Below are positions 1 through 64,000 of a stretch of DNA of 64,000 nucleotides, piece after piece. Below the pieces are notes generated by a model. The model saw only the letters and a program-made list of their open reading frames with translations. It searched no databases and was not told the DNA's origin. The translations under genes and the position numbers were made by a program. How positions within the stretch are numbered: the first letter of the stretch is position 1; each line of letters begins with the position of its first letter. Origin of the DNA: Pyrinomonadaceae bacterium (lineage in GTDB: Bacteria; Acidobacteriota; Blastocatellia; Pyrinomonadales; Pyrinomonadaceae); NCBI GenBank assembly GCA_036277115.1, contig DASUNM010000023.1, positions 496,001 through 560,000 of the forward strand, read 5' to 3'.

Positions 1-348
1 AGTTTCCGGCAGGTGCTCAAAAGACAAATCGTGAATCGTCGCGACCACGGCGCAGGGCGCAAGGGGCGGCGCGGTATATTGCACGTGAAGCACATCTACG
101 GGGTTTCGCCGCAGCTCCGCTGAAAGGATTAGAGGAATCCGCACGAGCGGCGTGTGCGGCAGCGTGCGTTTTACCTCGAAGTTAGCCCAGCGGTTCTTGA
201 ACCGATCGGCCGCTGACTGTTTTGTAACGTAGAGCGTGTATTGATTGGCTTGATCGATTTCGGCGAGGGCTTCGATCAAATTGACGGCGTAGGTTTCATT
301 GCCGGCGAGCTGGGCTCCGACGGAATGCGCGTCAATAGCGATGTGCAC
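1..348 (-). CDS. Glycosyltransferase family 4-like protein, N-terminal part (cut by window edge)
   Basis: Reading the reverse strand from a GTG at 348 gives 116 residues with no stop to the edge. The translation begins VHIAIDAHSVGAQLAGNETY and ends near IHDLSFEHLPE. A Gly-rich loop after the first strand and a later 'IHDLSFE' strand are typical of the N-terminal Rossmann domain of GT-B (GT4/group 1) glycosyltransferases, which transfer sugars from nucleotide-sugar donors at the cytoplasmic face of the membrane. An in-frame GTG at 399 is an alternative start; the frame is closed upstream by a stop at 403-405. It lies downstream of rplS, separated by a palindrome. The donor and acceptor cannot be inferred. 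Confidence 0.75.
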   Translation of the reverse strand, partial: MHIAIDAHSVGAQLAGNETYAVNLIEALAEIDQANQYTLYVTKQSAADRFKNRWANFEVKRTLPHTPLVRIPLILSAELRRNPVDVLHVQYTAPPLAPCAVVATIHDLSFEHLPET

Positions 349-388
349 GATGGTTCGTGTCGGAAGCCCGACGTGGAGGGAGGGTTGT

Positions 389-419
389 TGAGATCTCACA
401 TCTCAAATTTGAGATCTCA
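389..419. repeat. Palindromic element between rplS and the glycosyltransferase gene
   Basis: Two copies of the 10-bp palindrome TGAGATCTCA (389-398 and 410-419) flank and overlap a 16-bp perfect palindrome, ATCTCAAATTTGAGAT (400-415). There is no T-tract, so a classical intrinsic terminator is unlikely. It could be a repeat element, an mRNA processing site or an operator. Confidence 0.8.
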
Positions 420-455
420 TAAAGTGGCCCTTGCTTGCGCGCGGGCTTCCGTCAC

Positions 456-869
456 CTATTCCTTGCCTTCAGCCGCCGCGCCGCCGCCACCAACGGTAGC
501 GGCTTCGGCGACCGCGGTCTGACGCGTGTCGCGTTCACGAATACGAGCTGCCTTGCCGCGGAGATTTCGCAGATAGTAAAGCTTGGCGCGACGCACGTGA
601 CCCCTTTTCACCACATCGATGTGATCGATGATCGTGGCGTGCAAGGGAAAGATTCTTTCGACACCCACGCCAAAGCTGGTCTTACGCACGGTGATCGTCT
701 CGCGCGCGCCACCATGCTTACGCGCAATGCAAACGCCTTCAAAAGCCTGCAAGCGTTCTTTCGTTTCTGATTCTTTGATCCGAACGTGAACTCGGACCGT
801 ATCGCCCGGCTGAAAATCCGGAATGTTAGTTCGTAGCTGTGTATTCTCGATTGTATCTAAGCGGTTCAT
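456..869 (-). CDS. rplS: 50S ribosomal protein L19
   Basis: 137 residues from the ATG at 869 ([12 protein letters not shown]). An ATG four codons upstream is possible, but a GGAG about ten bases before the 869 ATG favours the shorter form. The core carries L19 features such as [26 protein letters not shown] and [19 protein letters not shown]19 sits at the 30S-50S interface. The Ala/Gly-rich tail after about residue 117 extends beyond the usual ~115-residue protein and is probably disordered. It is the last gene of the ffh-rpsP-khpA-rimM-trmD-rplS operon. Confidence 0.97.
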
Positions 870-897
870 GATTAACTCCAAACAAATGCTGTGCTTT

Positions 898-984
898 GTA
901 CTTAGTGCTTTGTGCTTCGATCTCTCCAGGGACGTATCGTACCGGCCCTGCCGGTCAAAGAACTAAGCACAAAGTACTAAGTAC
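898..984. repeat. Inverted repeat between rplS and trmD
   Basis: The 20-base arm at 898-917 is the reverse complement of the arm at 965-984 with one mismatch (core AAGCACAAAGTACTAAGTAC). The right arm runs into the 3' end of trmD and contains its stop codon (977-979). About 47 bases separate the arms. Confidence 0.85.
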
Positions 985-1681
985 CTTCCTTTAAAAGATC
1001 CGGGCGATTGCGTTTCGTCTTGTCTCGCGCGGCTTCCTGACGCCAACGCTCGATCTCAGCATGATGGCCGGTCAACAAAACTTCCGGTGCGTGCATGCCT
1101 TCGAAGTCCGGCGGCCGCGTGTAATGCGGATAGTCGAGCAGGCCATCCGAAAACGACTCAGTCGTAGCCGACGTTTCGCTTCCCAAGGCGCCGGGTATCA
1201 ATCGAACGACCGCATCGACCACGACCAGCGCGGCCGGCTCTCCGCCGGACAAGACGTAATCGCCAATCGAAACTTCATCGGTGACAAGCGCGTCCGCGAC
1301 GCGTTCATCGACGCCTTCATAGCGCCCGCAAATTAAAACCAGTTGCTCTGATTTTGCGAATTCGGTCGCGGTGGACTGCGTAAACTGCTTGCCCTGCGGT
1401 GAGAGCAGCACTACGCGTTTTCCCCCCGGCACATCTGCGCGTCGTCGGGCACCGGTCAACGATTCAACGGCTGCAAAGATCGGTTCCGGCTTTAGCACCA
1501 TGCCGTCGCCGCCGCCGAATGGCCGGTCGTCAACAACCTTGTGCTTGTCCGTGGTCCACGACCTGAGGTCGTGCGCCTTAATTTCAACTAAGCTCGCCGC
1601 CCTGGCGCGGCGAATAATTCCGTACTCGAACACTTCGCGAAAGTAATCCGGGAAGATCGTGATGATATCGACGCGAAGCAT
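977..1681 (-). CDS. trmD: tRNA (guanine-N1-)-methyltransferase
   Basis: 234 residues, normal for TrmD. It methylates G37 of tRNAs reading CNN/GG codons, using S-adenosylmethionine, and so prevents +1 frameshifting. The start [14 protein letters not shown], the [12 protein letters not shown] loop and the trefoil-knot SAM-site segments [13 protein letters not shown] and [21 protein letters not shown] are all present. The ATG at 1681 has no clear Shine-Dalgarno sequence because the upstream gap is a repeat-rich segment, and the stop codon lies inside another repeat. It is flanked by rimM and rplS, the conserved bacterial order. Confidence 0.97.
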
Positions 1682-1742
1682 GACGATTGAATCATTGAAT
1701 CATTTCTTCATTGACTCAATGGATCAATGAATCATTGGGTCA
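1682..1742. repeat. Imperfect inverted and direct repeats between trmD and rimM
   Basis: TGAATCATT occurs three times, and TGACTCAATG (around 1713) pairs imperfectly with CATTGGGTCA near 1733-1742. The segment fills the whole gap and replaces a visible ribosome-binding site for trmD. Confidence 0.6.
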
Positions 1743-1745
1743 GTT

Positions 1746-2300
1746 CTAAAGTTCCAGAAGGCCCTCCGGAGGATCAATCCGAACCAGCTTCTTCTCTTTG
1801 TCAATCTCGACGACGATGTCGCTGGCCATCGGAATCAATCGGTCCCGACCAGTGTGATCAACCACCTTCAGAATCTCGACGCCTCCGGTTCGCATCACCC
1901 CGGCAATTTCGCCGACGAGCTCGCCGCCAATTGTTTCTACGCGACAGCCAATCAACTCCCATTCGTAGAAGCTGTCTTCCGGCAGTTCGATGCGTTCTTC
2001 GGCCGGAACCGCCAGCGTGTAATTGACGAGTTCCTTCGCGGCGTCAATCGTATCGAAGCCGGCGAACTTCAGCACCAGCCGCTTGCCGTGGAACCACTGT
2101 TCTTCAATTTCCAAAGATCTTCGGCTCTCGTCAGGTGAAAGCCCGATCAGCGACTTCAAATTCTCAAACCGATCCGGAAAATCCGTCAGCAGGTCCGCAA
2201 CCAGCTCGCCGCGCAACCCACGCGTTTTCACGATGCGCGCGACGACAACAACGTCTTCCGAATCAGGTGGCACAGACTTTAGTCTGTGATTTGTTGCCAT
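1746..2300 (-). CDS. rimM: 16S rRNA processing/maturation protein RimM
   Basis: 184 residues. RimM binds S19 in the 30S head and assists 16S maturation. The N-terminal RimM barrel is seen as VARIVKTRGLRGELVADLLTDFPDRF, and the C-terminal PRC barrel as YEWELIGCRVETIGGELVGEI and LIPMASDIVVEIDKEKKLVRI. The first ~13 residues (MATNHRLKSVPPD) are encoded by one arm of a palindromic repeat (2268-2329), and the ATG sits in the repeat's loop. A GTG at codon 10, still in the repeat, is an alternative start. No family homology is expected before about residue 17. Confidence 0.95.
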   Translation of the reverse strand: MATNHRLKSVPPDSEDVVVVARIVKTRGLRGELVADLLTDFPDRFENLKSLIGLSPDESRRSLEIEEQWFHGKRLVLKFAGFDTIDAAKELVNYTLAVPAEERIELPEDSFYEWELIGCRVETIGGELVGEIAGVMRTGGVEILKVVDHTGRDRLIPMASDIVVEIDKEKKLVRIDPPEGLLEL

Positions 2301-2329
2301 GGTTAATCACAGACTAAAGTCTGTGCCAC
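2268..2329. repeat. Palindromic repeat (CACAGACTTTAGTCTGTG family), copy 1, overlapping the rimM start
   Basis: Arm 2268-2291 (starting GTGGCACAGACTTTAGTCTG) is the reverse complement of arm 2305-2329, with a loop of about 13 bases holding the rimM ATG. Each arm is itself near-palindromic (ACAGACTTTAGTCTGT). A second copy lies at 2576-2636. Confidence 0.9.
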
Positions 2330-2330
2330 T

Positions 2331-2561
2331 TCATTCAACCACGTCCAAAACATATCGCCGATTCTGCTTTAAGCCCGCAGCGTAAACCAGCGAACGCAGC
2401 GCGCGCACCGTTCGTCCCTGCTTACCAATGACCTTACCCATGTCGGGCTGCGCGACGCGAACCTCGATCCTGGTGGTGCCATTGCGGTCGATCTCGCGCA
2501 CGTCAACAGCGTCGCCGTCATCGACGAGGGCCTTTACTACCATTTCGATCGTGTCGCGCAT
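2331..2561 (-). CDS. khpA: KH-domain RNA-binding protein KhpA
   Basis: 76 residues, one KH domain with the characteristic nucleic-acid-binding loop in MGKVIGKQGRTVRALRSLV (GxxG as GKQG). KhpA (YlqC) family proteins are small RNA chaperones, often working with KhpB/Jag in envelope and division regulation. The position between rpsP and rimM is the conserved one. Palindromic repeats of the same family flank the gene on both sides. Confidence 0.93.
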   Translation of the reverse strand: MRDTIEMVVKALVDDGDAVDVREIDRNGTTRIEVRVAQPDMGKVIGKQGRTVRALRSLVYAAGLKQNRRYVLDVVE

Positions 2562-2575
2562 CGGTAATTAATTTT

Positions 2576-2636
2576 GTGGCACAGACTTTAATCTGAGATT
2601 TCACCGAACGAAACCACAGACTGAAGTCTGTGCCAC
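2576..2636. repeat. Palindromic repeat (CACAGACTTTAGTCTGTG family), copy 2
   Basis: GTGGCACAGACTTTAATCTG at 2576 onward is inverted near 2617-2636 (CAGACTGAAGTCTGTGCCAC), with a short spacer. It has diverged from the copy at 2268-2329 by a few bases and fills the khpA-rpsP gap. Confidence 0.88.
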
Positions 2637-2640
2637 TGAA

Positions 2641-2916
2641 CTAGGCAGCCTCAGCCTGCGGCTCGCCCGCAGTCGCCTGGTTCTTCCCCGCTTGTTTAAT
2701 CAAGCGCCGCACGGTGTCCGTCGGCTGCGCGCCCTTACTGATCCAGTACTCGACGCGATCGGCCTTGAGATTGATTTCCGCGGGCTCGCGCGTCGGATTG
2801 TACGTACCAAGATTTTCGAGGTACGCGCCGTCACGCTTCGACTGCTTTTCCTTTACTACTACGCGATAGCTGGGACGCTTCTTCGCGCCCATTCGCATTA
2901 ATCTGATTGCTAACAA
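2641..2916 (-). CDS. rpsP: 30S ribosomal protein S16
   Basis: 91 residues. The start is a TTG at 2916 (LAIRLMRMGAKKRPSYRVVV), chosen because it aligns with the usual S16 N-terminus and an AAGGAG lies eight bases upstream. GAYLENLGTYNPT and VEYWISKGAQPTDTVRRLIKQAG are hallmark segments. S16 is an early 30S assembly protein. Second gene of the operon after ffh. Confidence 0.97.
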   Translation of the reverse strand: MLAIRLMRMGAKKRPSYRVVVKEKQSKRDGAYLENLGTYNPTREPAEINLKADRVEYWISKGAQPTDTVRRLIKQAGKNQATAGEPQAEAA

Positions 2917-2937
2917 GTTATTTCTCCTTCACTAATC

Positions 2938-2961
2938 GGCGGGCAACGCCCGCCTCTAAAC
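2938..2961. repeat. GGCGGGC hairpin between rpsP and ffh
   Basis: GGCGGGC (2938-2944) pairs with GCCCGCC (2948-2954) around a three-base loop. The following TCTAAAC extends a 14-base match (2948-2961) to the larger element at 61067-61140. No T-run follows on either strand. Confidence 0.7.
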
Positions 2962-2975
2962 AATCTGAAACAGAC

Positions 2976-4436
2976 TTACCGTCTTCGCTTCTTCTTTTTC
3001 TTCTTCTTGCGCGACGGGCCCGCCGGTAAACCCGGCATCATCGAATCGCCGCCGCCATCCATTCCCGGCATGCCGGCCATGCGACGCATCATCTTGCCGC
3101 CGACGCCGCCGCCAAACATTCCTGAGCTCGAAAGCTGCTGCATCATCCGGCGCATTTCGGTGTACTGCTTGATCAGCGAATTTACCTGCTGCACCGTTGA
3201 GCCCGATCCGCGCGCGATGCGACGCCGCCGGTTCGCGTTTAGGATCATGTGATTCGTGCGCTCCTCGCGCGTCATCGAATCAATGATCGCCTCAGTGCGG
3301 CGCATCTCTTTTTCCATCAGCGCCGACTGCTCGTCGGTCAAGTCGGGCATGCCGACTCCGCCCAGCAGCTGGTCCGGCAACAGCTTCAGAATCTTTGAGA
3401 AAGATCCGAGCTTCTTTACCTGCCTGAGTTGCGAACGAAAATCATCGAGCGTGAATTGATTCTTCTGTAGCTTCTTAAGCTGCGCCTCAGCGTCATCCTG
3501 ATCGATCTTGTCCTGGACCTGTTCGATCAGCGACAGCACGTCGCCCATTCCCAGAATGCGCTGGGCAACCCGATCGGGATAGAACGGTTCAAGCGCGTCG
3601 TACTTCTCGCCCACGCCCACGAACTTAACGGGCTGTCCGATGACTTGCTTGATCGAGAGCGCCGCGCCGCCGCGTGCGTCTCCATCCATCTTCGTCAACA
3701 CGACGCCGGTAATGCCGATACGCGCATGAAACTCTTCCGCTGATCTGACCGCGTCCTGACCAGTCATGGCATCGGCGACGAAAAGAATCTCGACCGGATG
3801 CGTTTCGTTCTTGATGTTGACCAGTTCCTCCATCAACTCGTCGTCGATGTGAAGTCTTCCGGCCGTGTCGATCAAGAGCGTGTCATAGCCGGTGTCGCGC
3901 GCATGCTTTAAAGCTTCACGCGTCAACTCCAGCGGATCGTTCGTCTCAGGCTTTTCAAAGATCGATTGGCCCGTCGCCTTGGCGATGACCTTCAACTGTT
4001 CGCGCGCCGCGGGCCGGTAAACGTCGGTCGACAGGAGCAGCGGCTTTCGCTGCTGATTGGCCGCCAGCCAGCGCGCAATCTTTCCGGTCGAAGTCGTCTT
4101 ACCTGAACCCTGCAGGCCGACGATCATCACCGTGTTCGGCGTCGTTTTTGTGAAAACCAGCCGCGACGATTGCCCGCCCAGCAGTTCAACCAGCTCATCA
4201 AAAACAATCTTGACGACTTGTTCGGACGGCTTTAACTCGAGCCAAACCTGCTGTCCTTCGGCCTTTTCTTTGACCGAAGCGATAAAATCCTTGGCGACCT
4301 TGTAATTTACGTCGGCTTCGAGCAGCGCCAGACGGATTTCGCGCAGCGCCGCGTCAACGTGGTCTTTCGTGAGGACGCCTTCGCCGCGCAGGTTCTTCAG
4401 CGTCCGCTTGAGTTTGTCGGAAAGCGACTCGAACAT
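2976..4436 (-). CDS. ffh: Signal recognition particle protein Ffh (SRP54)
   Basis: 486 residues. It binds 4.5S RNA and signal sequences and, with FtsY, targets nascent membrane proteins to SecYEG. Order: helical N domain (1-90); GTPase G domain with P-loop GLQGSGKTTSTGKIA (~108), DTAGRLHID (~190), TKMDGDARGGAALS (~248) and a GVGEKYDALEPF guanine-loop segment; methionine-rich M domain (~300-445). The C-terminus ends in an unusually long basic run, a KKKKKKK stretch followed by RRR. No obvious ribosome-binding site precedes the ATG. It is the first gene of the operon, with the promoter at 4474-4502. Confidence 0.97.
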   Translation of the reverse strand: MFESLSDKLKRTLKNLRGEGVLTKDHVDAALREIRLALLEADVNYKVAKDFIASVKEKAEGQQVWLELKPSEQVVKIVFDELVELLGGQSSRLVFTKTTPNTVMIVGLQGSGKTTSTGKIARWLAANQQRKPLLLSTDVYRPAAREQLKVIAKATGQSIFEKPETNDPLELTREALKHARDTGYDTLLIDTAGRLHIDDELMEELVNIKNETHPVEILFVADAMTGQDAVRSAEEFHARIGITGVVLTKMDGDARGGAALSIKQVIGQPVKFVGVGEKYDALEPFYPDRVAQRILGMGDVLSLIEQVQDKIDQDDAEAQLKKLQKNQFTLDDFRSQLRQVKKLGSFSKILKLLPDQLLGGVGMPDLTDEQSALMEKEMRRTEAIIDSMTREERTNHMILNANRRRRIARGSGSTVQQVNSLIKQYTEMRRMMQQLSSSGMFGGGVGGKMMRRMAGMPGMDGGGDSMMPGLPAGPSRKKKKKKKRRR

Positions 4437-4473
4437 ACATCAGACAACAATCCCGGCAGACGCGGAAACAAGC

Positions 4474-4502
4474 ATGATAAGTGGCGGTCTGAGGGGTGTC
4501 AA
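4474..4502 (-). promoter_or_regulatory. Sigma70-type promoter of the ffh operon
   Basis: On the minus strand TTGACA (4502-4497) is followed after exactly 17 bases by TATCAT (4479-4474). Transcription would begin around 4467, about 30 bases before the ffh ATG. The match is close to consensus and well placed for a ribosomal-class operon. Confidence 0.85.
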
Positions 4503-4746
4503 GGAATCGGCAGACTATCGATCCTGGCCCGCGTTTGTGATCACTATCGGCCTGGCGAATTTCGTGACGCCTGACGTAACTCGTGCTATTTTCAGGGCGT
4601 CTTTCGGCAAGAGTGGGCGACTCTCTCAGCGCCCGCATTGACCTGCCCCGTGGGTTCGAACGTGAAAAGTGTAAGTCATTCCTTGTTTATTGCTTCTTTC
4701 AGCAACATAAATTCGTGGCCATTACTGCGGCCAGAAGGTTCCCCTT
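4503..4746. other. Divergent intergenic region, ffh / TPR-sigma54 activator
   Basis: Apart from the ffh promoter at its left end, this divergent spacer shows no gene. An AGAAGG at 4732-4737 is the likely ribosome-binding site of the gene at 4747. No convincing sigma70 promoter was found for that gene; a TTGACC near 4639 lacks a partner -10 box. Confidence 0.5.
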
Positions 4747-7700
4747 GTGAATGACTCCAGAGAAAAGAACGCCGTGGTCGACCTCGAACGCGCCCGCACG
4801 CATCTGCGTTTGCGCGGCAAAGCATCCGCTGAAGAGCTGTACGCTGAGTTGGAATCAATTCGCGAATTGCTCGATCGCGGAATGTCCTCTGAGGCCCGCA
4901 CGCGGCTGAATTCGCTTATGGCCCGAGCGGCCAACCAACCGGCGGTGCTGGCAGAAGCGCGTTGCGTTCTCTCAATTGCACTCGAAATGCTGGGCCATTT
5001 TCGCGATTCGCTCGCGGCAGTCAGCATGTACGAATCCACCGAAGCCCGCGCCAAATTGGACCCGTCACTGGGGACAAAAATCACTGTTCAGATCGCTCTG
5101 GCCCACACCAACAGCGGCGATCATCCCAAAGCCATCGGACTATTGAACACCGCTTTGCGTTCGCTGCCCGAAGAGGGCGCGGAGGTCGGGTCCGTCTACG
5201 GGGCTCTCGCGCGCGTTTATCGAAAAATCGCCGAATACAACATCGCCAGGGACTACTCCCAGCGCGCGCTGGAGAATTACCGGCAAGCGGGCGACTGGAG
5301 AGGACTGGCGGATGCGTATTCGGGGCTCGGACTGGCAGACATGTATGAGGGCCTGTACGAAGATTCTCTGGAGAAATTTGAGCAGGCGGCCAAGCTTGTT
5401 GGCGACCATCCCGCTAGTTACGTGCTCGGCCGGATCTACATAAACATGGCGGGCGGTTGCTGGTTCTTGAAGCGCCCACATGACGGAATTCGCTACCTCG
5501 AAAAAGGAATCGCTTACCTCGAGCGCACTGATCACAAGACCAGCGCGGCAGACGGCTACAACAACCTCGGCATCAATCTTGTGCTGATTGGCCAATGGGA
5601 TCGCGGACAGCAGGCGCTTGAGCGCGCGCTCGCCCTCGCGACCGAGGTTGACGAGAACTATGCGCGCATTCCGATGATCCTTGATTCGCTCGGCGAGCTT
5701 CGCATGTTGCGTGGCGATCTCGACGAAGCAAAAGGTTATCTCGATCGCGCGGTCGAACTGGCCAAGGAACATGCGAACAAATGGTACGAAGGCCAGGCCC
5801 TGCGGACCTTGAGCAAGTGCTACCTCGCGATGGGGCAAACCAGCGATGCGCTGGCGAGTGCGAAAAGCGCTCTGGAAACTGCGAGAAATATCACTGACCG
5901 TAATGCCATCTGTGAGTCACAGTTAATCGTGGCGGAAGCCTCTCTCGCGCTCGGCGATCTCGAAACCTGCAGCGCTAACCTAAAAAAGGTCGGTGAACAA
6001 ATTACCGATTCGACGGCGGACCTGTTGCTGGCCGGTGAGGCGCAAAGACTGCATGGCCTCGAAGAGATGTTGCGGAACGATCCGGAAATGGCGGCGCAGC
6101 ATTTCGGCCGCAGTGTTTCGATCTTCGACTTGTTGGGAGACCGTTACCGCGCAGCGCGCGCGCATTATGAGCTCGGAAGAGCTTACGCACTGGGCCATCC
6201 GGACCGCGCCGCGGAACAGTTAGCGCGGGCGGTTAATACGTTTCGAGAACTTGGCGCTCGCCTTGATCTCGACCGAGCTGAAACCGCGACGCGCGACCTG
6301 GAGAAGTCCACGCCCGCCACGCGCCAGGAGCATTCAGCGCTGTCACAACTGCTGACCTTGCGTCTGACCGAGGCCGTGGCTTCGCGCGCGCTGTTGCTCC
6401 GCGAGTTGGCGGCAGTCATCAATCAGGAAACCAACGCAAAACGAATCGTAATCCTCGAGCCCGAGGAAGAGGGACGTCAGCGTGTCGTAGTCGCTCATGG
6501 GCTTGAAAACAATGCGGCAACTGCGCTGGCTGATGATTATGCGTCGGTTGAGACGGACGCGGCGCAAGTCGCGTTTATTAAGAAACACGACGTCGCGCTT
6601 ATCACGCTCAAGTCGAACGATGCCTTGCCGGCCACGCTTTTGATTTCGCCTGCGAATCGCGCGCAACTTCCCGGCAGCGTTTCGCTCGATCCACTTTTGC
6701 GCGTAGTGGAATTAGGAATGGATGTGTGCGCTTTGCGCTCGCGCACCTCTTTAAGCCAGCGTTCAGACGATGGCAACACCTTAAGCGGCGCGAGCCTCAT
6801 GCCCGGCTTCATTCATTCCAGCCCAGCCATGACCCGCCTGGTCGAAGAAGTGCACAAGATTCGATCGTCAGACGTGACGGTTTTGGTAACAGGTGAATCG
6901 GGCACCGGCAAAGAGTTGGTCGCGCGGGCGATTCACGCGCTCTCTTCGCGCCGGGACAAGATTTTCGTGCCCTTCAATTGCACGGCGGTGCCGAAAGAAC
7001 TTTCAGAGGGATATCTGTTCGGCTACCGGCGCGGGGCGTTCACCGGAGCAGTAAAAGACTCCGACGGCGTGATTCGCACCGCCGCAGGTGGAACGTTGTT
7101 TCTGGATGAAATCGGCGATTTGCCCCTCGACGTGCAGCCAAAGCTTCTGCGGTTTTTGCAGGAAGGTGAGATTCAGCCACTTGGCGAACAGCGGCCAATC
7201 AAAGTTGATGTCCGGATCATCGCGGCTACGAATACCGATCTCGAAGAGATGGTTGCGGACGGCCGTTTTCGCGAAGACCTTTACTACCGGTTGAATGTCA
7301 TTCGGCTGCGGGTGCCGCCCTTGCGTGAAAGGCGCTCCGAGATTCCCACCATCGTCAATTACTACGTGAATCACTATTCAGCAAAGTTTGGACGAAGAGA
7401 CATTCACATCGCTCCTCAAGCTGTCGATCTGCTGATGGTCGCGGATTGGCCAGGCAATGTTCGTCAATTGTGCAACGAAGTGCAGCGGGTGGTGGCCCGG
7501 TCGGAAGACGGCACTTTGATCACCGCGGAACAACTCTCGCCAGAACTTAGCCGCATGCGCACTGTCGCGACGCCGGCGGGCGCGGCCGCGTTCGGCCAGA
7601 ACTCCTCAGTCACTGTCCCGGCAAACGCGACGCTCGGCGAAGCTCTCGCCGAAGTCGAGCGCAAGATGATTCGAGAAGCTCTCGACAAACACCGTGGCAA

Positions 7701-7788
7701 CATCTCTCGCGCCGCTCGCGAACTGGGTCTCACACGCCGTGGCCTATATCTAAAGATTGACCGTCTTCAGATGACGGCCAGTGCCTAA
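4747..7788 (+). CDS. TPR-GAF-sigma54 interaction AAA+ activator with Fis-type HTH
   Basis: 1013 residues from GTG (AGAAGG nine bases upstream). Residues ~20-520 form a long series of tetratricopeptide repeats, followed by a weak GAF-like region (~540-690). The AAA+ domain has Walker A GESGTGKE (~716), the sigma54-contacting GAFTGA loop (~763) and Walker [14 protein letters not shown] (~780), then a C-terminal Fis-type helix-turn-helix (~975-1010). It should remodel sigma54-RNA polymerase at -24/-12 promoters. The TPR array replaces a receiver domain, so input is probably a protein partner or small ligand. The next gene downstream has a sigma54-like site (8081-8096). Confidence 0.93.
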
Positions 7789-7816
7789 TCCGCATCCTTC
7801 TCCGAGAAACTGAGAA

Positions 7817-7859
7817 ACGTGGACGTGTGGACGTGTGGACGTGTGGACGTGTGGACGTG
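7817..7859. repeat. 8-bp tandem repeat (ACGTGTGG), about five copies
   Basis: ACGTGG followed by four uninterrupted ACGTGTGG units and ACGTGA. It lies just after the TPR-activator stop codon, in a non-coding region. Such arrays are prone to copy-number change. Confidence 0.9.
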
Positions 7860-8080
7860 AATACCAAGTAAACAGCGGATATCTGCTATCCAGCTCCTCC
7901 AGATCTTCCGATTAACTAGGCTTTCCGCCAATTATCACTAATTAGTGGCGAAGAACGATAGAGTTGGATACTTACTTGCCAACTCTCGTTCTGCAAACGC
8001 AATTTCCGCTGCCAATTAAGATTGGGGGCTATCCCTTTTAAATAGTTAATTTACGGCGCGGACCGACCGGCATTAAACAG
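7860..8080. other. A+T-rich spacer with small palindromes
   Basis: No coding potential recognised. It holds the 10-bp palindrome ACTAATTAGT (7937-7946) and a GAGTTGG/CCAACTC inverted repeat (7961-7967 with 7979-7985), upstream of the sigma54-like site. These could be enhancer sites for the neighbouring activator, which is speculative. Confidence 0.4.
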
Positions 8081-8096
8081 TGGCACAGGCATTGAA
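8081..8096 (+). promoter_or_regulatory. Candidate sigma54 (-24/-12) promoter
   Basis: TGGCAC, five bases, TTGAA matches the RpoN consensus TGGCAC-N5-TTGCA at all but one position; the mismatch falls in the important -12 GC (GA here). It lies about 57 bases before the protease ATG and 300 bases after a sigma54-activator gene. Confidence 0.45.
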
Positions 8097-8152
8097 ATAG
8101 GACGGGCATGACCAAGGTGATTTCAGACAAAGCAGTTGCCCGGAGGCCAGTC

Positions 8153-10267
8153 ATGAAGACCCGCGTTGCCATCGTTATCATTATTAGTATCATCGCCGCG
8201 TCCGTCGCGCCGATTGCCACTTTTGCCGCCCCGAAAAACGGCAAAGGTCAGACCGAGAAGCGTCGCAAGCTCTCTGCTGAGCTCGAAGCTGTAACGAATT
8301 CATCGACCGTTAAGCGCGTTATTATCCAGACAAAGGGTGCCCCGTCAGCCGCGCATGATAATGCGATTCAATCAAAGGGTGGCCGCCGACATGGTTCCTT
8401 CGACAGTTTTCAACTGGTGGTCGCCGACGTTCCGGGAACTTCACTGACGGAACTCGCCTCCCGCGAGGACATCAGCTACATCTCGGACGATAAACCGGTT
8501 CGGGCGCATGCAGCTTTGGTGACGGAATCGACCGGCGCCGCTCAGGCCCAGGCGGGAGCGCCCGGCGCACCGGCAGTGGATGGCAAAGGCGTGACGATTG
8601 CCATTCTCGATTCCGGTATTAGCTCTAATCATCCTGACTTTGTCGCAAACAACAAATCGCAGGTCGTAGCATCAGTCGATTTCACTGGCAGCACCGTAGC
8701 GGGCGATACGTATGGTCATGGTACCGGCGTAGCCGGAATGGCGGCCGGAAACGGCACCGCTTCCAGCGGCTATGAAGGCAACTACGTCGGTTCAGCTCCC
8801 GGAGCAAATCTCGTCGACGTTCGCGTGCTGGATGGCGCCGGCATCGGCCGGACCAGTAACGTCATCTCCGGCCTGAACTGGGTCATTCAAAACCGTAATC
8901 GCCTCAACATTCGCGTAGTAAACATGAGCCTGGGTGCCGCACCGGAAGAATCGTTTCATGTCGACCCGCTTTGCAAGGCAGTTGAAGCCGCGGTTTTGGC
9001 GAACCTCGTGGTGGTGGTCAGCGCCGGCAATCGCGGACGCACAGAAGAGATCGTTGGCCAGAATGCGGATGGCTCGCCGATTTACCGGTTGGCCTTTGGC
9101 GGCATCAACAGCCCGGGCAACAGCCCGTACGCGATCACCGTAGGCGCCACCGATACGAATGGAACGGTCAAGCGTTCGGACGACACAGTCGCCTCGTTCT
9201 CATCCAAGGGACCCACAGCTTTTGATCGTCAGGTCAAGCCGGACATCGTGGCGCCCGGCCGTCGCGTCATCGCGCCGATGTCGCAAGAATGGAACGCGGC
9301 ACTGCCGATTCAGTTTCCTGAAAAGATCGTTCAGCGGACTTCCTCAAGCGCGCCTGCCAATGTTTATTACACTTATTCGGGAACTTCGTTCGCCGCGCCG
9401 GTCATCTCCGGTACTGTCGCCCTGATGTTGGAGGCCAATAAGTCGCTGACGCCGGCGATGGTGAAAGCGATTCTCACGCGCACTGCCCAGCAACTGTCCG
9501 GCTATCCAAACAAGCCGCAATCGGTTTTCAGCCAGGGTGCGGGACTGGTAAACGCGGCGGCGGCGGTCGAGATGAGCCGCGCGTTTGTGCCTAATGCTCG
9601 CCAACTCAAAGCCGGCGACCAGGTATTCAGTCGTAACACCAGCCTCAGCACGCTGAAGCGGTCCTGGATCATCGGTGGCGAGCGGGTCGGTTCAAGCGAT
9701 CGAGTCCTCTACGCGAACGGTGTTCTTTTTTCAGAACGCCCGCTGCTGACTAAGGGTGTGGTGCTCGGCGACGGTATTTACCTTGCTGACGGTGTTATCT
9801 ACGCGGACGGGATCATCGTCGGTGACGGTCTGGTGCTCGGCGATGGCCACCTGCTAAGCGACGGCGTGGTGCTGGGCGACGGCGCAGTCCTCGGCGATTC
9901 AATCGTGCGAGGTGCCGGCATCATCATCGCCGACGCGTGGTTCCTAAACCAGACGCTGAGTCTCGCCAACGGTAAAGGCGTCGTTCTTGGCGATGGCCAC
10001 TTACTGAGTGACGGCCTGGTGCTCGGCGACGGCCACCTGCTAAGCGACGCCGTGGTGCTGGGCGACGGCGTGGTCCTCGGTGATGGTCACTTGCTGAGTG
10101 ATGGCGTCGTTCTTGGCGATGGCCACTTGCTGAGTGATGGCGTCGTTCTTGGTGACGGCCACCTGCTGAGCGACGGTCACCTGCTCAGTGACGGCCACCT
10201 GCTGAGCGACGGCCACCTGCTGAGTGACGGCCACCTGCTGAGTGACGGTGTGGTGCTCGGCGACTAA
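8153..10267 (+). CDS. Secreted S8 (subtilisin-like) serine protease with C-terminal hexapeptide repeats
   Basis: 704 residues from the ATG at 8153, chosen over one at 8108 because GGAGG lies six bases upstream and a signal peptide (MKTRVAIVIIISIIAASVAP) begins there. A propeptide-like region follows. The catalytic triad is visible: Asp in AILDSGISSNHPDF, His in YGHGTGVAGMAAG, Ser in GTSFAAPVISGTVALML. From about residue 530 to the end the protein is almost entirely six-residue units of type [VH][VL]L[GS]DG, ending with five consecutive HLLSDG units. The tail may form a regular beta-solenoid or surface-attachment module. A strong terminator follows at 10296. Confidence 0.93.
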   Translation: MKTRVAIVIIISIIAASVAPIATFAAPKNGKGQTEKRRKLSAELEAVTNSSTVKRVIIQTKGAPSAAHDNAIQSKGGRRHGSFDSFQLVVADVPGTSLTELASREDISYISDDKPVRAHAALVTESTGAAQAQAGAPGAPAVDGKGVTIAILDSGISSNHPDFVANNKSQVVASVDFTGSTVAGDTYGHGTGVAGMAAGNGTASSGYEGNYVGSAPGANLVDVRVLDGAGIGRTSNVISGLNWVIQNRNRLNIRVVNMSLGAAPEESFHVDPLCKAVEAAVLANLVVVVSAGNRGRTEEIVGQNADGSPIYRLAFGGINSPGNSPYAITVGATDTNGTVKRSDDTVASFSSKGPTAFDRQVKPDIVAPGRRVIAPMSQEWNAALPIQFPEKIVQRTSSSAPANVYYTYSGTSFAAPVISGTVALMLEANKSLTPAMVKAILTRTAQQLSGYPNKPQSVFSQGAGLVNAAAAVEMSRAFVPNARQLKAGDQVFSRNTSLSTLKRSWIIGGERVGSSDRVLYANGVLFSERPLLTKGVVLGDGIYLADGVIYADGIIVGDGLVLGDGHLLSDGVVLGDGAVLGDSIVRGAGIIIADAWFLNQTLSLANGKGVVLGDGHLLSDGLVLGDGHLLSDAVVLGDGVVLGDGHLLSDGVVLGDGHLLSDGVVLGDGHLLSDGHLLSDGHLLSDGHLLSDGHLLSDGVVLGD
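9757..10266 (+). repeat. 18-bp/36-bp tandem coding repeats (LGDG/LSDG units)
   Basis: DNA-level near-identical units encode VVLGDG and HLLSDG hexapeptides. Conservation is highest from about 9960 to the stop, where 18-base units are nearly identical, so recombination or slippage could change the repeat number without shifting the frame. Confidence 0.9.
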
Positions 10268-10295
10268 CAAACGCGCCAAACGCATCGCAGATTGT

Positions 10296-10333
10296 GCGGC
10301 CTCGTTCAGAGATTCTGGGCGAGGCCGCTTTTT
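10296..10333 (+). terminator. Intrinsic terminator of the repeat-tailed protease
   Basis: A 9-bp perfect stem, GCGGCCTCG (10296-10304) with CGAGGCCGC (10320-10328), is followed directly by TTTTT. Confidence 0.92.
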
Positions 10334-10506
10334 CGTCGGTTTTTGGCCCCCCCAAGTTCCCAGTGAGCCGAGGCGTTATTTCTGAACTTCTGGGGTTGAA
10401 GTTCGTGTAAATCTACGCTGAAGCGCGTTGACGAGGCTCCGGCGATCTCCGTAATGAGTTTGCGCCGATTTACGCGCGGCGTGTATCCTTTTCGTGAAAG
10501 TTTGTT

Positions 10507-11145
10507 GTGGTAACTAAGCTAAACCTCTCGAGTACCCCTTTTCGCAACCGCGCGTTGCCGTGGACAGTGACCGCGATCGTGACGCTGTTCTCAGTCATCG
10601 CGCTGGTCTTCATCGCCAAATGGACTTTTGACACCAACGCCCAGGCTCAGGTCGCCGGGCGTGACGTGGCGCAGTTGCGCCAACAGGCTGACGCGCTAAA
10701 CAAACGCGCTGAAGAGATCATGAGCAGGCTCTCTCCTGAGCAGCAACGGGCGCTGAAATCGACACACACACTCATAGACCGAAAGCTGTTCTCGTGGTCG
10801 CGTCTGTTTGCCGATCTCGAAAGCGCCCTGCCCGGGAGCGTGCGCGTCACGCGAATTACCGTGAAGGGCGTGCGCACTCAGGACGCTCGCCTCGTCACCA
10901 ATCTTGAGTTGGTCGTCGCCAGCAAGAACGCCGCGACGGTCACGCAGATGATTGAAGAGATGGAGCGCCAGGGCATCTTTCATGCGGAACTGGTTTCGCA
11001 GAATTCTGAGCGTGGCCGAGGCGAGTCAGGGCAGGAATACGAGATGAATGTTTTCTACGCGCCGCGTGCTGGTGTCACCATCACGCCGAGCGAGCAAAAC
11101 AAACGCCCCGTGGACACGGCGGGCGAAGGAGCCGGTACGCGATGA
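10507..11145 (+). CDS. PilN/GspL-like pilus or type II secretion inner-membrane assembly protein
   Basis: 212 residues from GTG (VTKLNLSSTPFRNR). The 'LNLSxxPFRN' N-terminus, one transmembrane helix (~20-42), a coiled coil (~50-85) and a ferredoxin-like periplasmic domain (SALPGSVRVTRITVKG, ~100-170) are the PilN plan. PilN links the cytoplasmic PilM ring to the periplasmic PilO/PilP complex. Its stop overlaps the next gene by four bases, implying translational coupling. No pilM is seen upstream in the window. A GspL C-terminal-like identity cannot be excluded. Confidence 0.8.
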   Translation: MVTKLNLSSTPFRNRALPWTVTAIVTLFSVIALVFIAKWTFDTNAQAQVAGRDVAQLRQQADALNKRAEEIMSRLSPEQQRALKSTHTLIDRKLFSWSRLFADLESALPGSVRVTRITVKGVRTQDARLVTNLELVVASKNAATVTQMIEEMERQGIFHAELVSQNSERGRGESGQEYEMNVFYAPRAGVTITPSEQNKRPVDTAGEGAGTR

Positions 11146-11912
11146 GCCAGGAACAACCAATGCCGAATCCGGCCGTCGCAGGTCGCCCGCGACGTCAAAT
11201 TAGCATCGCGAAGCTGAAGACCACGCCGGGCCTGAGCTTAATCGGGTTGCCCGAACTGATCGGGTTGGCCGGTGCGGTGCTGATCGCCATCCTGACAATC
11301 TTCGCTTACTTCTATTTTTATTTACCGTCGCAATCGCGTCTCACAACCTTGCAACTTGAACGCGATCAATTGCAGGGATTCCTGCGCACATCGCAAAGCC
11401 ATCTTCAGCAGAACACTACGGTGCGCCAGCAAGTCGACAGGATCACCGGCAGCATGGACGACTTTGAAAGGAATTGGCTCGCTAATCCGTCAACAGGTCG
11501 CATGTCGCTGTACACGACCGTGAACGATCTGATTAAGAGTAACGGACTGCGAAATACTGCCGGCCCAACTTACACGCCGCTCGAGCCCATCGGTTCGAAG
11601 GCCCAGGTGCAGCCGAATACCAGTGCTGAAAAGCAGACCAACGCAAAGTGGCAAACGATCTATCCCGGCATTGCCGTCAGCGTTACCGTTGAAGGGCCAT
11701 ACCAGCGCGTGCGGCGCTTTATCCGAGAGATTGAAAGCAGCCGGCAGTTTTTGATTGTTAATGAGGTCGAGCTTGAAAGCGTGACGCAATCAGGAGTTGC
11801 CAGCGAACCCTTGACTGCAGGTGGGGCGACCGGCGGCCGCGCGACTTTAGTGAGCCTGCGGCTGGAGATGGCTACGTACTTTCACCGGCCTGAGGTAGTT
11901 GGTGCGCAATAG
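11142..11912 (+). CDS. PilO-like assembly protein
   Basis: 256 residues. A proline-rich cytoplasmic head is followed by one transmembrane helix (LIGLAGAVLIAILTIFAYFY, ~45-65), a coiled coil (~70-120) and a ferredoxin-like domain containing IAVSVTVEGPYQRVRRFIREIE and FLIVNEVELES, the usual PilO/GspM signature. It would heterodimerise with the PilN-like protein encoded immediately upstream (ATGA overlap). The Gly/Thr-rich segment near 225 looks like a linker. Confidence 0.8.
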   Translation: MSQEQPMPNPAVAGRPRRQISIAKLKTTPGLSLIGLPELIGLAGAVLIAILTIFAYFYFYLPSQSRLTTLQLERDQLQGFLRTSQSHLQQNTTVRQQVDRITGSMDDFERNWLANPSTGRMSLYTTVNDLIKSNGLRNTAGPTYTPLEPIGSKAQVQPNTSAEKQTNAKWQTIYPGIAVSVTVEGPYQRVRRFIREIESSRQFLIVNEVELESVTQSGVASEPLTAGGATGGRATLVSLRLEMATYFHRPEVVGAQ

Positions 11913-11953
11913 CCGGCGCATCGAATTACATTAGCACGCGTTCAATAAGCAAG

Positions 11954-12835
11954 ATGCAACTCTTCGATCCAAATAATCCCAACGAGAAGAAGAAGATGAT
12001 CGCCGCGGCGGTTCTCGGCGTGGTGGCGCTTATCGTGCTTGGCTACCTGATTTTCGGCGGGGGATCGACGAAGCCGACGATTCGCGTCACCGCTTCACCG
12101 ACACCAACTCCCGGACGCGGACCGAATAGACCTCCGCCGCCAGAGGAAGAAGACATCTCCGTGTATCGAGAGATCGGTTACAGCGGCACCCCAGTCGGGG
12201 CGCCAGAAGCCGATCGGAACATTTTTGCTTATTACGTGCCGCCACCTCCTGCGGTAAAGCCTACGCCCACACCGACGCCGGCGCCCACACCACCGCTAAC
12301 CGTTTCGAACCTTTCGCCGGCGAGCGTTTTCGCCCGCACCGGTGATTTCAGTTTGCAGGTCACCGGCGACAAATTTGTGGCGGGCGTCAGAATTGTCATT
12401 GATGGGCGAGCGATGGCCACCCGCATCATTAGCGCGCAACAAGTCGCCACGACCGTGACCGCGGATATGATCGCTAACCCAGGCAGTCGCAGGGTCGAAG
12501 TGCGCACCGCCGACGGCGCGTTGTATTCAAACGTGATCAATCTGAACGTGACCGCTTCCCCAGTGCCTAACTTCACCTACATCGGTCTGATCGGCAAACC
12601 GCGTGGCAACGACATTGCTGTGCTTCAGGACAAGAACAACAAAGAGCTCGTGAATGTACAACGGGGTGATCTGGTGGGCGGTCGATTTCGTCTCACCAGC
12701 ATCTCTGACAAAGAGCTTAAACTCATCGACGTCAACCTGAAGATCCCGCACACGCTGGCTTTCACACCGGACACGAGCACGGGTGGCCGGCCTCCGGTGC
12801 GCCGCCCAGTAGTTGACGACGAGCCGCAGTTGTAG
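11954..12835 (+). CDS. PilP/GspC-like protein with an IPT/TIG domain
   Basis: 293 residues: a short cytoplasmic start, one transmembrane helix (~17-35), a Pro/Thr-rich linker, an IPT/TIG-type immunoglobulin fold (LTVSNLSPASVFARTGDFSL, ~115-200, ending NVINLNVTA), then a small C-terminal domain (FTYIGLIGKPRGNDIAVLQD to LKLIDVNL, ~208-265) resembling the homology region of PilP/GspC. PilP-type proteins connect the inner-membrane platform to the secretin. An IPT domain placed between anchor and HR domain is unusual. Forty-one bases after the PilO-like gene. Confidence 0.7.
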   Translation: MQLFDPNNPNEKKKMIAAAVLGVVALIVLGYLIFGGGSTKPTIRVTASPTPTPGRGPNRPPPPEEEDISVYREIGYSGTPVGAPEADRNIFAYYVPPPPAVKPTPTPTPAPTPPLTVSNLSPASVFARTGDFSLQVTGDKFVAGVRIVIDGRAMATRIISAQQVATTVTADMIANPGSRRVEVRTADGALYSNVINLNVTASPVPNFTYIGLIGKPRGNDIAVLQDKNNKELVNVQRGDLVGGRFRLTSISDKELKLIDVNLKIPHTLAFTPDTSTGGRPPVRRPVVDDEPQL

Positions 12836-12837
12836 TT

Positions 12838-13485
12838 ATGCGAACTGATAAAGCATTTAAGAGTTGTGACGACTGCCAACGCGGTTACGCTCTCGTGTCA
12901 CTGCTGGCCTTGATGTCATTGCTGGCGTTGTTTGCGCTCGCTGTCGCTCCGCGCATCCAACAACAAACGCAGCGCGAGTGGGAGAAGGAAGCTTTGTTCC
13001 GCGGTGATCAGGTGTCAGAAGCGATCCGCGCATACTATCGTTCGCGCGGCGCGCAGGGCGTGAACGCGCTTCCGACCTCGATGGATCAATTGCTTGAAGG
13101 CGTGCAGATTCCAGGTCGCACCAAGCGTCTGCAAATCCTGCGTCAGTCAGCCGCCCGCGACCCCCTTTCTTCAGACGGCGAATGGCAGCTGATCAGCCCA
13201 ACTTCTCAGGATTTTCGAGGATTTGTTCAGTCTTTAACGCTCTACGCGGGCGGCATTCCACCAGTCCCTCGTCAGGAGTTTAGCGGGCTCGCCAGTCTTG
13301 TCCCGCGGATGGGAAGTGTGTTGGATGTGGAATCAGGGGGAACCGCTCCGGGTCTTGGGGGCACATCGTCTGGCGCGTCCGGTCCTTTCATCGGCGTTGC
13401 AAGCAGTAGTCAAAGAGACTCTGTGATTTCTTTCTTCGGCATCGAGCGACATGATGAATGGATCTTCACACCAATGTTCCGCTGA
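12838..13485 (+). CDS. Type IV pilin/type II secretion pseudopilin-like protein
   Basis: 215 residues. A basic, cysteine-containing leader is followed by GYALVSLLALMSLLALFALAV, a hydrophobic prepilin-like N-helix after Gly, then RIQQQTQREWEKEALFRGDQ typical of GspG/PulG-like proteins that keep a Glu-rich helix. The usual Glu at +5 of the processed pilin is not seen, so prepilin peptidase cleavage is uncertain. The C-terminal half is Gly/Ser-rich. It starts two bases after the PilP-like stop, completing a four-gene operon. Confidence 0.72.
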   Translation: MRTDKAFKSCDDCQRGYALVSLLALMSLLALFALAVAPRIQQQTQREWEKEALFRGDQVSEAIRAYYRSRGAQGVNALPTSMDQLLEGVQIPGRTKRLQILRQSAARDPLSSDGEWQLISPTSQDFRGFVQSLTLYAGGIPPVPRQEFSGLASLVPRMGSVLDVESGGTAPGLGGTSSGASGPFIGVASSSQRDSVISFFGIERHDEWIFTPMFR

Positions 13486-13672
13486 TCTCAAACACGTAGT
13501 TCATCTTCACCTCACGCCAGGAAATTTTTCTTCTTCGCGCTTCTCACAGACTGCTACGTCGCATCCCTTGCGATGTGATCTGCACCTCCTCCTGACAACA
13601 ACACACCACGTCGAGTGCGCGCATTCATGCAGCGCGCGCGGCAAAATAATTTTCTGCAGTTGTAATAAATTG

Positions 13673-13701
13673 TTGACAAGCATGCGAATTAAGTTTATAT
13701 A
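13673..13701 (+). promoter_or_regulatory. Near-consensus sigma70 promoter of the 24-residue peptide gene
   Basis: TTGACA (13673-13678), a 17-base spacer, then TATATA (13696-13701). Start of transcription would be near 13708, overlapping the palindrome CAACATGTTG (13703-13712), a possible operator. Confidence 0.88.
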
Positions 13702-13709
13702 GCAACATG

Positions 13710-13771
13710 TTGTGCGCCGTTTTCTCTAGACCACAAGAGTTACAGCAACGCAGCATCTTGTGGTCACAACC
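13710..13771 (+). ncRNA. Structured 5' leader of the 24-residue peptide mRNA
   Basis: GACCACAAG (13729-13737) pairs perfectly with CTTGTGGTC (13757-13765). An outer GTTGTG (13710-13715) can pair with CACAAC (13766-13771). The structure ends about 10 bases before the AAGGAG ribosome-binding site. It may stabilise the messenger or regulate translation. No known riboswitch class recognised. Confidence 0.6.
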
Positions 13772-13799
13772 TGAAGACTAAGAAGGAGAAACGACAATT

Positions 13800-13874
13800 A
13801 TGGCAACTAAGAAGAAGGCCGCGAAAAAAGGCGGCAAGAAAAAAGGCGCCAAGAAGGCCGCCAAGAAGAGATAG
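13800..13874 (+). CDS. 24-residue lysine-rich basic micropeptide (histone H1-tail-like)
   Basis: ATG preceded by AAGGAG (around 13783). The product begins MATKKKAAKKGGKKKG and ends AKKAAKKR, using only Met, Ala, Thr, Lys, Gly and Arg, with about half the residues basic. The composition and AKK/KKG motifs resemble histone H1 tails and bacterial H1-like proteins, suggesting binding to DNA, RNA or polyphosphate. That is inference only. The reading frame is framed by a near-consensus promoter, a structured leader and its own terminator, which argues that it is a real, strongly expressed gene. It could alternatively be a leader peptide or a highly abundant RNA. Confidence 0.72.
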   Translation: MATKKKAAKKGGKKKGAKKAAKKR

Positions 13875-13950
13875 TTCGTTAACTCAGGAAACAACATCGA
13901 CCACGTTCACGTGGCGCACACCAAGTGAGGCCCTAGCGGCCCTTAGAAAA

Positions 13951-13990
13951 AGGAACGGCGAATGTTTTAACCCGCCGTTCCTATTATTTT
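13951..13990 (+). terminator. Intrinsic terminator after the micropeptide gene
   Basis: A 10-bp perfect stem, AGGAACGGCG (13951-13960) with CGCCGTTCCT (13973-13982), is followed by ATTATTTT. Confidence 0.88.
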
Positions 13991-14032
13991 GTGCGGGCCC
14001 CGGTCAGCCGCGTGAGACGTCGCGTTGAAAAC

Positions 14033-14506
14033 ATGATTACAGTCGCACTCGTCGAGCCTGAGATTCCCCAGAACACCGGCAACATCGCGCGACTGTGCGC
14101 CGCTACAAATACGCCTCTGCACATCGTCGGCGTGCCGGGCTTTCGTCTTGATGATCGCGCCGTCCGCCGGGCCGGCTTAGACTATTGGCCTGAAGTTAAC
14201 CTTTCGCGTCACCGCGATCTCAATGAGTTACAAAGCTATGTGGAACCGGCGCGTCTCGTTTTCTTCACCACCAAGGCCAATTTGCCTTATTTTGATTGGC
14301 GTTTTCAGCCTCAGGACTGCCTCGTTTTTGGCTCTGAAAGTAGAGGACTGCCGGAGCACATTCTGCGCGCGAATTGGGATGAGTGCGTGACGATTCCAAT
14401 GCTGAATCCAAAGGTGAGGAGCCTCAACCTCGCGAATGCGGTGGCGATTGTTTTGTACGAGGCGTTGAAGCAAACCGGCGCTTTCATTCCCGCGCGGGGC
14501 AATTGA
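14033..14506 (+). CDS. trmL: tRNA (cytidine/uridine-34-2'-O)-methyltransferase TrmL (SPOUT family)
   Basis: 157 residues from the ATG at 14033; a GTG at 13991 is in frame but gives a non-homologous extension inside the upstream terminator. It 2'-O-methylates the wobble base of tRNA-Leu isoacceptors. EPEIPQNTGNIARLCAAT, LVFGSESRGLPEHIL and the knot segment IPMLNPKVRSLNLANAVAIVLYEAL are diagnostic. Length is normal for this small SPOUT protein. It sits convergent with a short acidic-protein gene. Confidence 0.93.
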   Translation: MITVALVEPEIPQNTGNIARLCAATNTPLHIVGVPGFRLDDRAVRRAGLDYWPEVNLSRHRDLNELQSYVEPARLVFFTTKANLPYFDWRFQPQDCLVFGSESRGLPEHILRANWDECVTIPMLNPKVRSLNLANAVAIVLYEALKQTGAFIPARGN

Positions 14507-14695
14507 TTACTCTTCTTCTTCACGCTCGTCTTCCAGATCCTCGTCTTCCTCCTCAGGTTTGTAAATCCGGTAGCCGGTCGAATCGTCGTAATAGTATTCA
14601 GAGGAATCGTCAGGTTCTTGCTCCAGGCGTGGTGCCTCCAGGGGTTCTTTGAACCTCACAGAATCAATCATGCTGTCGTAAGATTCGAAGTACAT
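14507..14695 (-). CDS. Small acidic protein, unknown
   Basis: 62 residues, Asp/Glu-rich, ending in EEEDEDLEDEREEEE, with a Tyr cluster (SSEYYYDDSTGYRIYKPE). The stop abuts the trmL stop and the ATG overlaps the thiE ATG by two bases on the other strand. It fits exactly the space between two genes and has a sensible composition, which supports expression, but there is no clear ribosome-binding site. A later Met (14671) is an alternative start. Function not recognised. Confidence 0.5.
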   Translation of the reverse strand: MYFESYDSMIDSVRFKEPLEAPRLEQEPDDSSEYYYDDSTGYRIYKPEEEDEDLEDEREEEE

Positions 14696-15323
14696 GCGAC
14701 TGACGCTACCGAAGATCTATCCCATCACCGATCGAAAACTTTCCGGACTGAGCCATGCTGAACAAGTGCGGCGGCTGATCGATGGTGGCGCGACGCTGGT
14801 TCAACTGCGCGAAAAGCACCTGTCGCCGATCGATTTCCTTCGCGACGCGGAAGCCGCTTCCAAAGTTGCCGGCAACAATCGCGTCACCTTGATTATCAAC
14901 GATCGCGTTGACATCGCAATGGCAATTAACGCTGGCGGCATCCACCTGGGACAAGACGACATGCCAGTCGAAGCCGCGCGTCGTTTAGTTCGAAACGATA
15001 CGTTGATTGGCTTTTCCACTCACACTCAGCAACAGGCGGAAACAGCTGTGCGGTCGGCCATCGACTACCTCGCGTTCGGACCCGTTTTCAGGACCAGCAC
15101 CAAACCGGATCACGACCCGGTAGTAGGACTGAAGCAGCTGCGCGCGGTCAGGAACATTGCCGCAGATTTTCCACTCGTAGCCATCGGAGGAATTTCCGCT
15201 GCTAACGTCCAGGCCGTCCTCGAAGCCGGCGCAGATTCGGTCGCGGTCATCTCCGCAGTTGTTGGCGAACGGTCAAAGATCGAGCAAAACATGCGAAGCC
15301 TGCTTGAGCTAGCCGGCGTTTGA
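14694..15323 (+). CDS. thiE: Thiamine-phosphate synthase
   Basis: 209 residues, a TIM barrel of normal ThiE length. It couples HMP-pyrophosphate and thiazole phosphate to thiamine phosphate. Visible are YPITDR, VQLREKHL, LIINDRVDIAMAINAGGIHLGQDDMPV (pyrophosphate and Mg site), IGFSTHT, YLAFGPVFRTSTKPD and VAIGGISAANVQAVLEAGADSVAVISAV. Start ATG at 14694, with no strong Shine-Dalgarno sequence. No other thiamine genes or THI-box riboswitch are near. Confidence 0.96.
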   Translation: MRLTLPKIYPITDRKLSGLSHAEQVRRLIDGGATLVQLREKHLSPIDFLRDAEAASKVAGNNRVTLIINDRVDIAMAINAGGIHLGQDDMPVEAARRLVRNDTLIGFSTHTQQQAETAVRSAIDYLAFGPVFRTSTKPDHDPVVGLKQLRAVRNIAADFPLVAIGGISAANVQAVLEAGADSVAVISAVVGERSKIEQNMRSLLELAGV

Positions 15324-15466
15324 CCTGAAATTGGCCTCAAATATTTTTTTCTTGCGTTTTCGCCGAGGCATCAGCGAGAATGGATCGCCGCGCAAAACAG
15401 CGGCCAATTCCGACCTCCCTCCTTTTGAGCCCTTACTAAAGCCTCAGTCCTGGAGCCTGTCTCTGC

Positions 15467-16651
15467 ATGAGTTTCTTCGATTTACCACCAATTATCGAGC
15501 GTATGTTGTTGGTCTCAGACAAGATCAGCGACCTCAATTTCTCTGTCGGCCAGCTACCGCAGGTCGAAATTAACGGCAAGCTGACGCCCGTCCAACCGCT
15601 GGGATTGCAGAAACTCACGCCTTACCAAACTGAAATTATCGCCATGACTCTGCTTCAGGAAAACGCTGAGGCGGCTGAACGCCTGGTGCAAACGGGCACG
15701 GCGGATTTGAGTTACTCACTCCCTTCGCGCGCGCGGTTCCGTTGCAATATTTTCCAGCAACGCGGCGTTTACTCGATCGTCATGCGCGTCATTCCCACCG
15801 ATATTCCCACGCTTAGCGAGTTGCATCTGCCACAGCAACTCTCCGAAATCTCCGACCTGCGCAATGGCCTGGTCCTGATCACAGGTCCGACCGGATCAGG
15901 AAAAAGTTCCACGCTCGCCGCGGTCATCGACGTCATTAACGAGACCAAGCACTATCACGTGGTCGCCATCGAGGATCCCATCGAGTACCTGCACACGCAC
16001 AAGAACTCGACCATCAATCAACGCGAAGTAGGTCACGACACGAAAGATTTTCCTTCGGCATTGCGTGCGGCTTTGCGCCAGGCGCCGAAAGTGATTCTGA
16101 TCGGCGAAATGCGCGACTATGAAACTACTGAGATCGCGCTCGAAGCAGCCGAAACCGGCCACTTGGTTCTCTCCACCTTGCACACGATCGACGCGTCGAA
16201 AACGATCGATCGCATCATCGGACTTTATCCCAAGAATGAAGAGCCTGTTATTCGTACGCGACTAGCGCAGACCTTTCGCTACATCGTTTCGCAGCGTCTG
16301 ATTCCGCGTGCCGATCTTCGCGGCCGCATTGCCGCCGTCGAAATTCTGCGTTCGACACCGCGTACCCGCGAATACATCGAAAACGGCGAGACGCAAGGCA
16401 AGTCTCTGCTTGAGGCGATGCGCGACGGGAAACTGGAGGGCATGCAGGATTTCGATTCTGTGATTAAAGATTTGGTTGAGCGCGGAACCGTCAGCCTTGA
16501 AGATGGTCTGGCGTTCGCGACGAACCAGAACAACCTGTTACTGGCACTGAAAGGATTGACGTCGTCCGACGACTTTATTCGCTCTCAGGATGATACTTTT
16601 GTGCCTGAGCAATCTTCGCTGACATCCTCAATTATCAGCCTCACCGATTAA
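15467..16651 (+). CDS. pilT: Type IV pilus retraction ATPase PilT-like
   Basis: 394 residues. A PAS-like N-terminal domain (1-130) is followed by the secretion-ATPase core: Walker A GPTGSGKSST (~142), Asp box VVAIEDPIEYLH, Walker B VILIGEMRDYETTEIAL, His box STLHTIDASKTIDRII. QRLIPRADLRGRIAAVEIL and the late EGMQDFDSVIKDL region are PilT-like rather than PilB-like. PilT hexamers depolymerise pili for twitching motility. The ~30-residue tail is longer than usual. It lies in the same direction as the upstream pilus operon and the downstream zinc-finger gene (16 bases away). Confidence 0.93.
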   Translation: MSFFDLPPIIERMLLVSDKISDLNFSVGQLPQVEINGKLTPVQPLGLQKLTPYQTEIIAMTLLQENAEAAERLVQTGTADLSYSLPSRARFRCNIFQQRGVYSIVMRVIPTDIPTLSELHLPQQLSEISDLRNGLVLITGPTGSGKSSTLAAVIDVINETKHYHVVAIEDPIEYLHTHKNSTINQREVGHDTKDFPSALRAALRQAPKVILIGEMRDYETTEIALEAAETGHLVLSTLHTIDASKTIDRIIGLYPKNEEPVIRTRLAQTFRYIVSQRLIPRADLRGRIAAVEILRSTPRTREYIENGETQGKSLLEAMRDGKLEGMQDFDSVIKDLVERGTVSLEDGLAFATNQNNLLLALKGLTSSDDFIRSQDDTFVPEQSSLTSSIISLTD

Positions 16652-16667
16652 CTAACTCAAAACACCG

Positions 16668-17450
16668 ATGCTCGTTATCTGCTCAAATTGCAACACGCGA
16701 CTGCAACTCGACGAAAGTAAGATTCCGTCGAACGTTTCGAAAGCCCGTTGCCCAAAGTGTCAGGGCACTGTTGAGATCAGAGTCTCTTCTGCGGACTCCG
16801 ATCAACACGTTTCGCTTCCGGCGGACATGACACCGCCATCGCCAACTATATCAGCGTTCGAGAAGCCGCCTGCCGCGGCGCCTTTCAAACCGGCGGAAGT
16901 CGCGTCCGACGCCAGTCAGTCCGCACCAAATGGCTTCTCCGAGTTCGCCAAGGTGCTCACTGATTTACTGCGTGACAAGGACTCCGTCGCTGCCAAGACC
17001 GCCGGTCCAAAGCGTCCGGCGTGGGATCGTCGAAAAGCGCTGGTTTGCACCGACACACCGCAGCGGCAAGCGGTCGCGGAAGGATTGGCGACTTTGGATT
17101 TTGAAGTTTACGTCGCGGAAAACACGGCCGAAGCGCTCGGTCGCATGCGTGAAGATCGAATGGATGTGCTGGTGCTCGAAGCAGCGTTCGATCCCGTCGA
17201 GCAAGGCTTTGCATTCGTGATGCGCGAAATCAAACTGATGCGGCCGGCCGAACGTCGGCGCCTGTTTTTCGTTTTCATCACTCCAAACGCGCGCACCATG
17301 GACTTGCATGCGGGCTTTCTTAACAACGCGAACCTGGTGGTGAACCCGGCGGACATCGATCGCATGCCGGATGCTGTCGAGGTTTCGCTGCGCCATTACA
17401 ACGAACTCTATCGCGAGTTCAATCGCGCCCTCGACGTCGCTCCAATCTAG
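16668..17450 (+). CDS. MJ0042-type zinc-ribbon protein with a pseudo-receiver domain
   Basis: 260 residues. The N-terminus carries a four-cysteine zinc ribbon (C5xxC8 ... C28xxC31). A Pro/Ala-rich linker (~45-85) leads to a receiver-like fold (~120-250: KALVCTDTPQRQAVAEGLAT, MDVLVLEAAFDPVEQGF). The position normally held by the phosphorylated Asp reads Glu (VLVLEAAF), one of the acidic-pair residues is Thr, and the conserved Lys is replaced (LVVNPADI), so phosphotransfer is unlikely. Placed right after pilT, it may act in pilus polarity or motility control, as similar zinc-ribbon/receiver proteins do elsewhere. That role is inferred from context. Confidence 0.72.
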   Translation: MLVICSNCNTRLQLDESKIPSNVSKARCPKCQGTVEIRVSSADSDQHVSLPADMTPPSPTISAFEKPPAAAPFKPAEVASDASQSAPNGFSEFAKVLTDLLRDKDSVAAKTAGPKRPAWDRRKALVCTDTPQRQAVAEGLATLDFEVYVAENTAEALGRMREDRMDVLVLEAAFDPVEQGFAFVMREIKLMRPAERRRLFFVFITPNARTMDLHAGFLNNANLVVNPADIDRMPDAVEVSLRHYNELYREFNRALDVAPI

Positions 17451-19133
17451 CTACGGCTTCGAACCTAATCCGATCATGAAAGCACGCAGTAATGCGTGCT
17501 TTTGCATTTTTTTGAGATAGTGTGACTCGTCCCTGCTGTGTTTCGCAGAGAGGACGCGCGCGGCGAGTTCCCTGTCAGCAGCGCTCCATTGCCTGAGGCC
17601 GGGATCCATCGCCAGCACGAGTGGCAGATCGCTGTCGCTGATCAGCGCTTTTACGTTGAGCGCGCGACGAACAAGATCAATTGAGTGCGCCCGAATCCTC
17701 TTCGGATCGCTGCCGGACTCCCGCGCCATTCGGCGCTGTAAGGCGAGCCCAATGTTGCGCGCTTCGAAGCGATCCCATTCGCCGGTTTTCTTCGTTGCCG
17801 CCGGAGTTTCGAACAACATGTAGCCGGAGGCGAGCTTCCGCAACGTGCGGGCTGACGTCCGGTACTTTCGATCGTTCGCCACCTTTCGCTCTTCCGCTTG
17901 CGTCAATTTCAGAATCTCCGGTCGCACGGGCCGAAAACCCAGCTTGCGATAAAACCAGAACGCGCCGGATTCGATGCCCTCTTCGTTCTCGTGACCAATC
18001 TGGTAAGGTTCGATCGAGAAAATGGTGACCCCGAGTAGCTGGCGCATCAAACGCAGGATCCGCGCGTACAGCCAAGCCGTCTCGCCTTCACGGAACGTGT
18101 AATAGAGATTAAAGCCGCTCTCCATTCGTTCGAACAGGGATAAACCTTCGAAGTACGCGACGGGCACTCCGTTCTTGAAGATGATTGCGGCGTGATAAGC
18201 CCGCAGCGGCAGTCGATGCTCAGGCGGCACGCCAACGACGAAGGCCTCGGTTCCGCGACCAAGCTCTGCCTTCACGATGCGCGTCGCGTCTCCATATGTG
18301 AACCCGTGCAATTCGCGATAGCGCGCGGCTGATGTCTCGCGCGCCAGATCGAGAACTTTTTCGCCTTCGCGCCGCGAAAGTTTCTTTACTGGAATTGGCG
18401 GCGAAGAGAGTTCCGCGTCCAGCGAAACGTCGCGTCGCTGAATCAACTGCTCGGAATGGAAGAAAATGGTCCGCGGGGGCAGTCGCATCCCCGTGCGCGA
18501 AGCGCCGGACGGAAACTTCCACGTGACGTGCAGCTTAAGCGAATCGTACAGTTCGGCCTTCTCTCTTTCAGAGAGGTCGAGCGATTCGAATCGATCGATC
18601 AGCCAGACAAATTCATTCCGCCGGCCGGTGGCCGCGCGTATCCATTCACGAAGCGGCACGTGTGCCTCAACCATCGCATCATCTGCCAGCAGCGGCAGGA
18701 ACCGCGGAAGAATCGCGGCCCACTGCTCTTCGTTCTCCATCCACTCCCAATCGATCGACAGTTGGCGGGGATACTTCCGCGCCAGCCAACGCGCGAGCGC
18801 ATAACTGAAGTTGCTCGTCACACTCGTGCCGGCAATTCCCGACACCTCCGGCGCGTCGAGCGGCAACAGATCGGCATCCTGCGTCTCTAACGTGGCGACC
18901 CGTTGCGGCACGGACTTTAAGAGGCGCTCTACTTTTGCCAGAACCGCTTTGCTTTGCGGATAAGCAGCAAGAAAAAGGAGAGCCTCATGCAGCCGTACAA
19001 GCTCATCCGCGTCAGCGATTTTCGCGTTCGCGAGTCTGGTCAGTGCGTCCATCAACTCGCTGTTCTTGATAAAGCCGTACGACCGCCTCGCTGCGTCCAG
19101 CTTGTCGAGTAATTGATTGAGTGTCACTGGCAT
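17451..19133 (-). CDS. Uncharacterised protein with a GNAT-like C-terminal region
   Basis: 560 residues, cytoplasmic (no signal peptide or membrane segment). The first ~250 residues are helical and not recognised. Residues ~300-410 look like an acetyltransferase fold: HAAIIFKNGVPVAYFEGLSL, YYTFREGETAWLYARILRLM, then AFWFYRKLGFRPVRPEI, the last being the usual GNAT 'FYxKLGF' segment. A basic region follows. Substrate unknown. It is convergent with the zinc-ribbon gene, the two stops being adjacent. Confidence 0.6.
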   Translation of the reverse strand: MPVTLNQLLDKLDAARRSYGFIKNSELMDALTRLANAKIADADELVRLHEALLFLAAYPQSKAVLAKVERLLKSVPQRVATLETQDADLLPLDAPEVSGIAGTSVTSNFSYALARWLARKYPRQLSIDWEWMENEEQWAAILPRFLPLLADDAMVEAHVPLREWIRAATGRRNEFVWLIDRFESLDLSEREKAELYDSLKLHVTWKFPSGASRTGMRLPPRTIFFHSEQLIQRRDVSLDAELSSPPIPVKKLSRREGEKVLDLARETSAARYRELHGFTYGDATRIVKAELGRGTEAFVVGVPPEHRLPLRAYHAAIIFKNGVPVAYFEGLSLFERMESGFNLYYTFREGETAWLYARILRLMRQLLGVTIFSIEPYQIGHENEEGIESGAFWFYRKLGFRPVRPEILKLTQAEERKVANDRKYRTSARTLRKLASGYMLFETPAATKKTGEWDRFEARNIGLALQRRMARESGSDPKRIRAHSIDLVRRALNVKALISDSDLPLVLAMDPGLRQWSAADRELAARVLSAKHSRDESHYLKKMQKHALLRAFMIGLGSKP

Positions 19134-19206
19134 TTCCGAGTCGCGGGAACAATCTTCAGCAGGCCGAGTCTAAATCAGAAACGTAGCACTCGCCGGTTCG
19201 ACGACG

Positions 19207-19734
19207 ATGAAGAATCGAATCAAACTCTGCTTGCAAGTCACGTGGGTCACAGCGGTGTTTGTCGTGCTCGCTATGAGTTTCAACTTTTGCGCGGCGACAG
19301 ACCACGCCTGTTTTGAGGCGGTCGACAGAATGTTTTTGATGATGATGGTGCTCTCGTTTCCTGCCGGCATTATCGGCCTGGGCGTCGCCTCGTTTTTCCT
19401 ATGGCCGCTACTAAGCGTCGACCAGCTTTATGACAACAGTATATTTTGGTTGGCAATGGCGGGGGCTGGTTATTTGCAGTGGTTTGTAATTCTCCCGCGA
19501 GTGTTCACCAAACGGAAATTCACCACCCTTAATCTCAGAGAAACAAAGACAGGTCTCGGAGAAACAAAGACAGATTTCGAAGAACCAAAGAAAGTTGTCC
19601 AGGTGACGCCCAGGGAAGTCCCACGCCTAACACGCACGCAAAGACAAATCAGACGTATCCGAGCTTACGACAAACTCGGCCGCACGCCATTAGAGCGAGC
19701 GTTACGCTCCCGTTCTACAGATGCTTCCGCATGA
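19207..19734 (+). CDS. Membrane protein of unknown function
   Basis: 175 residues. Three hydrophobic segments (~8-30, ~43-70 and ~80-98) are followed by a hydrophilic, strongly charged tail with a short imperfect repeat (LRETKTGLGETKTDFEE). No family recognised. Its last 20 bases overlap the 3' end of the convergent hydrolase gene. Confidence 0.6.
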   Translation: MKNRIKLCLQVTWVTAVFVVLAMSFNFCAATDHACFEAVDRMFLMMMVLSFPAGIIGLGVASFFLWPLLSVDQLYDNSIFWLAMAGAGYLQWFVILPRVFTKRKFTTLNLRETKTGLGETKTDFEEPKKVVQVTPREVPRLTRTQRQIRRIRAYDKLGRTPLERALRSRSTDASA

Positions 19735-20746
19735 ACGTCGCGATCTTCCACGCATCGATCGCTTTCCAGGGCATTTCGGCGGTCGTGTAGTGGCCGCAGG
19801 ACAGCCAGACGACATCGAGATCGATACCGCGTTGGCGCACTTCATTGATGACTTCACGCGAAAGATCCGCGGGAAATGTAAGGTCGTATTTCGCCGCGAT
19901 GAAGCGCATCGCTCGCGGCTTCATTCCGACCAGCCGCTGAATGAAAGGTATCGGACTAATCGGCCGCCAAAACTCGCGCAGTTCTTCCAACGTCAGCTCG
20001 CTTTCAATTCCCTGCCGCACATGCTTGGTTGAGATTCCCTGCCACACCACGTCGGCAAAGTATCCTGAGACGTGATTGAAAGTCCCGACGTTGATGTCCG
20101 GGTCGTGTGCGAATGCGAGAAAAGCCGTGCACGATCCGATGCTCGTGCCCAGGATTCCGATCCGTTCAAAGCCCTGCAACTTCAGCCAGCGCACGGCCGC
20201 GCGCGTGTCCAGCACCGCCTGCCGCATCGACTGGATCGTGCGTCCGATATTTGAGCTGACCAGATGCTCCGCACGTTCGATGTCCGCAGGCTTTCGTTCC
20301 TGGTGATAAGGAAGCGTCAGGCGCAGCGCAGTCATACCGAGTCCGTTAAAAATGCGGCACGCTTCCACGTGACTGTCCGGTTGCGCGTTCCACTGCGGCA
20401 GCACCACGACGGCCGCGCGCGGTTTGTTCTTTCGTTCGCGCTTTGGTGTAAACACCCGCGCATGCACCGTGTTGTTTTCTATAGACGGGGTCTTAACTAC
20501 GCTCGTCCAGGTCAGGTGATCTCCTTCGAGATGCCAATCGGTAATCTCGGGTAGCGCATAGAACTCTTCGCTGCGCGCCATCGCTCGGGCTGAATACTCG
20601 CGCAGAACGTTTCGGGGGTCGTCCCCGTTCACGTGATCGGTAATGAACTCGAGCCCCCACGCAAACGGCCGCACCACGCGATTATCGTCGCGTTTTGTGT
20701 GCGCAATCTCGCGCGCGCGCATCCATCTTCCGAAAAAATCGGGCAT
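19715..20746 (-). CDS. Alpha/beta hydrolase family protein
   Basis: 343 residues without a signal peptide. The nucleophile elbow is GTSIGS (Ser202), preceded by a long helical cap-like N-terminus. Likely acid residue in AAKYDLTFPAD (~290) and His in LSCGHYTTAEMPWKAI (~325). AAVVVLPQWNAQPDSH and GMTALRLTLPYHQER resemble bacterial ABHD18-like hydrolases. Carboxylesterase-type chemistry is plausible; the substrate is unknown. Confidence 0.72.
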   Translation of the reverse strand: MPDFFGRWMRAREIAHTKRDDNRVVRPFAWGLEFITDHVNGDDPRNVLREYSARAMARSEEFYALPEITDWHLEGDHLTWTSVVKTPSIENNTVHARVFTPKRERKNKPRAAVVVLPQWNAQPDSHVEACRIFNGLGMTALRLTLPYHQERKPADIERAEHLVSSNIGRTIQSMRQAVLDTRAAVRWLKLQGFERIGILGTSIGSCTAFLAFAHDPDINVGTFNHVSGYFADVVWQGISTKHVRQGIESELTLEELREFWRPISPIPFIQRLVGMKPRAMRFIAAKYDLTFPADLSREVINEVRQRGIDLDVVWLSCGHYTTAEMPWKAIDAWKIATFMRKHL

Positions 20747-21051
20747 CTCTCAGAATCGCTCGAATTCGCTTGCAGAATCGAGTCAGTCATCCTAAAGTTT
20801 CAGGCCAAGCAAAATCAAGCAATGCAGTTTTGATGGCTAGTTCAGTTTGATGGATATCATTCTCGCCGTCGCTTCAGCGCGGCGATCAGATTGGCGGGCA
20901 CCGCAGGGGCCGTTTAAAACGGTTTCCATTGTATGACCGCCGGTTTGCCACCGCCCTAAAGGCGCGGTGTGAATGAGAAAATGCAAGCTGACCAGTCTCT
21001 ACAAAGAAGAACTTGGCTCCCGAAACGTCCCCAACGTTTCAAAGGAAGAAG
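20747..21051 (+). other. Leader region of the sulfate-type ABC operon
   Basis: 305 bases without a gene. A G/C-rich structured stretch (about 20870-20980) contains an imperfect CACCGCC...GGCGCGGTG hairpin near 20950-20972, and a 7-bp GAAACGT/ACGTTTC stem (21022-21028 with 21034-21040) just before the AAGGAAG ribosome-binding site. I could not match it to a known SAM, Moco or other riboswitch consensus. Confidence 0.35.
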
Positions 21052-22086
21052 ATGGCCAACAAACATTCTACGGTAGCGATTGCGCTTGTCGTCCTCTTTC
21101 TGCTCGGCATCGGTAGTTGTCTGCCGAAACCACCATCGCAAAGCGGGGGCGGCGGCGTGAACATAACTCTCTACGGCTTTTCGATCATGAAAGAGTCGCT
21201 AGAGAAATCAATCTATCCGGCTTTCTCCGCGAAATGGAAGAGCGAGCACGGAGTTGATGTCCGTTTCACTTCGTCGTTCGCCGGGTCGGAAACCGTCACA
21301 AATCAAATCCTGCAGGGCGTCAAGGCGCAGGTGGCCATCCTTTCGATCGAGCGCGACGCGCAACGGCTGAAGTACGGCAACGCGGTGACTTCCGACTGGC
21401 GCGCCCTGCCGCAGAAAGGGATCGTCAACAAGACGCCGTTTGTGATTCTGGTGCGCAAGGGAAATCCGAAAGGCATCCACGATTTTGCCGACCTCGCGAA
21501 GCCGGGCATCAAATTGATTCATCCCGATCCCGAAAGTTCAGGCGGCGCGCAGTGGTCGATCCTCGCCATCTACGGCTCTGAACTGATCAAGACTGAGAAG
21601 CAATCCGGCACTGCCGATCGCGCGCGTGCTTTGCAAACGCTGCAAGCCATCTGGCGAAATGTCGTTTCAACTCCAAGTTCCGCGCGTGAGGCGCGCGCGA
21701 CGTTTGAGCAGGGTTACGGCGACGCCCTGGTGACTTATGAACTGGAAGGGCTTTTGCTGAAGGATGCCGACGGCGCGTTTGAAATCATCGTGCCTGAGGC
21801 GACCATCTTCAGCGAACATCCGATCGTCATCGTCGACCGTAATGTTTCGCCCGCCGACCGTCCCGTGATCGAAGCGTTCGTGCGTTTCCTGTGGACCGAC
21901 GAAGCGCAGCGCGCCTTTGTGAAAAACCATTTTCGGCCGGCCACGAATGACGCCCTGACGCAGGAAAATAAGGAACTCGCAACCATCAAATATCCGTTCA
22001 CAGTTGACTATTTCGGTGGTTGGGAACGCGCGTATCCGGAAGTGATCGAATCCGTTTTTAAACATCAGGTGCAGAAGAGAAAGTAA
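21052..22086 (+). CDS. Sulfate-type ABC transporter substrate-binding lipoprotein
   Basis: 344 residues from the ATG at 21052 (AAGGAAG upstream). A lipoprotein signal (VLFLLGIGSC) precedes a Sbp/CysP-like type II periplasmic binding fold: ITLYGFSIMKESLEKSIYPA, SFAGSETVTNQILQG, DWRALPQKGIVNKTPFVILV, HPDPESSGGAQWSILAIYGS, YELEGLLLK, and a C-terminal PFTVDYFGGWERAYPE. The SSGGAQW loop contacts the oxyanion in Sbp-type proteins. First gene of a three-gene importer. Sulfate or thiosulfate is most likely; other oxyanions cannot be excluded. Confidence 0.88.
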   Translation: MANKHSTVAIALVVLFLLGIGSCLPKPPSQSGGGGVNITLYGFSIMKESLEKSIYPAFSAKWKSEHGVDVRFTSSFAGSETVTNQILQGVKAQVAILSIERDAQRLKYGNAVTSDWRALPQKGIVNKTPFVILVRKGNPKGIHDFADLAKPGIKLIHPDPESSGGAQWSILAIYGSELIKTEKQSGTADRARALQTLQAIWRNVVSTPSSAREARATFEQGYGDALVTYELEGLLLKDADGAFEIIVPEATIFSEHPIVIVDRNVSPADRPVIEAFVRFLWTDEAQRAFVKNHFRPATNDALTQENKELATIKYPFTVDYFGGWERAYPEVIESVFKHQVQKRK

Positions 22087-22092
22087 ACACCC

Positions 22093-22950
22093 GTGGCCAG
22101 GATCCGCTCATTTCGACACGTCCGCGGCTTCGATGTCGCGCGTCCCACCAGCATCGGCGTGATGCTGGCCCTCATGATGCCGCTCGTGATCCTGCCGATG
22201 CTTTCCATCTTCATCGTCGGGATGAGAAAAGGCTTCGGCTTTTTCTGGTCTTCGCTGATGGCGCCCGAGGCGGTCTATGCGTTGAAGCTGTCACTTATCA
22301 CAAGTTTTTGGGCGACCGTCTTCAACGTGGTCTTCGGTCTGCTCGCGGCGTACGTCCTTTCGCGTTATGACTTTTGGGGACGCAACGCGGTCATCGTCAC
22401 GATCTCTCTGCCGACCGCGATCCCGACGGCCGTTGCCGGATTCGCTCTGCTGGCGCTGTGGGGACCGCAGGGGACTCTTGGACGTTTTCTGTTTCCGCCT
22501 GAAGGCAAGCAGTTGATGTTCACTACTTACGCGATCATCCTGGCAAATATCTTCGTCACTTTTCCCCTGGCTTTCGGCGTGATTAAGCCCGTGTTCGACA
22601 CGATGAGCCGCTCGCTGGAAGAAGCCTCGGCCACGATTGGCGCGACCCGCTGGCAAACGTTCTGGCACGTGACTCTGCCGAGCCTGCGTGGGGCGATCGT
22701 CTCGGGGGCGCTCTTAACTTTTGCGCGGGCTGTCGGTGAATTCGGTTCGACGATTCTCGTATCAGGAAATCTGGCGGGGATGACGCAGACCGCACCGCTC
22801 TACATCTATGCAAAGTACAATTCGGGCGAGGCCGGCGCTCTGGAAGCAGCTAACGCGATTGCGATCGTTCTGGCCCTCTTGTCGTTCGTGATTTTTAGCG
22901 TGCTCTTTTTTGCGCGCGACTGGTTAGAGCTCGAGGCGCAGGAAGCATGA
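22093..22950 (+). CDS. Sulfate-type ABC transporter permease (CysT-like)
   Basis: 285 residues from GTG, seven bases after the binding-protein stop. About six transmembrane helices; the EAA loop reads EEASATIGATRWQTFWHVTLPSL, the contact site for the ATPase, and AVGEFGSTILVSGNLAGMTQT is a hallmark of CysT/CysW proteins. Sulfate importers normally encode both CysT and CysW; only this permease is present, so it may homodimerise. Its stop overlaps the ATPase start by four bases. Confidence 0.88.
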   Translation: MARIRSFRHVRGFDVARPTSIGVMLALMMPLVILPMLSIFIVGMRKGFGFFWSSLMAPEAVYALKLSLITSFWATVFNVVFGLLAAYVLSRYDFWGRNAVIVTISLPTAIPTAVAGFALLALWGPQGTLGRFLFPPEGKQLMFTTYAIILANIFVTFPLAFGVIKPVFDTMSRSLEEASATIGATRWQTFWHVTLPSLRGAIVSGALLTFARAVGEFGSTILVSGNLAGMTQTAPLYIYAKYNSGEAGALEAANAIAIVLALLSFVIFSVLFFARDWLELEAQEA

Positions 22951-24176
22951 AACCGCAGATGAAATTGATTCCCGACGATCCGCACACTTCGTGGGCGCCT
23001 GAGCGTACCGAGAGAACTGGGGTGGCTGCGAGTGTGCGCGGTCTCAGCAAGAGCTTCAAGAAAGCGCGTGTGCTCGAAGACGTCAGCTTCGACGTTTCGG
23101 AAGGCGAATCGCTGGTTTTGCTGGGCGCGTCGGGCAGCGGCAAGACGACTATTTTGCGCATCATCGCCGGCCTGGAACAGCCTGATAAAGGCGGCGTGAT
23201 TCTGCACGGCAAGGACGTCACCGATTTGCCGGCACGTGAACGCGGCGTCGGCGTCATCTTCCAGGCGTACGCGTTGTTTCCGCGGATGACGGTCGAGAAA
23301 AACATCGCGTACGGATTGAAGATTCGACACACGCCGCGCAAAGAAAGACGAGAGACGGTCGACCGGCTGATAAAGCTGGTGCAGCTGGAGGAGCATCGAA
23401 AGAAATATCCATGGCAACTCTCGGGTGGCCAGCAGCAGCGCGTTGCCATCGCGCGCACCCTCGCTTACAAGCCCCAGGTGCTTTTGTTCGACGAACCGTT
23501 CGGCGCGCTCGACGCGCAAACGCGGGTGCATCTCCGACGCGAGATTCGCTCGCTGCTTAAGAAAGTAAAGGTCCCCTCAATCTTCATCACTCACGATCAG
23601 GAAGAGGCGCTCGAGCTCGGCGATCGCATCGCCGTTTTGAACAACGGACACCTCGAACAAATTGGCACGCCCGACGAGGTTTACAACAATCCCGCGACCG
23701 AGTTCGTCGCCACGTTTCTCGGTGCGGCCAATCTTTTGCTGGGCGTCGTGACGAGCGGCCACGTTGAGATTGGCACGGCGCGGCTGCCCGCAGAGAAAGA
23801 GACGCGCCGCTTCCGTGAAGGCCAGTCGGTGAAACTCGTCTTTCGTCCTGAAGACGTGTGTCTGAGTCCGGATGCGCAACTGCCTGAAGGCTGCCGGCGT
23901 CTCGCGAACGGTGTGGTCGAGCAGGTTAATTTTGTCGGCGCTTATGAGAGATTGAATGTGCGCCTCGATCTCGCACACCGCCCGCAGAGCGGCGACCTGG
24001 CGCCGCTGTACGAGGTGACGATCAACACGCCCGAACGCATGCTCGGGGTTCCCATCATGGCTACTCGCCCGAAACCGGAAGCCAGCGCGACACGATTCAA
24101 GGTTGGCGACCGCGTCGCTGTCGGCCTCACTTCCTTTAGCCTCCTGCCGAATTACACTTTGGCAAGACAGAGGTAA
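22947..24176 (+). CDS. Sulfate-type ABC transporter ATP-binding protein (CysA-like)
   Basis: 409 residues. Nucleotide-binding domain: Walker A GASGSGKTT (~65), Q-loop VIFQAYALFPRMTV, signature LSGGQQQR, Walker B VLLFDEPFGALDAQTR, H-loop IFITHDQEEALEL. After residue ~260 a TOBE-type regulatory region (VKLVFRPEDVCLSPDAQLP, FVGAYERLNVRLDL) follows. It is about 40 residues longer than typical CysA, mostly from the N-terminal ~28-residue extension. ATG overlaps the permease stop. Powers import together with the two preceding genes. Confidence 0.9.
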   Translation: MKPQMKLIPDDPHTSWAPERTERTGVAASVRGLSKSFKKARVLEDVSFDVSEGESLVLLGASGSGKTTILRIIAGLEQPDKGGVILHGKDVTDLPARERGVGVIFQAYALFPRMTVEKNIAYGLKIRHTPRKERRETVDRLIKLVQLEEHRKKYPWQLSGGQQQRVAIARTLAYKPQVLLFDEPFGALDAQTRVHLRREIRSLLKKVKVPSIFITHDQEEALELGDRIAVLNNGHLEQIGTPDEVYNNPATEFVATFLGAANLLLGVVTSGHVEIGTARLPAEKETRRFREGQSVKLVFRPEDVCLSPDAQLPEGCRRLANGVVEQVNFVGAYERLNVRLDLAHRPQSGDLAPLYEVTINTPERMLGVPIMATRPKPEASATRFKVGDRVAVGLTSFSLLPNYTLARQR

Positions 24177-24228
24177 CAAGAGCTCTGTTGCGGCTCAGTG
24201 AAAATGCGACTTGGGTTACGCCAGTCAA

Positions 24229-24455
24229 CCAGCCGCGAAGCGGTGGCATGTAATAGACCCGGGCGTCAGCCCCGGGTTAGGAGCCATTGGCGATTAGAGC
24301 CCTGAAGGGGCGCATAAATTCATCGATTCAATTACAACGTAACCTCTGTCGCCCCCTTCGCGGGCTCTGGAACCTTTGGGAACTCGATCCCCGGGTTCCG
24401 CTCGCTGCGCTCGCTCACCCGGGGCTACCATCTGTCGCCGCTCCGCGGCTGCTTG
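24229..24455. repeat. Large imperfect inverted repeat (AGCCGCGAAGCGGTG ... CCCGGGGCTACCATCTG)
   Basis: The left half (24229-24320) carries AGCCGCGAAGCGGTGGCATG and CCCGGGCGTCAGCCCCGGG. The right half (24340-24455) carries the inverse, GTTCCGCTCGCTGCGCTCGC then CCCGGGGCTACCATCTGTCG and CCGCTCCGCGGCTG. A fragment of the same family (GGCTACCATCTGGCAGC) occurs at 57612-57642. Non-coding; resembles widely dispersed intergenic elements of soil bacteria. Confidence 0.75.
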
Positions 24456-24540
24456 AGATGAACATCCCGACTCAAGGCTGGCTTGCGACGCACTCTCTAG
24501 TTGGGACTCAAAATCCAACAACTCGTTGGACCATTCACAA

Positions 24541-24580
24541 AACAAAACCGCCGGCGTGGTCGTCCGATCACGCCGGCGGC
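24541..24580 (-). terminator. Intrinsic terminator of the second S8 protease
   Basis: An 11-bp perfect stem (CCGCCGGCGTG, 24548-24558, with CACGCCGGCGG, 24569-24579). On the minus strand it is followed by TTTTGTTTTG. It lies about 35 bases after the protease stop. Confidence 0.92.
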
Positions 24581-24614
24581 TTAAAACGACCGCTAATGCA
24601 GGCCGGTAGTGACT

Positions 24615-26321
24615 CTACTGCACATTCACCGCCGTGTCGTCGATGACGAATGACGTTTGCAGCGTGACGTCCTCCTGGCCAAGGAAGTAAATGCGAATCG
24701 TCTGACCTCGGAAGGCGGAGATGTCAAATGTCTTCAGCACGTAGTTCGGGTTCTCGTCCAGATTCGAATACGTGGCCAACGTGGCCAACACCGCATTCGC
24801 CGTATTGCGAATTTGAATTCGCAGCGTGTCGTAAGCGGTCGTCGTCGTTGTCTCAGACGAGTCGATCCTTACCCAAAAACTCAGCGTTGCGGTCGTGGCG
24901 TTCGATGGAATCGTGATCGTCTGGTAGCACGAATCTGTGTGCGTCGAACCATAACCATCCAGCCAAGCCTTCCATGAACCCGTGCGCGGCGGACGTCCGG
25001 TTGAACTGTCGATGACGCCCGCAGTGGCGACCCAAGCCGCGGAGCCTGATTCGAAGCCGGGATTCACCAGCAATTGCGATCCGCCCGGCGGAGGCGTCGG
25101 AGTCGGCGTAGGCGTCGGCGGCGGTGGCGGCGGCGCACCACCGAAAATCGAATACAAGAGGCGGTTAGGCGAACCGGTGCCGGGATTAGTCACATGATTC
25201 AGGGTCGCGTTGCTGATAATCGCTGACCCCACCGTCGCTGGTGACGCACCCGGATTCGCTTCTAAATACAACGCCGCGACGCCCGCAACGTGTGGAGCGG
25301 CCATCGATGTGCCGGAAATCGTGTTTGTCGCCGTGTCGCTGGTGCTCCATGACGACGTGATGCTGGAACCCGGTGCAAAAATGTCGAGGCAGCTTCCGTA
25401 ATTCGAAAACGAAGAGCGCGCATCACTGCTGGTCGTCGAACCCACGGTGATCGCATTCGCGACGCGTGCCGGAGAATAGTTGCACGCGTTTGCGTTGCTG
25501 TTCCCCGCAGCGATCGCGTACGTAACGCCATCATTGATTGAATTGTTCACTGCGGTGTCCAGAGCTGAAGAGGCGCTCCCGCCAAGGCTCATGTTCGCGA
25601 CCGCAGGCTGACCGGCTGTGTGATTCGAACTGACCCAGTCAACGCCGGCGATAACGCCTGAGTTTGACCCTGAGCCGTTACAATCCAGCACGCGCACAGC
25701 CACCAGCGTCACATTCTTCGCGACGCCGTACGTCGATCCGCCTACCGTTCCAGCGACGTGTGTGCCGTGACCATTGCAATCGGTCGTGCCACGACCGTCA
25801 TTAATCGCCGTGAAGCCCGAAATAACGCGACCGCCAAACTGCGAATGCGTCGCGCGTATTCCGGTGTCGATGATGTAGGCCCTGACGCCAGAGCCGGTCG
25901 CAAAATAGTTATACGTCCCATTCAGCGGCAAGTCGCGCTGATCGATTCGATCCAAACCCCAGGTCGCGCCGGTTTGAGTCGCTGAAGCCTCAACTTCACC
26001 GTCCTCTTCAACGAACTCGACGCGTGGATCTTCAGCCATGCGACGCGCCTGGTTCTCGTTCATCCGAACTGAGAAGCCCTTCAAAGCACGGCGATAGGTG
26101 TGGCCCTCGGTGCGGTCCCCGCCGTGTTCGCGGGACAGCCGGGCGGCTTCCCCATCGGGATCGGCATCATCTTTGAGCACGACAATGTATTGGTCTTTGA
26201 TCTTCTTGTCGGTGCGGCGAAATTTGTTCGGGTTCTGCCCGCTGGCGGAGGGCAGAATGGGAATAATCGCGCAGATCGCGAGCGCCAGGACGATCCCCAG
26301 CGTAATGCAGAATCTTTTCAT
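24615..26321 (-). CDS. Secreted S8 serine protease, proteinase K-like, with I9 propeptide and C-terminal accessory domain
   Basis: 568 residues with AGGAGG upstream of the ATG. Signal peptide (1-28), I9 inhibitor propeptide ([20 protein letters not shown] to [14 protein letters not shown], ~40-110), catalytic domain with Asp in [16 protein letters not shown], His in [12 protein letters not shown], oxyanion Asn in [14 protein letters not shown] and Ser in [36 protein letters not shown] linker (~395) leads to a jelly-roll-like module ([14 protein letters not shown] to [10 protein letters not shown]), probably carbohydrate or cell-surface binding. Exported scavenging protease. Own terminator downstream. 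Confidence 0.95.
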
Positions 26322-26558
26322 TTAGAGAGTCCTCCTGATTTCGTGGAAAGGTGTTTCTTCCGGGGGTGGAAGCCGATGGCTTTCAGGCGCAATGCGGTCC
26401 AACTGCACTGCGGTCGGGACTTTTTCAGAGACTGCAACGAAAGTTGCGGGACAAGGGCGGCAAAGTATAGCGCGAGGCAACTTCAGTCGATATTATTTTT
26501 TCATTGCGAGATTTCTCCACTCCGGCCACCGCAAGCAACCGGAGCGTCGGGAGGAACG

Positions 26559-28127
26559 CTATCGCTTCTCGTTCAATCGCCGAATCATTTGCGGCAGAGT
26601 GAGGAGCATTTGGAAGATCGAACCGGAGGCAAATCTGCGTGCGAGTGAGCGGAAGAGTTTCCCTGCATCCGGCGTGTAGTTAAACCACCAAACATCGGGA
26701 ACGGAAGGAAAGCGGTTCACGTGAATGTGTTGCGCGTTCACCAGTTCGAGCAGGCCGGCGCGGCCATGCGTGCGACCGAAGCCGCTGTGCTTTACTCCGC
26801 CCCACGGCGTCTGCGCGATGGCGTGCGTGTAGAGCACTTCGTTAACTGTCACCGTGCCCGCGTCAATCCGCTCGGCTAACGCGCGACCGCGGGCCAAGTT
26901 GTTAGTCCAGACGCTCGCGGTCAGTCCGAAGTCGCTGTCGTTAGCCAGGCGCACCGCCTCGTCATCCGTCCTGAATGTCATGATTGGCAGTGTGGGGCCG
27001 AACGTCTCTTCACGCATGATCTCCATTTCATGATTAACATTCGTGACCACGGTGGGCGGAAAGAACGGGCCGGGAACATCCGGAACTCGCTCACCCCCGG
27101 TCAAAGCCGTAGCTCCGCGGGCAGTGGCTTCGTAGACGTGACGCTCAACGACGCGGAGTTGTTGTTCGCTAATCATGGGGCCGAGATCGCCCTGCTTATC
27201 TCCAGACTGTCTCAAGCGTTTGGTTTCCGCGACGACGGCCTGCGTGAACTTCTCCGCGATGCTTTCATGAACGTAGCAGCGTTCGACTGATGAACAGGAC
27301 TGTCCGCAGTTGGCAAACGCTCCCCAGATGGCGCCGCGCGCGGCATTCTCGATGTGCGCGTCCTCGAGCACAATCATTGGATCTTTACCGCCGAGTTCCA
27401 TCACAACTGGAATCAAATAATTCGCTGCGGCTTCAGCGACGCGACGGCCGGTGGCGACACTGCCAGTGAACATGATCTTGTCCACCCCGGCGCCAATCAG
27501 GGCCGCGCCCGTCGAGCCGTCGCCCGTCACAACCTGGAGCAAGTCAGCCGGCAAACCAGCGCTCGTCAGGACCTGTTTGATCTTCAAGGCGGTTAGCGGA
27601 GTGAGTTCGCTGGGCTTCAGCACCACCGCGTTGCCGGCCATCAAAGCCATCACTACTTCGGCTATGGGCGTCGCCCAGGGAAAGTTCCAAGGCGAGATGA
27701 TCCCGATGACTCCAACCGGTTTGTAAACGAGGTACGACATGCGGCCCATCAAGCCGTAAAGGCCGATGTTGATGCGTTCGCGCTCGAGTAACGTCTCGGT
27801 CTTGTGCGCGAAGTGCTGCATCAGGTCGAGCGATGGCGTCAATTCCATCGCGACGGCTTCCGCAGCCGGCTTTCCGGTTTCGCGAGCGACGAGCTGCGCG
27901 ATCTCTTCCAGCTCTTTAAGAATGATTCGGCGCCCCTGCATCATGATCCGGCCGCGGTCACGATAAGAGTTCGCGGCCCAGGCGTTCTGGGCGGCGCGCG
28001 CGCGCCCGACGGCGCGGGCAACCTCCTCCGGCAGAGTTAGCGGGACGCGACCGATCTCTTCGCCAGTGGCCGGGTCGCGCGAGATGATCTCCGCGCCGGT
28101 GGTTTTGGCTGGAATGCTTTGCGCCAT
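26559..28127 (-). CDS. NAD(P)-dependent aldehyde dehydrogenase family protein
   Basis: 522 residues. It oxidises an aldehyde to the acid. Rossmann and catalytic elements: GVIGIISPWNFPWATPI, VVLKPSELTP, IMFTGSVATGRRV, catalytic Glu in VMELGGKDPMIV, catalytic Cys in FANCGQSCSSVERCYV (second Cys of the pair), EETFGPTLPIMTF, ALAERIDAGTVTVNEV. The C-terminal ~60 residues (NAQHIHVNRFPSVPDVWWFN to MIRRLNEKR) extend past the canonical end, as in some succinic-semialdehyde-like subfamilies. Substrate cannot be assigned from sequence alone. Divergent from pepP across a repeat. Confidence 0.93.
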   Translation of the reverse strand: MAQSIPAKTTGAEIISRDPATGEEIGRVPLTLPEEVARAVGRARAAQNAWAANSYRDRGRIMMQGRRIILKELEEIAQLVARETGKPAAEAVAMELTPSLDLMQHFAHKTETLLERERINIGLYGLMGRMSYLVYKPVGVIGIISPWNFPWATPIAEVVMALMAGNAVVLKPSELTPLTALKIKQVLTSAGLPADLLQVVTGDGSTGAALIGAGVDKIMFTGSVATGRRVAEAAANYLIPVVMELGGKDPMIVLEDAHIENAARGAIWGAFANCGQSCSSVERCYVHESIAEKFTQAVVAETKRLRQSGDKQGDLGPMISEQQLRVVERHVYEATARGATALTGGERVPDVPGPFFPPTVVTNVNHEMEIMREETFGPTLPIMTFRTDDEAVRLANDSDFGLTASVWTNNLARGRALAERIDAGTVTVNEVLYTHAIAQTPWGGVKHSGFGRTHGRAGLLELVNAQHIHVNRFPSVPDVWWFNYTPDAGKLFRSLARRFASGSIFQMLLTLPQMIRRLNEKR

Positions 28128-28145
28128 TGGCGGTGATTATCGCAT

Positions 28146-28248
28146 GTCAGAACCACCTGCGGTAGCGGGTGGTTGATCTTTATTTTTCGGTTGATTCCCG
28201 ACAAGCCACGATCAACCGCCCACTATCCCGACGAGTCGGGATTCTGAC
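28146..28248. repeat. GTCAGAACC-type palindromic element, variant B, copy 1
   Basis: It begins GTCAGAACCACCTGCGGTAG, contains GGTTGATC (28171-28178) inverted as GATCAACC (28210-28217), and closes with ATTCTGAC. Terminal GTCAGAA/TTCTGAC arms are perfect. A related copy follows the ABC exporter at 38395. Confidence 0.8.
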
Positions 28249-28318
28249 TGCGCTATCGCCGCCGTTCCGGACTCGGCTACAATGCGGGTTCAATTTTCTA
28301 AGCTGTGAGGAGAGTCGA

Positions 28319-29638
28319 ATGACGAAACCGCAACTAAAGGAATTTATGCGTCGCATGGACAAGGATTCCGTCGCTATCATCCCCGCCGCGCGCGAAGCCG
28401 TGCGCTCGCACGACACGAACTATCGCTACCGCCAGAATTCGGATTTTTTCTATCTGACCGGCTTTGAAGAGCCGGAAGCTATCGCAGTGATCGCGCCTTC
28501 AAGGGACAAGAAGTTCACCTTGTTCGTGCGGCCGCGCAATTTGGAGCAAGAGATTTGGACCGGTTATCGTGCGGGCGTGGAAGGTGCGGTCAGCGACTAC
28601 GGCGCGGACGAAGCGTACCAAATCGACGAATTCGACGAAAAGTTGCCGGACATTCTCAACGGCCCTTCGGTGCTTTACTACGCATTCGGCCACACCCTCG
28701 CGGAAATCGATCAGAAAATCATCGCCCAGCTCACGACCTTCCGCGAGATGAATCGCAGACCTTTCGAGCCGCCGACGACGATTGTCGATCCTACTTTGAT
28801 CCTTCACGAAATGCGGGTGCTGAAGACACCTGAAGAAATTGAGATCATGCAGCGCGCCGCAGACATCGCCGCCGAAGCGCACGTCGAAGCAATGAAAGCC
28901 GTGCGGCCCGGGATGATGGAATACGAAGTTGAAGCCATGATCGAAGCGCACTTTCGCAAGGAGGGATCGGCCGGACCTTCATACACGTCGATCATTGGCG
29001 GCGGCGGGAACGCGACGATCCTTCACTACATCGACAACAAAGATGAATTGAACGACGGCGATCTGCTGTTGGTTGACGCCGGCTGCGAATACAAAGGCTA
29101 CGCGTCAGACATCACGCGCACGTTTCCGGTCAACGGCAAGTTCACCGAGGCCCAGGCCGAAATCTACGACGTTGTACTTGAGACGCAGAAGTCATGCGTG
29201 GACATGGTGCGCCCCGGCGTGCGGCTCGAGGATTTGAAAACTCATTCGATCGAGATGCTCACCGAAGGCATGGTGCGGTTGGGACTGTTGAATGGTGATC
29301 CGAAGAAACTCATCGAAGAGAAAAAGTACATGCAATTCTACATGCACAACCTCGGACACTTTCTCGGAATCGACGTGCATGACGCGGGACGCTACTACCA
29401 CAAGGGCGAGTCGCGCCCTGCCGAAGCCGGTATGGTAATGACAATCGAGCCGGGCATCTACATCTCGCCCGACACCAGCCGTATTCCGGAAGGCTTCAAC
29501 AAAGATATTCCAGCGAAATATCTCGGCATCGGTGTGCGCATAGAAGACGACGTGCTGGTAACGGAAAACGGATCGCGCGTGCTGACCGACAAAGTGACGA
29601 AGGAACGTGCCGAGATTGAAGCGCTAATGGCGAAGTAA
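28319..29638 (+). CDS. pepP: Xaa-Pro aminopeptidase (aminopeptidase P)
   Basis: 439 residues from the ATG at 28319; GAGGAG eight bases upstream decides this start over an upstream in-frame ATG at 28169, which would read through a repeat. It cleaves the N-terminal residue before proline. The AMP N-domain (SVAIIPAAREAVRSHDTNYR, FYLTGFEEPEAI) precedes a pita-bread M24 domain with metal ligands in LLVDAGCEYKGYASDITRTF (two Asp), MHNLGHFLGIDVHD (His), MTIEPGIYIS (Glu) and GVRIEDDVLVTENG (Glu). Cytoplasmic, manganese-type. Confidence 0.95.
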   Translation: MTKPQLKEFMRRMDKDSVAIIPAAREAVRSHDTNYRYRQNSDFFYLTGFEEPEAIAVIAPSRDKKFTLFVRPRNLEQEIWTGYRAGVEGAVSDYGADEAYQIDEFDEKLPDILNGPSVLYYAFGHTLAEIDQKIIAQLTTFREMNRRPFEPPTTIVDPTLILHEMRVLKTPEEIEIMQRAADIAAEAHVEAMKAVRPGMMEYEVEAMIEAHFRKEGSAGPSYTSIIGGGGNATILHYIDNKDELNDGDLLLVDAGCEYKGYASDITRTFPVNGKFTEAQAEIYDVVLETQKSCVDMVRPGVRLEDLKTHSIEMLTEGMVRLGLLNGDPKKLIEEKKYMQFYMHNLGHFLGIDVHDAGRYYHKGESRPAEAGMVMTIEPGIYISPDTSRIPEGFNKDIPAKYLGIGVRIEDDVLVTENGSRVLTDKVTKERAEIEALMAK

Positions 29639-29647
29639 GGAATTGAA

Positions 29648-30472
29648 TTAGTCGCCGACAAAAGCCAGTTCTTTGGCCGACTCGATCAGGGCGTGCTTTA
29701 GGGCGAGTTCAAAATATCGCTTAAGGCCTTTCTCCATCTCCTCATCGACCTTAAACACAATGTTTTCCGTCAGATAACTCCTGATTTCGTTTCTCGATAA
29801 TCCAATTTGTTCGACATAGGTTCGTTCAACGTCGTTCAGGTTGGCCACTCCTTCATCACGCGCTGCCGCAAAATCGACCGCACGAACTTTTTCCCCGGCG
29901 TCTTTTCTCATCATCCACATCGCGAACACAAAACCGAAGCCGGTTAATTCGTGCCAAAGCGTGGCCAGGTCGTGGACGCGAAACTTTTCGCGCGGAATTT
30001 TCATTGCCGGGTCGCCGATGATCAGCGCCGCATCAGCGTGGGCCAGCATTGATTTCAGATCAGGAGCCGACGTTTCCCACTTAGGATCGAATCCGAGAAA
30101 CTCGCGAAAGATAATTTTCACGAGAGTGGCGGATGTGCGCGACGACTCATCGAGCGCGACGCTCTCGACCTTCTTCAAATTGTTTTTGCGCGTAACGAGA
30201 ACGACACTTCTTACGGCTGTGCGCGAGCCGACGCAGACATCGGGAACGATTGCGATTTCGGGAAGGCGTTGATACTCGATGACCGGAACCAGGGCCACGT
30301 CGACTTCGCCGTTCGCCAGCATCTCGGCACAGCGCGCAGGCGCGGTGTCGGTGAACAACTCGACCTGATCACGTTGGGAACCCTGGATGAAACTCCAAAT
30401 CAGGGGCGCGGTGTTTAGATAGCTGGACGCCGCAATGCGGGGCGGCGTCTGTTGCTGTTTGCGGTTCATCAT
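29648..30472 (-). CDS. mqnA: Chorismate dehydratase (menaquinone biosynthesis, futalosine pathway)
   Basis: 274 residues. MqnA converts chorismate to 3-[(1-carboxyvinyl)oxy]benzoate, the entry step of the futalosine route to menaquinone. The periplasmic-binding-like fold starts IAASSYLNTAPLIWSFIQGS; LANGEVDVALVPVIEYQRLP, VRSVVLVTRKN, VALDESSRTSATLVKIIFRE and DAALIIGDPAMKI are typical. No other mqn gene is adjacent. It is convergent with pepP (9 bases apart). Confidence 0.9.
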   Translation of the reverse strand: MMNRKQQQTPPRIAASSYLNTAPLIWSFIQGSQRDQVELFTDTAPARCAEMLANGEVDVALVPVIEYQRLPEIAIVPDVCVGSRTAVRSVVLVTRKNNLKKVESVALDESSRTSATLVKIIFREFLGFDPKWETSAPDLKSMLAHADAALIIGDPAMKIPREKFRVHDLATLWHELTGFGFVFAMWMMRKDAGEKVRAVDFAAARDEGVANLNDVERTYVEQIGLSRNEIRSYLTENIVFKVDEEMEKGLKRYFELALKHALIESAKELAFVGD

Positions 30473-30485
30473 CGATGGAGGCGTT

Positions 30486-30548
30486 AGAGTACCGACTTTA
30501 GTCGGAGTTTTGTAGTAGCGAACTACCCGACTGGAGTCGGCACTCTGA
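30486..30548. repeat. Palindromic element (GAGTACCGACTTTAGTCGG family)
   Basis: AGAGTACCGACTTTAGTCGG at 30485-30504 is inverted as CCGACTGGAGTCGGCACTCT at 30527-30546, around GTAGTAGCGAACTAC. It shares the GACTTTAGTC core with the elements flanking khpA. Confidence 0.78.
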
Positions 30549-30602
30549 CGCCGCTTTGCCGAGTGTCGCTTTACGTCTATTATTTCGTCTCCGCTGAAAT
30601 CA

Positions 30603-31235
30603 ATGCCGATTTACGACATTACAGTTCCGATCCGCGCTGAGATGCCGGTTTATGATGGCGACCCCGGGGTAAAAATCGAGCCGTGGTCGGCATTTGCCAA
30701 CGGCGACTCGTCCAATGTTTCGTTCCTGCATTTCGGCGCGCACACAGGAACGCACGTCGACGCGCCCGCGCACTTCATTGAAGGCGCCGGCAAGATTGAT
30801 TCATTGCCTCTGGAGAGTTTGATCGGCCCTGCACGAGTAGTGCGCGTGCCTGACGCTCTCATGGAGATTACTCCTGATTTTCTAAGCACATGCGATTTGA
30901 CTGGCGTTGAGCGAATCATTTTTCACACGCGCAATTCTGCGCTCTGGAATGAAAATTTTCGCAAAGACTTCACGGCCTTAACGCCTGAGGGCGCTGAGAT
31001 GCTGGTAAGTCTCGGCATTAAGTTAGTCGGCAACGACTATCTTTCGATTGAGAAGTTTCGATCCGGTCATCACCTGACACACCTCACGCTACTTCGCCAG
31101 GGGGTCGTAATCGTCGAAGGCCTGAACCTGTCGGGCGTGCCCGACGGCGATTACGAAGTGATTTGTCTGCCATTGAAGATCGCCGAAGGCGCGGGCGATG
31201 GCGCGCCGGCGCGTGTAGTGCTGAGAACGTTGTGA
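30603..31235 (+). CDS. Cyclase family protein (arylformamidase/KynB-like)
   Basis: 210 residues. Metal-dependent amidohydrolase of the cyclase fold; KynB members hydrolyse N-formylkynurenine. The signature HTGTHVDAPAHFIEG is present with YDITVPIRAEMPVYDGDPGV at the start and LVGNDYLSIEKF and HLTLLRQGVVIVEGLNLSGV later. No other kynurenine genes are adjacent, so the exact substrate is open. First of four genes whose starts overlap the preceding stops. Confidence 0.88.
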   Translation: MPIYDITVPIRAEMPVYDGDPGVKIEPWSAFANGDSSNVSFLHFGAHTGTHVDAPAHFIEGAGKIDSLPLESLIGPARVVRVPDALMEITPDFLSTCDLTGVERIIFHTRNSALWNENFRKDFTALTPEGAEMLVSLGIKLVGNDYLSIEKFRSGHHLTHLTLLRQGVVIVEGLNLSGVPDGDYEVICLPLKIAEGAGDGAPARVVLRTL

Positions 31236-31582
31236 AGGAATCAAAACCGGATCGTCTTTACCGCGAACGTGTTTATCGTATTGTTCGCCGCATTCCGCGC
31301 GGACGCGTAATGACGTACGGACAAATTGCTTACATGCTCGGCGAAGGTTATACGCCGCGGACAGTTGGCTTTGTGATGCATGGTTCCGACGACCAGACGC
31401 CGTGGCATCGCGTGATCAATTCGCAAGGCCGGTGCTCGACCACGCGCATCGCGCTGCCGTCCGACAAGCAACAGCGAATGCTGGAACACGAAGGCGTCAA
31501 GTTCGACGCCGGTGGCCGCTGCGATCTTGAAACCTATATCTGGAAGGCGAGACGACCAGCCACCAAGAGGAAGAAGTCATGA
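31232..31582 (+). CDS. Alkyltransferase-like (ATL) protein, MGMT family lacking the acceptor cysteine
   Basis: 116 residues from GTG at 31232, whose last bases overlap the cyclase TGA. The MGMT DNA-binding domain is clear (YRIVRRIPRGRVMTYGQIAY), but the active-site motif PCHRV reads PWHRVINSQGRCS, with Trp in place of the alkyl-accepting Cys. ATL proteins bind O6-alkylguanine, flip it out and recruit nucleotide-excision repair rather than repairing directly. Length is right for a stand-alone ATL. Basic C-terminus. Confidence 0.9.
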   Translation: MKESKPDRLYRERVYRIVRRIPRGRVMTYGQIAYMLGEGYTPRTVGFVMHGSDDQTPWHRVINSQGRCSTTRIALPSDKQQRMLEHEGVKFDAGGRCDLETYIWKARRPATKRKKS

Positions 31583-31995
31583 ACATGGATCCCCTCCAAC
31601 AGCGCACGCCTTATGACATCAGTCCGCGCCGCTATTCTGTATCGCACCAAATGGTGACGACCGCGTTCGAACTGCCCAACTTTCGCATCCTGCAGAATCT
31701 TGGCGTCGTCCGCGGAATTGTGGTCCGCTCGCGCAATGTATTCGGAACGCTGGGCGCTACTTTCCAACAAATGATCGGCGGCAACATAACCATCTGGACA
31801 AAGATGTGCGAAGAGACGCGCCGCGATGCTTTTGAGATCATCATCCAACACGCATCCGAGATCGGCGCTAACGCCATCATCGGCGCACGTTACGACACGA
31901 CGGAAATTGCCACTGGGGTTACTGAAGTACTGTGTTACGGCACCGCAGTGATCGTCGAACCCACCGACTCGAGCTACCGCGATGAACAAAACTGA
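31579..31995 (+). CDS. YbjQ/UPF0145 family protein
   Basis: 138 residues with a four-base overlap with the upstream gene. The heavy-metal-binding-like fold of this family is seen in VVRGIVVRSRNVFGTLGATF, MCEETRRDAFEIIIQHASEI and GANAIIGARYDTTEIATGVTEVLCYGTAVIV. The molecular function is not established. These proteins are often small homopentamers. Confidence 0.88.
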   Translation: MNMDPLQQRTPYDISPRRYSVSHQMVTTAFELPNFRILQNLGVVRGIVVRSRNVFGTLGATFQQMIGGNITIWTKMCEETRRDAFEIIIQHASEIGANAIIGARYDTTEIATGVTEVLCYGTAVIVEPTDSSYRDEQN

Positions 31996-32392
31996 AGACT
32001 CGCGACTTGAGCGCGCGCGTAACGCGTTTGACAAGGTTGCCTTTGCGGGGTTCCTCGGCCTTGAGTTGTGCGAGTTGAAGAGCGGCGACGTCACTGTCTG
32101 CCTCGACGTGCGCGATGAGATCAAACAGAATCATGGAGTCGTTCACGGCGGCGCCATCGCCTCGCTGATCGACACCGCCTCAGCTTTCGTAATCCTCACG
32201 GCCATCGACGAAAATGAACGAGTCACCACCACCGATCTCACCATCCATTACCTGCGGCCCGTGACTCTCGGGCGCATGCTGGCGCGCGCCAGAATCGTTC
32301 GCGGCGGACGCCGGCGATTTGTTGTTAACGTCGAGGTTGAAAACGACAGCGCGCTGACGGCGACCGCAGTAACCGGGTACTTGAAGATTTAG
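31982..32392 (+). CDS. PaaI-type hotdog thioesterase
   Basis: 136 residues. Acyl-CoA thioesterase of the PaaI/YbgC fold: GFLGLELCELKSGDVTVCL, catalytic loop NHGVVHGGAIASLIDTASAF, then TTTDLTIHYLRPV and ALTATAVTGYLKI. Substrate range unknown; phenylacetyl-CoA is the archetype. The start overlaps the YbjQ-like gene by 14 bases. Last gene of the operon. Confidence 0.9.
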   Translation: MNKTEDSRLERARNAFDKVAFAGFLGLELCELKSGDVTVCLDVRDEIKQNHGVVHGGAIASLIDTASAFVILTAIDENERVTTTDLTIHYLRPVTLGRMLARARIVRGGRRRFVVNVEVENDSALTATAVTGYLKI

Positions 32393-32526
32393 CCACAAGA
32401 ACAAGCAGAAAAGGCCCGAAAACCGCGGAAAATAGCCATAGACAAGGCGCGTTACAAAATGCAAAAATGGTTTTGGCCTGCTTCCCGCCCCGAAGCCGTA
32501 CAGCTTCCTACCGGTGGTCCTTTCCT

Positions 32527-34176
32527 ATGCATTCATTGTTTGACGCCCTCTTGGCACAGCACACTCGGCAGTTGACCCCTGTCCGCTGTGCGCACTCGAC
32601 TATTTCACAACTTCACCGTTACTTCGAGGACGTCGTGCTTGAGAACAATCTCAGCGCGCTCGTAATCGAAAGTTTGCCTTATGCGCCCAAGCGTTCGGCG
32701 CGAGAACTCGCGCGGGTACGTGACCTGGCGCGGGGTGGCCGCCGCACTTTCTTTTTCGTTGGTCCCACCGATGATGTTGCGGAGAGCATTGACGGCTCGA
32801 CCTCGTTCAGCACCGCCCCGGTGCTGATGGCGCACACCGGCCCTGAGCATGTGAAAGAGCACTTCGTCGTGATTGCTGATGCGCGCTTCTCGGCTTTGCT
32901 CGCGACTGTGCGAAACGATGAAGATTCAGGTGAGGACGAAGTGGTGTGGACGTTCGAACCCGACATTGTCTATTCGGCGCTGGAGTACCTGATGGCGCGG
33001 GTCCAGGCGGAACAGCCATATCAAGCAACGGCTTTTGAGAACGCGGTAAAAACTTCGATGCCGAAAGCGACGTCGTTGCAACTGACATTGAGCGTCACCA
33101 CAAAACTCGCGCACTTGTTGCAGGAGCAAGCCGGCCGCGAAATCGCGGTCAACCGCATTGCCACGGCGATTCGCGAATCGTTGGAACTCGGCGTGATTCT
33201 GCAAAAGACTGTCTCCGAAGTCGGCGCGGCGTTGAATGTAGCGTGTTGCGCTCTCCGCGTTGAAGGTCAGACGGAAGTTCAGGCGCTGAGCTACTCGTAC
33301 TTTGCCGATGCTGAGAAGGAAGCAAAGCTGAAACGGGAAGCAGTTACAAAAGCGCTTGACGAACTCTGTTCGACAATCGCCAGGAATCCGGAAATTTTCG
33401 TTCGTGATGGCTCAGAGATTTCAGATGGCCTGCGCGCTGAATTTCCGCTGGCAGTCGTGCCGCTGGTGTTTCAGGAGCGATTCATCGGCGCGCTGGAAGT
33501 CGTCGATGACAATACGTCGCGAACCTGGCAGGACAACGAAATCCTTTTGCTCCGCACGGTCGCCAACCAGGTGTCTGTCGCAATTAATCACGCGGACTTG
33601 TTCGCGCAGATGCAACAGCAAGCGCTGACCGACTCGCTCACGGGCTGCTACAACCGCCGCTCGTTCGAGATGCAGCTCGACCGCGAATTGCAGGTGGCCA
33701 CGCGACTGCAACAGCCACTGGCGCTTTTAATGCTTGACCTGGATCGTTTCAAGCAGCTCAATGATACGGTCGGTCACGACGCGGGCGATGATGCGTTGCG
33801 CAGACTGGCTGACTGTTTCCGCGAAGAATTGCGTGGCGTGGATACGCCGTGCCGTTTCGGCGGTGATGAGTTTGCCTTGATCCTGCCGCAGGCGTTCAGC
33901 GATGGCGCCACGGTCGTCGCCGAGCGACTGCGCAAGCGTATCGAGGAGATCGAAATCCCGGGGTTTGGCCATCTTACGGCGTCGATCGGTGTCGCGGCTT
34001 TTCCGCTGCACGGTGAGTCACGAGCCGAGCTGGTTTCGGCAGCGGATATGGCGCTCTACAGCGCAAAACGCGCCGGTCGAAACCGCGTGGCGGTCTTTGA
34101 CGCGCCCGAAGATGGCGCCGCCGATCTGTTCGCATCGCGCCGGCATCTTTCGGAACCAATGGAACACACCATGTAG
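32527..34176 (+). CDS. Diguanylate cyclase with DICT-like, GAF and GGDEF domains
   Basis: 549 residues from the ATG at 32527; an ATG at 32467 is also in frame, and neither has a strong ribosome-binding site. Residues 1-160 resemble the DICT sensory domain (SLFDALLAQHTRQLTPVRCA), followed by GAF (~205-360: ELGVILQKTVSEVGAALNVA, LRTVANQVSVAINHADLF) and GGDEF (~375-535). DSLTGCYNRRSFE starts the cyclase domain; CRFGGDEFALIL has an intact active site and the product-inhibition I-site RGVD lies five residues before it. It should make c-di-GMP from two GTP. Confidence 0.92.
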   Translation: MHSLFDALLAQHTRQLTPVRCAHSTISQLHRYFEDVVLENNLSALVIESLPYAPKRSARELARVRDLARGGRRTFFFVGPTDDVAESIDGSTSFSTAPVLMAHTGPEHVKEHFVVIADARFSALLATVRNDEDSGEDEVVWTFEPDIVYSALEYLMARVQAEQPYQATAFENAVKTSMPKATSLQLTLSVTTKLAHLLQEQAGREIAVNRIATAIRESLELGVILQKTVSEVGAALNVACCALRVEGQTEVQALSYSYFADAEKEAKLKREAVTKALDELCSTIARNPEIFVRDGSEISDGLRAEFPLAVVPLVFQERFIGALEVVDDNTSRTWQDNEILLLRTVANQVSVAINHADLFAQMQQQALTDSLTGCYNRRSFEMQLDRELQVATRLQQPLALLMLDLDRFKQLNDTVGHDAGDDALRRLADCFREELRGVDTPCRFGGDEFALILPQAFSDGATVVAERLRKRIEEIEIPGFGHLTASIGVAAFPLHGESRAELVSAADMALYSAKRAGRNRVAVFDAPEDGAADLFASRRHLSEPMEHTM

Positions 34177-34247
34177 TCGTCACCGAGGCCGCCTTTGCCT
34201 GCCTGATCGATCTCACTTAAAATTTAAATTCAAGCTTTGCAACTGAT

Positions 34248-34285
34248 GCCTGAATGGTTCGCAAGTCGAACCGTCAGGCTTCATT
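34248..34285 (+). terminator. Probable terminator after the diguanylate cyclase
   Basis: CCTGAATGGTTCG (34248-34260) pairs with CGAACCGTCAGG (34266-34277) with one bulge, followed by CTTCATTTG. The T-run is weak and the hairpin ends just before the next ATG, so it may act as an attenuator. Confidence 0.55.
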
Positions 34286-34288
34286 TGT

Positions 34289-36064
34289 ATGGCAGGCGTT
34301 TTTCTTTCCCGTTCAATGGACGATATCCGCAGACTCGCGCGTTTTTTCCGGCCTTACAAATGGTCGCTGATCTTTGGGATTGCCAGCATTGTCGCGGGCG
34401 TGGTCTTTAACGTCGCGATTCCGCAAATTGTCGGTCAGGCGCTCGACGAGAACTGGAACCAGGTAACCTGGTCGAAACTAAACATCGCCGCGCTGAAGGT
34501 TTTAGGTGCGAGCGCGCTGAGCGGACTCTTTCTCTTCCTGCAGCGCCGGATTCTCATCGGCATGTCCCGCAATATCGAGTACGACTTGCGCGAGGATTTC
34601 TACCGGCGACTGGTCAACCAACCGCTCTCGTTTTTCCACGAGCACCGCACCGGCGATCTGATGGCCCGCGCGACGAACGATCTTTCGGCGGTGCGACAGC
34701 TCGCCGGCCCGATGATCATGTACAGCCTGCAAACAGTTTTTGTGGTGCTGTTCATTCTGCCGATCATGTTTGCCCTGAGCTGGAAGTTGACGCTGCTGCT
34801 GTTCGTGACGATGCCGTTGGTTTCACTGACGGTAAAGTTCTTTGGTCAGAAGGTGCACACCCGTTTCCAGCAGATCCAGGATTTCTTTGCGCAAATCACC
34901 GCGCGCGCTCAGGAGAACATCACCGGCGTGCGCGTCGTGCGTGCCTACGCGCAGGAGAACGCCGAGATCGAAGCCTTTAACAAGTTGAATTGGGAATACG
35001 CGCAGAAGAATCTCGGCCTGGTGCGGATCGACGCAGTGATGCGGCCGCTGATGACGTTTCTGATCGGGCTGGGGTTCGTCCTCATCCTCTGGGCCGGCGT
35101 GCCGCTGGCGGTACGCGGCGAGCTGACGGTCGGTGAGTTCACGCAATTCAATATGTATCTCTTTCGGCTGATCTGGCCGTTGATTGCGATTGGTTACGTC
35201 GTCAACGTCTATCAGCGCGGCATGGCCAGCTGGAAACGCATGCGCGCAGTGGCGCGGGTCAAGCCGGCCATCACTGACCTCCCGCAAGTAAAAGAGCAAG
35301 CGCCGATCAAAGGCCGCATCGAATTTCGCGATCTCACGTTTCGCTATCACGCCAATGCCCCCGAAGTTTTGCGCGACATCAACCTGACGATTGAAGAAGG
35401 TCAGACCGTCGCGTTTGTGGGCCGCACCGGAAGCGGCAAGTCCACGCTGGTTAATTTGATTCCGCGCGTCATTGACGCGCCCGAAGGATCTCTGTTCATT
35501 GACGGCGTGCCAGTCCGCGATTATCCATTAAACCAATTGCGCAGCGCCGTCGGTTACGTGCCGCAAGAGACGTTCCTGTTCAGTGATTCCCTGGCGAAGA
35601 ACATTGCCTTTGGCCGCGACGAGGCCGAACCCGCGCAGATCGAGATGGCAGCAGAAGTCGCCGGACTTACCAGTGACGTGCGCGATTTTCCCGATCGGTT
35701 TGAGACACTGGTCGGTGAACGCGGGATCACTCTGTCAGGCGGGCAGAAGCAACGCACGGCGATTGCGCGCGCCATCGTTCGCGAACCGCGCATTTTGATC
35801 CTCGACGACGCGCTCTCATCCGTCGACACGTACACAGAGGAAAGAATTCTGACACGGCTGCGCGGCATCATGCGCGAACGCAAACGCACCAGCATCATCG
35901 TCTCGCACCGGGTCTCGACCGTACGGGATGCGGATATGATTTGCGTGCTGGACGAAGGCCGGATTATCGAGCGCGGGACGCACGACGAGCTGCTCGCGCT
36001 GGGCGGCGAATACGCGGATCTCTACGAGCGCCAGTTACTCGAAGAAGAGTTAGCGGCGACATGA
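34289..36064 (+). CDS. ABC exporter half (membrane plus ATPase), degenerate-site subunit
   Basis: 591 residues. Type I exporter fold: six transmembrane helices (1-310), then ATPase with Walker [10 protein letters not shown] (~377), Q-loop [19 protein letters not shown], signature LSGGQKQR (~482), Walker [13 protein letters not shown] (~503) and switch His in IIVSHRVST. The catalytic Glu after Walker B is Asp (LDDAL), as in the degenerate half of heterodimeric exporters such as BmrC or TM287. Pairs with the ABC gene at 36519. Export of a drug or lipid-like substrate is inferred. Confidence 0.92.
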
Positions 36065-36083
36065 GCGGCGCGGGAGGAGTGAC

Positions 36084-36512
36084 ATGAACGACAAAGCTGA
36101 ACCGGGAGTCGAGCAGCGCCACCGAAACATGCTGATTATCTGGGCGGGAATCTTAATGGTGATTCCCATGTACCTGGTGTTGATTTGGATCAACTCAGTG
36201 CCTCCGGATCCTGAAAAAACGACTCTGTCGCTCATGCTCATCGGGCTGAGCATTGTTCCGGTCGCAATTTCGTTTCTGGTCAAGCAGAAGTTGCTCGCGA
36301 AGGCGGCTGACTTGCACAAGCTGGACCTTGTCCAACAGGCATATGTCGTGGCATTTGTCCTATGTGAAGCGGCACTCCTGCTGGGCCTCATAACTTATTT
36401 CGTAACGGGTTCACCTTATTACGTGGCGGCCATCGCGATCGGCGCGCTTGGCATTCTGTTGCATTTCCCGCGCAAGCAGCATCTGCTGGATGCGACGTTC
36501 AAAGGACTTTAA
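36084..36512 (+). CDS. Small membrane protein between ABC exporter halves
   Basis: 142 residues, four predicted transmembrane helices (~16-35, ~45-65, ~83-105, ~108-126). No family identified with confidence. It starts 19 bases after the first ABC gene and ends six bases before the second, so it is almost certainly cotranscribed and could be an accessory subunit of the exporter. Confidence 0.7.
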   Translation: MNDKAEPGVEQRHRNMLIIWAGILMVIPMYLVLIWINSVPPDPEKTTLSLMLIGLSIVPVAISFLVKQKLLAKAADLHKLDLVQQAYVVAFVLCEAALLLGLITYFVTGSPYYVAAIAIGALGILLHFPRKQHLLDATFKGL

Positions 36513-36518
36513 TTCGAA

Positions 36519-38393
36519 GTGTCAACCGCCGTCCAAAAATTTCACGAAGAAGAAGCCATCGGCAAGACGTACGACTGGCAGGTGGCGCGACGTCTGCTCC
36601 GCTATTTGAAGCCGTACGTGCGGCTGCTGATTCCGGCGCTCGTGCTCACACTGATCTTGAATCTGCTCGGCGTGCTGCAACCGAAGTTCACGCAATACGC
36701 GATCGATTGGTACATCCTCCCGCGCATCACGACTGGTTTGAATCTGTTCGTGCTGGCGTTTTTTGGCGTTCAGGTTTTCCGGTTCGTGGCTTCCTATTTC
36801 CAAACCGTATTACTGAACACGGTCGGGCAGTACGTCATGTTCGACCTGCGGAAAGAGATCTACGACAAGCTGCAACATCAGGAAGTCGCTTACTACGATC
36901 GTAATCCGGCGGGACGCATCATGACGCGGCTGACAGCGGACGTGGACGCGCTGAACGAGTTGTTCACTTCGGGCGTGACTGACGTGCTCGGCGATCTCGT
37001 GATGATTGCGGCGATCGTCGGCGTGATGGCTTACATGGATTGGCGTTTGACGCTGGTGACGTTGCTGACCGTGCCGATGCTGTTCGTGGCGACTACCTGG
37101 TTTCGCAAGGGCGCGCGCCGCGGCTTTGACATGGTGCGCACGCGCATTGCGCGCATCTTCGCATTCTTGCAAGAGCACATCTCGGGCGCGCAAACCGTCC
37201 AGATCTTCAATGCGGAAGAGAAATCGCTGCACCAGTTTGCCAAAATCAACGACGACCATCGTAAAGCGAACATTGACACGATTTTTTACTACGCCGTGTT
37301 CTTTCCCCTCGTCGATTTCATCGGCGCGGTCGGCATTGCGCTCATCATCTGGTACGGCGGTTATCGGGTGATGCAGGATGCGCTCTCGCTCGGCGCTCTC
37401 GTCGCGTTCATTCAATACCTGAGTTTTCTTTTTCAGCCAATTCGCGACATCTCAGACAAGTACAACGTGCTTCAGGGCGCCGTGGTCGCGTCGCATCGAA
37501 TCTTCAAGGCGCTCGATCTGCCGATTCAGATTACCTCCCCAGCTAACCCTTTGAAGGCCGGGCGCGCCGAAGGTCGCATCGAATTTGAGAACGTCTGGTT
37601 CGCTTATAAAGACGATGATTGGGTTCTGAAAGACGTCTCGTTCAAGGTCGATCCTGGTCAGTCAGTCGCGCTCGTTGGCCACACAGGTTCAGGCAAGACG
37701 ACGATCACGAACCTCCTGATGCGTTTTTACGATGTGCAGAAAGGCCGCGTGCTGCTCGATGGCGTCGATGTGCGTGACTGGGATTTGCAATCACTACGCG
37801 AGAATTTCGCCGTGGTTTTGCAGGATGTATTTCTGTTTACCGGTACCGTCGAGAGCAACATCCGCCTCGGCCGAGAAGAAATTTCGGATGAACGCATTCA
37901 GTGGGCAGCCACCGAAGTCCGCGCCGACAATTTCATCCGTCGCCTGCCGCACGAGTACCAGTCGGAAGTCCGCGAGCGCGGCGCCGGACTTTCAGTCGGC
38001 CAGAAGCAACTAATCAGTTTCGCGCGCGCGCTCGCATTCGATCCGGCCCTGCTGATTCTTGACGAAGCGACCAGTTCGATCGACACCGAAACTGAGCAGC
38101 TGATTCAAGAGGCGATCGCGCGCGTGATGCAGAACCGGACTTCGGTGATCGTTGCGCACCGGCTTTCCACTATTCAGCGCGCCGAGAACATCATCGTGCT
38201 GCATCACGGCGAGATTCGTGAGCAGGGCACGCACCAGAACTTGCTGGCGTTGCACGGCTTGTACTGGAGGCTTTACAAACTTCAGTATTCAGATCCAACT
38301 TGGCAGGCGGAAACCAAAGAAGACGAGGAAGGCGACGAGGTTGTCTACCGGCCTCGGTCACCCGGCTTCTCGTTTGGCGAAGGCATGGGGTGA
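36519..38393 (+). CDS. ABC exporter half (membrane plus ATPase), catalytic-site subunit
   Basis: 624 residues from GTG. Six transmembrane helices (30-330), Walker [10 protein letters not shown] (~386), Q-loop [19 protein letters not shown], signature LSVGQKQL (~490), Walker [18 protein letters not shown] with the catalytic Glu, and switch His in IVAHRLST. The signature has Val for the usual Gly (LSGGQ), which faces the degenerate site of the partner in heterodimeric exporters. A ~30-residue acidic tail extends the C-terminus. Works with the subunit at 34289. Confidence 0.93.
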
Positions 38394-38394
38394 A

Positions 38395-38475
38395 GTCAGA
38401 ACCACCTGCGTTAGCGGCTGGTTAAAGTCAGTAGTTAGTTACCTGCACAGATCAACCGCCCGCTATGCTTCGCAC
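38395..38475. repeat. GTCAGAACC-type palindromic element, variant B, copy 2
   Basis: GTCAGAACCACCTGCGTTAG at 38395 and GATCAACCGCCCGCTATG at 38450 match both arms of the copy at 28146-28248. The closing TTCTGAC arm is missing, so the copy looks truncated. It begins one base after the exporter stop codon. Confidence 0.72.
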
Positions 38476-38529
38476 CCTCACCCAACCTCTCCCAAAGGGA
38501 GAGCAGCGGATAGGCGGTTCGGATTTCGC

Positions 38530-41500
38530 TCACGAACAACGAAACGCCCCGCTCTCAACACTACAGTTCACTGAATTCTGCACAATCCTGAGTTTCCAGC
38601 TGTCAGCTTCAGTGCCATCCAGGTTCAGGTGGCCTGCAAGAAAATAGAGTCGTCGCGTATCCGGTCCGTCCGGCGCGACGCAGAAACGATCCTGAAGGAA
38701 ATACGGCGCGGTGCTTTGATGGTAAAGGGTGACGCGGACGGTTACCGGACTACCGGCGAGGTTGTTAATGACGTACGTCAGACTGTCTTTGCCACCGTGT
38801 TCGTAATCAGGATCGTCGCCGACGCCTTTCGACTCGACGGCCTTCGCGATGTTCTCATCGACGCGCGAATTGAGCGGGGTTGTGTCGCCGAGCGCGTGGG
38901 CAATCTTCAGCCGTTCGGCCAAAGGTAGCAAGCCGTGCGGCTGCAATCGATTGTCCTTCACCTCATCGTTGATCATCAGGAAGCTCGTGGTCAGAAACCC
39001 TGCCTTGTTTTTTGAAAGGTCCTGATAAATCTGGGCCTGATCCTGCCGCGTGATTGTCTTGTAGTGTGGCTGCCATTTCTCTTCGTCGGCGGGAATGCGG
39101 GCTGAACAGTCGGACTTCCACCAATGCTCGCCGGCGATTGGTTGGTTCTTCTCATCGACGATTACGCCCGTATCGTTCGTCCGTCCTGACGCCCAAAGCG
39201 TGTTGCCGTCTTTGTCGAGCACCGCCAGTTCGACAAAGGCGCGGCGAAAGCTGACGCCCGAAGGAAACTTGTGGCCGGTTTTGTTTTCAACTTCGACCTG
39301 GGCCGTTAGAGTTTTCTTCAACGGATCCCATGAGGGCGTTACTTTGATCGCCGCCGTTTCGTTGCGCGCCTGGTCGAGCATTGCCTGTTCGCTGGTGACC
39401 AGGGGCGGGACTGAGCCCGGCAGGCCACTCGGGTTGTTGACGCGAATTCCCAGCACGTCAGGAAACTGCTGAAACATTTTGAGCAGAAAAACATTCAAAC
39501 CCACCAGTTCGTGCTGGCCGTAAGGCGAGCGCAAAGGAAGATCGATATCTTCGGCGGGTAAACGGTAGTCGGTCATCGGATAGTTACTGAACTCTTCCAC
39601 CGTCGCAATCTTGCTCGAAAACTCGTTGCCGTGATTGTCGCGGTCGGGCATGTGACATCCCTGGCAGGACTTCGCCAATTTGCCGGGGCCGGAGGGGAGC
39701 TTTTTCCCATCAGCCTCTCCGGTGCGGTAGGCGCTGAAAACCCATTCCGGATAAGTCGCTTGTTCGTAAACTTTGCGAAACTGCTTAAACGGATCTGACG
39801 CTGACGGCGTCACGCCCGGCAGCGGGTCGTCGATCACCGGCAGGTGAATCGTGTGACAACTGCCGCACATCTCGGAACTCATCAAGGTCTTCGTGTTGTG
39901 AATGGGTTTGATGTCGAGGGCGTTCTCCATCAACTTGGCCTTCGAATTTTCGAATGGGCCGTACAGCTCGTCGGGCGGTCCGACGAAAAAATTTCCCGTG
40001 AAAGTCAGCGCAAATCCCGAGTGGGTCGCGGGCGGGTTGAAGGACTTCTGCTTTTCCGCGACACATCGATTGGCCGGCAGACTGCGATATTTCTCGGCGT
40101 CAGCACCCAGCACCACGTGATGGCACGTAGCGCACGAGATACCATCTCGTGCCAGCGCGCCATAACTGGCATTCGTCGCCGAGGCGTTGCCGGTCGGATA
40201 AGGCACCGCGTTAACGATGCTCCGCTCAAACTTTCCGCAATCTCCGTTGGCGTCCAGCGCGTATTGCCGCTGGCCCATGATGCCGTGACATTGCAGGCAG
40301 GTGTCCTGAATCACCGCGGCGTACTGGGGATTGAACTTCATCTCGCTTTCCAGTTGCGCAAAAAAGATCGGATCACGACCCGCCAATCCCATCGGCGAGG
40401 CTACCCAACCCCCGTACGGCGAATGATCAAAAAGCGAGCCGCGGAGCTTCGCCTGATCAGCCATCGGCACCGGCGTGGTCATGTCGTACTGTAAACCGGT
40501 GGCGAACGGCGTGTGACAACCGAGACACTGGGTGGAAGTCTGAAAATAGACCGGGTCCTTGCCAAGAGTGACCTTCTGCTTCCCGCCCAGCACAAGGTCA
40601 TCGTAAGTCTGAGATGGCATGCGATTGACCGTACCCCAATCAGGCGCGGTCATCGCTCCTTTGAAAGTATCCAAAAAGTCTTCATCGTAATCGTAGAGTG
40701 CTTCACCGAGACGTGCGACCCGGTTTGGCGGCAATGCCACGAGTTCATGATGTGGCGTGGCGGGCGGAATACTCGGCACCAGCTGCGTAAGGAATCGGTA
40801 AGCATTCTTGCCTTCATAATTACGCATCGACACGAAAGTGTTACCCGACACCGTCGCCGCGTGACAGTTCGAACAGAACTGGGACGAGCCTTCACCGCTG
40901 CCGGTCAGTGGATTACTGGCCGCCGCTGGCCAGGCTGGGGTCCAACCCGGCCCATACCAACTTCCGAACCAACCGGTGCTGAAAGTGTTGTCATCGCGGA
41001 TCCAGAAGACCGCGCCCGAGCTATCCGGTTTCATGCAATCCCAACACGACCCCGCCCAACGTGAGAGCGGCGGGGTCCACATCTCCTTGACCAGCATCGC
41101 GCCATTCGGTATCGGCGGCGGATTCGCGGGGGCCTTCGTTTCGTCTTCCGGCCGATAGCGTCGCATCCACTCGAACATCGGTGGCGAATACCAAACGCGC
41201 GATACGGCGTGCTGATTGTACGCCTGCGCCTTCAGCTGACCGTTGGCCATCGTGGCGGTGTACGGACCAGTGTCGCGCGCCGTCGCGTCTCTGGGCCACG
41301 CCCGGTAACACAGCTTCTCCATGAACTCGGCCATGACCGGTTCGTACTTGTCGAGTTGGGCTTGGCCACGCCAAACAAACTGCGCCGGCTTACTTAGTTG
41401 AACCTCAAGCTCCTTGCACCGCTGAGGGTTCGCCGGCACAAGCGGCTTGCAACTTGAGCAGAGCCCGGTTTGCGCCGCCGCCTTTGGCGTAGCCAGACCG

Positions 41501-41580
41501 AGACTCGACGTAACGGCAGTAATTACAACGAACAGCCGCAGGGCCTGCCAGGATGTGGATAGAATTTCGCGGCGCGTCAT
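38530..41580 (-). CDS. Large exported multihaem c-type cytochrome
   Basis: 1016 residues with a signal-like N-terminus (arginines, then LRLFVVITAVTSSLGLATP). Six CXXCH haem motifs: C236, C352, C428, C483, C572 and C639. In addition CSSCK (41-45) just after the signal peptide resembles the CXXCK catalytic haem site of NrfA, and CWDCM (179-183) lies in the same region. After ~720 there are no haem sites; this part (VEVENKTGHKFPSGVSFRRA) looks like a beta-sandwich. Probably a periplasmic or outer-surface electron-transfer protein or oxidoreductase; substrate unknown. Confidence 0.88.
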   Translation of the reverse strand: MTRREILSTSWQALRLFVVITAVTSSLGLATPKAAAQTGLCSSCKPLVPANPQRCKELEVQLSKPAQFVWRGQAQLDKYEPVMAEFMEKLCYRAWPRDATARDTGPYTATMANGQLKAQAYNQHAVSRVWYSPPMFEWMRRYRPEDETKAPANPPPIPNGAMLVKEMWTPPLSRWAGSCWDCMKPDSSGAVFWIRDDNTFSTGWFGSWYGPGWTPAWPAAASNPLTGSGEGSSQFCSNCHAATVSGNTFVSMRNYEGKNAYRFLTQLVPSIPPATPHHELVALPPNRVARLGEALYDYDEDFLDTFKGAMTAPDWGTVNRMPSQTYDDLVLGGKQKVTLGKDPVYFQTSTQCLGCHTPFATGLQYDMTTPVPMADQAKLRGSLFDHSPYGGWVASPMGLAGRDPIFFAQLESEMKFNPQYAAVIQDTCLQCHGIMGQRQYALDANGDCGKFERSIVNAVPYPTGNASATNASYGALARDGISCATCHHVVLGADAEKYRSLPANRCVAEKQKSFNPPATHSGFALTFTGNFFVGPPDELYGPFENSKAKLMENALDIKPIHNTKTLMSSEMCGSCHTIHLPVIDDPLPGVTPSASDPFKQFRKVYEQATYPEWVFSAYRTGEADGKKLPSGPGKLAKSCQGCHMPDRDNHGNEFSSKIATVEEFSNYPMTDYRLPAEDIDLPLRSPYGQHELVGLNVFLLKMFQQFPDVLGIRVNNPSGLPGSVPPLVTSEQAMLDQARNETAAIKVTPSWDPLKKTLTAQVEVENKTGHKFPSGVSFRRAFVELAVLDKDGNTLWASGRTNDTGVIVDEKNQPIAGEHWWKSDCSARIPADEEKWQPHYKTITRQDQAQIYQDLSKNKAGFLTTSFLMINDEVKDNRLQPHGLLPLAERLKIAHALGDTTPLNSRVDENIAKAVESKGVGDDPDYEHGGKDSLTYVINNLAGSPVTVRVTLYHQSTAPYFLQDRFCVAPDGPDTRRLYFLAGHLNLDGTEADSWKLRIVQNSVNCSVESGAFRCS

Positions 41581-41801
41581 GATTGTCCTCCGGGAAACGA
41601 GACAGCCATAACTCTTGAAGTAAAACTAATTAGAAGATAAAGCGACAGTTGCTAATAAGGCAGCAATGCGCGGCGGGACTCTATCACCGTTTCAACTATT
41701 TCCCAACAGTTTTGATCCGTGGAACTGATCAAGTGTTGTGGACAGTTTCGCCTACGATCGGGTTGGACTGGAACCATGGCCGCGCTAGACTCGGACGCTG
41801 G

Positions 41802-42458
41802 ATGACAAAAGACGAAGTCCCGAATTCCGATGCGATTGTGACCGCAGATTACACGGCGGTTGATATTGCTAACTATCTCGACGCACCGGAGTGGCGCAAT
41901 GCAGAACCGGTGGCCATCGATCACTATTGGTCTGGCGAGCTTGCGCCCGTTGGCCGCCACGCCGAAGCGCGAATTCTTTGGTCGGAATACGCGCTGTACG
42001 TACGCTACGTTTGCAATCAGACCGAGCCTCTCGTCATCAACCATCATCCGCAGACAATAACGAAGACGATGTATTTGTGGGATCGGGATGTGTGCGAAAT
42101 CTTCATCGCGCCCGACAACGCGATCGTCGAAAAATATTTCGAGTTCGAAGTTGCGCCCACGGGCGAGTGGTTGGATGTGGGACTGGACTGGACAACGGGA
42201 AAGAGACAAACCGACTGGCAATTCAGCTCGCGCATGGCCACCGCGGGACGAATCGAAAAAGATCGAGTGACGATGGCGACGCGAATTCCGTGGAACAAAC
42301 GGCTTCCGGCGCCCGAGAGGGGCGAACGCCGCCGCGCTAATCTGTTTCGATGCGTGGGGAGAGATCCGAAGCTGCGGTATTTATCCTGGCAGCCGACACG
42401 CACTGCACAGCCGTTCTTTCACGTCCCGAAGGCATTCGGCTGGCTCGTGTTCAGTTGA
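41802..42458 (+). CDS. Carbohydrate-binding module family 9-like protein
   Basis: 218 residues from the ATG at 41802 (MTKDEVPNSDAIVTADYTAV); an upstream ATG at 41649 would add 51 residues lacking resemblance to the family. It contains a DOMON/CBM9-like beta-sandwich: ARILWSEYALYVRYVCNQTE, MYLWDRDVCEIFIAPDN, YFEFEVAPTGEWLDVGLDW, RRANLFRCVG and LSWQPTRTAQPFFHVPKAFG. No signal peptide is apparent. The 3' end overlaps the convergent PilZ gene by 40 bases. Confidence 0.75.
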   Translation: MTKDEVPNSDAIVTADYTAVDIANYLDAPEWRNAEPVAIDHYWSGELAPVGRHAEARILWSEYALYVRYVCNQTEPLVINHHPQTITKTMYLWDRDVCEIFIAPDNAIVEKYFEFEVAPTGEWLDVGLDWTTGKRQTDWQFSSRMATAGRIEKDRVTMATRIPWNKRLPAPERGERRRANLFRCVGRDPKLRYLSWQPTRTAQPFFHVPKAFGWLVFS

Positions 42459-42913
42459 GCGTCGGATTCGTTATGCTTGCGACCTGGCTCAAGACTACGC
42501 TTCATGAAATTTTGATAACGAATACGATCTTCTTCATCGATGCGAACTATGCGGGCGCCAATCAGGTAGTTACACCCGAGTTCTGCTCGCTCTAACTTTT
42601 CATAACGCTTTGGCACCACGACCATCGAAACGACCCCGCCGGCGAGCTCCAGCACCAATTGCATTTCCCGATCTTCCGACGCCAGATGATAGCCATCAAG
42701 CTGAATCTGCGGCAGTAGTATGGCGAGCCCATTCGCGCTGATGTCGCGGGTGTGTCCCTTGAGCGTGCGGTCATTCCCATTAACCCGCTTGAGTTTGGTT
42801 TGCCGAATCACTGACAGGGAAAAAGCGAGTCGTACACTAAGGCGCGGCGAGCGCCGGCGATCCTTGAAGTACATGCGCGCGCGGGACACGGCGGAACGGA
42901 GCAATTCAGGCAT
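42419..42913 (-). CDS. PilZ-domain c-di-GMP-binding protein
   Basis: 164 residues. The c-di-GMP motifs are visible: the arginine-rich RRRSPRLSVRL (RxxxR, ~19-24) and DISANGLAI (D/NxSxxG, ~58-66), then a beta barrel (MQLVLELAGGVVSMVVVPKR, NYLIGARIVRI). Single-domain PilZ proteins act as c-di-GMP receptors by binding partner proteins, often in motility. A plausible downstream effector of the diguanylate cyclase at 32527 and of the pilus genes; the connection is inferred. Confidence 0.82.
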   Translation of the reverse strand: MPELLRSAVSRARMYFKDRRRSPRLSVRLAFSLSVIRQTKLKRVNGNDRTLKGHTRDISANGLAILLPQIQLDGYHLASEDREMQLVLELAGGVVSMVVVPKRYEKLERAELGCNYLIGARIVRIDEEDRIRYQNFMKRSLEPGRKHNESDAQLNTSQPNAFGT

Positions 42914-43115
42914 GAAGCCGGACCTTTCTGTGTCGGAGGGGCAATCTAGTTCAGTTGTTTGAGGAAGCAGGAGAGGGGGCGCGTCTGCTAACCAATATTA
43001 GCCGTTTGGGAGCGCGTGCGGCAATAGACTTTTTCCGTCGTCCCCTGATTTCCAGAAAAGCCTTTCAAAAGGGTATAGTTCTAGAACATTCCTACATAAA
43101 AGGTTCAGAATCTTC

Positions 43116-44594
43116 TTGAGACGAGCAAAAATCCTCGCGACCCTTGGCCCTTCAACCCGAGAGCCAAAGATACTTGAAGCCATGCTGGCGGCAGGCGTAG
43201 ACGGCGTGCGCATCAACATGTCGCATGGCACGCAGGACGAAAAAGCCGCGGATATTCGCGCGGCGCGCGCGGCGGCGGCCAAGACGAACCGGCCTTTGGC
43301 AATTCTCATCGATCTCTCGGGCCCGAAAATTCGCACCCGCATGCTCAAGAATCATGAGCCGGTGACCCTGCTCACGAATCAACAGTTCACGATCACCACC
43401 CGCGCGATTGAAGGCGATAACAGCCAGGTAGCAACGAACTACGACAGCATGCCGCGCGACGTGCCCCCGGGCGCGCGCATCCTGTTGGATGATGGCGCCA
43501 TTGAGTTGCGGGTTGAGAGCATCACGGACACCGACATCATCACGCGGGTCATCAACGGCGGTGAGTTGGGCGAGCGCAAAGGCATCAACATTCCCGGCGT
43601 CCCCCTGCCGATACCTTCACTGACGCAAAAGGATCGCGACGACGTCAGGTGGGCTGCGACGCAGGATGTGGACTACTTCGCGCTTTCATTCGTGCGCACC
43701 GCCGCCGACTGCATGGACGCGAAGCGCTTAATCAAAGAAACGGGCAGCGAGGCGCCGCTCGTGGCCAAGATCGAAAAGGCCGAAGCGATCGATCATTTGC
43801 GCGAGATTCTCGAGGTGGCCGATGGCGTGATGGTCGCGCGCGGCGACCTGGGCGTCGAAACCAGCGTTGAGCTGGTGCCCGTCTATCAAAAGCGAATCAT
43901 CGAGCTGGCAAATGAAACCGGCAAGCTGGTCGTGACGGCGACGCAGATGCTGCAATCGATGGTGGATGAACCGCGCCCAACGCGCGCTGAAGCCACCGAC
44001 GTCGCCAACGCCGTATGGGATGGATCAGATTGCCTGATGCTTTCGGGCGAGACCGCGACGGGACAATACCCGGTCGCTGCCGTAGCGACGATGGCGCGAA
44101 TTATTGAAACTGCCGAGACCCGCGATCAGGAACGACCCAGCATCATGAGCAAGATCGCCGGCCGGCAAACGGGCCGCGTGAGCCGCGCCCTGTGCGAGGC
44201 CGCGGCGTTCGCCGCCGATGAGATGAACACGCGCTTGATCCTCGTGTTCACGGAATCAGGCTTAATGGCGCGCAGGTTGTCGGCCCTGCGACCGCGTCAG
44301 CGAATCATTGCGATGACGTCCTCGCGCAATGTGATGAACGAGCTCAACATAATCTGGGGCGTCGAGCCTCTGCATTGCATGGCTTCGAAAAGCGCCGAGG
44401 AATTGTTGAAGGTCGGCGAAAAAACCCTGCTCGACGGCGGGCTGGTTAAACCCGGCGAGATAATTGTGATTATGGCCGGGAGACTCTCCGGACTCGGCTT
44501 ATCGAGTTCAGTTTCGCTGTATCAGATAGGCGGTGATATGGAGGATTCGATTCACTCTTCAACGGTCTCAGATCGCACCAAGCCGTCGAAGTAG
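43116..44594 (+). CDS. pyk: Pyruvate kinase
   Basis: 492 residues from TTG at 43116 (LRRAKILATLGPSTREP), the start that matches the family N-terminus. It converts phosphoenolpyruvate and ADP to pyruvate and ATP. Hallmarks: AGVDGVRINMSHG, LIDLSGPKIRT, LDDGAIEL, LVAKIEKAEAIDHL (catalytic Lys and Mg-binding Glu), VARGDLGVE, TQMLQSMVDEPRPTRAEATDV and the C-terminal allosteric domain. The TTG start and weak ribosome-binding site (AAAGG) suggest modest translation. Confidence 0.96.
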   Translation: MRRAKILATLGPSTREPKILEAMLAAGVDGVRINMSHGTQDEKAADIRAARAAAAKTNRPLAILIDLSGPKIRTRMLKNHEPVTLLTNQQFTITTRAIEGDNSQVATNYDSMPRDVPPGARILLDDGAIELRVESITDTDIITRVINGGELGERKGINIPGVPLPIPSLTQKDRDDVRWAATQDVDYFALSFVRTAADCMDAKRLIKETGSEAPLVAKIEKAEAIDHLREILEVADGVMVARGDLGVETSVELVPVYQKRIIELANETGKLVVTATQMLQSMVDEPRPTRAEATDVANAVWDGSDCLMLSGETATGQYPVAAVATMARIIETAETRDQERPSIMSKIAGRQTGRVSRALCEAAAFAADEMNTRLILVFTESGLMARRLSALRPRQRIIAMTSSRNVMNELNIIWGVEPLHCMASKSAEELLKVGEKTLLDGGLVKPGEIIVIMAGRLSGLGLSSSVSLYQIGGDMEDSIHSSTVSDRTKPSK

Positions 44595-44606
44595 TAACAA
44601 ACGGGG

Positions 44607-45629
44607 TTACTGCGGGCGGAGGATCCGCACCATCCGCTCTTCTTTCTTCTTCTGCTGCTCTCTTCTTACTTCGGCTTCAGACATCTGCGGGTCGCGCCAA
44701 TTGTCCAGAATTCCGACCTGGTGCACACACTGAATGGTACAGGTGGGCGCGCACCATTTTTCGGTCTTGTACTCGCGCTTGAAATCTTCCATCGTGTACT
44801 CTTCGAGCGGAATTCCCGGAAAGCCGCGCTGTTGCGAGCACCAGTGAACCTTGCCGTCTTCGCAGATGTACAGATAACGCGAACCTGAACGGCAGCGCCA
44901 TTCGTAGGGTTTGCCTTCAGCGATGCTGTCCTGAAACCAATTTAGCCGCGCGTGATCTTTATTTCCGAGCTTCTTCACCGCGTGAAAGACTTCCTTCTCT
45001 TTCTCAGTCAGCGGCTTTAACGTTCCGTCTCCGTCATGAATTACGCCCACCGTCGTCGAAAAGCCGAGCTCGACCGCTCGTTTGGCAACCGTCAACGCGT
45101 CCTCGGGCTTCTTGATACCGCCGCCAATCACTGAATTAATATTGATGTGAAAGTCGGAATGCTCTGACAGGTAACGGAGTTTCTTGTCCAGCACGCGCAG
45201 GCTCTTGCGCGAAACTTCGTCGGGATCGACGTTATCGATGCTGATTTGCAGGTATTCGAGACCCGCCGCATTCAAACGCTTAATGCGATCCGGAGTGAAG
45301 TAATAACCGTTCGAAATCAGCCCCGCGATGATTCCGTGCGAACGTATGTGCCGAATGATGTCGTCGAGTTGAGGATGCATCATCGGCTCGCCGCCTGAAA
45401 TGGTGATGACTGAGGTCCCAAGTTCCGCCAGCTTATCCAGTCGCCGCTTCATCACGTCGAGCGGCACCGGCTTCGACGTCTGATCGTATTCATTGCAGTA
45501 ACCGCAGGCGAGATTGCAACGGCGCATCGGAATGATGTGCGCCAGTACAACGTGGTTCGTCGATAGCAGCGCCTTGCTGATGAAAGCTGCTTCGCGAACT
45601 TTTAACTTTAAGAAGGTGCTCTTGCGCAT
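44607..45629 (-). CDS. Radical SAM protein with a six-cysteine C-terminal region
   Basis: 340 residues. The [4Fe-4S]-SAM motif CNLACGYC (C38, C42, C45) is followed by [10 protein letters not shown] and LISNGYYFT. The C-terminus has C246, C256, C264, C293, C297 and C301 ([30 protein letters not shown]), consistent with a SPASM- or twitch-like auxiliary cluster. The basic tail ([12 protein letters not shown]) is unusual. No peptide substrate gene or partner is adjacent, so the modification is not assigned. Confidence 0.85.
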
Positions 45630-45705
45630 CTTGCTTGTCAGGATCCCGACATGTCCAGGAATCGGAACTCAATTAGAATTTGAAGAATATGCTGAGCGCT
45701 TTTGT

Positions 45706-45789
45706 AGCGCAAGTTGTTAACTTGCGACGCGTGCGAAATTACCAGCTGGCGCTATAAACGCGAAGGGCTTCGGTTTCCCAAAGCCCTTC
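45706..45789. repeat. Two hairpins between the LolA-like and radical SAM genes
   Basis: CGCAAGTT/AACTTGCG forms an 8-bp hairpin around 45708-45726. GAAGGGCTT (45762-45770) pairs with AAGCCCTTC (45781-45789). The second may terminate the LolA-like transcript, although there is no good T-run on the minus strand. Confidence 0.6.
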
Positions 45790-45811
45790 TTCACTGAAAC
45801 TGTAACCGCAG

Positions 45812-46519
45812 TTAACCCTTGATAATCTTGACGCCCGAGCCAAGGTTCAGCTTGAACTGATCCATGGGCAGCGACGGGTTGCGTTCGACATTGCTCAAAC
45901 GGACCGTGGTCGAGTCGTCATTCTTCTCAACCATCTTGGTCTGCACGGGCATGCCGTCCTTGTCGACCCACACTTCGATGTATTTATAGCTGGCCGAGCC
46001 ACTTGGTATCGCTCTGAAGTGCTGTGTCCAAACGTTTCCCCAGAGCGTCTCTTCACGGACGTCCTGGAATTCGCCGAACTTGGTGCGCAGCTGCGCCGCC
46101 GACATATTCATCAGCGCCAGCACGTCGCTGTCACGTTCGGTCTTCATTCTTCCAGTCTTTCCAACATAAGCCTGGTTCAGTCGCGGCTGGTATAGCGTGT
46201 AGTTGCCGTTGGCAACCGCCAGAATTTCATGCTTCGGACGCTGCCACTCAAGCCGGACAAACGCGCTGCTGTTGCCGGCCGCGCCCGGAATGTAGAGCAC
46301 AAGACCAGAGTAGGTATCCTTGTCGCGCAGCTGCGAGTTGTACTTCTCCATCTGGATGTTGGCGCGCATCGACTTCAGGCTGCGTTTGTTCTTTTCCAAC
46401 CGACCGATGATGGAGCTGATCAGTCCCGCGGTTTGTCCGTGGGCAGGCGTGGCCGGGAGAAAGGCCACGGCTGAAACCAGCAAAGCGATGGATAAAATAT
46501 GGGGAACGAACTTTTTCAT
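45812..46519 (-). CDS. LolA-like outer-membrane lipoprotein carrier family protein
   Basis: 235 residues from the ATG at 46519 (AGGAAAGG upstream). Signal peptide (MKKFVPHILSIALLVSAVAF, cleaved near AHGQ). The mature part has the half-barrel pattern of LolA/LolB-like proteins: IIGRLEKNKRSLKSMRANIQ, AFVRLEWQRPKHEILAVANG, NYTLYQPRLNQAYVGK, YIEVWVDKDGMPVQTKMVEK and STTVRLSNVERNPSLPMDQF. LolA shuttles lipoproteins across the periplasm. An ABC transporter and a DUF4292-like protein lie in the same cluster. Confidence 0.8.
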   Translation of the reverse strand: MKKFVPHILSIALLVSAVAFLPATPAHGQTAGLISSIIGRLEKNKRSLKSMRANIQMEKYNSQLRDKDTYSGLVLYIPGAAGNSSAFVRLEWQRPKHEILAVANGNYTLYQPRLNQAYVGKTGRMKTERDSDVLALMNMSAAQLRTKFGEFQDVREETLWGNVWTQHFRAIPSGSASYKYIEVWVDKDGMPVQTKMVEKNDDSTTVRLSNVERNPSLPMDQFKLNLGSGVKIIKG

Positions 46520-46633
46520 AATACCTTTCCTCAAAACTCTTTCCTCACCAAAACTTAAGGCCCATACGGGCCCCGGGTTAAGATGCCGAACATGCCATCC
46601 TGGATGCGCTAGCCCGGCTAATGATGCCCTGAA

Positions 46634-46661
46634 ATTATAGATTATGGTCAGCGAATGTCAA
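46634..46661 (-). promoter_or_regulatory. Consensus sigma70 promoter of the LolA-like gene
   Basis: On the minus strand TTGACA (46661-46656), a 16-base spacer, and TATAAT (46639-46634): both hexamers are perfect. The -35 box lies across the stop of the upstream gene. A ~110-base leader follows before the ATG at 46519. Confidence 0.88.
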
Positions 46662-46965
46662 CCTCATATCCGATTAACTTTCCGGCGCTGTCCCGACGTT
46701 CGCGAACTGCCGTGACGTTGCTTTCGGGCTTGCCCGCAAGCTCCCTCGCGCGGCGTTCGATATTGCCCCTATCTGGTTGTGCACCAACAAGTTCGGCGGA
46801 CAATATCACCGTGCGCTGGGGTCGGAATTCACTGTTCTGAAACCATGATTTCGGTGTCAGAAAGATGAAAACCAGGATTAACACGCACAACACATCCCAC
46901 TGCCAGGACGTGCGGGGATAGTTCCAAAACACAATCTTCTTGGCTGTACTCGAGAAGAAGCTCAT
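46648..46965 (-). CDS. Small single-pass membrane protein, unknown
   Basis: 105 residues from the ATG at 46965 (a TTG at 47016 in the same frame would add 17 residues). One transmembrane helix (WQWDVLCVLILVFIFLTPKS) is followed by a periplasmic domain ending in AVRERRDSAGKLIGYEVDIR. Not recognised. The gene stands between the LolD-like and LolA-like genes, all on the same strand, so a role in the same envelope system is possible. Confidence 0.6.
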   Translation of the reverse strand: MSFFSSTAKKIVFWNYPRTSWQWDVLCVLILVFIFLTPKSWFQNSEFRPQRTVILSAELVGAQPDRGNIERRARELAGKPESNVTAVRERRDSAGKLIGYEVDIR

Positions 46966-47095
46966 GGCGCTAACTGCGCGAAATCTATCCGAACCAGCCG
47001 CGGTTGTCGAGTGCAATCACAGTTCCACGCCGACATTCGCGAGAACTAAGCTGAACCTGAATTCGAACTGCAGCAAAACTTGTCCAGGAGAGAGA

Positions 47096-47797
47096 CTAAG
47101 CCGCGACGATGTGACCGTCGCGCATTTGAATGATTCGGCCGCAAGCCGCGGCGGCTTCAGGATTGTGGGTGATCATAATGATCGTTTGGTTGAAGCGCCG
47201 ATTGAGTTCCTGAAACATGTTCAGCACGATGGCTGAGTTTTCAGAGTCGAGGTTACCTGTCGGCTCGTCCGCCAGCACGATCGCGGGCTGAGTTATGACT
47301 GCACGAGCCAGCGCGACGCGCTGCTGTTCACCCCCGGACAGTTCCAGCGGCTTATGATGCATCTTGTCTTCGAGCCGCAGCATCCCCAGGATTTCGCGGC
47401 GACGCTCGGGATCGCCGGCGCCATTGCCGTGAATCCGCTCCGCGAGTCGCAAGTTACCGTCAGCGGTCAGCGTGGGAAACAGATTGAATCGTTGAAATAC
47501 GAAACCGATCTTGCGCCGGCGGATGTCGGTTCGTTTTGCATCCGAAGCGGCCGTAAGGTCTTCGCCATCGATAATGATGCGGCCTTTCGTCGGAGTCAGC
47601 AATCCACCCAGCAAATGCAGCATCGTTGACTTACCACAGCCAGACGGGCCCATCACGGCGACAAACTCTCCGGCCTGAACCTCGAGCGACACTCCGCGCA
47701 ATGCCGGCACGTCGACCTTGCCGATGCGATAAGTCTTCTCGAGTTTTTCGGCTTTAAGAATTGCCACTTTCTTTCCTGTTGCTGCCGCGGACGCCAT
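47096..47797 (-). CDS. LolD/MacB-type ABC transporter ATP-binding protein
   Basis: 233 residues from the ATG at 47797, one base after the permease stop; a longer reading frame to 47866 lies inside the permease gene. Walker [11 protein letters not shown]-loop [16 protein letters not shown], signature LSGGEQQR, Walker [17 protein letters not shown] and switch His IITHNPEAA are complete. This group powers FtsX-type permeases in lipoprotein release or mechanotransmission. Partner: 47799-48899. Confidence 0.93.
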
Positions 47798-47798
47798 T

Positions 47799-48899
47799 CT
47801 ATTCGTATGCCAGAGCCTGCACTGGATCAAGATTCGCCGCGCGCATCGCCGGATAAAGCGCGCCAATCGCGCCGCCTACCAATCCAATCGCCGCGGCGAC
47901 CAGCGCCCAGTTCCAGCCGTATTCAAACAGCAGGCCAGTCGATTTGTGAATCAGGAATCCCGCTCCCAAAGCGATGCCAAAACCGAGAACCAGTCCCAGT
48001 GCGCTGATTAAAAGAGCTTCCCGTTCGATCTCGCCGACGATGTAAGCACGCGAAGCCCCCATGGCTTTCAAGATGCCGATTTCACGAGTGCGTTCAGTGA
48101 TCGTGGTATGCATCGCCAGCATTACGACCAGCGCACTAACGACGGCGGCCAGGGCGACGAGAATCCGCAAGAAGACTCCCAAACTCGGAATTGAACTTTC
48201 TACACTCGCAAACACGTCCTTTGTGAATTGCACGTTGTTGCCGGGTAGTTCCTGATCGATTCTTCGCGCCACCGCGACCGGATCAGCCGTCTGTTTCGTC
48301 TTGATCAGGATGTAAGTACACTTTTCCGGGGCCTCGAGCGTTTCCTGAAGTGAAGCAAGCGCGAGCTTTTGGCGCGCGCCCGACTCCGGCGCGTAGATGC
48401 CCACCACCGTGTACAGCTTGTCGCCAAAAATTTTCAAGGTGCTTCCGACCGGATGGTTCCGCGAGGCCTTCGTCTGATCAATAACCACTTCTAAATTTCC
48501 CTGTGGCGCGCGACCGTCGATTATTCGCAGATCATTCATCCGCGCAAATTCCTTCCAGTCAACGCCCTCGATCTGATCGAACCCCAGCGTGCCACTCGGA
48601 TAAATGTGGCGAATAACCGGCGTCGCAGCCTCAACTCCCTCAATTTGCAGAAGCCGGTCAACGTATTTCGTGCTCAGATTTGTGCTTGACGCAGTCACGT
48701 GCATCGACCCCTTGCGCGTGAAGATGATCTCGCCCCGCACGTTGCTCGAGCGCCGCTGCAAATCGTTCGACATGCCTCGCGTCAGTCCAGTAAACAGCAT
48801 CACCAGCGCCACGCCCAACGCCACACCGATTATGCTGATCGCTGAGCGCAGGGGCCGCTGCCGAATGTTTGAGGTGACCAGACTGTCGAAGACTTTCAT
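47799..48899 (-). CDS. FtsX-type ABC permease (LolC/E- or MacB-like)
   Basis: 366 residues: N-terminal helix ([21 protein letters not shown]), a large periplasmic domain (~45-245), then three C-terminal helices ([60 protein letters not shown]), the classic LolC/MacB topology. The coupling region [20 protein letters not shown] contacts the ATPase. Followed one base later by its ATPase gene. LolCDE versus antibiotic export cannot be decided from sequence; LolA- and LolB-like neighbours favour lipoprotein transport. Confidence 0.88.
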
Positions 48900-49050
48900 G
48901 CCGCTTACAAACGCAAAATATTAACCCAAGCGCCGGAGTTCGCCTAACTAGTCGTTCCCCGGGCGACGCGGATAATTCTCTTTGCAATCCTTTGCGACTT
49001 TTGGGTCTATCACCGCGCGCTGGAAATGAAATACGGGATTTGCGCCGCTT

Positions 49051-50100
49051 TCAAGGCTTCTTGGGCGCGTCAAGATCGACTTCGGGCAGATTGTTCTTGT
49101 TTTCCAGCACGAACACGTCGAGCGGGTATTCTCGATCCAGCACAACGGATTCAGGAGATTGGTAGGTAAGACTAAGCTGGTAATGATCCTGGGGACGAGT
49201 CAGGCTGATTTTAGTCGGCAGGGTGACGTTCTGTTCGCCGACGGGTTTGAAGTCTGAATAGGTAACGTCGGTGGTTAGCGCCCCGCGATCGTCGAAGGTT
49301 TGCAGACGCGAAAAATTAACGCCGCCGACGCGATTAAACCAGAATCTTCGCAGCAGCCGCGCCGAACCATTCCCCAGAGTTTGCAGTTCATCCAGGAAAT
49401 AGTAGCCGCGCACTACACGCTTCTTGCTGGCCGGATCCTTCTCAGATTGAAAGAACTCGCTGCGCGCATACAACAAGCCCGCGGCTTGCGTGTCGATGGG
49501 ACGTATCAGGACCGCGTCGGTCAGATGCTGGGGACGCAAATTCGACAGGGCCTTCACCGCCTGGGCTTCCTGATTTGCTTTACCCGTCGCCGTCGCGTCA
49601 CTAGTCCCATCCAATCTTGCGTAAGCGGCGGCGTTCGTGCCACGGAAGAATTTCTTGTATTTAGATTCTCCCTGGAAAATCGCTATGCGAAAGTGCTCGC
49701 CGTCTGAAGTCATCTGCGCGATATCTGAAGCGATCAACGGGGCCTGAACAATCAGGTAAACCTTGCCGGGACGCTGCACAATAATCTGTCCGTCGGCGGT
49801 GCGATATTTCTCAGCGATGCCGGCTGTGGCGAATGACGTGTCCTCGAATTGAATGTCGACTTTCGCGCGAATCGTGCGAACTGCGACGAGGCTGTTAACC
49901 ATCGCGATGAGCTGCGCTGTGTCAGCCTCAGCCAGTGGTGTCAGGAGTCTCTCAACTTCGACTGATTTCTTCGCAAACCTGCCGAACAGGTTGCAGGCGG
50001 ACTGAGTCGCCAGGCATAGCACGAGCAAAACGGTAAGAATGGCGCTGCGGGCCCTAAATCGCGCGATTTTGGTCGGCATAATGAAGGCCGGCGCCTTCAA
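49051..50100 (-). CDS. Outer-membrane lipoprotein-sorting-like (DUF4292/LolB-fold) protein
   Basis: 349 residues; the start at 50100 or 50079 cannot be decided. A lipoprotein-like signal ends in TQSAC, with Cys near residue 36. The rest shows a LolA/LolB-type half-barrel: AKVDIQFEDTSFATAGIAEK, GQIIVQRPGKVYLIVQAPLI, FRIAIFQGESKYKKFFRGTN, QTFDDRGALTTDVTYSDFKP and VTLPTKISLTRPQDHYQLSL. A LolB-like acceptor is plausible given the upstream-facing ABC and LolA-like genes on the same strand. Promoter at 50140-50168. Confidence 0.72.
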   Translation of the reverse strand: MKAPAFIMPTKIARFRARSAILTVLLVLCLATQSACNLFGRFAKKSVEVERLLTPLAEADTAQLIAMVNSLVAVRTIRAKVDIQFEDTSFATAGIAEKYRTADGQIIVQRPGKVYLIVQAPLIASDIAQMTSDGEHFRIAIFQGESKYKKFFRGTNAAAYARLDGTSDATATGKANQEAQAVKALSNLRPQHLTDAVLIRPIDTQAAGLLYARSEFFQSEKDPASKKRVVRGYYFLDELQTLGNGSARLLRRFWFNRVGGVNFSRLQTFDDRGALTTDVTYSDFKPVGEQNVTLPTKISLTRPQDHYQLSLTYQSPESVVLDREYPLDVFVLENKNNLPEVDLDAPKKP

Positions 50101-50139
50101 TGAAAACGCCGGCGTGGCCTGGTGAATCTCGGCGGAGTC

Positions 50140-50168
50140 ACGCTAACAAAGCGCGTTCGCCGTGTCAA
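50140..50168 (-). promoter_or_regulatory. Sigma70 promoter of the DUF4292-like gene
   Basis: On the minus strand TTGACA (50168-50163), a 17-base spacer, TAGCGT (50145-50140). About 40 bases upstream of the first possible start. The intervening GCCGGCG-rich inverted repeats could be regulatory. Confidence 0.7.
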
Positions 50169-50221
50169 CGCAATGTCCGGCTCTATTTGGAGTGCGCCGG
50201 CTTGACGGCGCTTTGCATTTC

Positions 50222-50255
50222 AAAAAAAGCGGCGACGCTGTCGGTCGCGTCGCCG
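50222..50255 (-). terminator. Intrinsic terminator of the secreted Gly/Thr-rich protein gene
   Basis: CGGCGACGC/GCGTCGCCG form a perfect 9-bp stem (50247-50255 with 50230-50238), followed on the minus strand by CTTTTTTTG. Confidence 0.92.
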
Positions 50256-50284
50256 TAGGTAGCAAGAGAGTCGCGTGGAAAAAC

Positions 50285-51088
50285 TTACTGACGTGTTCCC
50301 GCATTGGTTGAGCTGCTGACGAGCAGATTGAACGTCGCCCCGCTCTCCAGACGCACATTGCCGGTGTTGAGACTGAGCGTTGAGCCGCCTTCCGCAGAAG
50401 CGGTGGTTGACTGTTTGATTTGTAACCCCTTGAGCGAACCAGTCAGATTACCTGCCGTGCTGGTTGTCGCCCCAACTGTACTGCCGACGGCGTTGGTCGT
50501 CGTGCCGGCGACATTGCCGACAGTCGAAGTGGTCGTATTAACAGTTCCGCCAACTGCGTTACCCACGCCGCCAAGCAATCCGCCGCCGCCTGACGATCGC
50601 GTTGTCGTGCGCGTGCTCGAAGATGCCATCGCGTCAGATTCGACCGACGAATCCGTCGCGCGGGTCTGTGAACGCGCTTGCGTAATCGAAACGATTGACG
50701 CGGTGATGGGCATGTCGAGTGAGCCTTTCTGCAAACGATCGAACGCGACTCCGATACGCGACTCGCCGTTTGATTTAGAGTGCTGCTGCACTTCCGTAAC
50801 ATGACCGATCAGCTTTGCACCCTTCGGCACGATCACTTCGCCGTTCTGCTTCAGGGCCTGAGTTGTCTTAAGTACGACCGTGTCGCCGACCTTGGTGCGC
50901 TTTGCGTCCAACGAATTTTCCAGTTGTGCCGCCAACGCAGTGTTGGAGGCGAGGTTCACTTCACGACCTTGCTTTGAAACACTCGTTTCATTGCCGGCTG
51001 ACGCGTTGCCGCTGGTCTTCGTCTTTTGTGCGACCGCGACTGATGTCGAAACTGCAAGGACGAGAACTATTAATAGAAGCCTTTTCAT
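50285..51088 (-). CDS. Secreted protein with a Gly/Thr/Val-rich low-complexity domain
   Basis: 267 residues with GGAGGG before the ATG. Signal peptide (MKRLLLIVLVLAVSTSVAVA). Residues ~45-140 look like a folded beta domain (AKRTKVGDTVVLKTTQALKQ, EVIVPKGAKLIGHVTEVQQH, RIGVAFDRLQKGSLDMPITA), reminiscent of TrbI/VirB10-type C-terminal segments. Residues ~165-225 are a repetitive linker rich in GNV, GST and TTT units. Function not known. Own terminator and probably its own promoter. Confidence 0.7.
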   Translation of the reverse strand: MKRLLLIVLVLAVSTSVAVAQKTKTSGNASAGNETSVSKQGREVNLASNTALAAQLENSLDAKRTKVGDTVVLKTTQALKQNGEVIVPKGAKLIGHVTEVQQHSKSNGESRIGVAFDRLQKGSLDMPITASIVSITQARSQTRATDSSVESDAMASSSTRTTTRSSGGGGLLGGVGNAVGGTVNTTTSTVGNVAGTTTNAVGSTVGATTSTAGNLTGSLKGLQIKQSTTASAEGGSTLSLNTGNVRLESGATFNLLVSSSTNAGTRQ

Positions 51089-51312
51089 ATTTACCCTCCG
51101 ATGATCATGGCGCAGCGCGCCTTATGTGTTGGGCCAATCCGTCGGGCACGTGCGTTGGCCGCAAGAAGTCTCTCGGTGCGTTGATGCAGAGGATTGCAGG
51201 GGCGGTTGCCGTCAGCAACGGCACAGTTTGGTTGCGATTTAGTTGTAAGACGAGCGGCGGGGCACAGTCCGGCCCATTTGTGCAGTGGTCGGGATAAAAC
51301 GGGTCGTCGGGA

Positions 51313-51468
51313 CTACAGGTGACAGGGAGCGTGTTCGCAGCCGCAACCGATTTCCATTACATGCGATTTGTCGGCTTCCTTACAGTATTCGCTGCAATAC
51401 TTACTTCCCTCTTCGGCCGCACAGTCGCATGGACCATGTTTACACTTGTTCGATGTTTCGTCAGCCAT
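51313..51468 (-). CDS. Bacterial metallothionein
   Basis: 51 residues, with GAGGTGA six bases before the ATG. The translation (MADETSNKCKHGPCDCAAEE... ending GCGCEHAPCHL) has eight Cys (9, 14, 16, 25, 29, 42, 44, 49) and four His (11, 36, 46, 50), arranged as CKHGPCDC, KYCSEYC and GCGCEHAPC. This matches the SmtA/BmtA metallothionein plan, in which a zinc-finger-like fold holds a cluster of Zn, Cd or Cu ions. A promoter lies just upstream. No metal-responsive regulator gene is adjacent. Confidence 0.88.
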   Translation of the reverse strand: MADETSNKCKHGPCDCAAEEGSKYCSEYCKEADKSHVMEIGCGCEHAPCHL

Positions 51469-51516
51469 TACTTCACCTCAACGAACGAACGGGATCAGCT
51501 TTTCGGGGGATGGCTT

Positions 51517-51545
51517 ATCGTAGGCCGCCAGGAATGACGGGTCAA
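51517..51545 (-). promoter_or_regulatory. Sigma70 promoter of the metallothionein gene
   Basis: On the minus strand TTGACC (51545-51540), a 17-base spacer, TACGAT (51522-51517). A leader of about 40 bases follows. No SmtB-type inverted repeat was recognised. Confidence 0.75.
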
Positions 51546-51570
51546 GCGCGTAGGTTTAGCGCAGTGTCAC

Positions 51571-52488
51571 CTACTTCAATGCACTAGACAGCCAATGCAT
51601 GATGTTCAGTGCCAGTTGCCGGTTATCAATTCCGGGACGGTTCATTCCGAACTTCATTTGATTCGGACCGGCAAGTTGGGCTGAAAGCATCGCCGCCTCA
51701 CCAAGAAAAACCGCGCGGCCCTTACCAAACTTCATCGCGATGCCCTGCGCACGGCCGGCTGCGGAAATCGGCTTAGTGTCGGAGCCCGGCATCAGGTCTT
51801 TAGCGGTGTCGGCTAATCTCATGAAAGCAAAACTCGACGCCGGCCCCTTCAGCGACTGTCCGGTAAACGCGATAACTTTGTTCACACGTTCATCAGAGCG
51901 TCGTCCGCGTGTAATCGCATGATCGGCGAGGCGTCCACTTTCGCGGGTGTACACGATGAAGCCTGGGTTCTGGGTCTCTTTCTCGAAGTTCTGCTCGTCT
52001 GCGGTGTACTGCTTGCTCATGTGGATCTCAAACCGCTCACCGAGAATCTGAGTTGCGCCTCCCACCGGCGCATGGTCGGCGATTAAGAGCAACGCGCCAC
52101 CTTTCCTGACCCAATCCCGCACTGCATCGCATTCTTCAGCAGTAAACGCAGGGTTAGATGCCGTCGGCGCATTCATCTGGGCCGCGCCCATCGCGTTTGC
52201 GATGACGAGTATCTTAAAACCCTTAAGCGTTGCCGCCGAGAATTTCTCTTTGTTAGGCGTGACTTGATAGCCGTCGCTGGTGATTAGATCGGCGAACGGT
52301 TTGTAGCGTCCGCCGGCCGTGTGAAAATTGTTGTGCGCCTCGTCAAAGAGAACCTTGGGCCCCTTCTTCTTGTATGCCGGACGATCAACCTTAGTACTGA
52401 AATCCGGATCGGCGACTTGTTGGGCGCTGACGAGGCAGATCAGACAGGCCCAAATGGCGAGAAGATTAAGGGTTTTCATAGTCCTCAT
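51571..52488 (-). CDS. Secreted DUF4350/GATase-like protein
   Basis: 305 residues with a signal peptide (MKTLNLLAIWACLICLVSAQ from the second Met). A flavodoxin-like class I glutamine-amidotransferase-like fold is suggested by GPKVLFDEAHNNFHT, FKILVIANAMGAAQM, VRDWVRKGGALLLIADHAPV and GRAVFLGEAAMLSAQL; no catalytic Cys is visible at the usual elbow. The function is unknown; a periplasmic sensor or binding role is possible. It overlaps the upstream TonB-domain gene by four bases. Confidence 0.72.
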   Translation of the reverse strand: MRTMKTLNLLAIWACLICLVSAQQVADPDFSTKVDRPAYKKKGPKVLFDEAHNNFHTAGGRYKPFADLITSDGYQVTPNKEKFSAATLKGFKILVIANAMGAAQMNAPTASNPAFTAEECDAVRDWVRKGGALLLIADHAPVGGATQILGERFEIHMSKQYTADEQNFEKETQNPGFIVYTRESGRLADHAITRGRRSDERVNKVIAFTGQSLKGPASSFAFMRLADTAKDLMPGSDTKPISAAGRAQGIAMKFGKGRAVFLGEAAMLSAQLAGPNQMKFGMNRPGIDNRQLALNIMHWLSSALK

Positions 52489-53390
52489 GGCGCGACAAAG
52501 TTGTAGACGATAACGCCCGACACCTTCACTGGCTGACCCATGAGGCGTGTTGGGGTGAAGACTGACTTATAAGCAGCCTCGATTGCCGCCTCTCGCAGAC
52601 TTTCTGCACCTTCAATCGCTTCCGCACTAATTACTTTCCCGAATTCATCGATCACAATTCGCACCCTCACCGGGCCTTCATCGCGATTCTTCCGGGCCGC
52701 TTTTGGATATGCAGGCTTAGCCAGCGACAACGCTTTACCATTGAGCACGCCACCCGTAATTGGAGCAGCTTTTCGCGGCCACGGCTCGGGCGGTAACTCC
52801 TGGACGGAGTACCCGCCCGACTTGTTTATGACATTCGTTACGTCTGGCTCGTCATCGTTATTCATCTTGCCCAGAGCAAAAGACGTGAAGAATCGGCGCG
52901 CATCCGAATCATTTGCGTCAGCGCCGAGTACCACTAGCGCGCACAGCGAAGTTTCGGTGGCGATGAATCGAGCAACGCCTTTATATTCACCAAGCTGAAG
53001 GTGATACTGCTTAATGATTGTCGACCCTTCGGACAAGTCCTGATGAAACGTCAATGATCCTGGCGTCCCCTCAGCGCTTATAAGCGACCACTCCATCGCT
53101 GTGGCGAATTCAGGAAAGTTGGACAGGGCGGGCACGCGATCATCCGTCGTCCGGACGAAAGAAGCGATCGCGTAACGGCGGCCGTGAGCTACCGAATACA
53201 AAACGCGAGCAGAGACTGTCCTCGTCGCGCTCAAAGGAACTACCCGAGTTACGCTCTGGGCGACAGTCGGCATCGTGACCGTGAATGACGCTCCGGGAGG
53301 CGCAATCTTCTTCCATTGCTCCTGCGCATGGATCGACACTGAATAGATTAAAAGCGTTAACGCGAGTCCGATCAGTTTTGAAAGTCGCAT
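52485..53390 (-). CDS. Exported protein with C-terminal TonB domain
   Basis: 301 residues: signal peptide (1-22), an uncharacterised middle (~25-180, WKKIAPPGASFTVTMPTVAQ), then a TonB C-terminal domain (~215-300: AKPAYPKAARKNRDEGPVRV, IDEFGKVISAEAIEGAESLR, AIEAAYKSVFTPTRLMGQPV). There is no transmembrane anchor or Pro-rich spacer, so it is not a classical energy-transducing TonB. Such TonB_C lipoproteins and secreted proteins are abundant in Acidobacteria, with unclear roles. Confidence 0.82.
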   Translation of the reverse strand: MRLSKLIGLALTLLIYSVSIHAQEQWKKIAPPGASFTVTMPTVAQSVTRVVPLSATRTVSARVLYSVAHGRRYAIASFVRTTDDRVPALSNFPEFATAMEWSLISAEGTPGSLTFHQDLSEGSTIIKQYHLQLGEYKGVARFIATETSLCALVVLGADANDSDARRFFTSFALGKMNNDDEPDVTNVINKSGGYSVQELPPEPWPRKAAPITGGVLNGKALSLAKPAYPKAARKNRDEGPVRVRIVIDEFGKVISAEAIEGAESLREAAIEAAYKSVFTPTRLMGQPVKVSGVIVYNFVAP

Positions 53391-53398
53391 GATTGCTC

Positions 53399-54598
53399 CT
53401 AGCCATTCAGTTTTCGCAGTCGCTCACTCGCCAGCATGAGCGTCTCGTCTTTTTTGCAGAAGCAGAAACGGACTTGCTGCGAGCCGAGGCCCGCCGCGTC
53501 CGCCGAGTAGAAGCTTGAGCCGGGAACGCAGGCGACGCCCACTTCGCGAATCAGGTGTCGCGTGAATTCGATGTCGTCTTTGAATCCGAAGTTGCTGATA
53601 TCGGTCATGACGTAGTAAGCGCCGTCAGGACGAAAAGTCTTGAAACCCGCTTTCTCCAGTTCCGGCAGAATCAGATCGCGCCGCGCGCGATAGTCAGCTT
53701 GCAAATGATCGTAGTACGACGGCGGCAGCGACAGAGCGTAAGCGCCGGCGGCTTGCAAAGGCGCGGCGGCGCCGACGGTCAGAAAGTCATGGACTTTGCG
53801 AATCGCGCTCGTGATCTCCGGTGAAGCGATGCAGTAACCGACGCGCCAACCAGTGACGGAATAAGTCTTCGACATCGAGTTAACGATCACCGTGCGTTCA
53901 CGCATACCTTCGATTTGCGCCATCGAGATGTGCGCGATCTCGGCGCCCTCACGCGGATACAAAATGTGTTCGTAAATCTCGTCGGTGAAGCACAGCGCGT
54001 CGAATTCCTGGCAGAGGCCGGCGATGAATTCCATCTCATCACGCGTAAAAACTTTGCCGGTCGGATTGTTTGGATTGCAGATGATGATTGCTTTTGTCTT
54101 CGGATTGAAAGCGGCGCGCAATTCGTCGCGGTCGAAAGTCCAATCCGGCGCGCGCAACGGCACGTAGCGTGGCTTGGCATCGGACAGAATCGCATCGGGC
54201 GCGTAATTCTCGTAGTAAGGTTCGAAGACGATGACTTCTTCGCCCGGATCGACGGTCGCCATCATGGCGGCAATCATTCCTTCGGTTGAGCCGCAGGTGA
54301 CGGTAATTTCCGTTTCGGGATCGATGTCAAGGCCGAGATACCACTTCGTCTTCTTCGCAATTGCTTCGCGAAAATCCTTCGCGCCCCAGGTGATTGCATA
54401 CTGATTCACGTCGTCGGCGATGGCCTGCATCGCGACGCGCTTGATGTCTTCCGGGGCGGGAAAATCCGGGAAGCCTTGCGACAGATTCACCGCGCCATAC
54501 TTCATGGCCTCGCGCGTCATCTCGCGGATCACTGATTCGGTGAAGAGACTCGCTTTGCGCGAAACGTGACGGGAAGTTGAGGGTGCAGGTGTGCTCAT
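53399..54598 (-). CDS. PLP-dependent aminotransferase class I/II
   Basis: 399 residues from the ATG at 54598; a GTG nine codons upstream is possible. Fold-type I transaminase: AVNLSQGFPDFPAPEDIKRV, NQYAITWGAKDFREAIAKKT, CGSTEGMIAAMMATV, NPNNPTGKVFT, Schiff-base Lys in VNSMSKTYSVTGWRVGY and RFCFCKKDETL. The SQGFPDF and NQYAITWG segments resemble kynurenine/glutamine transaminase-like aspartate aminotransferases. An exact substrate is not assigned. Confidence 0.92.
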   Translation of the reverse strand: MSTPAPSTSRHVSRKASLFTESVIREMTREAMKYGAVNLSQGFPDFPAPEDIKRVAMQAIADDVNQYAITWGAKDFREAIAKKTKWYLGLDIDPETEITVTCGSTEGMIAAMMATVDPGEEVIVFEPYYENYAPDAILSDAKPRYVPLRAPDWTFDRDELRAAFNPKTKAIIICNPNNPTGKVFTRDEMEFIAGLCQEFDALCFTDEIYEHILYPREGAEIAHISMAQIEGMRERTVIVNSMSKTYSVTGWRVGYCIASPEITSAIRKVHDFLTVGAAAPLQAAGAYALSLPPSYYDHLQADYRARRDLILPELEKAGFKTFRPDGAYYVMTDISNFGFKDDIEFTRHLIREVGVACVPGSSFYSADAAGLGSQQVRFCFCKKDETLMLASERLRKLNG

Positions 54599-54676
54599 TG
54601 TGACAGCCACAGATGGATGGATCACAAAACCGTTGGATTATTTCACTTGGGGTTATCGGTGTCTATTGTGCTGGGG

Positions 54677-55582
54677 CTACGACTGTGGCGGCTCCGACTT
54701 GAGTTGCTCAACAATCGACCGCACGGCCGTTGCTTGCGATCCATTAGGCGCTAGGCGCAAATAATTCTCATAAGCAACGATTGCTTCTTTCGGGTTATTG
54801 GCTTTCTCATAAGCCGCACCCAGCATCTGGTAGATGATCGGCTCAGTGTCGGCAAGCTGATTGACAGCGATCTGAAATTCGCGCGCCGCGAGTTCGTGCT
54901 CCCCTTTGTCTTCATAGATCAGGCCCAAGCCAACGTGCGCCTCGGGTTGAAAGCCGCGGCTCTCACGAATCGCGCGATTGAAGCTGCCGATCGCGTCATC
55001 GGTCTGGCCCATTTCGCGATAGATGCGGCCCTCAACGGCAGACGCCTCGGGATACGATGGGCGAGTACCGCGGGCGGCATCGACTGCGTTAAGCGCGCCA
55101 TCGGTGTTGTTCAGATCCAACAGCACGCGAGCCAGGCCAACGTGCGCGGCGGGAAATGCCGCGCGAGCCTGCAGCGCTTGATGGTAGAGCTCAACCGCCT
55201 GCTGTCTGGTCTCGTCGGTCCTCGCCGATTCGCGCGTCGTTTCGGCCCGTTGAAAGATCAATTCGGCTTTATCCGTGGTCCGAGTCAGTCGAACCGGGAC
55301 CTCGCCGCGCGCAGTGGCCGCAACCGGCATGGTGATTTCTTTGAAGCCGTTAGCGCGCACGCGTAGGGTGTGCGCCCCGGCGGTTACTTTCGAAAGGGCG
55401 AGCTTTCCACTTTCGTCCGTTGTTCCTCTGCGCACTTCATCGAGCCAAACAATCGCGGCCGGTTCAGTCACGACGGTCAATGTTCTTCCCGATGCCGCTC
55501 CGCCCGCGCCGGGCCGCTGGGCCACGACCGAGCCCAGCATGGCCAGCAAAATCAATTCAGCAAGAACGGTCCTCTTCATCAT
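54677..55582 (-). CDS. Exported PEGA-like/TPR protein
   Basis: 301 residues. A signal peptide (VLAELILLAMLGSVVA) is followed by a PEGA or carboxypeptidase-regulatory-like beta domain (LTVVTEPAAIVWLDEVRRGT, ~33-100), then about five tetratricopeptide repeats (AVELYHQALQARAAFPAAHV, DDAIGSFNRAIRESRGFQPE, ELAAREFQIAVNQLADTEPI, KEAIVAYENYLRLAPNGSQA). Likely a periplasmic scaffold. Divergent from the PuuD-like gene. Confidence 0.82.
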   Translation of the reverse strand: MMKRTVLAELILLAMLGSVVAQRPGAGGAASGRTLTVVTEPAAIVWLDEVRRGTTDESGKLALSKVTAGAHTLRVRANGFKEITMPVAATARGEVPVRLTRTTDKAELIFQRAETTRESARTDETRQQAVELYHQALQARAAFPAAHVGLARVLLDLNNTDGALNAVDAARGTRPSYPEASAVEGRIYREMGQTDDAIGSFNRAIRESRGFQPEAHVGLGLIYEDKGEHELAAREFQIAVNQLADTEPIIYQMLGAAYEKANNPKEAIVAYENYLRLAPNGSQATAVRSIVEQLKSEPPQS

Positions 55583-55653
55583 CTACAAGTACCTTTACCG
55601 CAATGAATTTGTGCCTGCAAGCATTTCCCTTCGAACTGCGTCTTGCAAAACTG

Positions 55654-55682
55654 TTGCGCCCGCACGCGTCTGGGTGTAATCT
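55654..55682 (+). promoter_or_regulatory. Putative sigma70 promoter of the PuuD-like gene
   Basis: TTGCGC (55654-55659), a 17-base spacer, TAATCT (55677-55682). Moderate match; the gene's GGAGG ribosome-binding site lies at 55748-55752. Confidence 0.5.
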
Positions 55683-55757
55683 TCGCTCGCAATACCTAAC
55701 AATCTGCACAACTTCTCAGTCCTGGCGTACAGGGACTGACTTCCGCTGGAGGTACGT

Positions 55758-56555
55758 ATGTTGATTGATGCGACTGTCCATCTTCCCGTCAGTCTGGCGA
55801 TGCTCGACGGCATCTTTAAGGCCCCGGATGTCCAGGAGCTGATGCGAATTACGTTTCGCTGGTTCCACTTCGTGGCGGGTGTTACCTGGATCGGGCTGCT
55901 TTACTTCTTCAACCTCGTCAACGTGCCGCTGCAAAAGAAGCTGGACGTGGACACGAAGAAAAAAGTGAATCCGGATTTGTTGCTGCCGGCGCTTTGGTTC
56001 TTCCGTTGGGGCGCGGTGATTACGGTGTTCTTCGGTCTTGCATACTTCGCGATGTACATTCTCAAGACGGACGTTAATAACGCGAACAACCTCGGCGGCC
56101 AACAGGCAAATGTCTGGAAGATTTTGCTGTTCTGGCTCGGCTACCCGATTTTCCTCTTCTTGATCCAGTTCCTGATCATCAAGAAAGTTCCGGCGCTCAC
56201 CAAAGACGGACGCGTGTTCGCGATCGTGATGATCATCCTCGTGGCGGTGTTCACGTACGGCCTGCTGAGATTCTTCCCGGCCATGCTCACCCCCGAATGG
56301 ACGAGCAACAAGACGCTCTCGATCGGTGTCGGCGGCGCATACGGTATTCTGATGATGCTGAACGTGTGGGGAATAATTTGGCCGGCCAACAAGCGCATCA
56401 TTGCCGGCTTGCAAGGCGGTCCGCCCGCCGCGCCTGAACTGGCACGCCAGGCGTTCCTCGCTTCGCGCACCAACGCGTGGCTATCGCTGCCGATGTTGCT
56501 TCTGATGGCTACTTCACACGGCGACTGGCTAATCTTCAGCGGCAGGCTCGGTTAA
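55758..56555 (+). CDS. Urate hydroxylase PuuD-like membrane protein
   Basis: 265 residues, GGAGG before the ATG. About seven membrane helices. The family shows RWFHFVAGVTWIGLLYFFNL with conserved His/Trp, ALWFFRWGAVITVFFGLAYF, WIGL, MMLNVWGIIWPANKRIIAGL and LSLPMLLLMATSHGDW. This is the urate-oxidase-N/PuuD-type integral membrane domain, but the C-terminal cytochrome c domain of PuuD is absent. Electron transfer to a separate cytochrome is possible. There is no other purine catabolism gene nearby, so the activity is uncertain. Confidence 0.78.
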   Translation: MLIDATVHLPVSLAMLDGIFKAPDVQELMRITFRWFHFVAGVTWIGLLYFFNLVNVPLQKKLDVDTKKKVNPDLLLPALWFFRWGAVITVFFGLAYFAMYILKTDVNNANNLGGQQANVWKILLFWLGYPIFLFLIQFLIIKKVPALTKDGRVFAIVMIILVAVFTYGLLRFFPAMLTPEWTSNKTLSIGVGGAYGILMMLNVWGIIWPANKRIIAGLQGGPPAAPELARQAFLASRTNAWLSLPMLLLMATSHGDWLIFSGRLG

Positions 56556-56630
56556 GCTGCGGTAGGCACGCCTTCCGCGTGCTCAGCAGGCCAGCGGCTG
56601 CGTACCGAATGAAGTGCGCACCAGGACGAA

Positions 56631-56658
56631 GGGCACGGCATCACGTCGTGCCCTTTTT
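56631..56658 (+). terminator. Intrinsic terminator after the PuuD-like gene
   Basis: GGGCACG (56631-56637) pairs with CGTGCCC (56647-56653), followed by TTTTT. Confidence 0.9.
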
Positions 56659-56693
56659 GTGAAATCGGCACTCGTTTGGAAATGCTGCTTCTT

Positions 56694-56815
56694 AGCTCGG
56701 TTAGGAGCTCGAGGTTTATAGCAACCGAGTCCTAACCATTCGAATTAGCTCCGTCAGGAGCGGGATGTAACCTCCCACATTTCGCTCCTGACGAAGTTCG
56801 ACTAATTCTCGGAGC
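56694..56815. repeat. Imperfect inverted repeat (TAGGAGCTCGAGGTTTATAG / AGCTCCGTCAGGAGCGGGAT)
   Basis: It consists of GCTCGGTTAGGAGCTCGAGG with inverse GAGTCCTAACC, and AGCTCCGTCAGGAGCGGGAT with inverse TTTCGCTCCTGACGAAGTT. No gene; together with the terminator it fills most of the PuuD-like/sodB gap. Confidence 0.65.
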
Positions 56816-56942
56816 CATGGTGCTCTAGACATTCAGATCCTACGGTGCCGGGCTCTGTAACACTATTAACCAAACCTCTACATCCCTTCGTCACACTTTA
56901 CTCTCATATTTCGCCTACGTTTTGTGTGATTTGGAGGAAGAT

Positions 56943-57572
56943 ATGTCTACGACTTATAAGCCGCAGCAGTTTAATCTCAGCAACTTAAAGGGCATTTCGG
57001 ACGAAACGATCGAGATGCATTTCAAGTTGTACGAGGGCTACGTCAAAGAAACGAACAAACTGAATGAAAAGATCGCGGAGTTTATCCAGGACGCCAAAGT
57101 CGATCAGGAGGAGTTCGCGGCCTACTCAGAACTGACGCGCCGTCTCGGCTTTGAATATAACGGCATGGTGCTGCACGAATACTATTTCGAGAATTTGAAG
57201 AGCGGCGGCGGCACCGGCGATCCCACCGGCACGACGGGGTTCCGGCAGGCAGCAGAAGAATCCTTCGGCAGCTACGACATTTGGAAATCGAATTTCGTCA
57301 GCACGGGCAAGATGCGCGGCGTCGGCTGGGCCATCTGTTACGAAGATCCTTCGAACGGCAGGCTAACGAACCACTGGATCACGCTGCATGAGGTCGGTAA
57401 TGTGGCGGGCTTCAATCCGATTCTGGTGATGGACGTCTGGGAGCACGCCTTCATTCTTGATTACAAGCCCGCGGATCGGCCGAAGTACATCGAAGCGTTC
57501 TTCTCAAATATTGATTGGAGCGCAGTCGAAGGAAGACTGCACCGGCTAACCGCGAAGCCCGTGGCGGCTTGA
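56943..57572 (+). CDS. sodB: Superoxide dismutase (Fe/Mn family)
   Basis: 209 residues from the ATG at 56943 (GGAGGA directly upstream). It dismutates superoxide to peroxide and oxygen. Metal ligands are inferred as His in EMHFKLYEGYVKETN, His in MVLHEYYFENL, and Asp and His in VMDVWEHAFILDY. GVGWAICYEDPSNGRLTNHW follows the family pattern. The first motif lacks the double His (usually HHxxHH) common in this family, marking a divergent subfamily. No signal peptide, so cytoplasmic. Confidence 0.9.
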   Translation: MSTTYKPQQFNLSNLKGISDETIEMHFKLYEGYVKETNKLNEKIAEFIQDAKVDQEEFAAYSELTRRLGFEYNGMVLHEYYFENLKSGGGTGDPTGTTGFRQAAEESFGSYDIWKSNFVSTGKMRGVGWAICYEDPSNGRLTNHWITLHEVGNVAGFNPILVMDVWEHAFILDYKPADRPKYIEAFFSNIDWSAVEGRLHRLTAKPVAA

Positions 57573-57611
57573 TTGACGTCAAAATATCCGTTGCGAGAGT
57601 CGGCGGACCCC

Positions 57612-57642
57612 CGGCTACCATCTGGCAGCCCTTAGGGCTGCC
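57612..57642 (+). repeat. GGCAGCCC hairpin after sodB
   Basis: GGCAGCCC (57624-57631) pairs with GGGCTGCC (57635-57642) with a three-base loop, followed by TTAAAG. The preceding CCGGCTACCATCTGG belongs to the 24229-24455 repeat family. It may end sodB transcription. Confidence 0.6.
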
Positions 57643-57666
57643 TTAAAGACGGCAACGCTTTACAAA

Positions 57667-58710
57667 TTATTGCTGTGGCAACGGCGGTTTCTTTAGATTG
57701 CAGTTCACCACGTTCAGCGATCTCAGAAAAGCCAGCAGATCCTCACGCTGACTCCCCACAAGCTTGTGCGGTTGCAGGTTCACCTTGTCGAGATACTGAT
57801 TCGGTTTGCCGCCGCCGAGCATGATGTCCACCGCTTCTTCCAACGTCGCGGCGCTGCCGTCATGGAAGTAAGGCGCTGAACGCGCAATGTCGCGCAGCGT
57901 CGGCGTCATGAAAGCGCCGGTGTCTTTCGCATTGTTCGTGACTTTGAAGCGACCGACGTCAGGCTCTTTCTGATCCATGCCGATGCCGACGTTGTGATAC
58001 TGAAAGTCGGTGAACAAAACGCCGTCGTGGCAGTTAGTGCACTTGATCGCCTGGAAGATGTTCCACCCGCGCCGCACCTCGGCGCTCATCTTTGATTCAT
58101 CGCCCCCCGTTGATCTCCAGTGATCCCAGGGCGTGTCGCCGGTGATGATCGTTCGTTCGAAGGCCGCGATCGCCTTCACGATGTTGTCGGGGGTCGCATC
58201 GCTGGCGAACACCTTTTGAAACTGGTTGCGATAGCCCTGCAGCTGATTCAACTTCGCGGCGATCTCATCGGCTTTCGCGCCCATGTTGGCGCCCGTCCAC
58301 GCGGCCATCGCCTGCTTTTCGAGCGAAGGGCTGCGGCCGTCCCAATAAAATTCTTTGTGATAGCCGATGTTCCAAAGCGTCGGGCTGCTGCGCGGCAGTT
58401 GTTTGTTGAACGAACCGACAGCTTTCGCCAAGCCATCCGTCAGGCCTTTCTCGCAAACATGGCACGAGTAACATGAACGCGTGCCGTCGCCGCTGAGGCG
58501 CTCGTCAAAGAAGAGTTGCCGTCCGAGCGCGACTTTCTCAGGCGTCATCGGATTGTCCGCCGGAATGTCCATCGGCGCGTAAGTGGTCAATTGCGCCGGC
58601 AGCGGCTCAATTTCCGGTGTGAATGTTGAGCTGTCTTTCGAACACCCGTGAATGACCAGGGCGGTGGCGAAGCAACTTAGCAGCAGAATCGCTTTCAGGG
58701 GTTTGGTCAT
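57667..58710 (-). CDS. Di-haem cytochrome c peroxidase (CcpA/MauG family) lipoprotein
   Basis: 347 residues from the ATG at 58710. A lipoprotein-like signal (FATALVIHGC) precedes two CXXCH haem sites, CYSCH (80-84) and CTNCH (224-228). NPMTPEKVALGRQLFFDERL, TLWNIGYHKEFYWDGRSPSL, AFERTIITGDTPWDHW and FMTPTLRDIARSAPYFHDGS are family landmarks. It reduces H2O2 to water with electrons from a c-type cytochrome, on the periplasmic side. Next to sodB, a sensible pairing in peroxide handling. Confidence 0.93.
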   Translation of the reverse strand: MTKPLKAILLLSCFATALVIHGCSKDSSTFTPEIEPLPAQLTTYAPMDIPADNPMTPEKVALGRQLFFDERLSGDGTRSCYSCHVCEKGLTDGLAKAVGSFNKQLPRSSPTLWNIGYHKEFYWDGRSPSLEKQAMAAWTGANMGAKADEIAAKLNQLQGYRNQFQKVFASDATPDNIVKAIAAFERTIITGDTPWDHWRSTGGDESKMSAEVRRGWNIFQAIKCTNCHDGVLFTDFQYHNVGIGMDQKEPDVGRFKVTNNAKDTGAFMTPTLRDIARSAPYFHDGSAATLEEAVDIMLGGGKPNQYLDKVNLQPHKLVGSQREDLLAFLRSLNVVNCNLKKPPLPQQ

Positions 58711-58731
58711 GGCTTTCACCTTGGTTTGTGT

Positions 58732-58853
58732 GTCAGAACCGCGAGCGGACCGGGGTCCCCGCGCGGGCAACCCGCGTGGGGTGGTGGATGCGACCGGATC
58801 AAGAACGACATCGTTGAGTGTTCGATCCCGTCGCTACCGCTCCGGGTTCTGAC
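58732..58853. repeat. GTCAGAACC-type palindromic element, variant A, copy 1
   Basis: GTCAGAACCGCGAGCGGACC at the left end is inverted as CGTCGCTACCGCTCCGGGTTCTGAC at the right. The internal CCCCGCGCGGGCAACCCGCG segment is shared with 63648-63754. Confidence 0.88.
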
Positions 58854-58980
58854 ACGGTCGGTCCACCCCAAGACTGTTTCGCAACGACTGCGACAATCTT
58901 TTCTCAAAAACGTTGAAAGCTCGTGCAGACTTTTACTATCGCTCCGGTCAAAAGTCTAGCCTGAGGTGTAAACTGAAACT

Positions 58981-59940
58981 ATGGCGAAACAAACGAATGG
59001 AATTTTAATATGCGCTCTCGGTCTAATGCTGTCAGCCGGCTGCGCTTCCCACGAAGAAAACAAGAACACAACGGCGACGACGACGGCCTCGCCGCCCATC
59101 GTGAAGGAACTGACGGTGGTACCGCGCCCGCAAACGATCGAAGATCTGATGAAGCAGCGCGGCGAACAGGATCAGGCGCAGCCGGCGCTCAGCGTCGTCT
59201 CGCCGGCAAACAACGCGAGCATCAGCGGCTCGACCGTCGAAGTGAAGTTAGCGTTGAACGGCGATTTGAAAGGTTATGTTCCGCACAAAGATCCCGCAAC
59301 CGGCAAAGGCAATCACATTCACGTGATCCTCGACAACCAACCTTACGAGGCTTACTACAATTTGGATCAGCCGTTTGAGCTGCGCAACGTCACGGAAGGC
59401 AAGCACACTCTGCGCGTCTTTCCCTCGCGGCCGTGGCATGAGAGCTACAAGAACGAAGGCGCGTTCCGGATGGTAACGTTCACCGTCAAAGGGGGCGGCG
59501 ATCCTGCGAAGCCGACGACCACGAACACGGGGCAAGTAATGGCCCCCGCGCAAAGTCCGACTGCGAACGCTAGTCCCACGCCCGCTCGTGAGGGCAAGGA
59601 CGTCACCGCGAGCATGGCCGGCGATGTCGATCTCACCAAACCGCTGCTCACTTATAGCCGGCCGAAAGGTGACTACGCCGGTGCCGAGGCCGATCCAATC
59701 ATGATCGATTTCTGGCTCACTAACGGCAAATTACAGAGTGACGGAGGCGGCGAGTATCGCGTGCGCTATACGATTGACGGCGGCACGCCCAGGTTCATCG
59801 ACGTTTGGAAGCCCATCTGGATTAGTGGTTGGACGAGCGGCAAACACACGATCAAGTTGGAGCTGGTCGATAAGTCCGGCAACCTGGTGGAGAACGGGGG
59901 CTACAACTCGACAACGCGCGAGATAAATGTCACGCGCTAA
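58981..59940 (+). CDS. Lipoprotein with two beta-sandwich segments, unknown
   Basis: 319 residues. Lipobox LSAGC (Cys21). A Thr/Ala/Pro linker leads to a first domain (LSVVSPANNASISGSTVEVK, HIHVILDNQPYEAYYNLDQP, GKHTLRVFPSRPWHESYKNE), a Pro/Ala/Thr linker, and a second domain (DPIMIDFWLTNGKLQSDGGG, GKHTIKLELVDKSGNLVENG). Both domains share the GKHT(L/I) strand and look like Ig-like extracellular modules. Outer-membrane anchored; role unknown. Confidence 0.78.
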   Translation: MAKQTNGILICALGLMLSAGCASHEENKNTTATTTASPPIVKELTVVPRPQTIEDLMKQRGEQDQAQPALSVVSPANNASISGSTVEVKLALNGDLKGYVPHKDPATGKGNHIHVILDNQPYEAYYNLDQPFELRNVTEGKHTLRVFPSRPWHESYKNEGAFRMVTFTVKGGGDPAKPTTTNTGQVMAPAQSPTANASPTPAREGKDVTASMAGDVDLTKPLLTYSRPKGDYAGAEADPIMIDFWLTNGKLQSDGGGEYRVRYTIDGGTPRFIDVWKPIWISGWTSGKHTIKLELVDKSGNLVENGGYNSTTREINVTR

Positions 59941-60131
59941 AGGGGTAGCCTCCGTTGAACCCTCTGAGTGTGCTTGAACCGAATTATTAACCGCTGAGAC
60001 GCCGGGGTCGCTCCGGAAGGCGTAGAGAAAACTGGAATTCGCTACCCGGTAAAGGTTCTGCTTTGTCCCAGGGGCAGTCTGTGACACACTCTGCGCCGCA
60101 GTTTACAAATAACAAAGTGAGGATTGAGAAA

Positions 60132-60653
60132 TTGAAGAGACTTATCATCCTGGCGTTTCCCCTCGCCGTCGTGCTGGCCTGTTCGTCACTAAGCGGCGAC
60201 AAGTGGGAAACAGTAACAGAAGGCGGCATCACGGTTGAGATGCCGGGCAAACCGACGAAGCAATCGCAGGACATTCCCTCTGCCGCTGGCAAAGCGACTG
60301 GTCAAATGTTAACGCTGGACAAAGGCGCCCAAGCCTACGTGCTCGCGTTCCACGAATTTCCGGCAGCCGTCTCAAGCTTGAACATCGATCCTAAAGTGCT
60401 TCTCAAGGGCGCGTCTGAGAACGCAGTCAAAAATATCGATGGCAAGGTGACCAGCCAACGCGACGTAAACGTGGGCGGGCACCCGGGCACGGAACTGATC
60501 GGCGAAGGCAGCAAAGACGGCAAACAGATTGAGTTCACCATCCGCATGTATTGGGCCAAGCCCCGCTTGATTCAGACCCTGTACCTGAGCGAGAAGGGCA
60601 AAGGCGATAAGTCGAACGCCACGAAGTTTCAGGACTCGTTGAAGATTTCTTAA
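60132..60653 (+). CDS. Small lipoprotein, unknown
   Basis: 173 residues from TTG at 60132: GTGAGGA sits eight bases upstream, and the product then begins with a perfect lipoprotein signal (LKRLIILAFPLAVVLAC, Cys17). Earlier in-frame starts (60063, 60117) place unlikely sequence before the signal. The mature part (WETVTEGGITVEMPGKPTKQ, QAYVLAFHEFPAAVSSLNID, GGHPGTELIGEGSKDGKQIE, KFQDSLKIS) is a small alpha/beta domain. Its stop overlaps the convergent gene by four bases. Confidence 0.72.
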   Translation: MKRLIILAFPLAVVLACSSLSGDKWETVTEGGITVEMPGKPTKQSQDIPSAAGKATGQMLTLDKGAQAYVLAFHEFPAAVSSLNIDPKVLLKGASENAVKNIDGKVTSQRDVNVGGHPGTELIGEGSKDGKQIEFTIRMYWAKPRLIQTLYLSEKGKGDKSNATKFQDSLKIS

Positions 60654-61048
60654 CTCTTTTTCTTGCGACCGCGCGACTGGCTTGGGCGCGCCTCAGCTTC
60701 TCCGGCCAGTTGCGTGCGAAGCTTCTTTGGCAGCTTGTCAAAGACGAGTTGGTAGGAGTTTCGTAGCAGTTCTTTCAGCTCGCGATCGCTTAACACATCA
60801 AATCGCTCCAGCGCCGCCCATTTGTTGCGGGCCATGTAAGGCGCCGGATCGATCCCATCCTGTTCGATCAGCTCGTTGAACTTTTCTTCGGTGCACTTAA
60901 ACGACAGCACGTACTTCGCTGGCGGCTCAAGCACCATCACCGCGAACATCTTCCCGGCGATCTTAAAAACGAGATCGTTGCCCCATTGCACATTCTCTGT
61001 CGCGTGCGGGAACGAGAGACAATGGGCGCGAACTGATTCAGAGTTCAT
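60650..61048 (-). CDS. MmcQ/YjbR family protein
   Basis: 132 residues. The double-wing-like fold is recognised from FPHATENVQWGNDLVFKIAG, KYVLSFKCTEEKFNELIEQD, APYMARNKWAALERFDVLSD and LLRNSYQLVFDKLPKKLR. Members are proposed DNA-binding proteins, but the function is unproven. The basic tail (RPSQSRGRKKKS) is consistent with nucleic-acid contact. Confidence 0.88.
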   Translation of the reverse strand: MNSESVRAHCLSFPHATENVQWGNDLVFKIAGKMFAVMVLEPPAKYVLSFKCTEEKFNELIEQDGIDPAPYMARNKWAALERFDVLSDRELKELLRNSYQLVFDKLPKKLRTQLAGEAEARPSQSRGRKKKS

Positions 61049-61066
61049 GAATTACCAGCTTTGGAA

Positions 61067-61140
61067 AGTTTAGAGGCGGGCTACTGCCCGCCTAATTCGC
61101 ATTTCAAAACCACCGGCGGGCGGTAGCCCGCCTCTAAACT
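61067..61140. repeat. GGCGGGC palindromic element with perfect 15-bp ends
   Basis: AGTTTAGAGGCGGGC (61067-61081) and GCCCGCCTCTAAACT (61126-61140) are exact reverse complements. Two internal hairpins, GGCGGGCTACTGCCCGCC and GGCGGGCGGTAGCCCGCC, complete the element. Shares sequence with the hairpin at 2938-2961. Confidence 0.9.
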
Positions 61141-61149
61141 GTGTGGGAT

Positions 61150-62019
61150 TTATGGACGAGCGCCGTGCCCGTTGCTTTGGTTGCCGATCTCTTTCAACCG
61201 GCTGACGACCTGATCAATCAGCCAGTTCGGAGTGGATGCGCCAGCCGTGACCCCGACGCGTTTCGCGCCCTGCAAGTCGGTGGGATCGATCTCGTCCTGA
61301 GTTTCGATCAGGAAACTCTTCACGCATTGCTCTTCGCAGACGGCGAGCAGCTTGATGCTGTTTGAAGAATGTTTGCCACCGATGATGTAGAAAACGTCTA
61401 CCAGTCCCGCGAGGGCGCGCGCGGCGTCCTGCCGATCGCGCGTGGCTGAACAGATGGTGTTGACGACCTGGGGCTCGGCGTCGGCTTTGGCTTTGACTGC
61501 CTCCGCAACTTCGAGAAATGTTTTGAGCTTCAGCGTCGTTTGCGAAACGACCAGCGGCGCGTGCAATGGCGGCAACGCTGCCACTTCATCCGCATCGCGC
61601 ACGACGTATGTGTTGTCCGGCGCGTAACCCACGACACCAATCATCTCCGGATGATCCGGATTTCCCGCGACGATGACATGCCGGCCGTCTTTCGCGGCAC
61701 GCTCTGCGAGTCGTTGCACCCGCGTCACAAACGGACAGGTCGCATCAACCACCTGCGCCGCGCGTCTTTCCAGTTCGGCCTGTATCTGCGGGGTGACGCC
61801 GTGCGCGCGAATCACCGCGATCTCGTCGGCTTTGACTTGCTCAGGATCCTGAATCGTCGCCACACCTTCGCACTCTAACCGCTGCATTTCCTGCGTGTTG
61901 TGAATCAGCGGCCCGAGCGTGCGCACCGGCGCGCCAACTCCGAGCGCGTCTTCAACCATTTCCACGGCGCGTTCGACGCCAAAACAAAATCCGTATTCGT
62001 TTGCTAAAAGGACTTCCAT
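61150..62019 (-). CDS. ispH: 4-Hydroxy-3-methylbut-2-enyl diphosphate reductase
   Basis: 289 residues. Last step of the MEP pathway: it reduces HMBPP to IPP and DMAPP using a [4Fe-4S] cluster. The three cluster cysteines are C12 (EYGFCFGVERAV), C95 (VVDATCPFVTR) and C190 (NTICSATRDRQ). LGPLIHNTQEM, IRAHGV, GKHSSNS and GVTAGASTPNWLIDQV are family motifs. Start MEVLLANEYGFC at 62019. Stand-alone gene behind a palindromic element. Confidence 0.96.
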   Translation of the reverse strand: MEVLLANEYGFCFGVERAVEMVEDALGVGAPVRTLGPLIHNTQEMQRLECEGVATIQDPEQVKADEIAVIRAHGVTPQIQAELERRAAQVVDATCPFVTRVQRLAERAAKDGRHVIVAGNPDHPEMIGVVGYAPDNTYVVRDADEVAALPPLHAPLVVSQTTLKLKTFLEVAEAVKAKADAEPQVVNTICSATRDRQDAARALAGLVDVFYIIGGKHSSNSIKLLAVCEEQCVKSFLIETQDEIDPTDLQGAKRVGVTAGASTPNWLIDQVVSRLKEIGNQSNGHGARP

Positions 62020-62075
62020 GTATGCGTAAATCCTAGCACAGCGAGAGACGGCTCAGAAGGCGGCCTCAAAAGTGG

Positions 62076-62906
62076 TTACTGCTTCACTTTATCCACCAGG
62101 GTCTTTACGCTACTCAACCAGGTCGAAATATCAAAGTTCTGCGGGTCGTCGTGCGCCTCAGCGATGGATGCGTCAACTGACGCGTGAAACGCGGGAAGCA
62201 GCCAACGATTGCTTCTGAAGCTTGCCGCGATATAGAGCAAGGCCAACCGGTCCAGTTGCTTCTGCGTAAATCCCGGTGTTGGGCCGAGATCAAAAAAAGT
62301 GTTCGGATTGGATTTGCGGCGAGGTTGAATAAGTTCAACATGCACGAACAAGCCGCCCCTTCGTTGCCGCGCCTGTTGACGTTGTTGCAAATTGGCAATG
62401 TCCCGGCCGCCTTCATATTTCGTACCGCGAGCCACCGCGCTAAAATTTGTTTTGGTCGCTGATTCGCCCAGGCGATTAACAAACATGTGAACCGGCGTGT
62501 TTGTGCCAAGCCAAGTAGCTAGTCTGTTGCCACTCCAAGTGGCGTCATTTATGTTCGCCGGAAAGTCCGCTGCTGCAATTTCAGGCGAACTGGTATCGTG
62601 AATCACAAAGTAACGCACTTTAGTGGCATTCTGGACCAGCGTTCCGCCAATAGCGGATTCAGTAATTCCACTCTCCGTCAGGTGTTGACGCAGTTTGACT
62701 AAGTCGATATTCATCGGCTTACCAACTAACTCTTCTAGAACACCTGGTAAGGTTTCGGGTGCTTGTCCGACGTTGCCGCCCCTCGCTACCGGACGAATTA
62801 AGCAGCGCGCTAACCGATTCTCATCACCTGTATCAAACGGGCATTGCTGCGCAGCCACGGTTCCCGAAAGAAGGACCAATAGCAAACATGCGAGTGTGAT
62901 TCTCAT
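62076..62906 (-). CDS. Exported N-acetylmuramoyl-L-alanine amidase-like (PGRP fold) protein
   Basis: 276 residues from the ATG at 62906 (AAAGGAG upstream; the next in-frame ATG would add a non-signal extension containing a duplicated repeat). Signal peptide (MRITLACLLLVLLSGTVAAQ). The amidase-2/PGRP fold is suggested by VRYFVIHDTSSPEIAA (first zinc-type His), GTNTPVHMFVNRLGE, GGLFVHVELIQPRR and the C-terminal FHASVDASIAEAHDDPQNFD (second His, final Asp/Gln). The usual third ligand is not obvious, so catalysis is uncertain; cell-wall binding or hydrolysis is inferred. Confidence 0.7.
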   Translation of the reverse strand: MRITLACLLLVLLSGTVAAQQCPFDTGDENRLARCLIRPVARGGNVGQAPETLPGVLEELVGKPMNIDLVKLRQHLTESGITESAIGGTLVQNATKVRYFVIHDTSSPEIAAADFPANINDATWSGNRLATWLGTNTPVHMFVNRLGESATKTNFSAVARGTKYEGGRDIANLQQRQQARQRRGGLFVHVELIQPRRKSNPNTFFDLGPTPGFTQKQLDRLALLYIAASFRSNRWLLPAFHASVDASIAEAHDDPQNFDISTWLSSVKTLVDKVKQ

Positions 62907-62982
62907 AACTAATTCTCCTTTGTTAGGCCAAAGGCCGTGAGTAAACAAGACGAGATTGGGACGCCCGTGGTTTATGTCTTTC

Positions 62983-63010
62983 ATCCCAAAAATCTTTCAT
63001 CCAAAAATCA
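62983..63010. repeat. Short tandem duplication (CTTTCATCCCAAAAAT / CTTTCATCCAAAAAT)
   Basis: Two adjacent 15-16-base units near-identical apart from one base. They lie upstream of the amidase-like gene. Confidence 0.7.
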
Positions 63011-63104
63011 AGAGTTTATGGGTTTCATTCGCAGTGCAGGAAAATTGATGTGAGTGCCGGCAATAAGCAGCGCTAGCAAATGAGGAATGTTGTGACGATT
63101 GAGA

Positions 63105-63173
63105 GTCAGTACCGCGAGCGGTAGCGACCGGGTCCGGCGCTCTCACCCCGTCGCTACCGCTCCGGGTACTGAC
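63105..63173. repeat. GTCAGTACC-type palindromic element, variant A, copy 2 (short)
   Basis: GTCAGTACCGCGAGCGGTAG is inverted as CGTCGCTACCGCTCCGGGTACTGAC. It lacks the CCCCGCGCGGG middle present in the two longer copies. Confidence 0.88.
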
Positions 63174-63195
63174 CTCGCTGCACTCGTGTCAGAAC

Positions 63196-63606
63196 CTAAT
63201 ATTCTTGAGGTCGCCTATTCATTAAGAAGCTAATGCCAAGTAGTCCGGTAATTAAACCCGTGAGGATGGCTGAACCCCACATGCAATAACCGGCGAAGTT
63301 GCCCCAGGTACTCCAGGTGCCTTGAAAGCCCGAATAAACAAGAATCATGCACGCTAATCCATTACTTAAGATGCCTACAAGCATCGTGTTGACGGGCATC
63401 ACGCCTCGATAAACATCTCGTAAGCCGAGGGCATAACCTAAGAGCAGGGCAAGAAAAGCCGCACCGAGCAGACGGGTAAACAAGAGGGGCTTTGGCTCAG
63501 GCACGCCCAACTTTTCAAACTGCGTTCCAGAGAGGAATAAGAGAGATGCAGACCAACCTATCGTTAAGGCTATCTTTAGGATCAAGGTGGCTTTCAGTAG
63601 ATACAT
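63196..63606 (-). CDS. Small multi-pass membrane protein, unknown
   Basis: 136 residues from the ATG at 63606 (GGAAGAG upstream; a GTG six codons earlier is possible). Four transmembrane helices (~3-23, ~40-60, ~73-91, ~100-130) with a short charged C-terminus (LMNRRPQEY). No confident family match. It is flanked on both sides by copies of the variant A palindromic element. Confidence 0.65.
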   Translation of the reverse strand: MYLLKATLILKIALTIGWSASLLFLSGTQFEKLGVPEPKPLLFTRLLGAAFLALLLGYALGLRDVYRGVMPVNTMLVGILSNGLACMILVYSGFQGTWSTWGNFAGYCMWGSAILTGLITGLLGISFLMNRRPQEY

Positions 63607-63647
63607 CACATTCTCTTCCGGCACGGTAACGGTGCGGGGACGATTGA

Positions 63648-63754
63648 GTCAGTACCGAGAGCGGACCGGGGTCCCCGCGCGGGCAGCCCGCGTGGGGTGG
63701 TGGTTGCGACCGGGTCCGCGGTCTTACCCCGTCGCTACCGCTCCGGGTACTGTC
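63648..63754. repeat. GTCAGTACC-type palindromic element, variant A, copy 3
   Basis: GTCAGTACCGAGAGCGGACC at the left end is inverted as GTCGCTACCGCTCCGGGTACTGT at the right. The middle segment is almost the same as in 58732-58853 (CCGGGGTCCCCGCGCGGGCA). Confidence 0.88.
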
Positions 63755-63777
63755 CTCGCTGCAAAGGCGACTCGCCC

Positions 63778-63999
63778 CTATCGAATCGGTTCGCGCAGAA
63801 CAATCTCCGCAGCCTGCGACGCAAGCGCTGCCGCCTGCGGATGCGTGTCCCGCAAACCTGCAATTTGCAGGAGGGCCTCGCCGGTACGCGACAAAAGCCG
63901 GACCAGGTCGCCTTCTTCGGCACGTGTTTCGTGCACCAGCTCTTGCCAATCGATTCCGCCGACCCAGTGCGCGGCGGCGGCCGCAGCCGAAAAGTTAAT
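63778..63999 (-). CDS. C-terminal fragment of a DEAD/DEAH-box (Ski2-like) helicase, DSHCT domain
   Basis: The reverse strand reads 73 residues into a TAG at 63778-63780: HWVGGIDWQELVHETRAEEG, DLVRLLSRTGEALLQIAGLR, then a short helix to the end (AEIVLREPIR). The 'EEGDLVRLLxRTxxxLxQI' pattern is the DSHCT domain of Ski2/Mtr4-type RNA or DNA helicases. The N-terminal ATPase lies beyond the right edge of the window. Confidence 0.68.
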   Translation of the reverse strand: MNFSAAAAAAHWVGGIDWQELVHETRAEEGDLVRLLSRTGEALLQIAGLRDTHPQAAALASQAAEIVLREPIR

Positions 64000-64000
64000 T

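Follow-up and report, generated by a model that had tools for sequence, protein, structure and literature searches.

Autoregulatory leaders of ribosomal-protein genes, such as the S15 pseudoknot, place a structured 5′ UTR ahead of a small basic RNA-binding protein. The mycobacterial rpsO leader is one such case (PMC8470358). Phage T4 gene 32 mRNA has an operator in which a pseudoknot at the 5′ end seeds binding of the nucleic-acid-binding protein that the gene encodes; the bound protein then extends along an unstructured region as far as the ribosome-binding site (PMC535899). Among proteins, the bacterial histone H1-like group, which includes the C-terminal domains of AlgP/AlgR3 and PhaF as well as chlamydial HctB/Hc2, is Lys/Ala/Pro-rich, predicted to be disordered and made up of variable short basic repeats (PMC9239181, PMC2848022); bacterial Lys/Ala/Pro domains of this H1-tail-like type, AlgP being the example, are DNA binders and are found in association with polyphosphate granules (PMC9239181). 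Our search of the literature found no report of the leader–micropeptide unit described here.

The window, a 64 000-nucleotide stretch of Pyrinomonadaceae DNA, carries the unit on its forward strand. A sigma-70-type promoter (13673–13701), read from the sequence and recurring in homologous loci, consists of TTGACA (13673–13678), a 17-nt spacer and TATATA (13696–13701). Transcription probably starts near 13707, judging from the promoter position and the edge of the conserved block, which would give a 5′ untranslated leader spanning 13707–13799. The ribosome-binding site AAGGAG (13783–13788), kept in alignments, precedes an open reading frame of 24 codons (MATKKKAAKKGGKKKGAKKAAKKR) and a TAG stop (13800–13874, ATG at 13800), whose Lys-rich frame is retained across loci. 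An intrinsic terminator conserved in the genus closes the unit (13952–13990), with a 10-bp stem formed by the arms AGGAACGGCG and CGCCGTTCCT (13952–13982) and followed by ATTATTTT. Promoter, ribosome-binding site, frame and terminator all lie where the initial annotation had placed them, and this layout is far beyond what chance would arrange. The leader, described there as a structured element of 90 bases, is indeed structured, but its length is about 93 nt and its fold is a pseudoknot, more than a hairpin. Strong expression of the unit, also proposed at that stage, would follow from the promoter match, the one feature that points to it.

Comparative sequence analysis supports both the unit and its conservation. 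By blastn the 331-bp unit was matched in 32 of 60 relatives, with promoter and leader conserved as well as the frame. An earlier covariance model (R1) matched 63 of the 162 genomes of the class Blastocatellia, and with a later one (R2) the number rises to at least 71, mostly with a single copy. The matching genomes belong to families f1–f7 and f9; matches are nearly always one per genome, as in the window's own genome, with two copies in G150 and in G044. Scanning the genomes of 84 980 species for an exact pattern of the leader core returned 57 loci, all attributable to Acidobacteriota. Their labels are Acidobacteria/Acidobacteriota or subgroups thereof (Blastocatellia, Pyrinomonadaceae, Chloracidobacterium sp., Pyrinomonas methylaliphatogenes K22) with one exception, a locus labelled Actinomycetota whose contig is named as Acidobacteria and matches a genome of the window's class. 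When 396 genomes sampled from the phylum were searched for a wider spread, matches came from the window's own class only. Within the genus the unit forms an island of conservation (promoter 77%, pseudoknot 85%, ORF 89%, terminator 89%), while the flanking intergenic DNA stands at 32–33%.

The gene order pilN, pilO, pilP, pseudopilin, unit, trmL is fixed in f1, which we take as Pyrinomonadaceae because it contains Pyrinomonas, and the pilus/trmL synteny suggested by the initial annotation holds throughout that family. Outside f1 these neighbours are generally missing, and the neighbourhood therefore reflects descent and is not required by the unit. Several genera of f1 lack the unit, as do many Blastocatellia genera, and on the latter ground it is non-essential to the class. 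Across 18 genomes from genera without the leader, no equivalent was found 5′ of trmL; in one of the genomes without it (G030) the gap between pseudopilin and trmL is merely short. A genome of the leaderless genus g8 encodes, with no RNA leader in front, a 124-residue Lys/Ala/Pro H1-like protein with a MATKK start (L198 in G105), which could be a replacement or unrelated.

The transcriptional signals recur along with the rest. Of 72 homologous loci, 70 have the pattern TTGAC(A/T)-17 nt-TAT(A/T)NN where it would be expected upstream of the leader, and one more has it with an 18-nt spacer. A generic promoter scan was silent at 13673–13701: it requires a final T, which TATATA does not have. Terminators satisfying a strict rule were present in 49/72 loci compared to 6/72 shuffled sequences, and lineage-specific stems recur, for example GGGGATGG-GNRA-CCATCCCC-TTTTT.

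The leader core, transcript positions 1–60, is gapless in nearly all sequences, and comparative evidence indicates that the transcript 5′ end pairs with a hairpin loop to form a pseudoknot. Helix P2 joins positions 23–32 with 50–59 (in the window GACCACAAGA at 13729–13738 with TCTTGTGGTC at 13756–13765) and is paired in 92% of cells. Helix P1 joins the 5′ end (positions 2–9) with the P2 loop (42–49), so that the strand UGUUGUG at 13708–13714 pairs with 13749–13755 inside the hairpin loop. Four pairs in each helix show compensatory two-sided change. Those of P1 lie at columns 3/48, 5/46 and 8/43, and at 9/42 in relatives, with G3-C48 replaced by A-U, U5-A46 by A-U, G8-C43 by A-U, and C9-G42 by U-A or G-C. 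Two-sided changes occupy 54 cells against 27 ± 4 in shuffles, none of 500 of which reached 54, although such cells are non-independent events. Sliding the partner by 1–3 columns lowers pairing from 89% to 26–52%, and among all 5–7-pair helices of the core with pairing of at least 80%, the P1 and P2 registers rank top by two-sided changes. In L064 and L177, P1 is lengthened by bases that differ in sequence yet match each other. The weak position of P1 is 4/47, mostly U-G, and family f6 keeps part of this helix only. Central P2 pairs hardly or never vary and so are silent on pairing by themselves; their invariance hints at a specific partner, maybe other than the peptide. Taken together, the comparison argues for both helices, and we consider the pseudoknot a likely fold of the leader.

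Other pairings were tried and set aside. Single-sequence folds paired the 5′ end with ACAAC beside the start codon, which is missing in four loci (L022, L028, L029, L030). Pairing of the 5′ UUGUG with CACAA of the P2 5′ arm is compatible with 93% of cells, yet has three two-sided cells only and breaks at position 5 in f6, where compensation restores the loop pairing. A candidate anti-ribosome-binding site in loop 1 (CUCU against GGAG) is unconserved. The inverted repeats could also be seen as an operator in the DNA, bound by a transcription factor immediately 3′ of the promoter, in keeping with TTGTG/CACAA being repeated in alternating orientation around and past the start point. We regard this as most improbable, for the arms keep a fixed spacing around a variable loop, and P2 tolerates G-U mismatches (57 cells) but hardly any A-C (2 cells), which indicates selection on RNA and not on a DNA palindrome.

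What lies outside the helices bears on how the pseudoknot might work. Few unpaired bases are conserved, the exceptions being U21 and a few neighbours, and the loop at 33–41 varies. The linker from the pseudoknot to the ribosome-binding site (13766–13782 in the window, A-rich by cross-locus comparison) measures 10–30 nt across loci with 48% A, is unconserved in sequence and has no predicted consensus structure. A compact 5′ UTR pseudoknot is a frequent aptamer form, and a riboswitch or other small-molecule sensor over the peptide gene might be envisaged; but conservation sits in the helices, and neither a conserved terminator nor a platform masking the ribosome-binding site is found. The scarcity of conserved unpaired bases and the lack of a conserved expression platform argue against a metabolite riboswitch, as does the lack of any Rfam 15 match to the leader even at E values up to 1, and we give this explanation very little credence. 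Relative to Rfam 15 the leader appears to be a new RNA family.

A stronger competitor, though in our estimate still an unlikely one, is that the pseudoknot is a constitutive mRNA-stabilizing 5′ structure, which shields the 5′ end from RNase and sustains steady high output with no feedback. P1 is built from the first transcribed bases and would bury the 5′ end; the promoter is near-consensus and the terminator recurrent; conserved unpaired bases are few and the linker is free to vary, all of which would suit such a role. It is not obvious, however, why stabilization should demand near-invariance of the ACAAG/CUUGU core or a near-gapless 60-nt core across families.

We then considered the frame that follows. 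Wherever the available sequence extends far enough, a ribosome-binding site and then a Lys-rich frame come after the leader. The typical peptide reads MATKK...KKR, with a MATKK or MPAKK start and usually a KKR or KKK end, and its length ranges from 16 to ~170 residues across loci with all length changes staying in frame; this range, the 5′ pseudoknot and the class-wide spread had all escaped the initial annotation. Because the R2 RNA model contains nothing past the start codon, the eight weaker loci that it added (L172–L179) provide an independent test of the frame, and Lys-rich frames are present in all of them, with lengths from 16 to ~170 codons; in L179 the 16-codon frame MATKKKAAKKTAKKKR sits further downstream of the leader. 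Among five same-genus copies, variable sites at codon positions 1, 2 and 3 number 3, 5 and 9, a small sample that by itself is not proof of coding. On these comparisons the ORF is almost certainly a real translated gene.

The frame also weighs on whether the RNA is itself the functional product, a small regulatory or dual-function RNA to which the peptide is secondary. Over long distances the leader is the most recognizable part, and the transcript is a short one that ends at a terminator of its own. An RNA-only gene would nevertheless not be expected to be trailed, at every locus with sufficient sequence, by one Lys-rich frame of 16–170 codons with a conserved ribosome-binding site and a MATKK/MPAKK start, which makes this explanation highly unlikely. 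Nor do the codons drift freely behind a conserved leader, the outcome that had been named as counting against a coding unit; they are mostly confined to Lys/Ala/Gly/Ser/Thr/Pro. The self-contained unit with a genuine frame that was first proposed is borne out by the recurrence of promoter, leader, ORF and terminator across homologous loci. An upstream ORF of 24 codons from 13707 was discarded, as it meets early stops in relatives.

Over all members Lys makes up 34% of the composition, Ala 27%, Gly 13% and Pro 7%, in agreement with the H1-tail-like character first noted, and short members are nearly free of acidic residues. This composition is retained while peptide sequence and length drift; very probably, then, the product is translated and is a polycation of the type seen in histone H1 tails. 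Keeping charge and composition but not sequence is as expected of a disordered polyanion binder, for which AlgP (PMC9239181) and Hc2 (PMC2848022) are precedents, and the peptide probably does bind polyanions. That it lies outside described families, as the initial annotation held, is upheld by Pfam, NCBIfam and Rfam, all empty at their cut-offs; HC2 (PF07382) reached E = 0.12 only, and in one member it scored 13 bits against a cut-off of 40. Since no profile matches above cut-off, we do not assign the peptide to HC2, Hc1 or AlgP; its likeness to an H1 tail is one of composition, and it may function in a similar way. The suggested antimicrobial role is unsupported: the peptide has no visible export signal and its conserved neighbours are housekeeping or pilus genes.

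Searching with MATKK alone returned mostly unrelated proteins, and the Lys-rich DNA matches in the window's own genome (L002, L003) are tails of other proteins and were rejected. L003 (976–1590) encodes a uL22-like ribosomal protein whose Lys/Ala-rich C-terminal tail resembles the micropeptide in composition. In G150, the second leader copy (L122, 2501 onward) precedes a 132-residue Lys/Pro protein with TKVPPTKL repeats, not a Lys/Ala/Gly peptide. Elsewhere in the window, a subtilisin-like protease (8108–10267, forward strand) ends in a long run of VVLGDGHLLSDG repeats. Between trmL and thiE, ~630 bp from the basic-peptide ORF and on the opposite strand, lies a strongly acidic ORF of 62 residues ending PEEEDEDLEDEREEEE (14507–14695, reverse strand), with partial conservation within the genus (43% identity in L136) and a short match in L089; it is a possible charge-complementary partner of the basic peptide.

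We propose a single-gene, class-specific unit in which the level of a disordered polycationic micropeptide is set post-transcriptionally by the 5′-terminal RNA pseudoknot, a proposal that in our judgement stands at even chances. The near-consensus, housekeeping-type promoter would drive transcription, and the H1-tail-like peptide would attach by charge to DNA, RNA or another polyanion. As it accumulates it would condense or bridge nucleic acid, presumably in the nucleoid and possibly RNA or polyphosphate. The pseudoknot would be recognized by a protein, in the simplest case surplus peptide, alone or with a partner; from there, binding would spread through the unstructured A-rich linker until it covered the ribosome-binding site and reduced translation, in the manner of gp32 on its own mRNA in T4. 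Feedback on translation through the knot is, by this analogy, a tentative proposal that we hold at somewhat below even chances. Polycations as short as 16–24 residues show little sequence specificity in their binding to nucleic acid, making specific autoregulation by the peptide alone not obvious. The fullest version, a self-contained feedback module that pairs a new class of structured RNA, confined to Blastocatellia, with a 16–170-residue polycation that condenses nucleic acid or other polyanions and whose free form is sensed by the knot in its own mRNA, we consider doubtful as a whole; were it true, the unit would be a minimal chromatin-like factor of bacteria that carries its own dosage control.

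The unit would add to the known RNA leaders a family that Rfam 15 does not contain. Its products, possibly the smallest bacterial proteins of H1-tail type, fall below the length and complexity that standard gene finders and homology searches can handle. The protein retains charge and composition alone, and recognizable conservation is carried by the mRNA structure. A single-copy unit in the named isolate Pyrinomonas methylaliphatogenes K22 (L085, 6831 onward, 46-codon frame) makes function directly testable; its transcript would be expected to start at or near AUGUUGUG.

Compared with described systems, the micropeptide shares the Lys/Ala-rich basic low complexity of AlgP, PhaF and Hc2, and some relatives (L088, L043, L058) resemble AlgP tails. 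It differs in that the tail is the entire protein, down to 16–24 residues and with no N-terminal domain, in being mostly Lys/Gly or Lys/Ala, and in being tied to a dedicated RNA leader. Like S15-type leaders, the unit has a structured 5′ UTR before a small basic protein; unlike them, its knot is clear of the ribosome-binding site, its product is no known ribosomal protein and its leader is unmatched in Rfam. The nearest functional precedent for the leader would, by analogy, be the T4 gene 32 operator, which has the same order of pseudoknot, unstructured linker and ribosome-binding site ahead of a product that binds nucleic acid in T4 and is predicted to do so here, although the sequences are unrelated, the knot here is larger (59 nt versus ~28) and feedback is a feature of T4 that we infer for the Blastocatellia unit.
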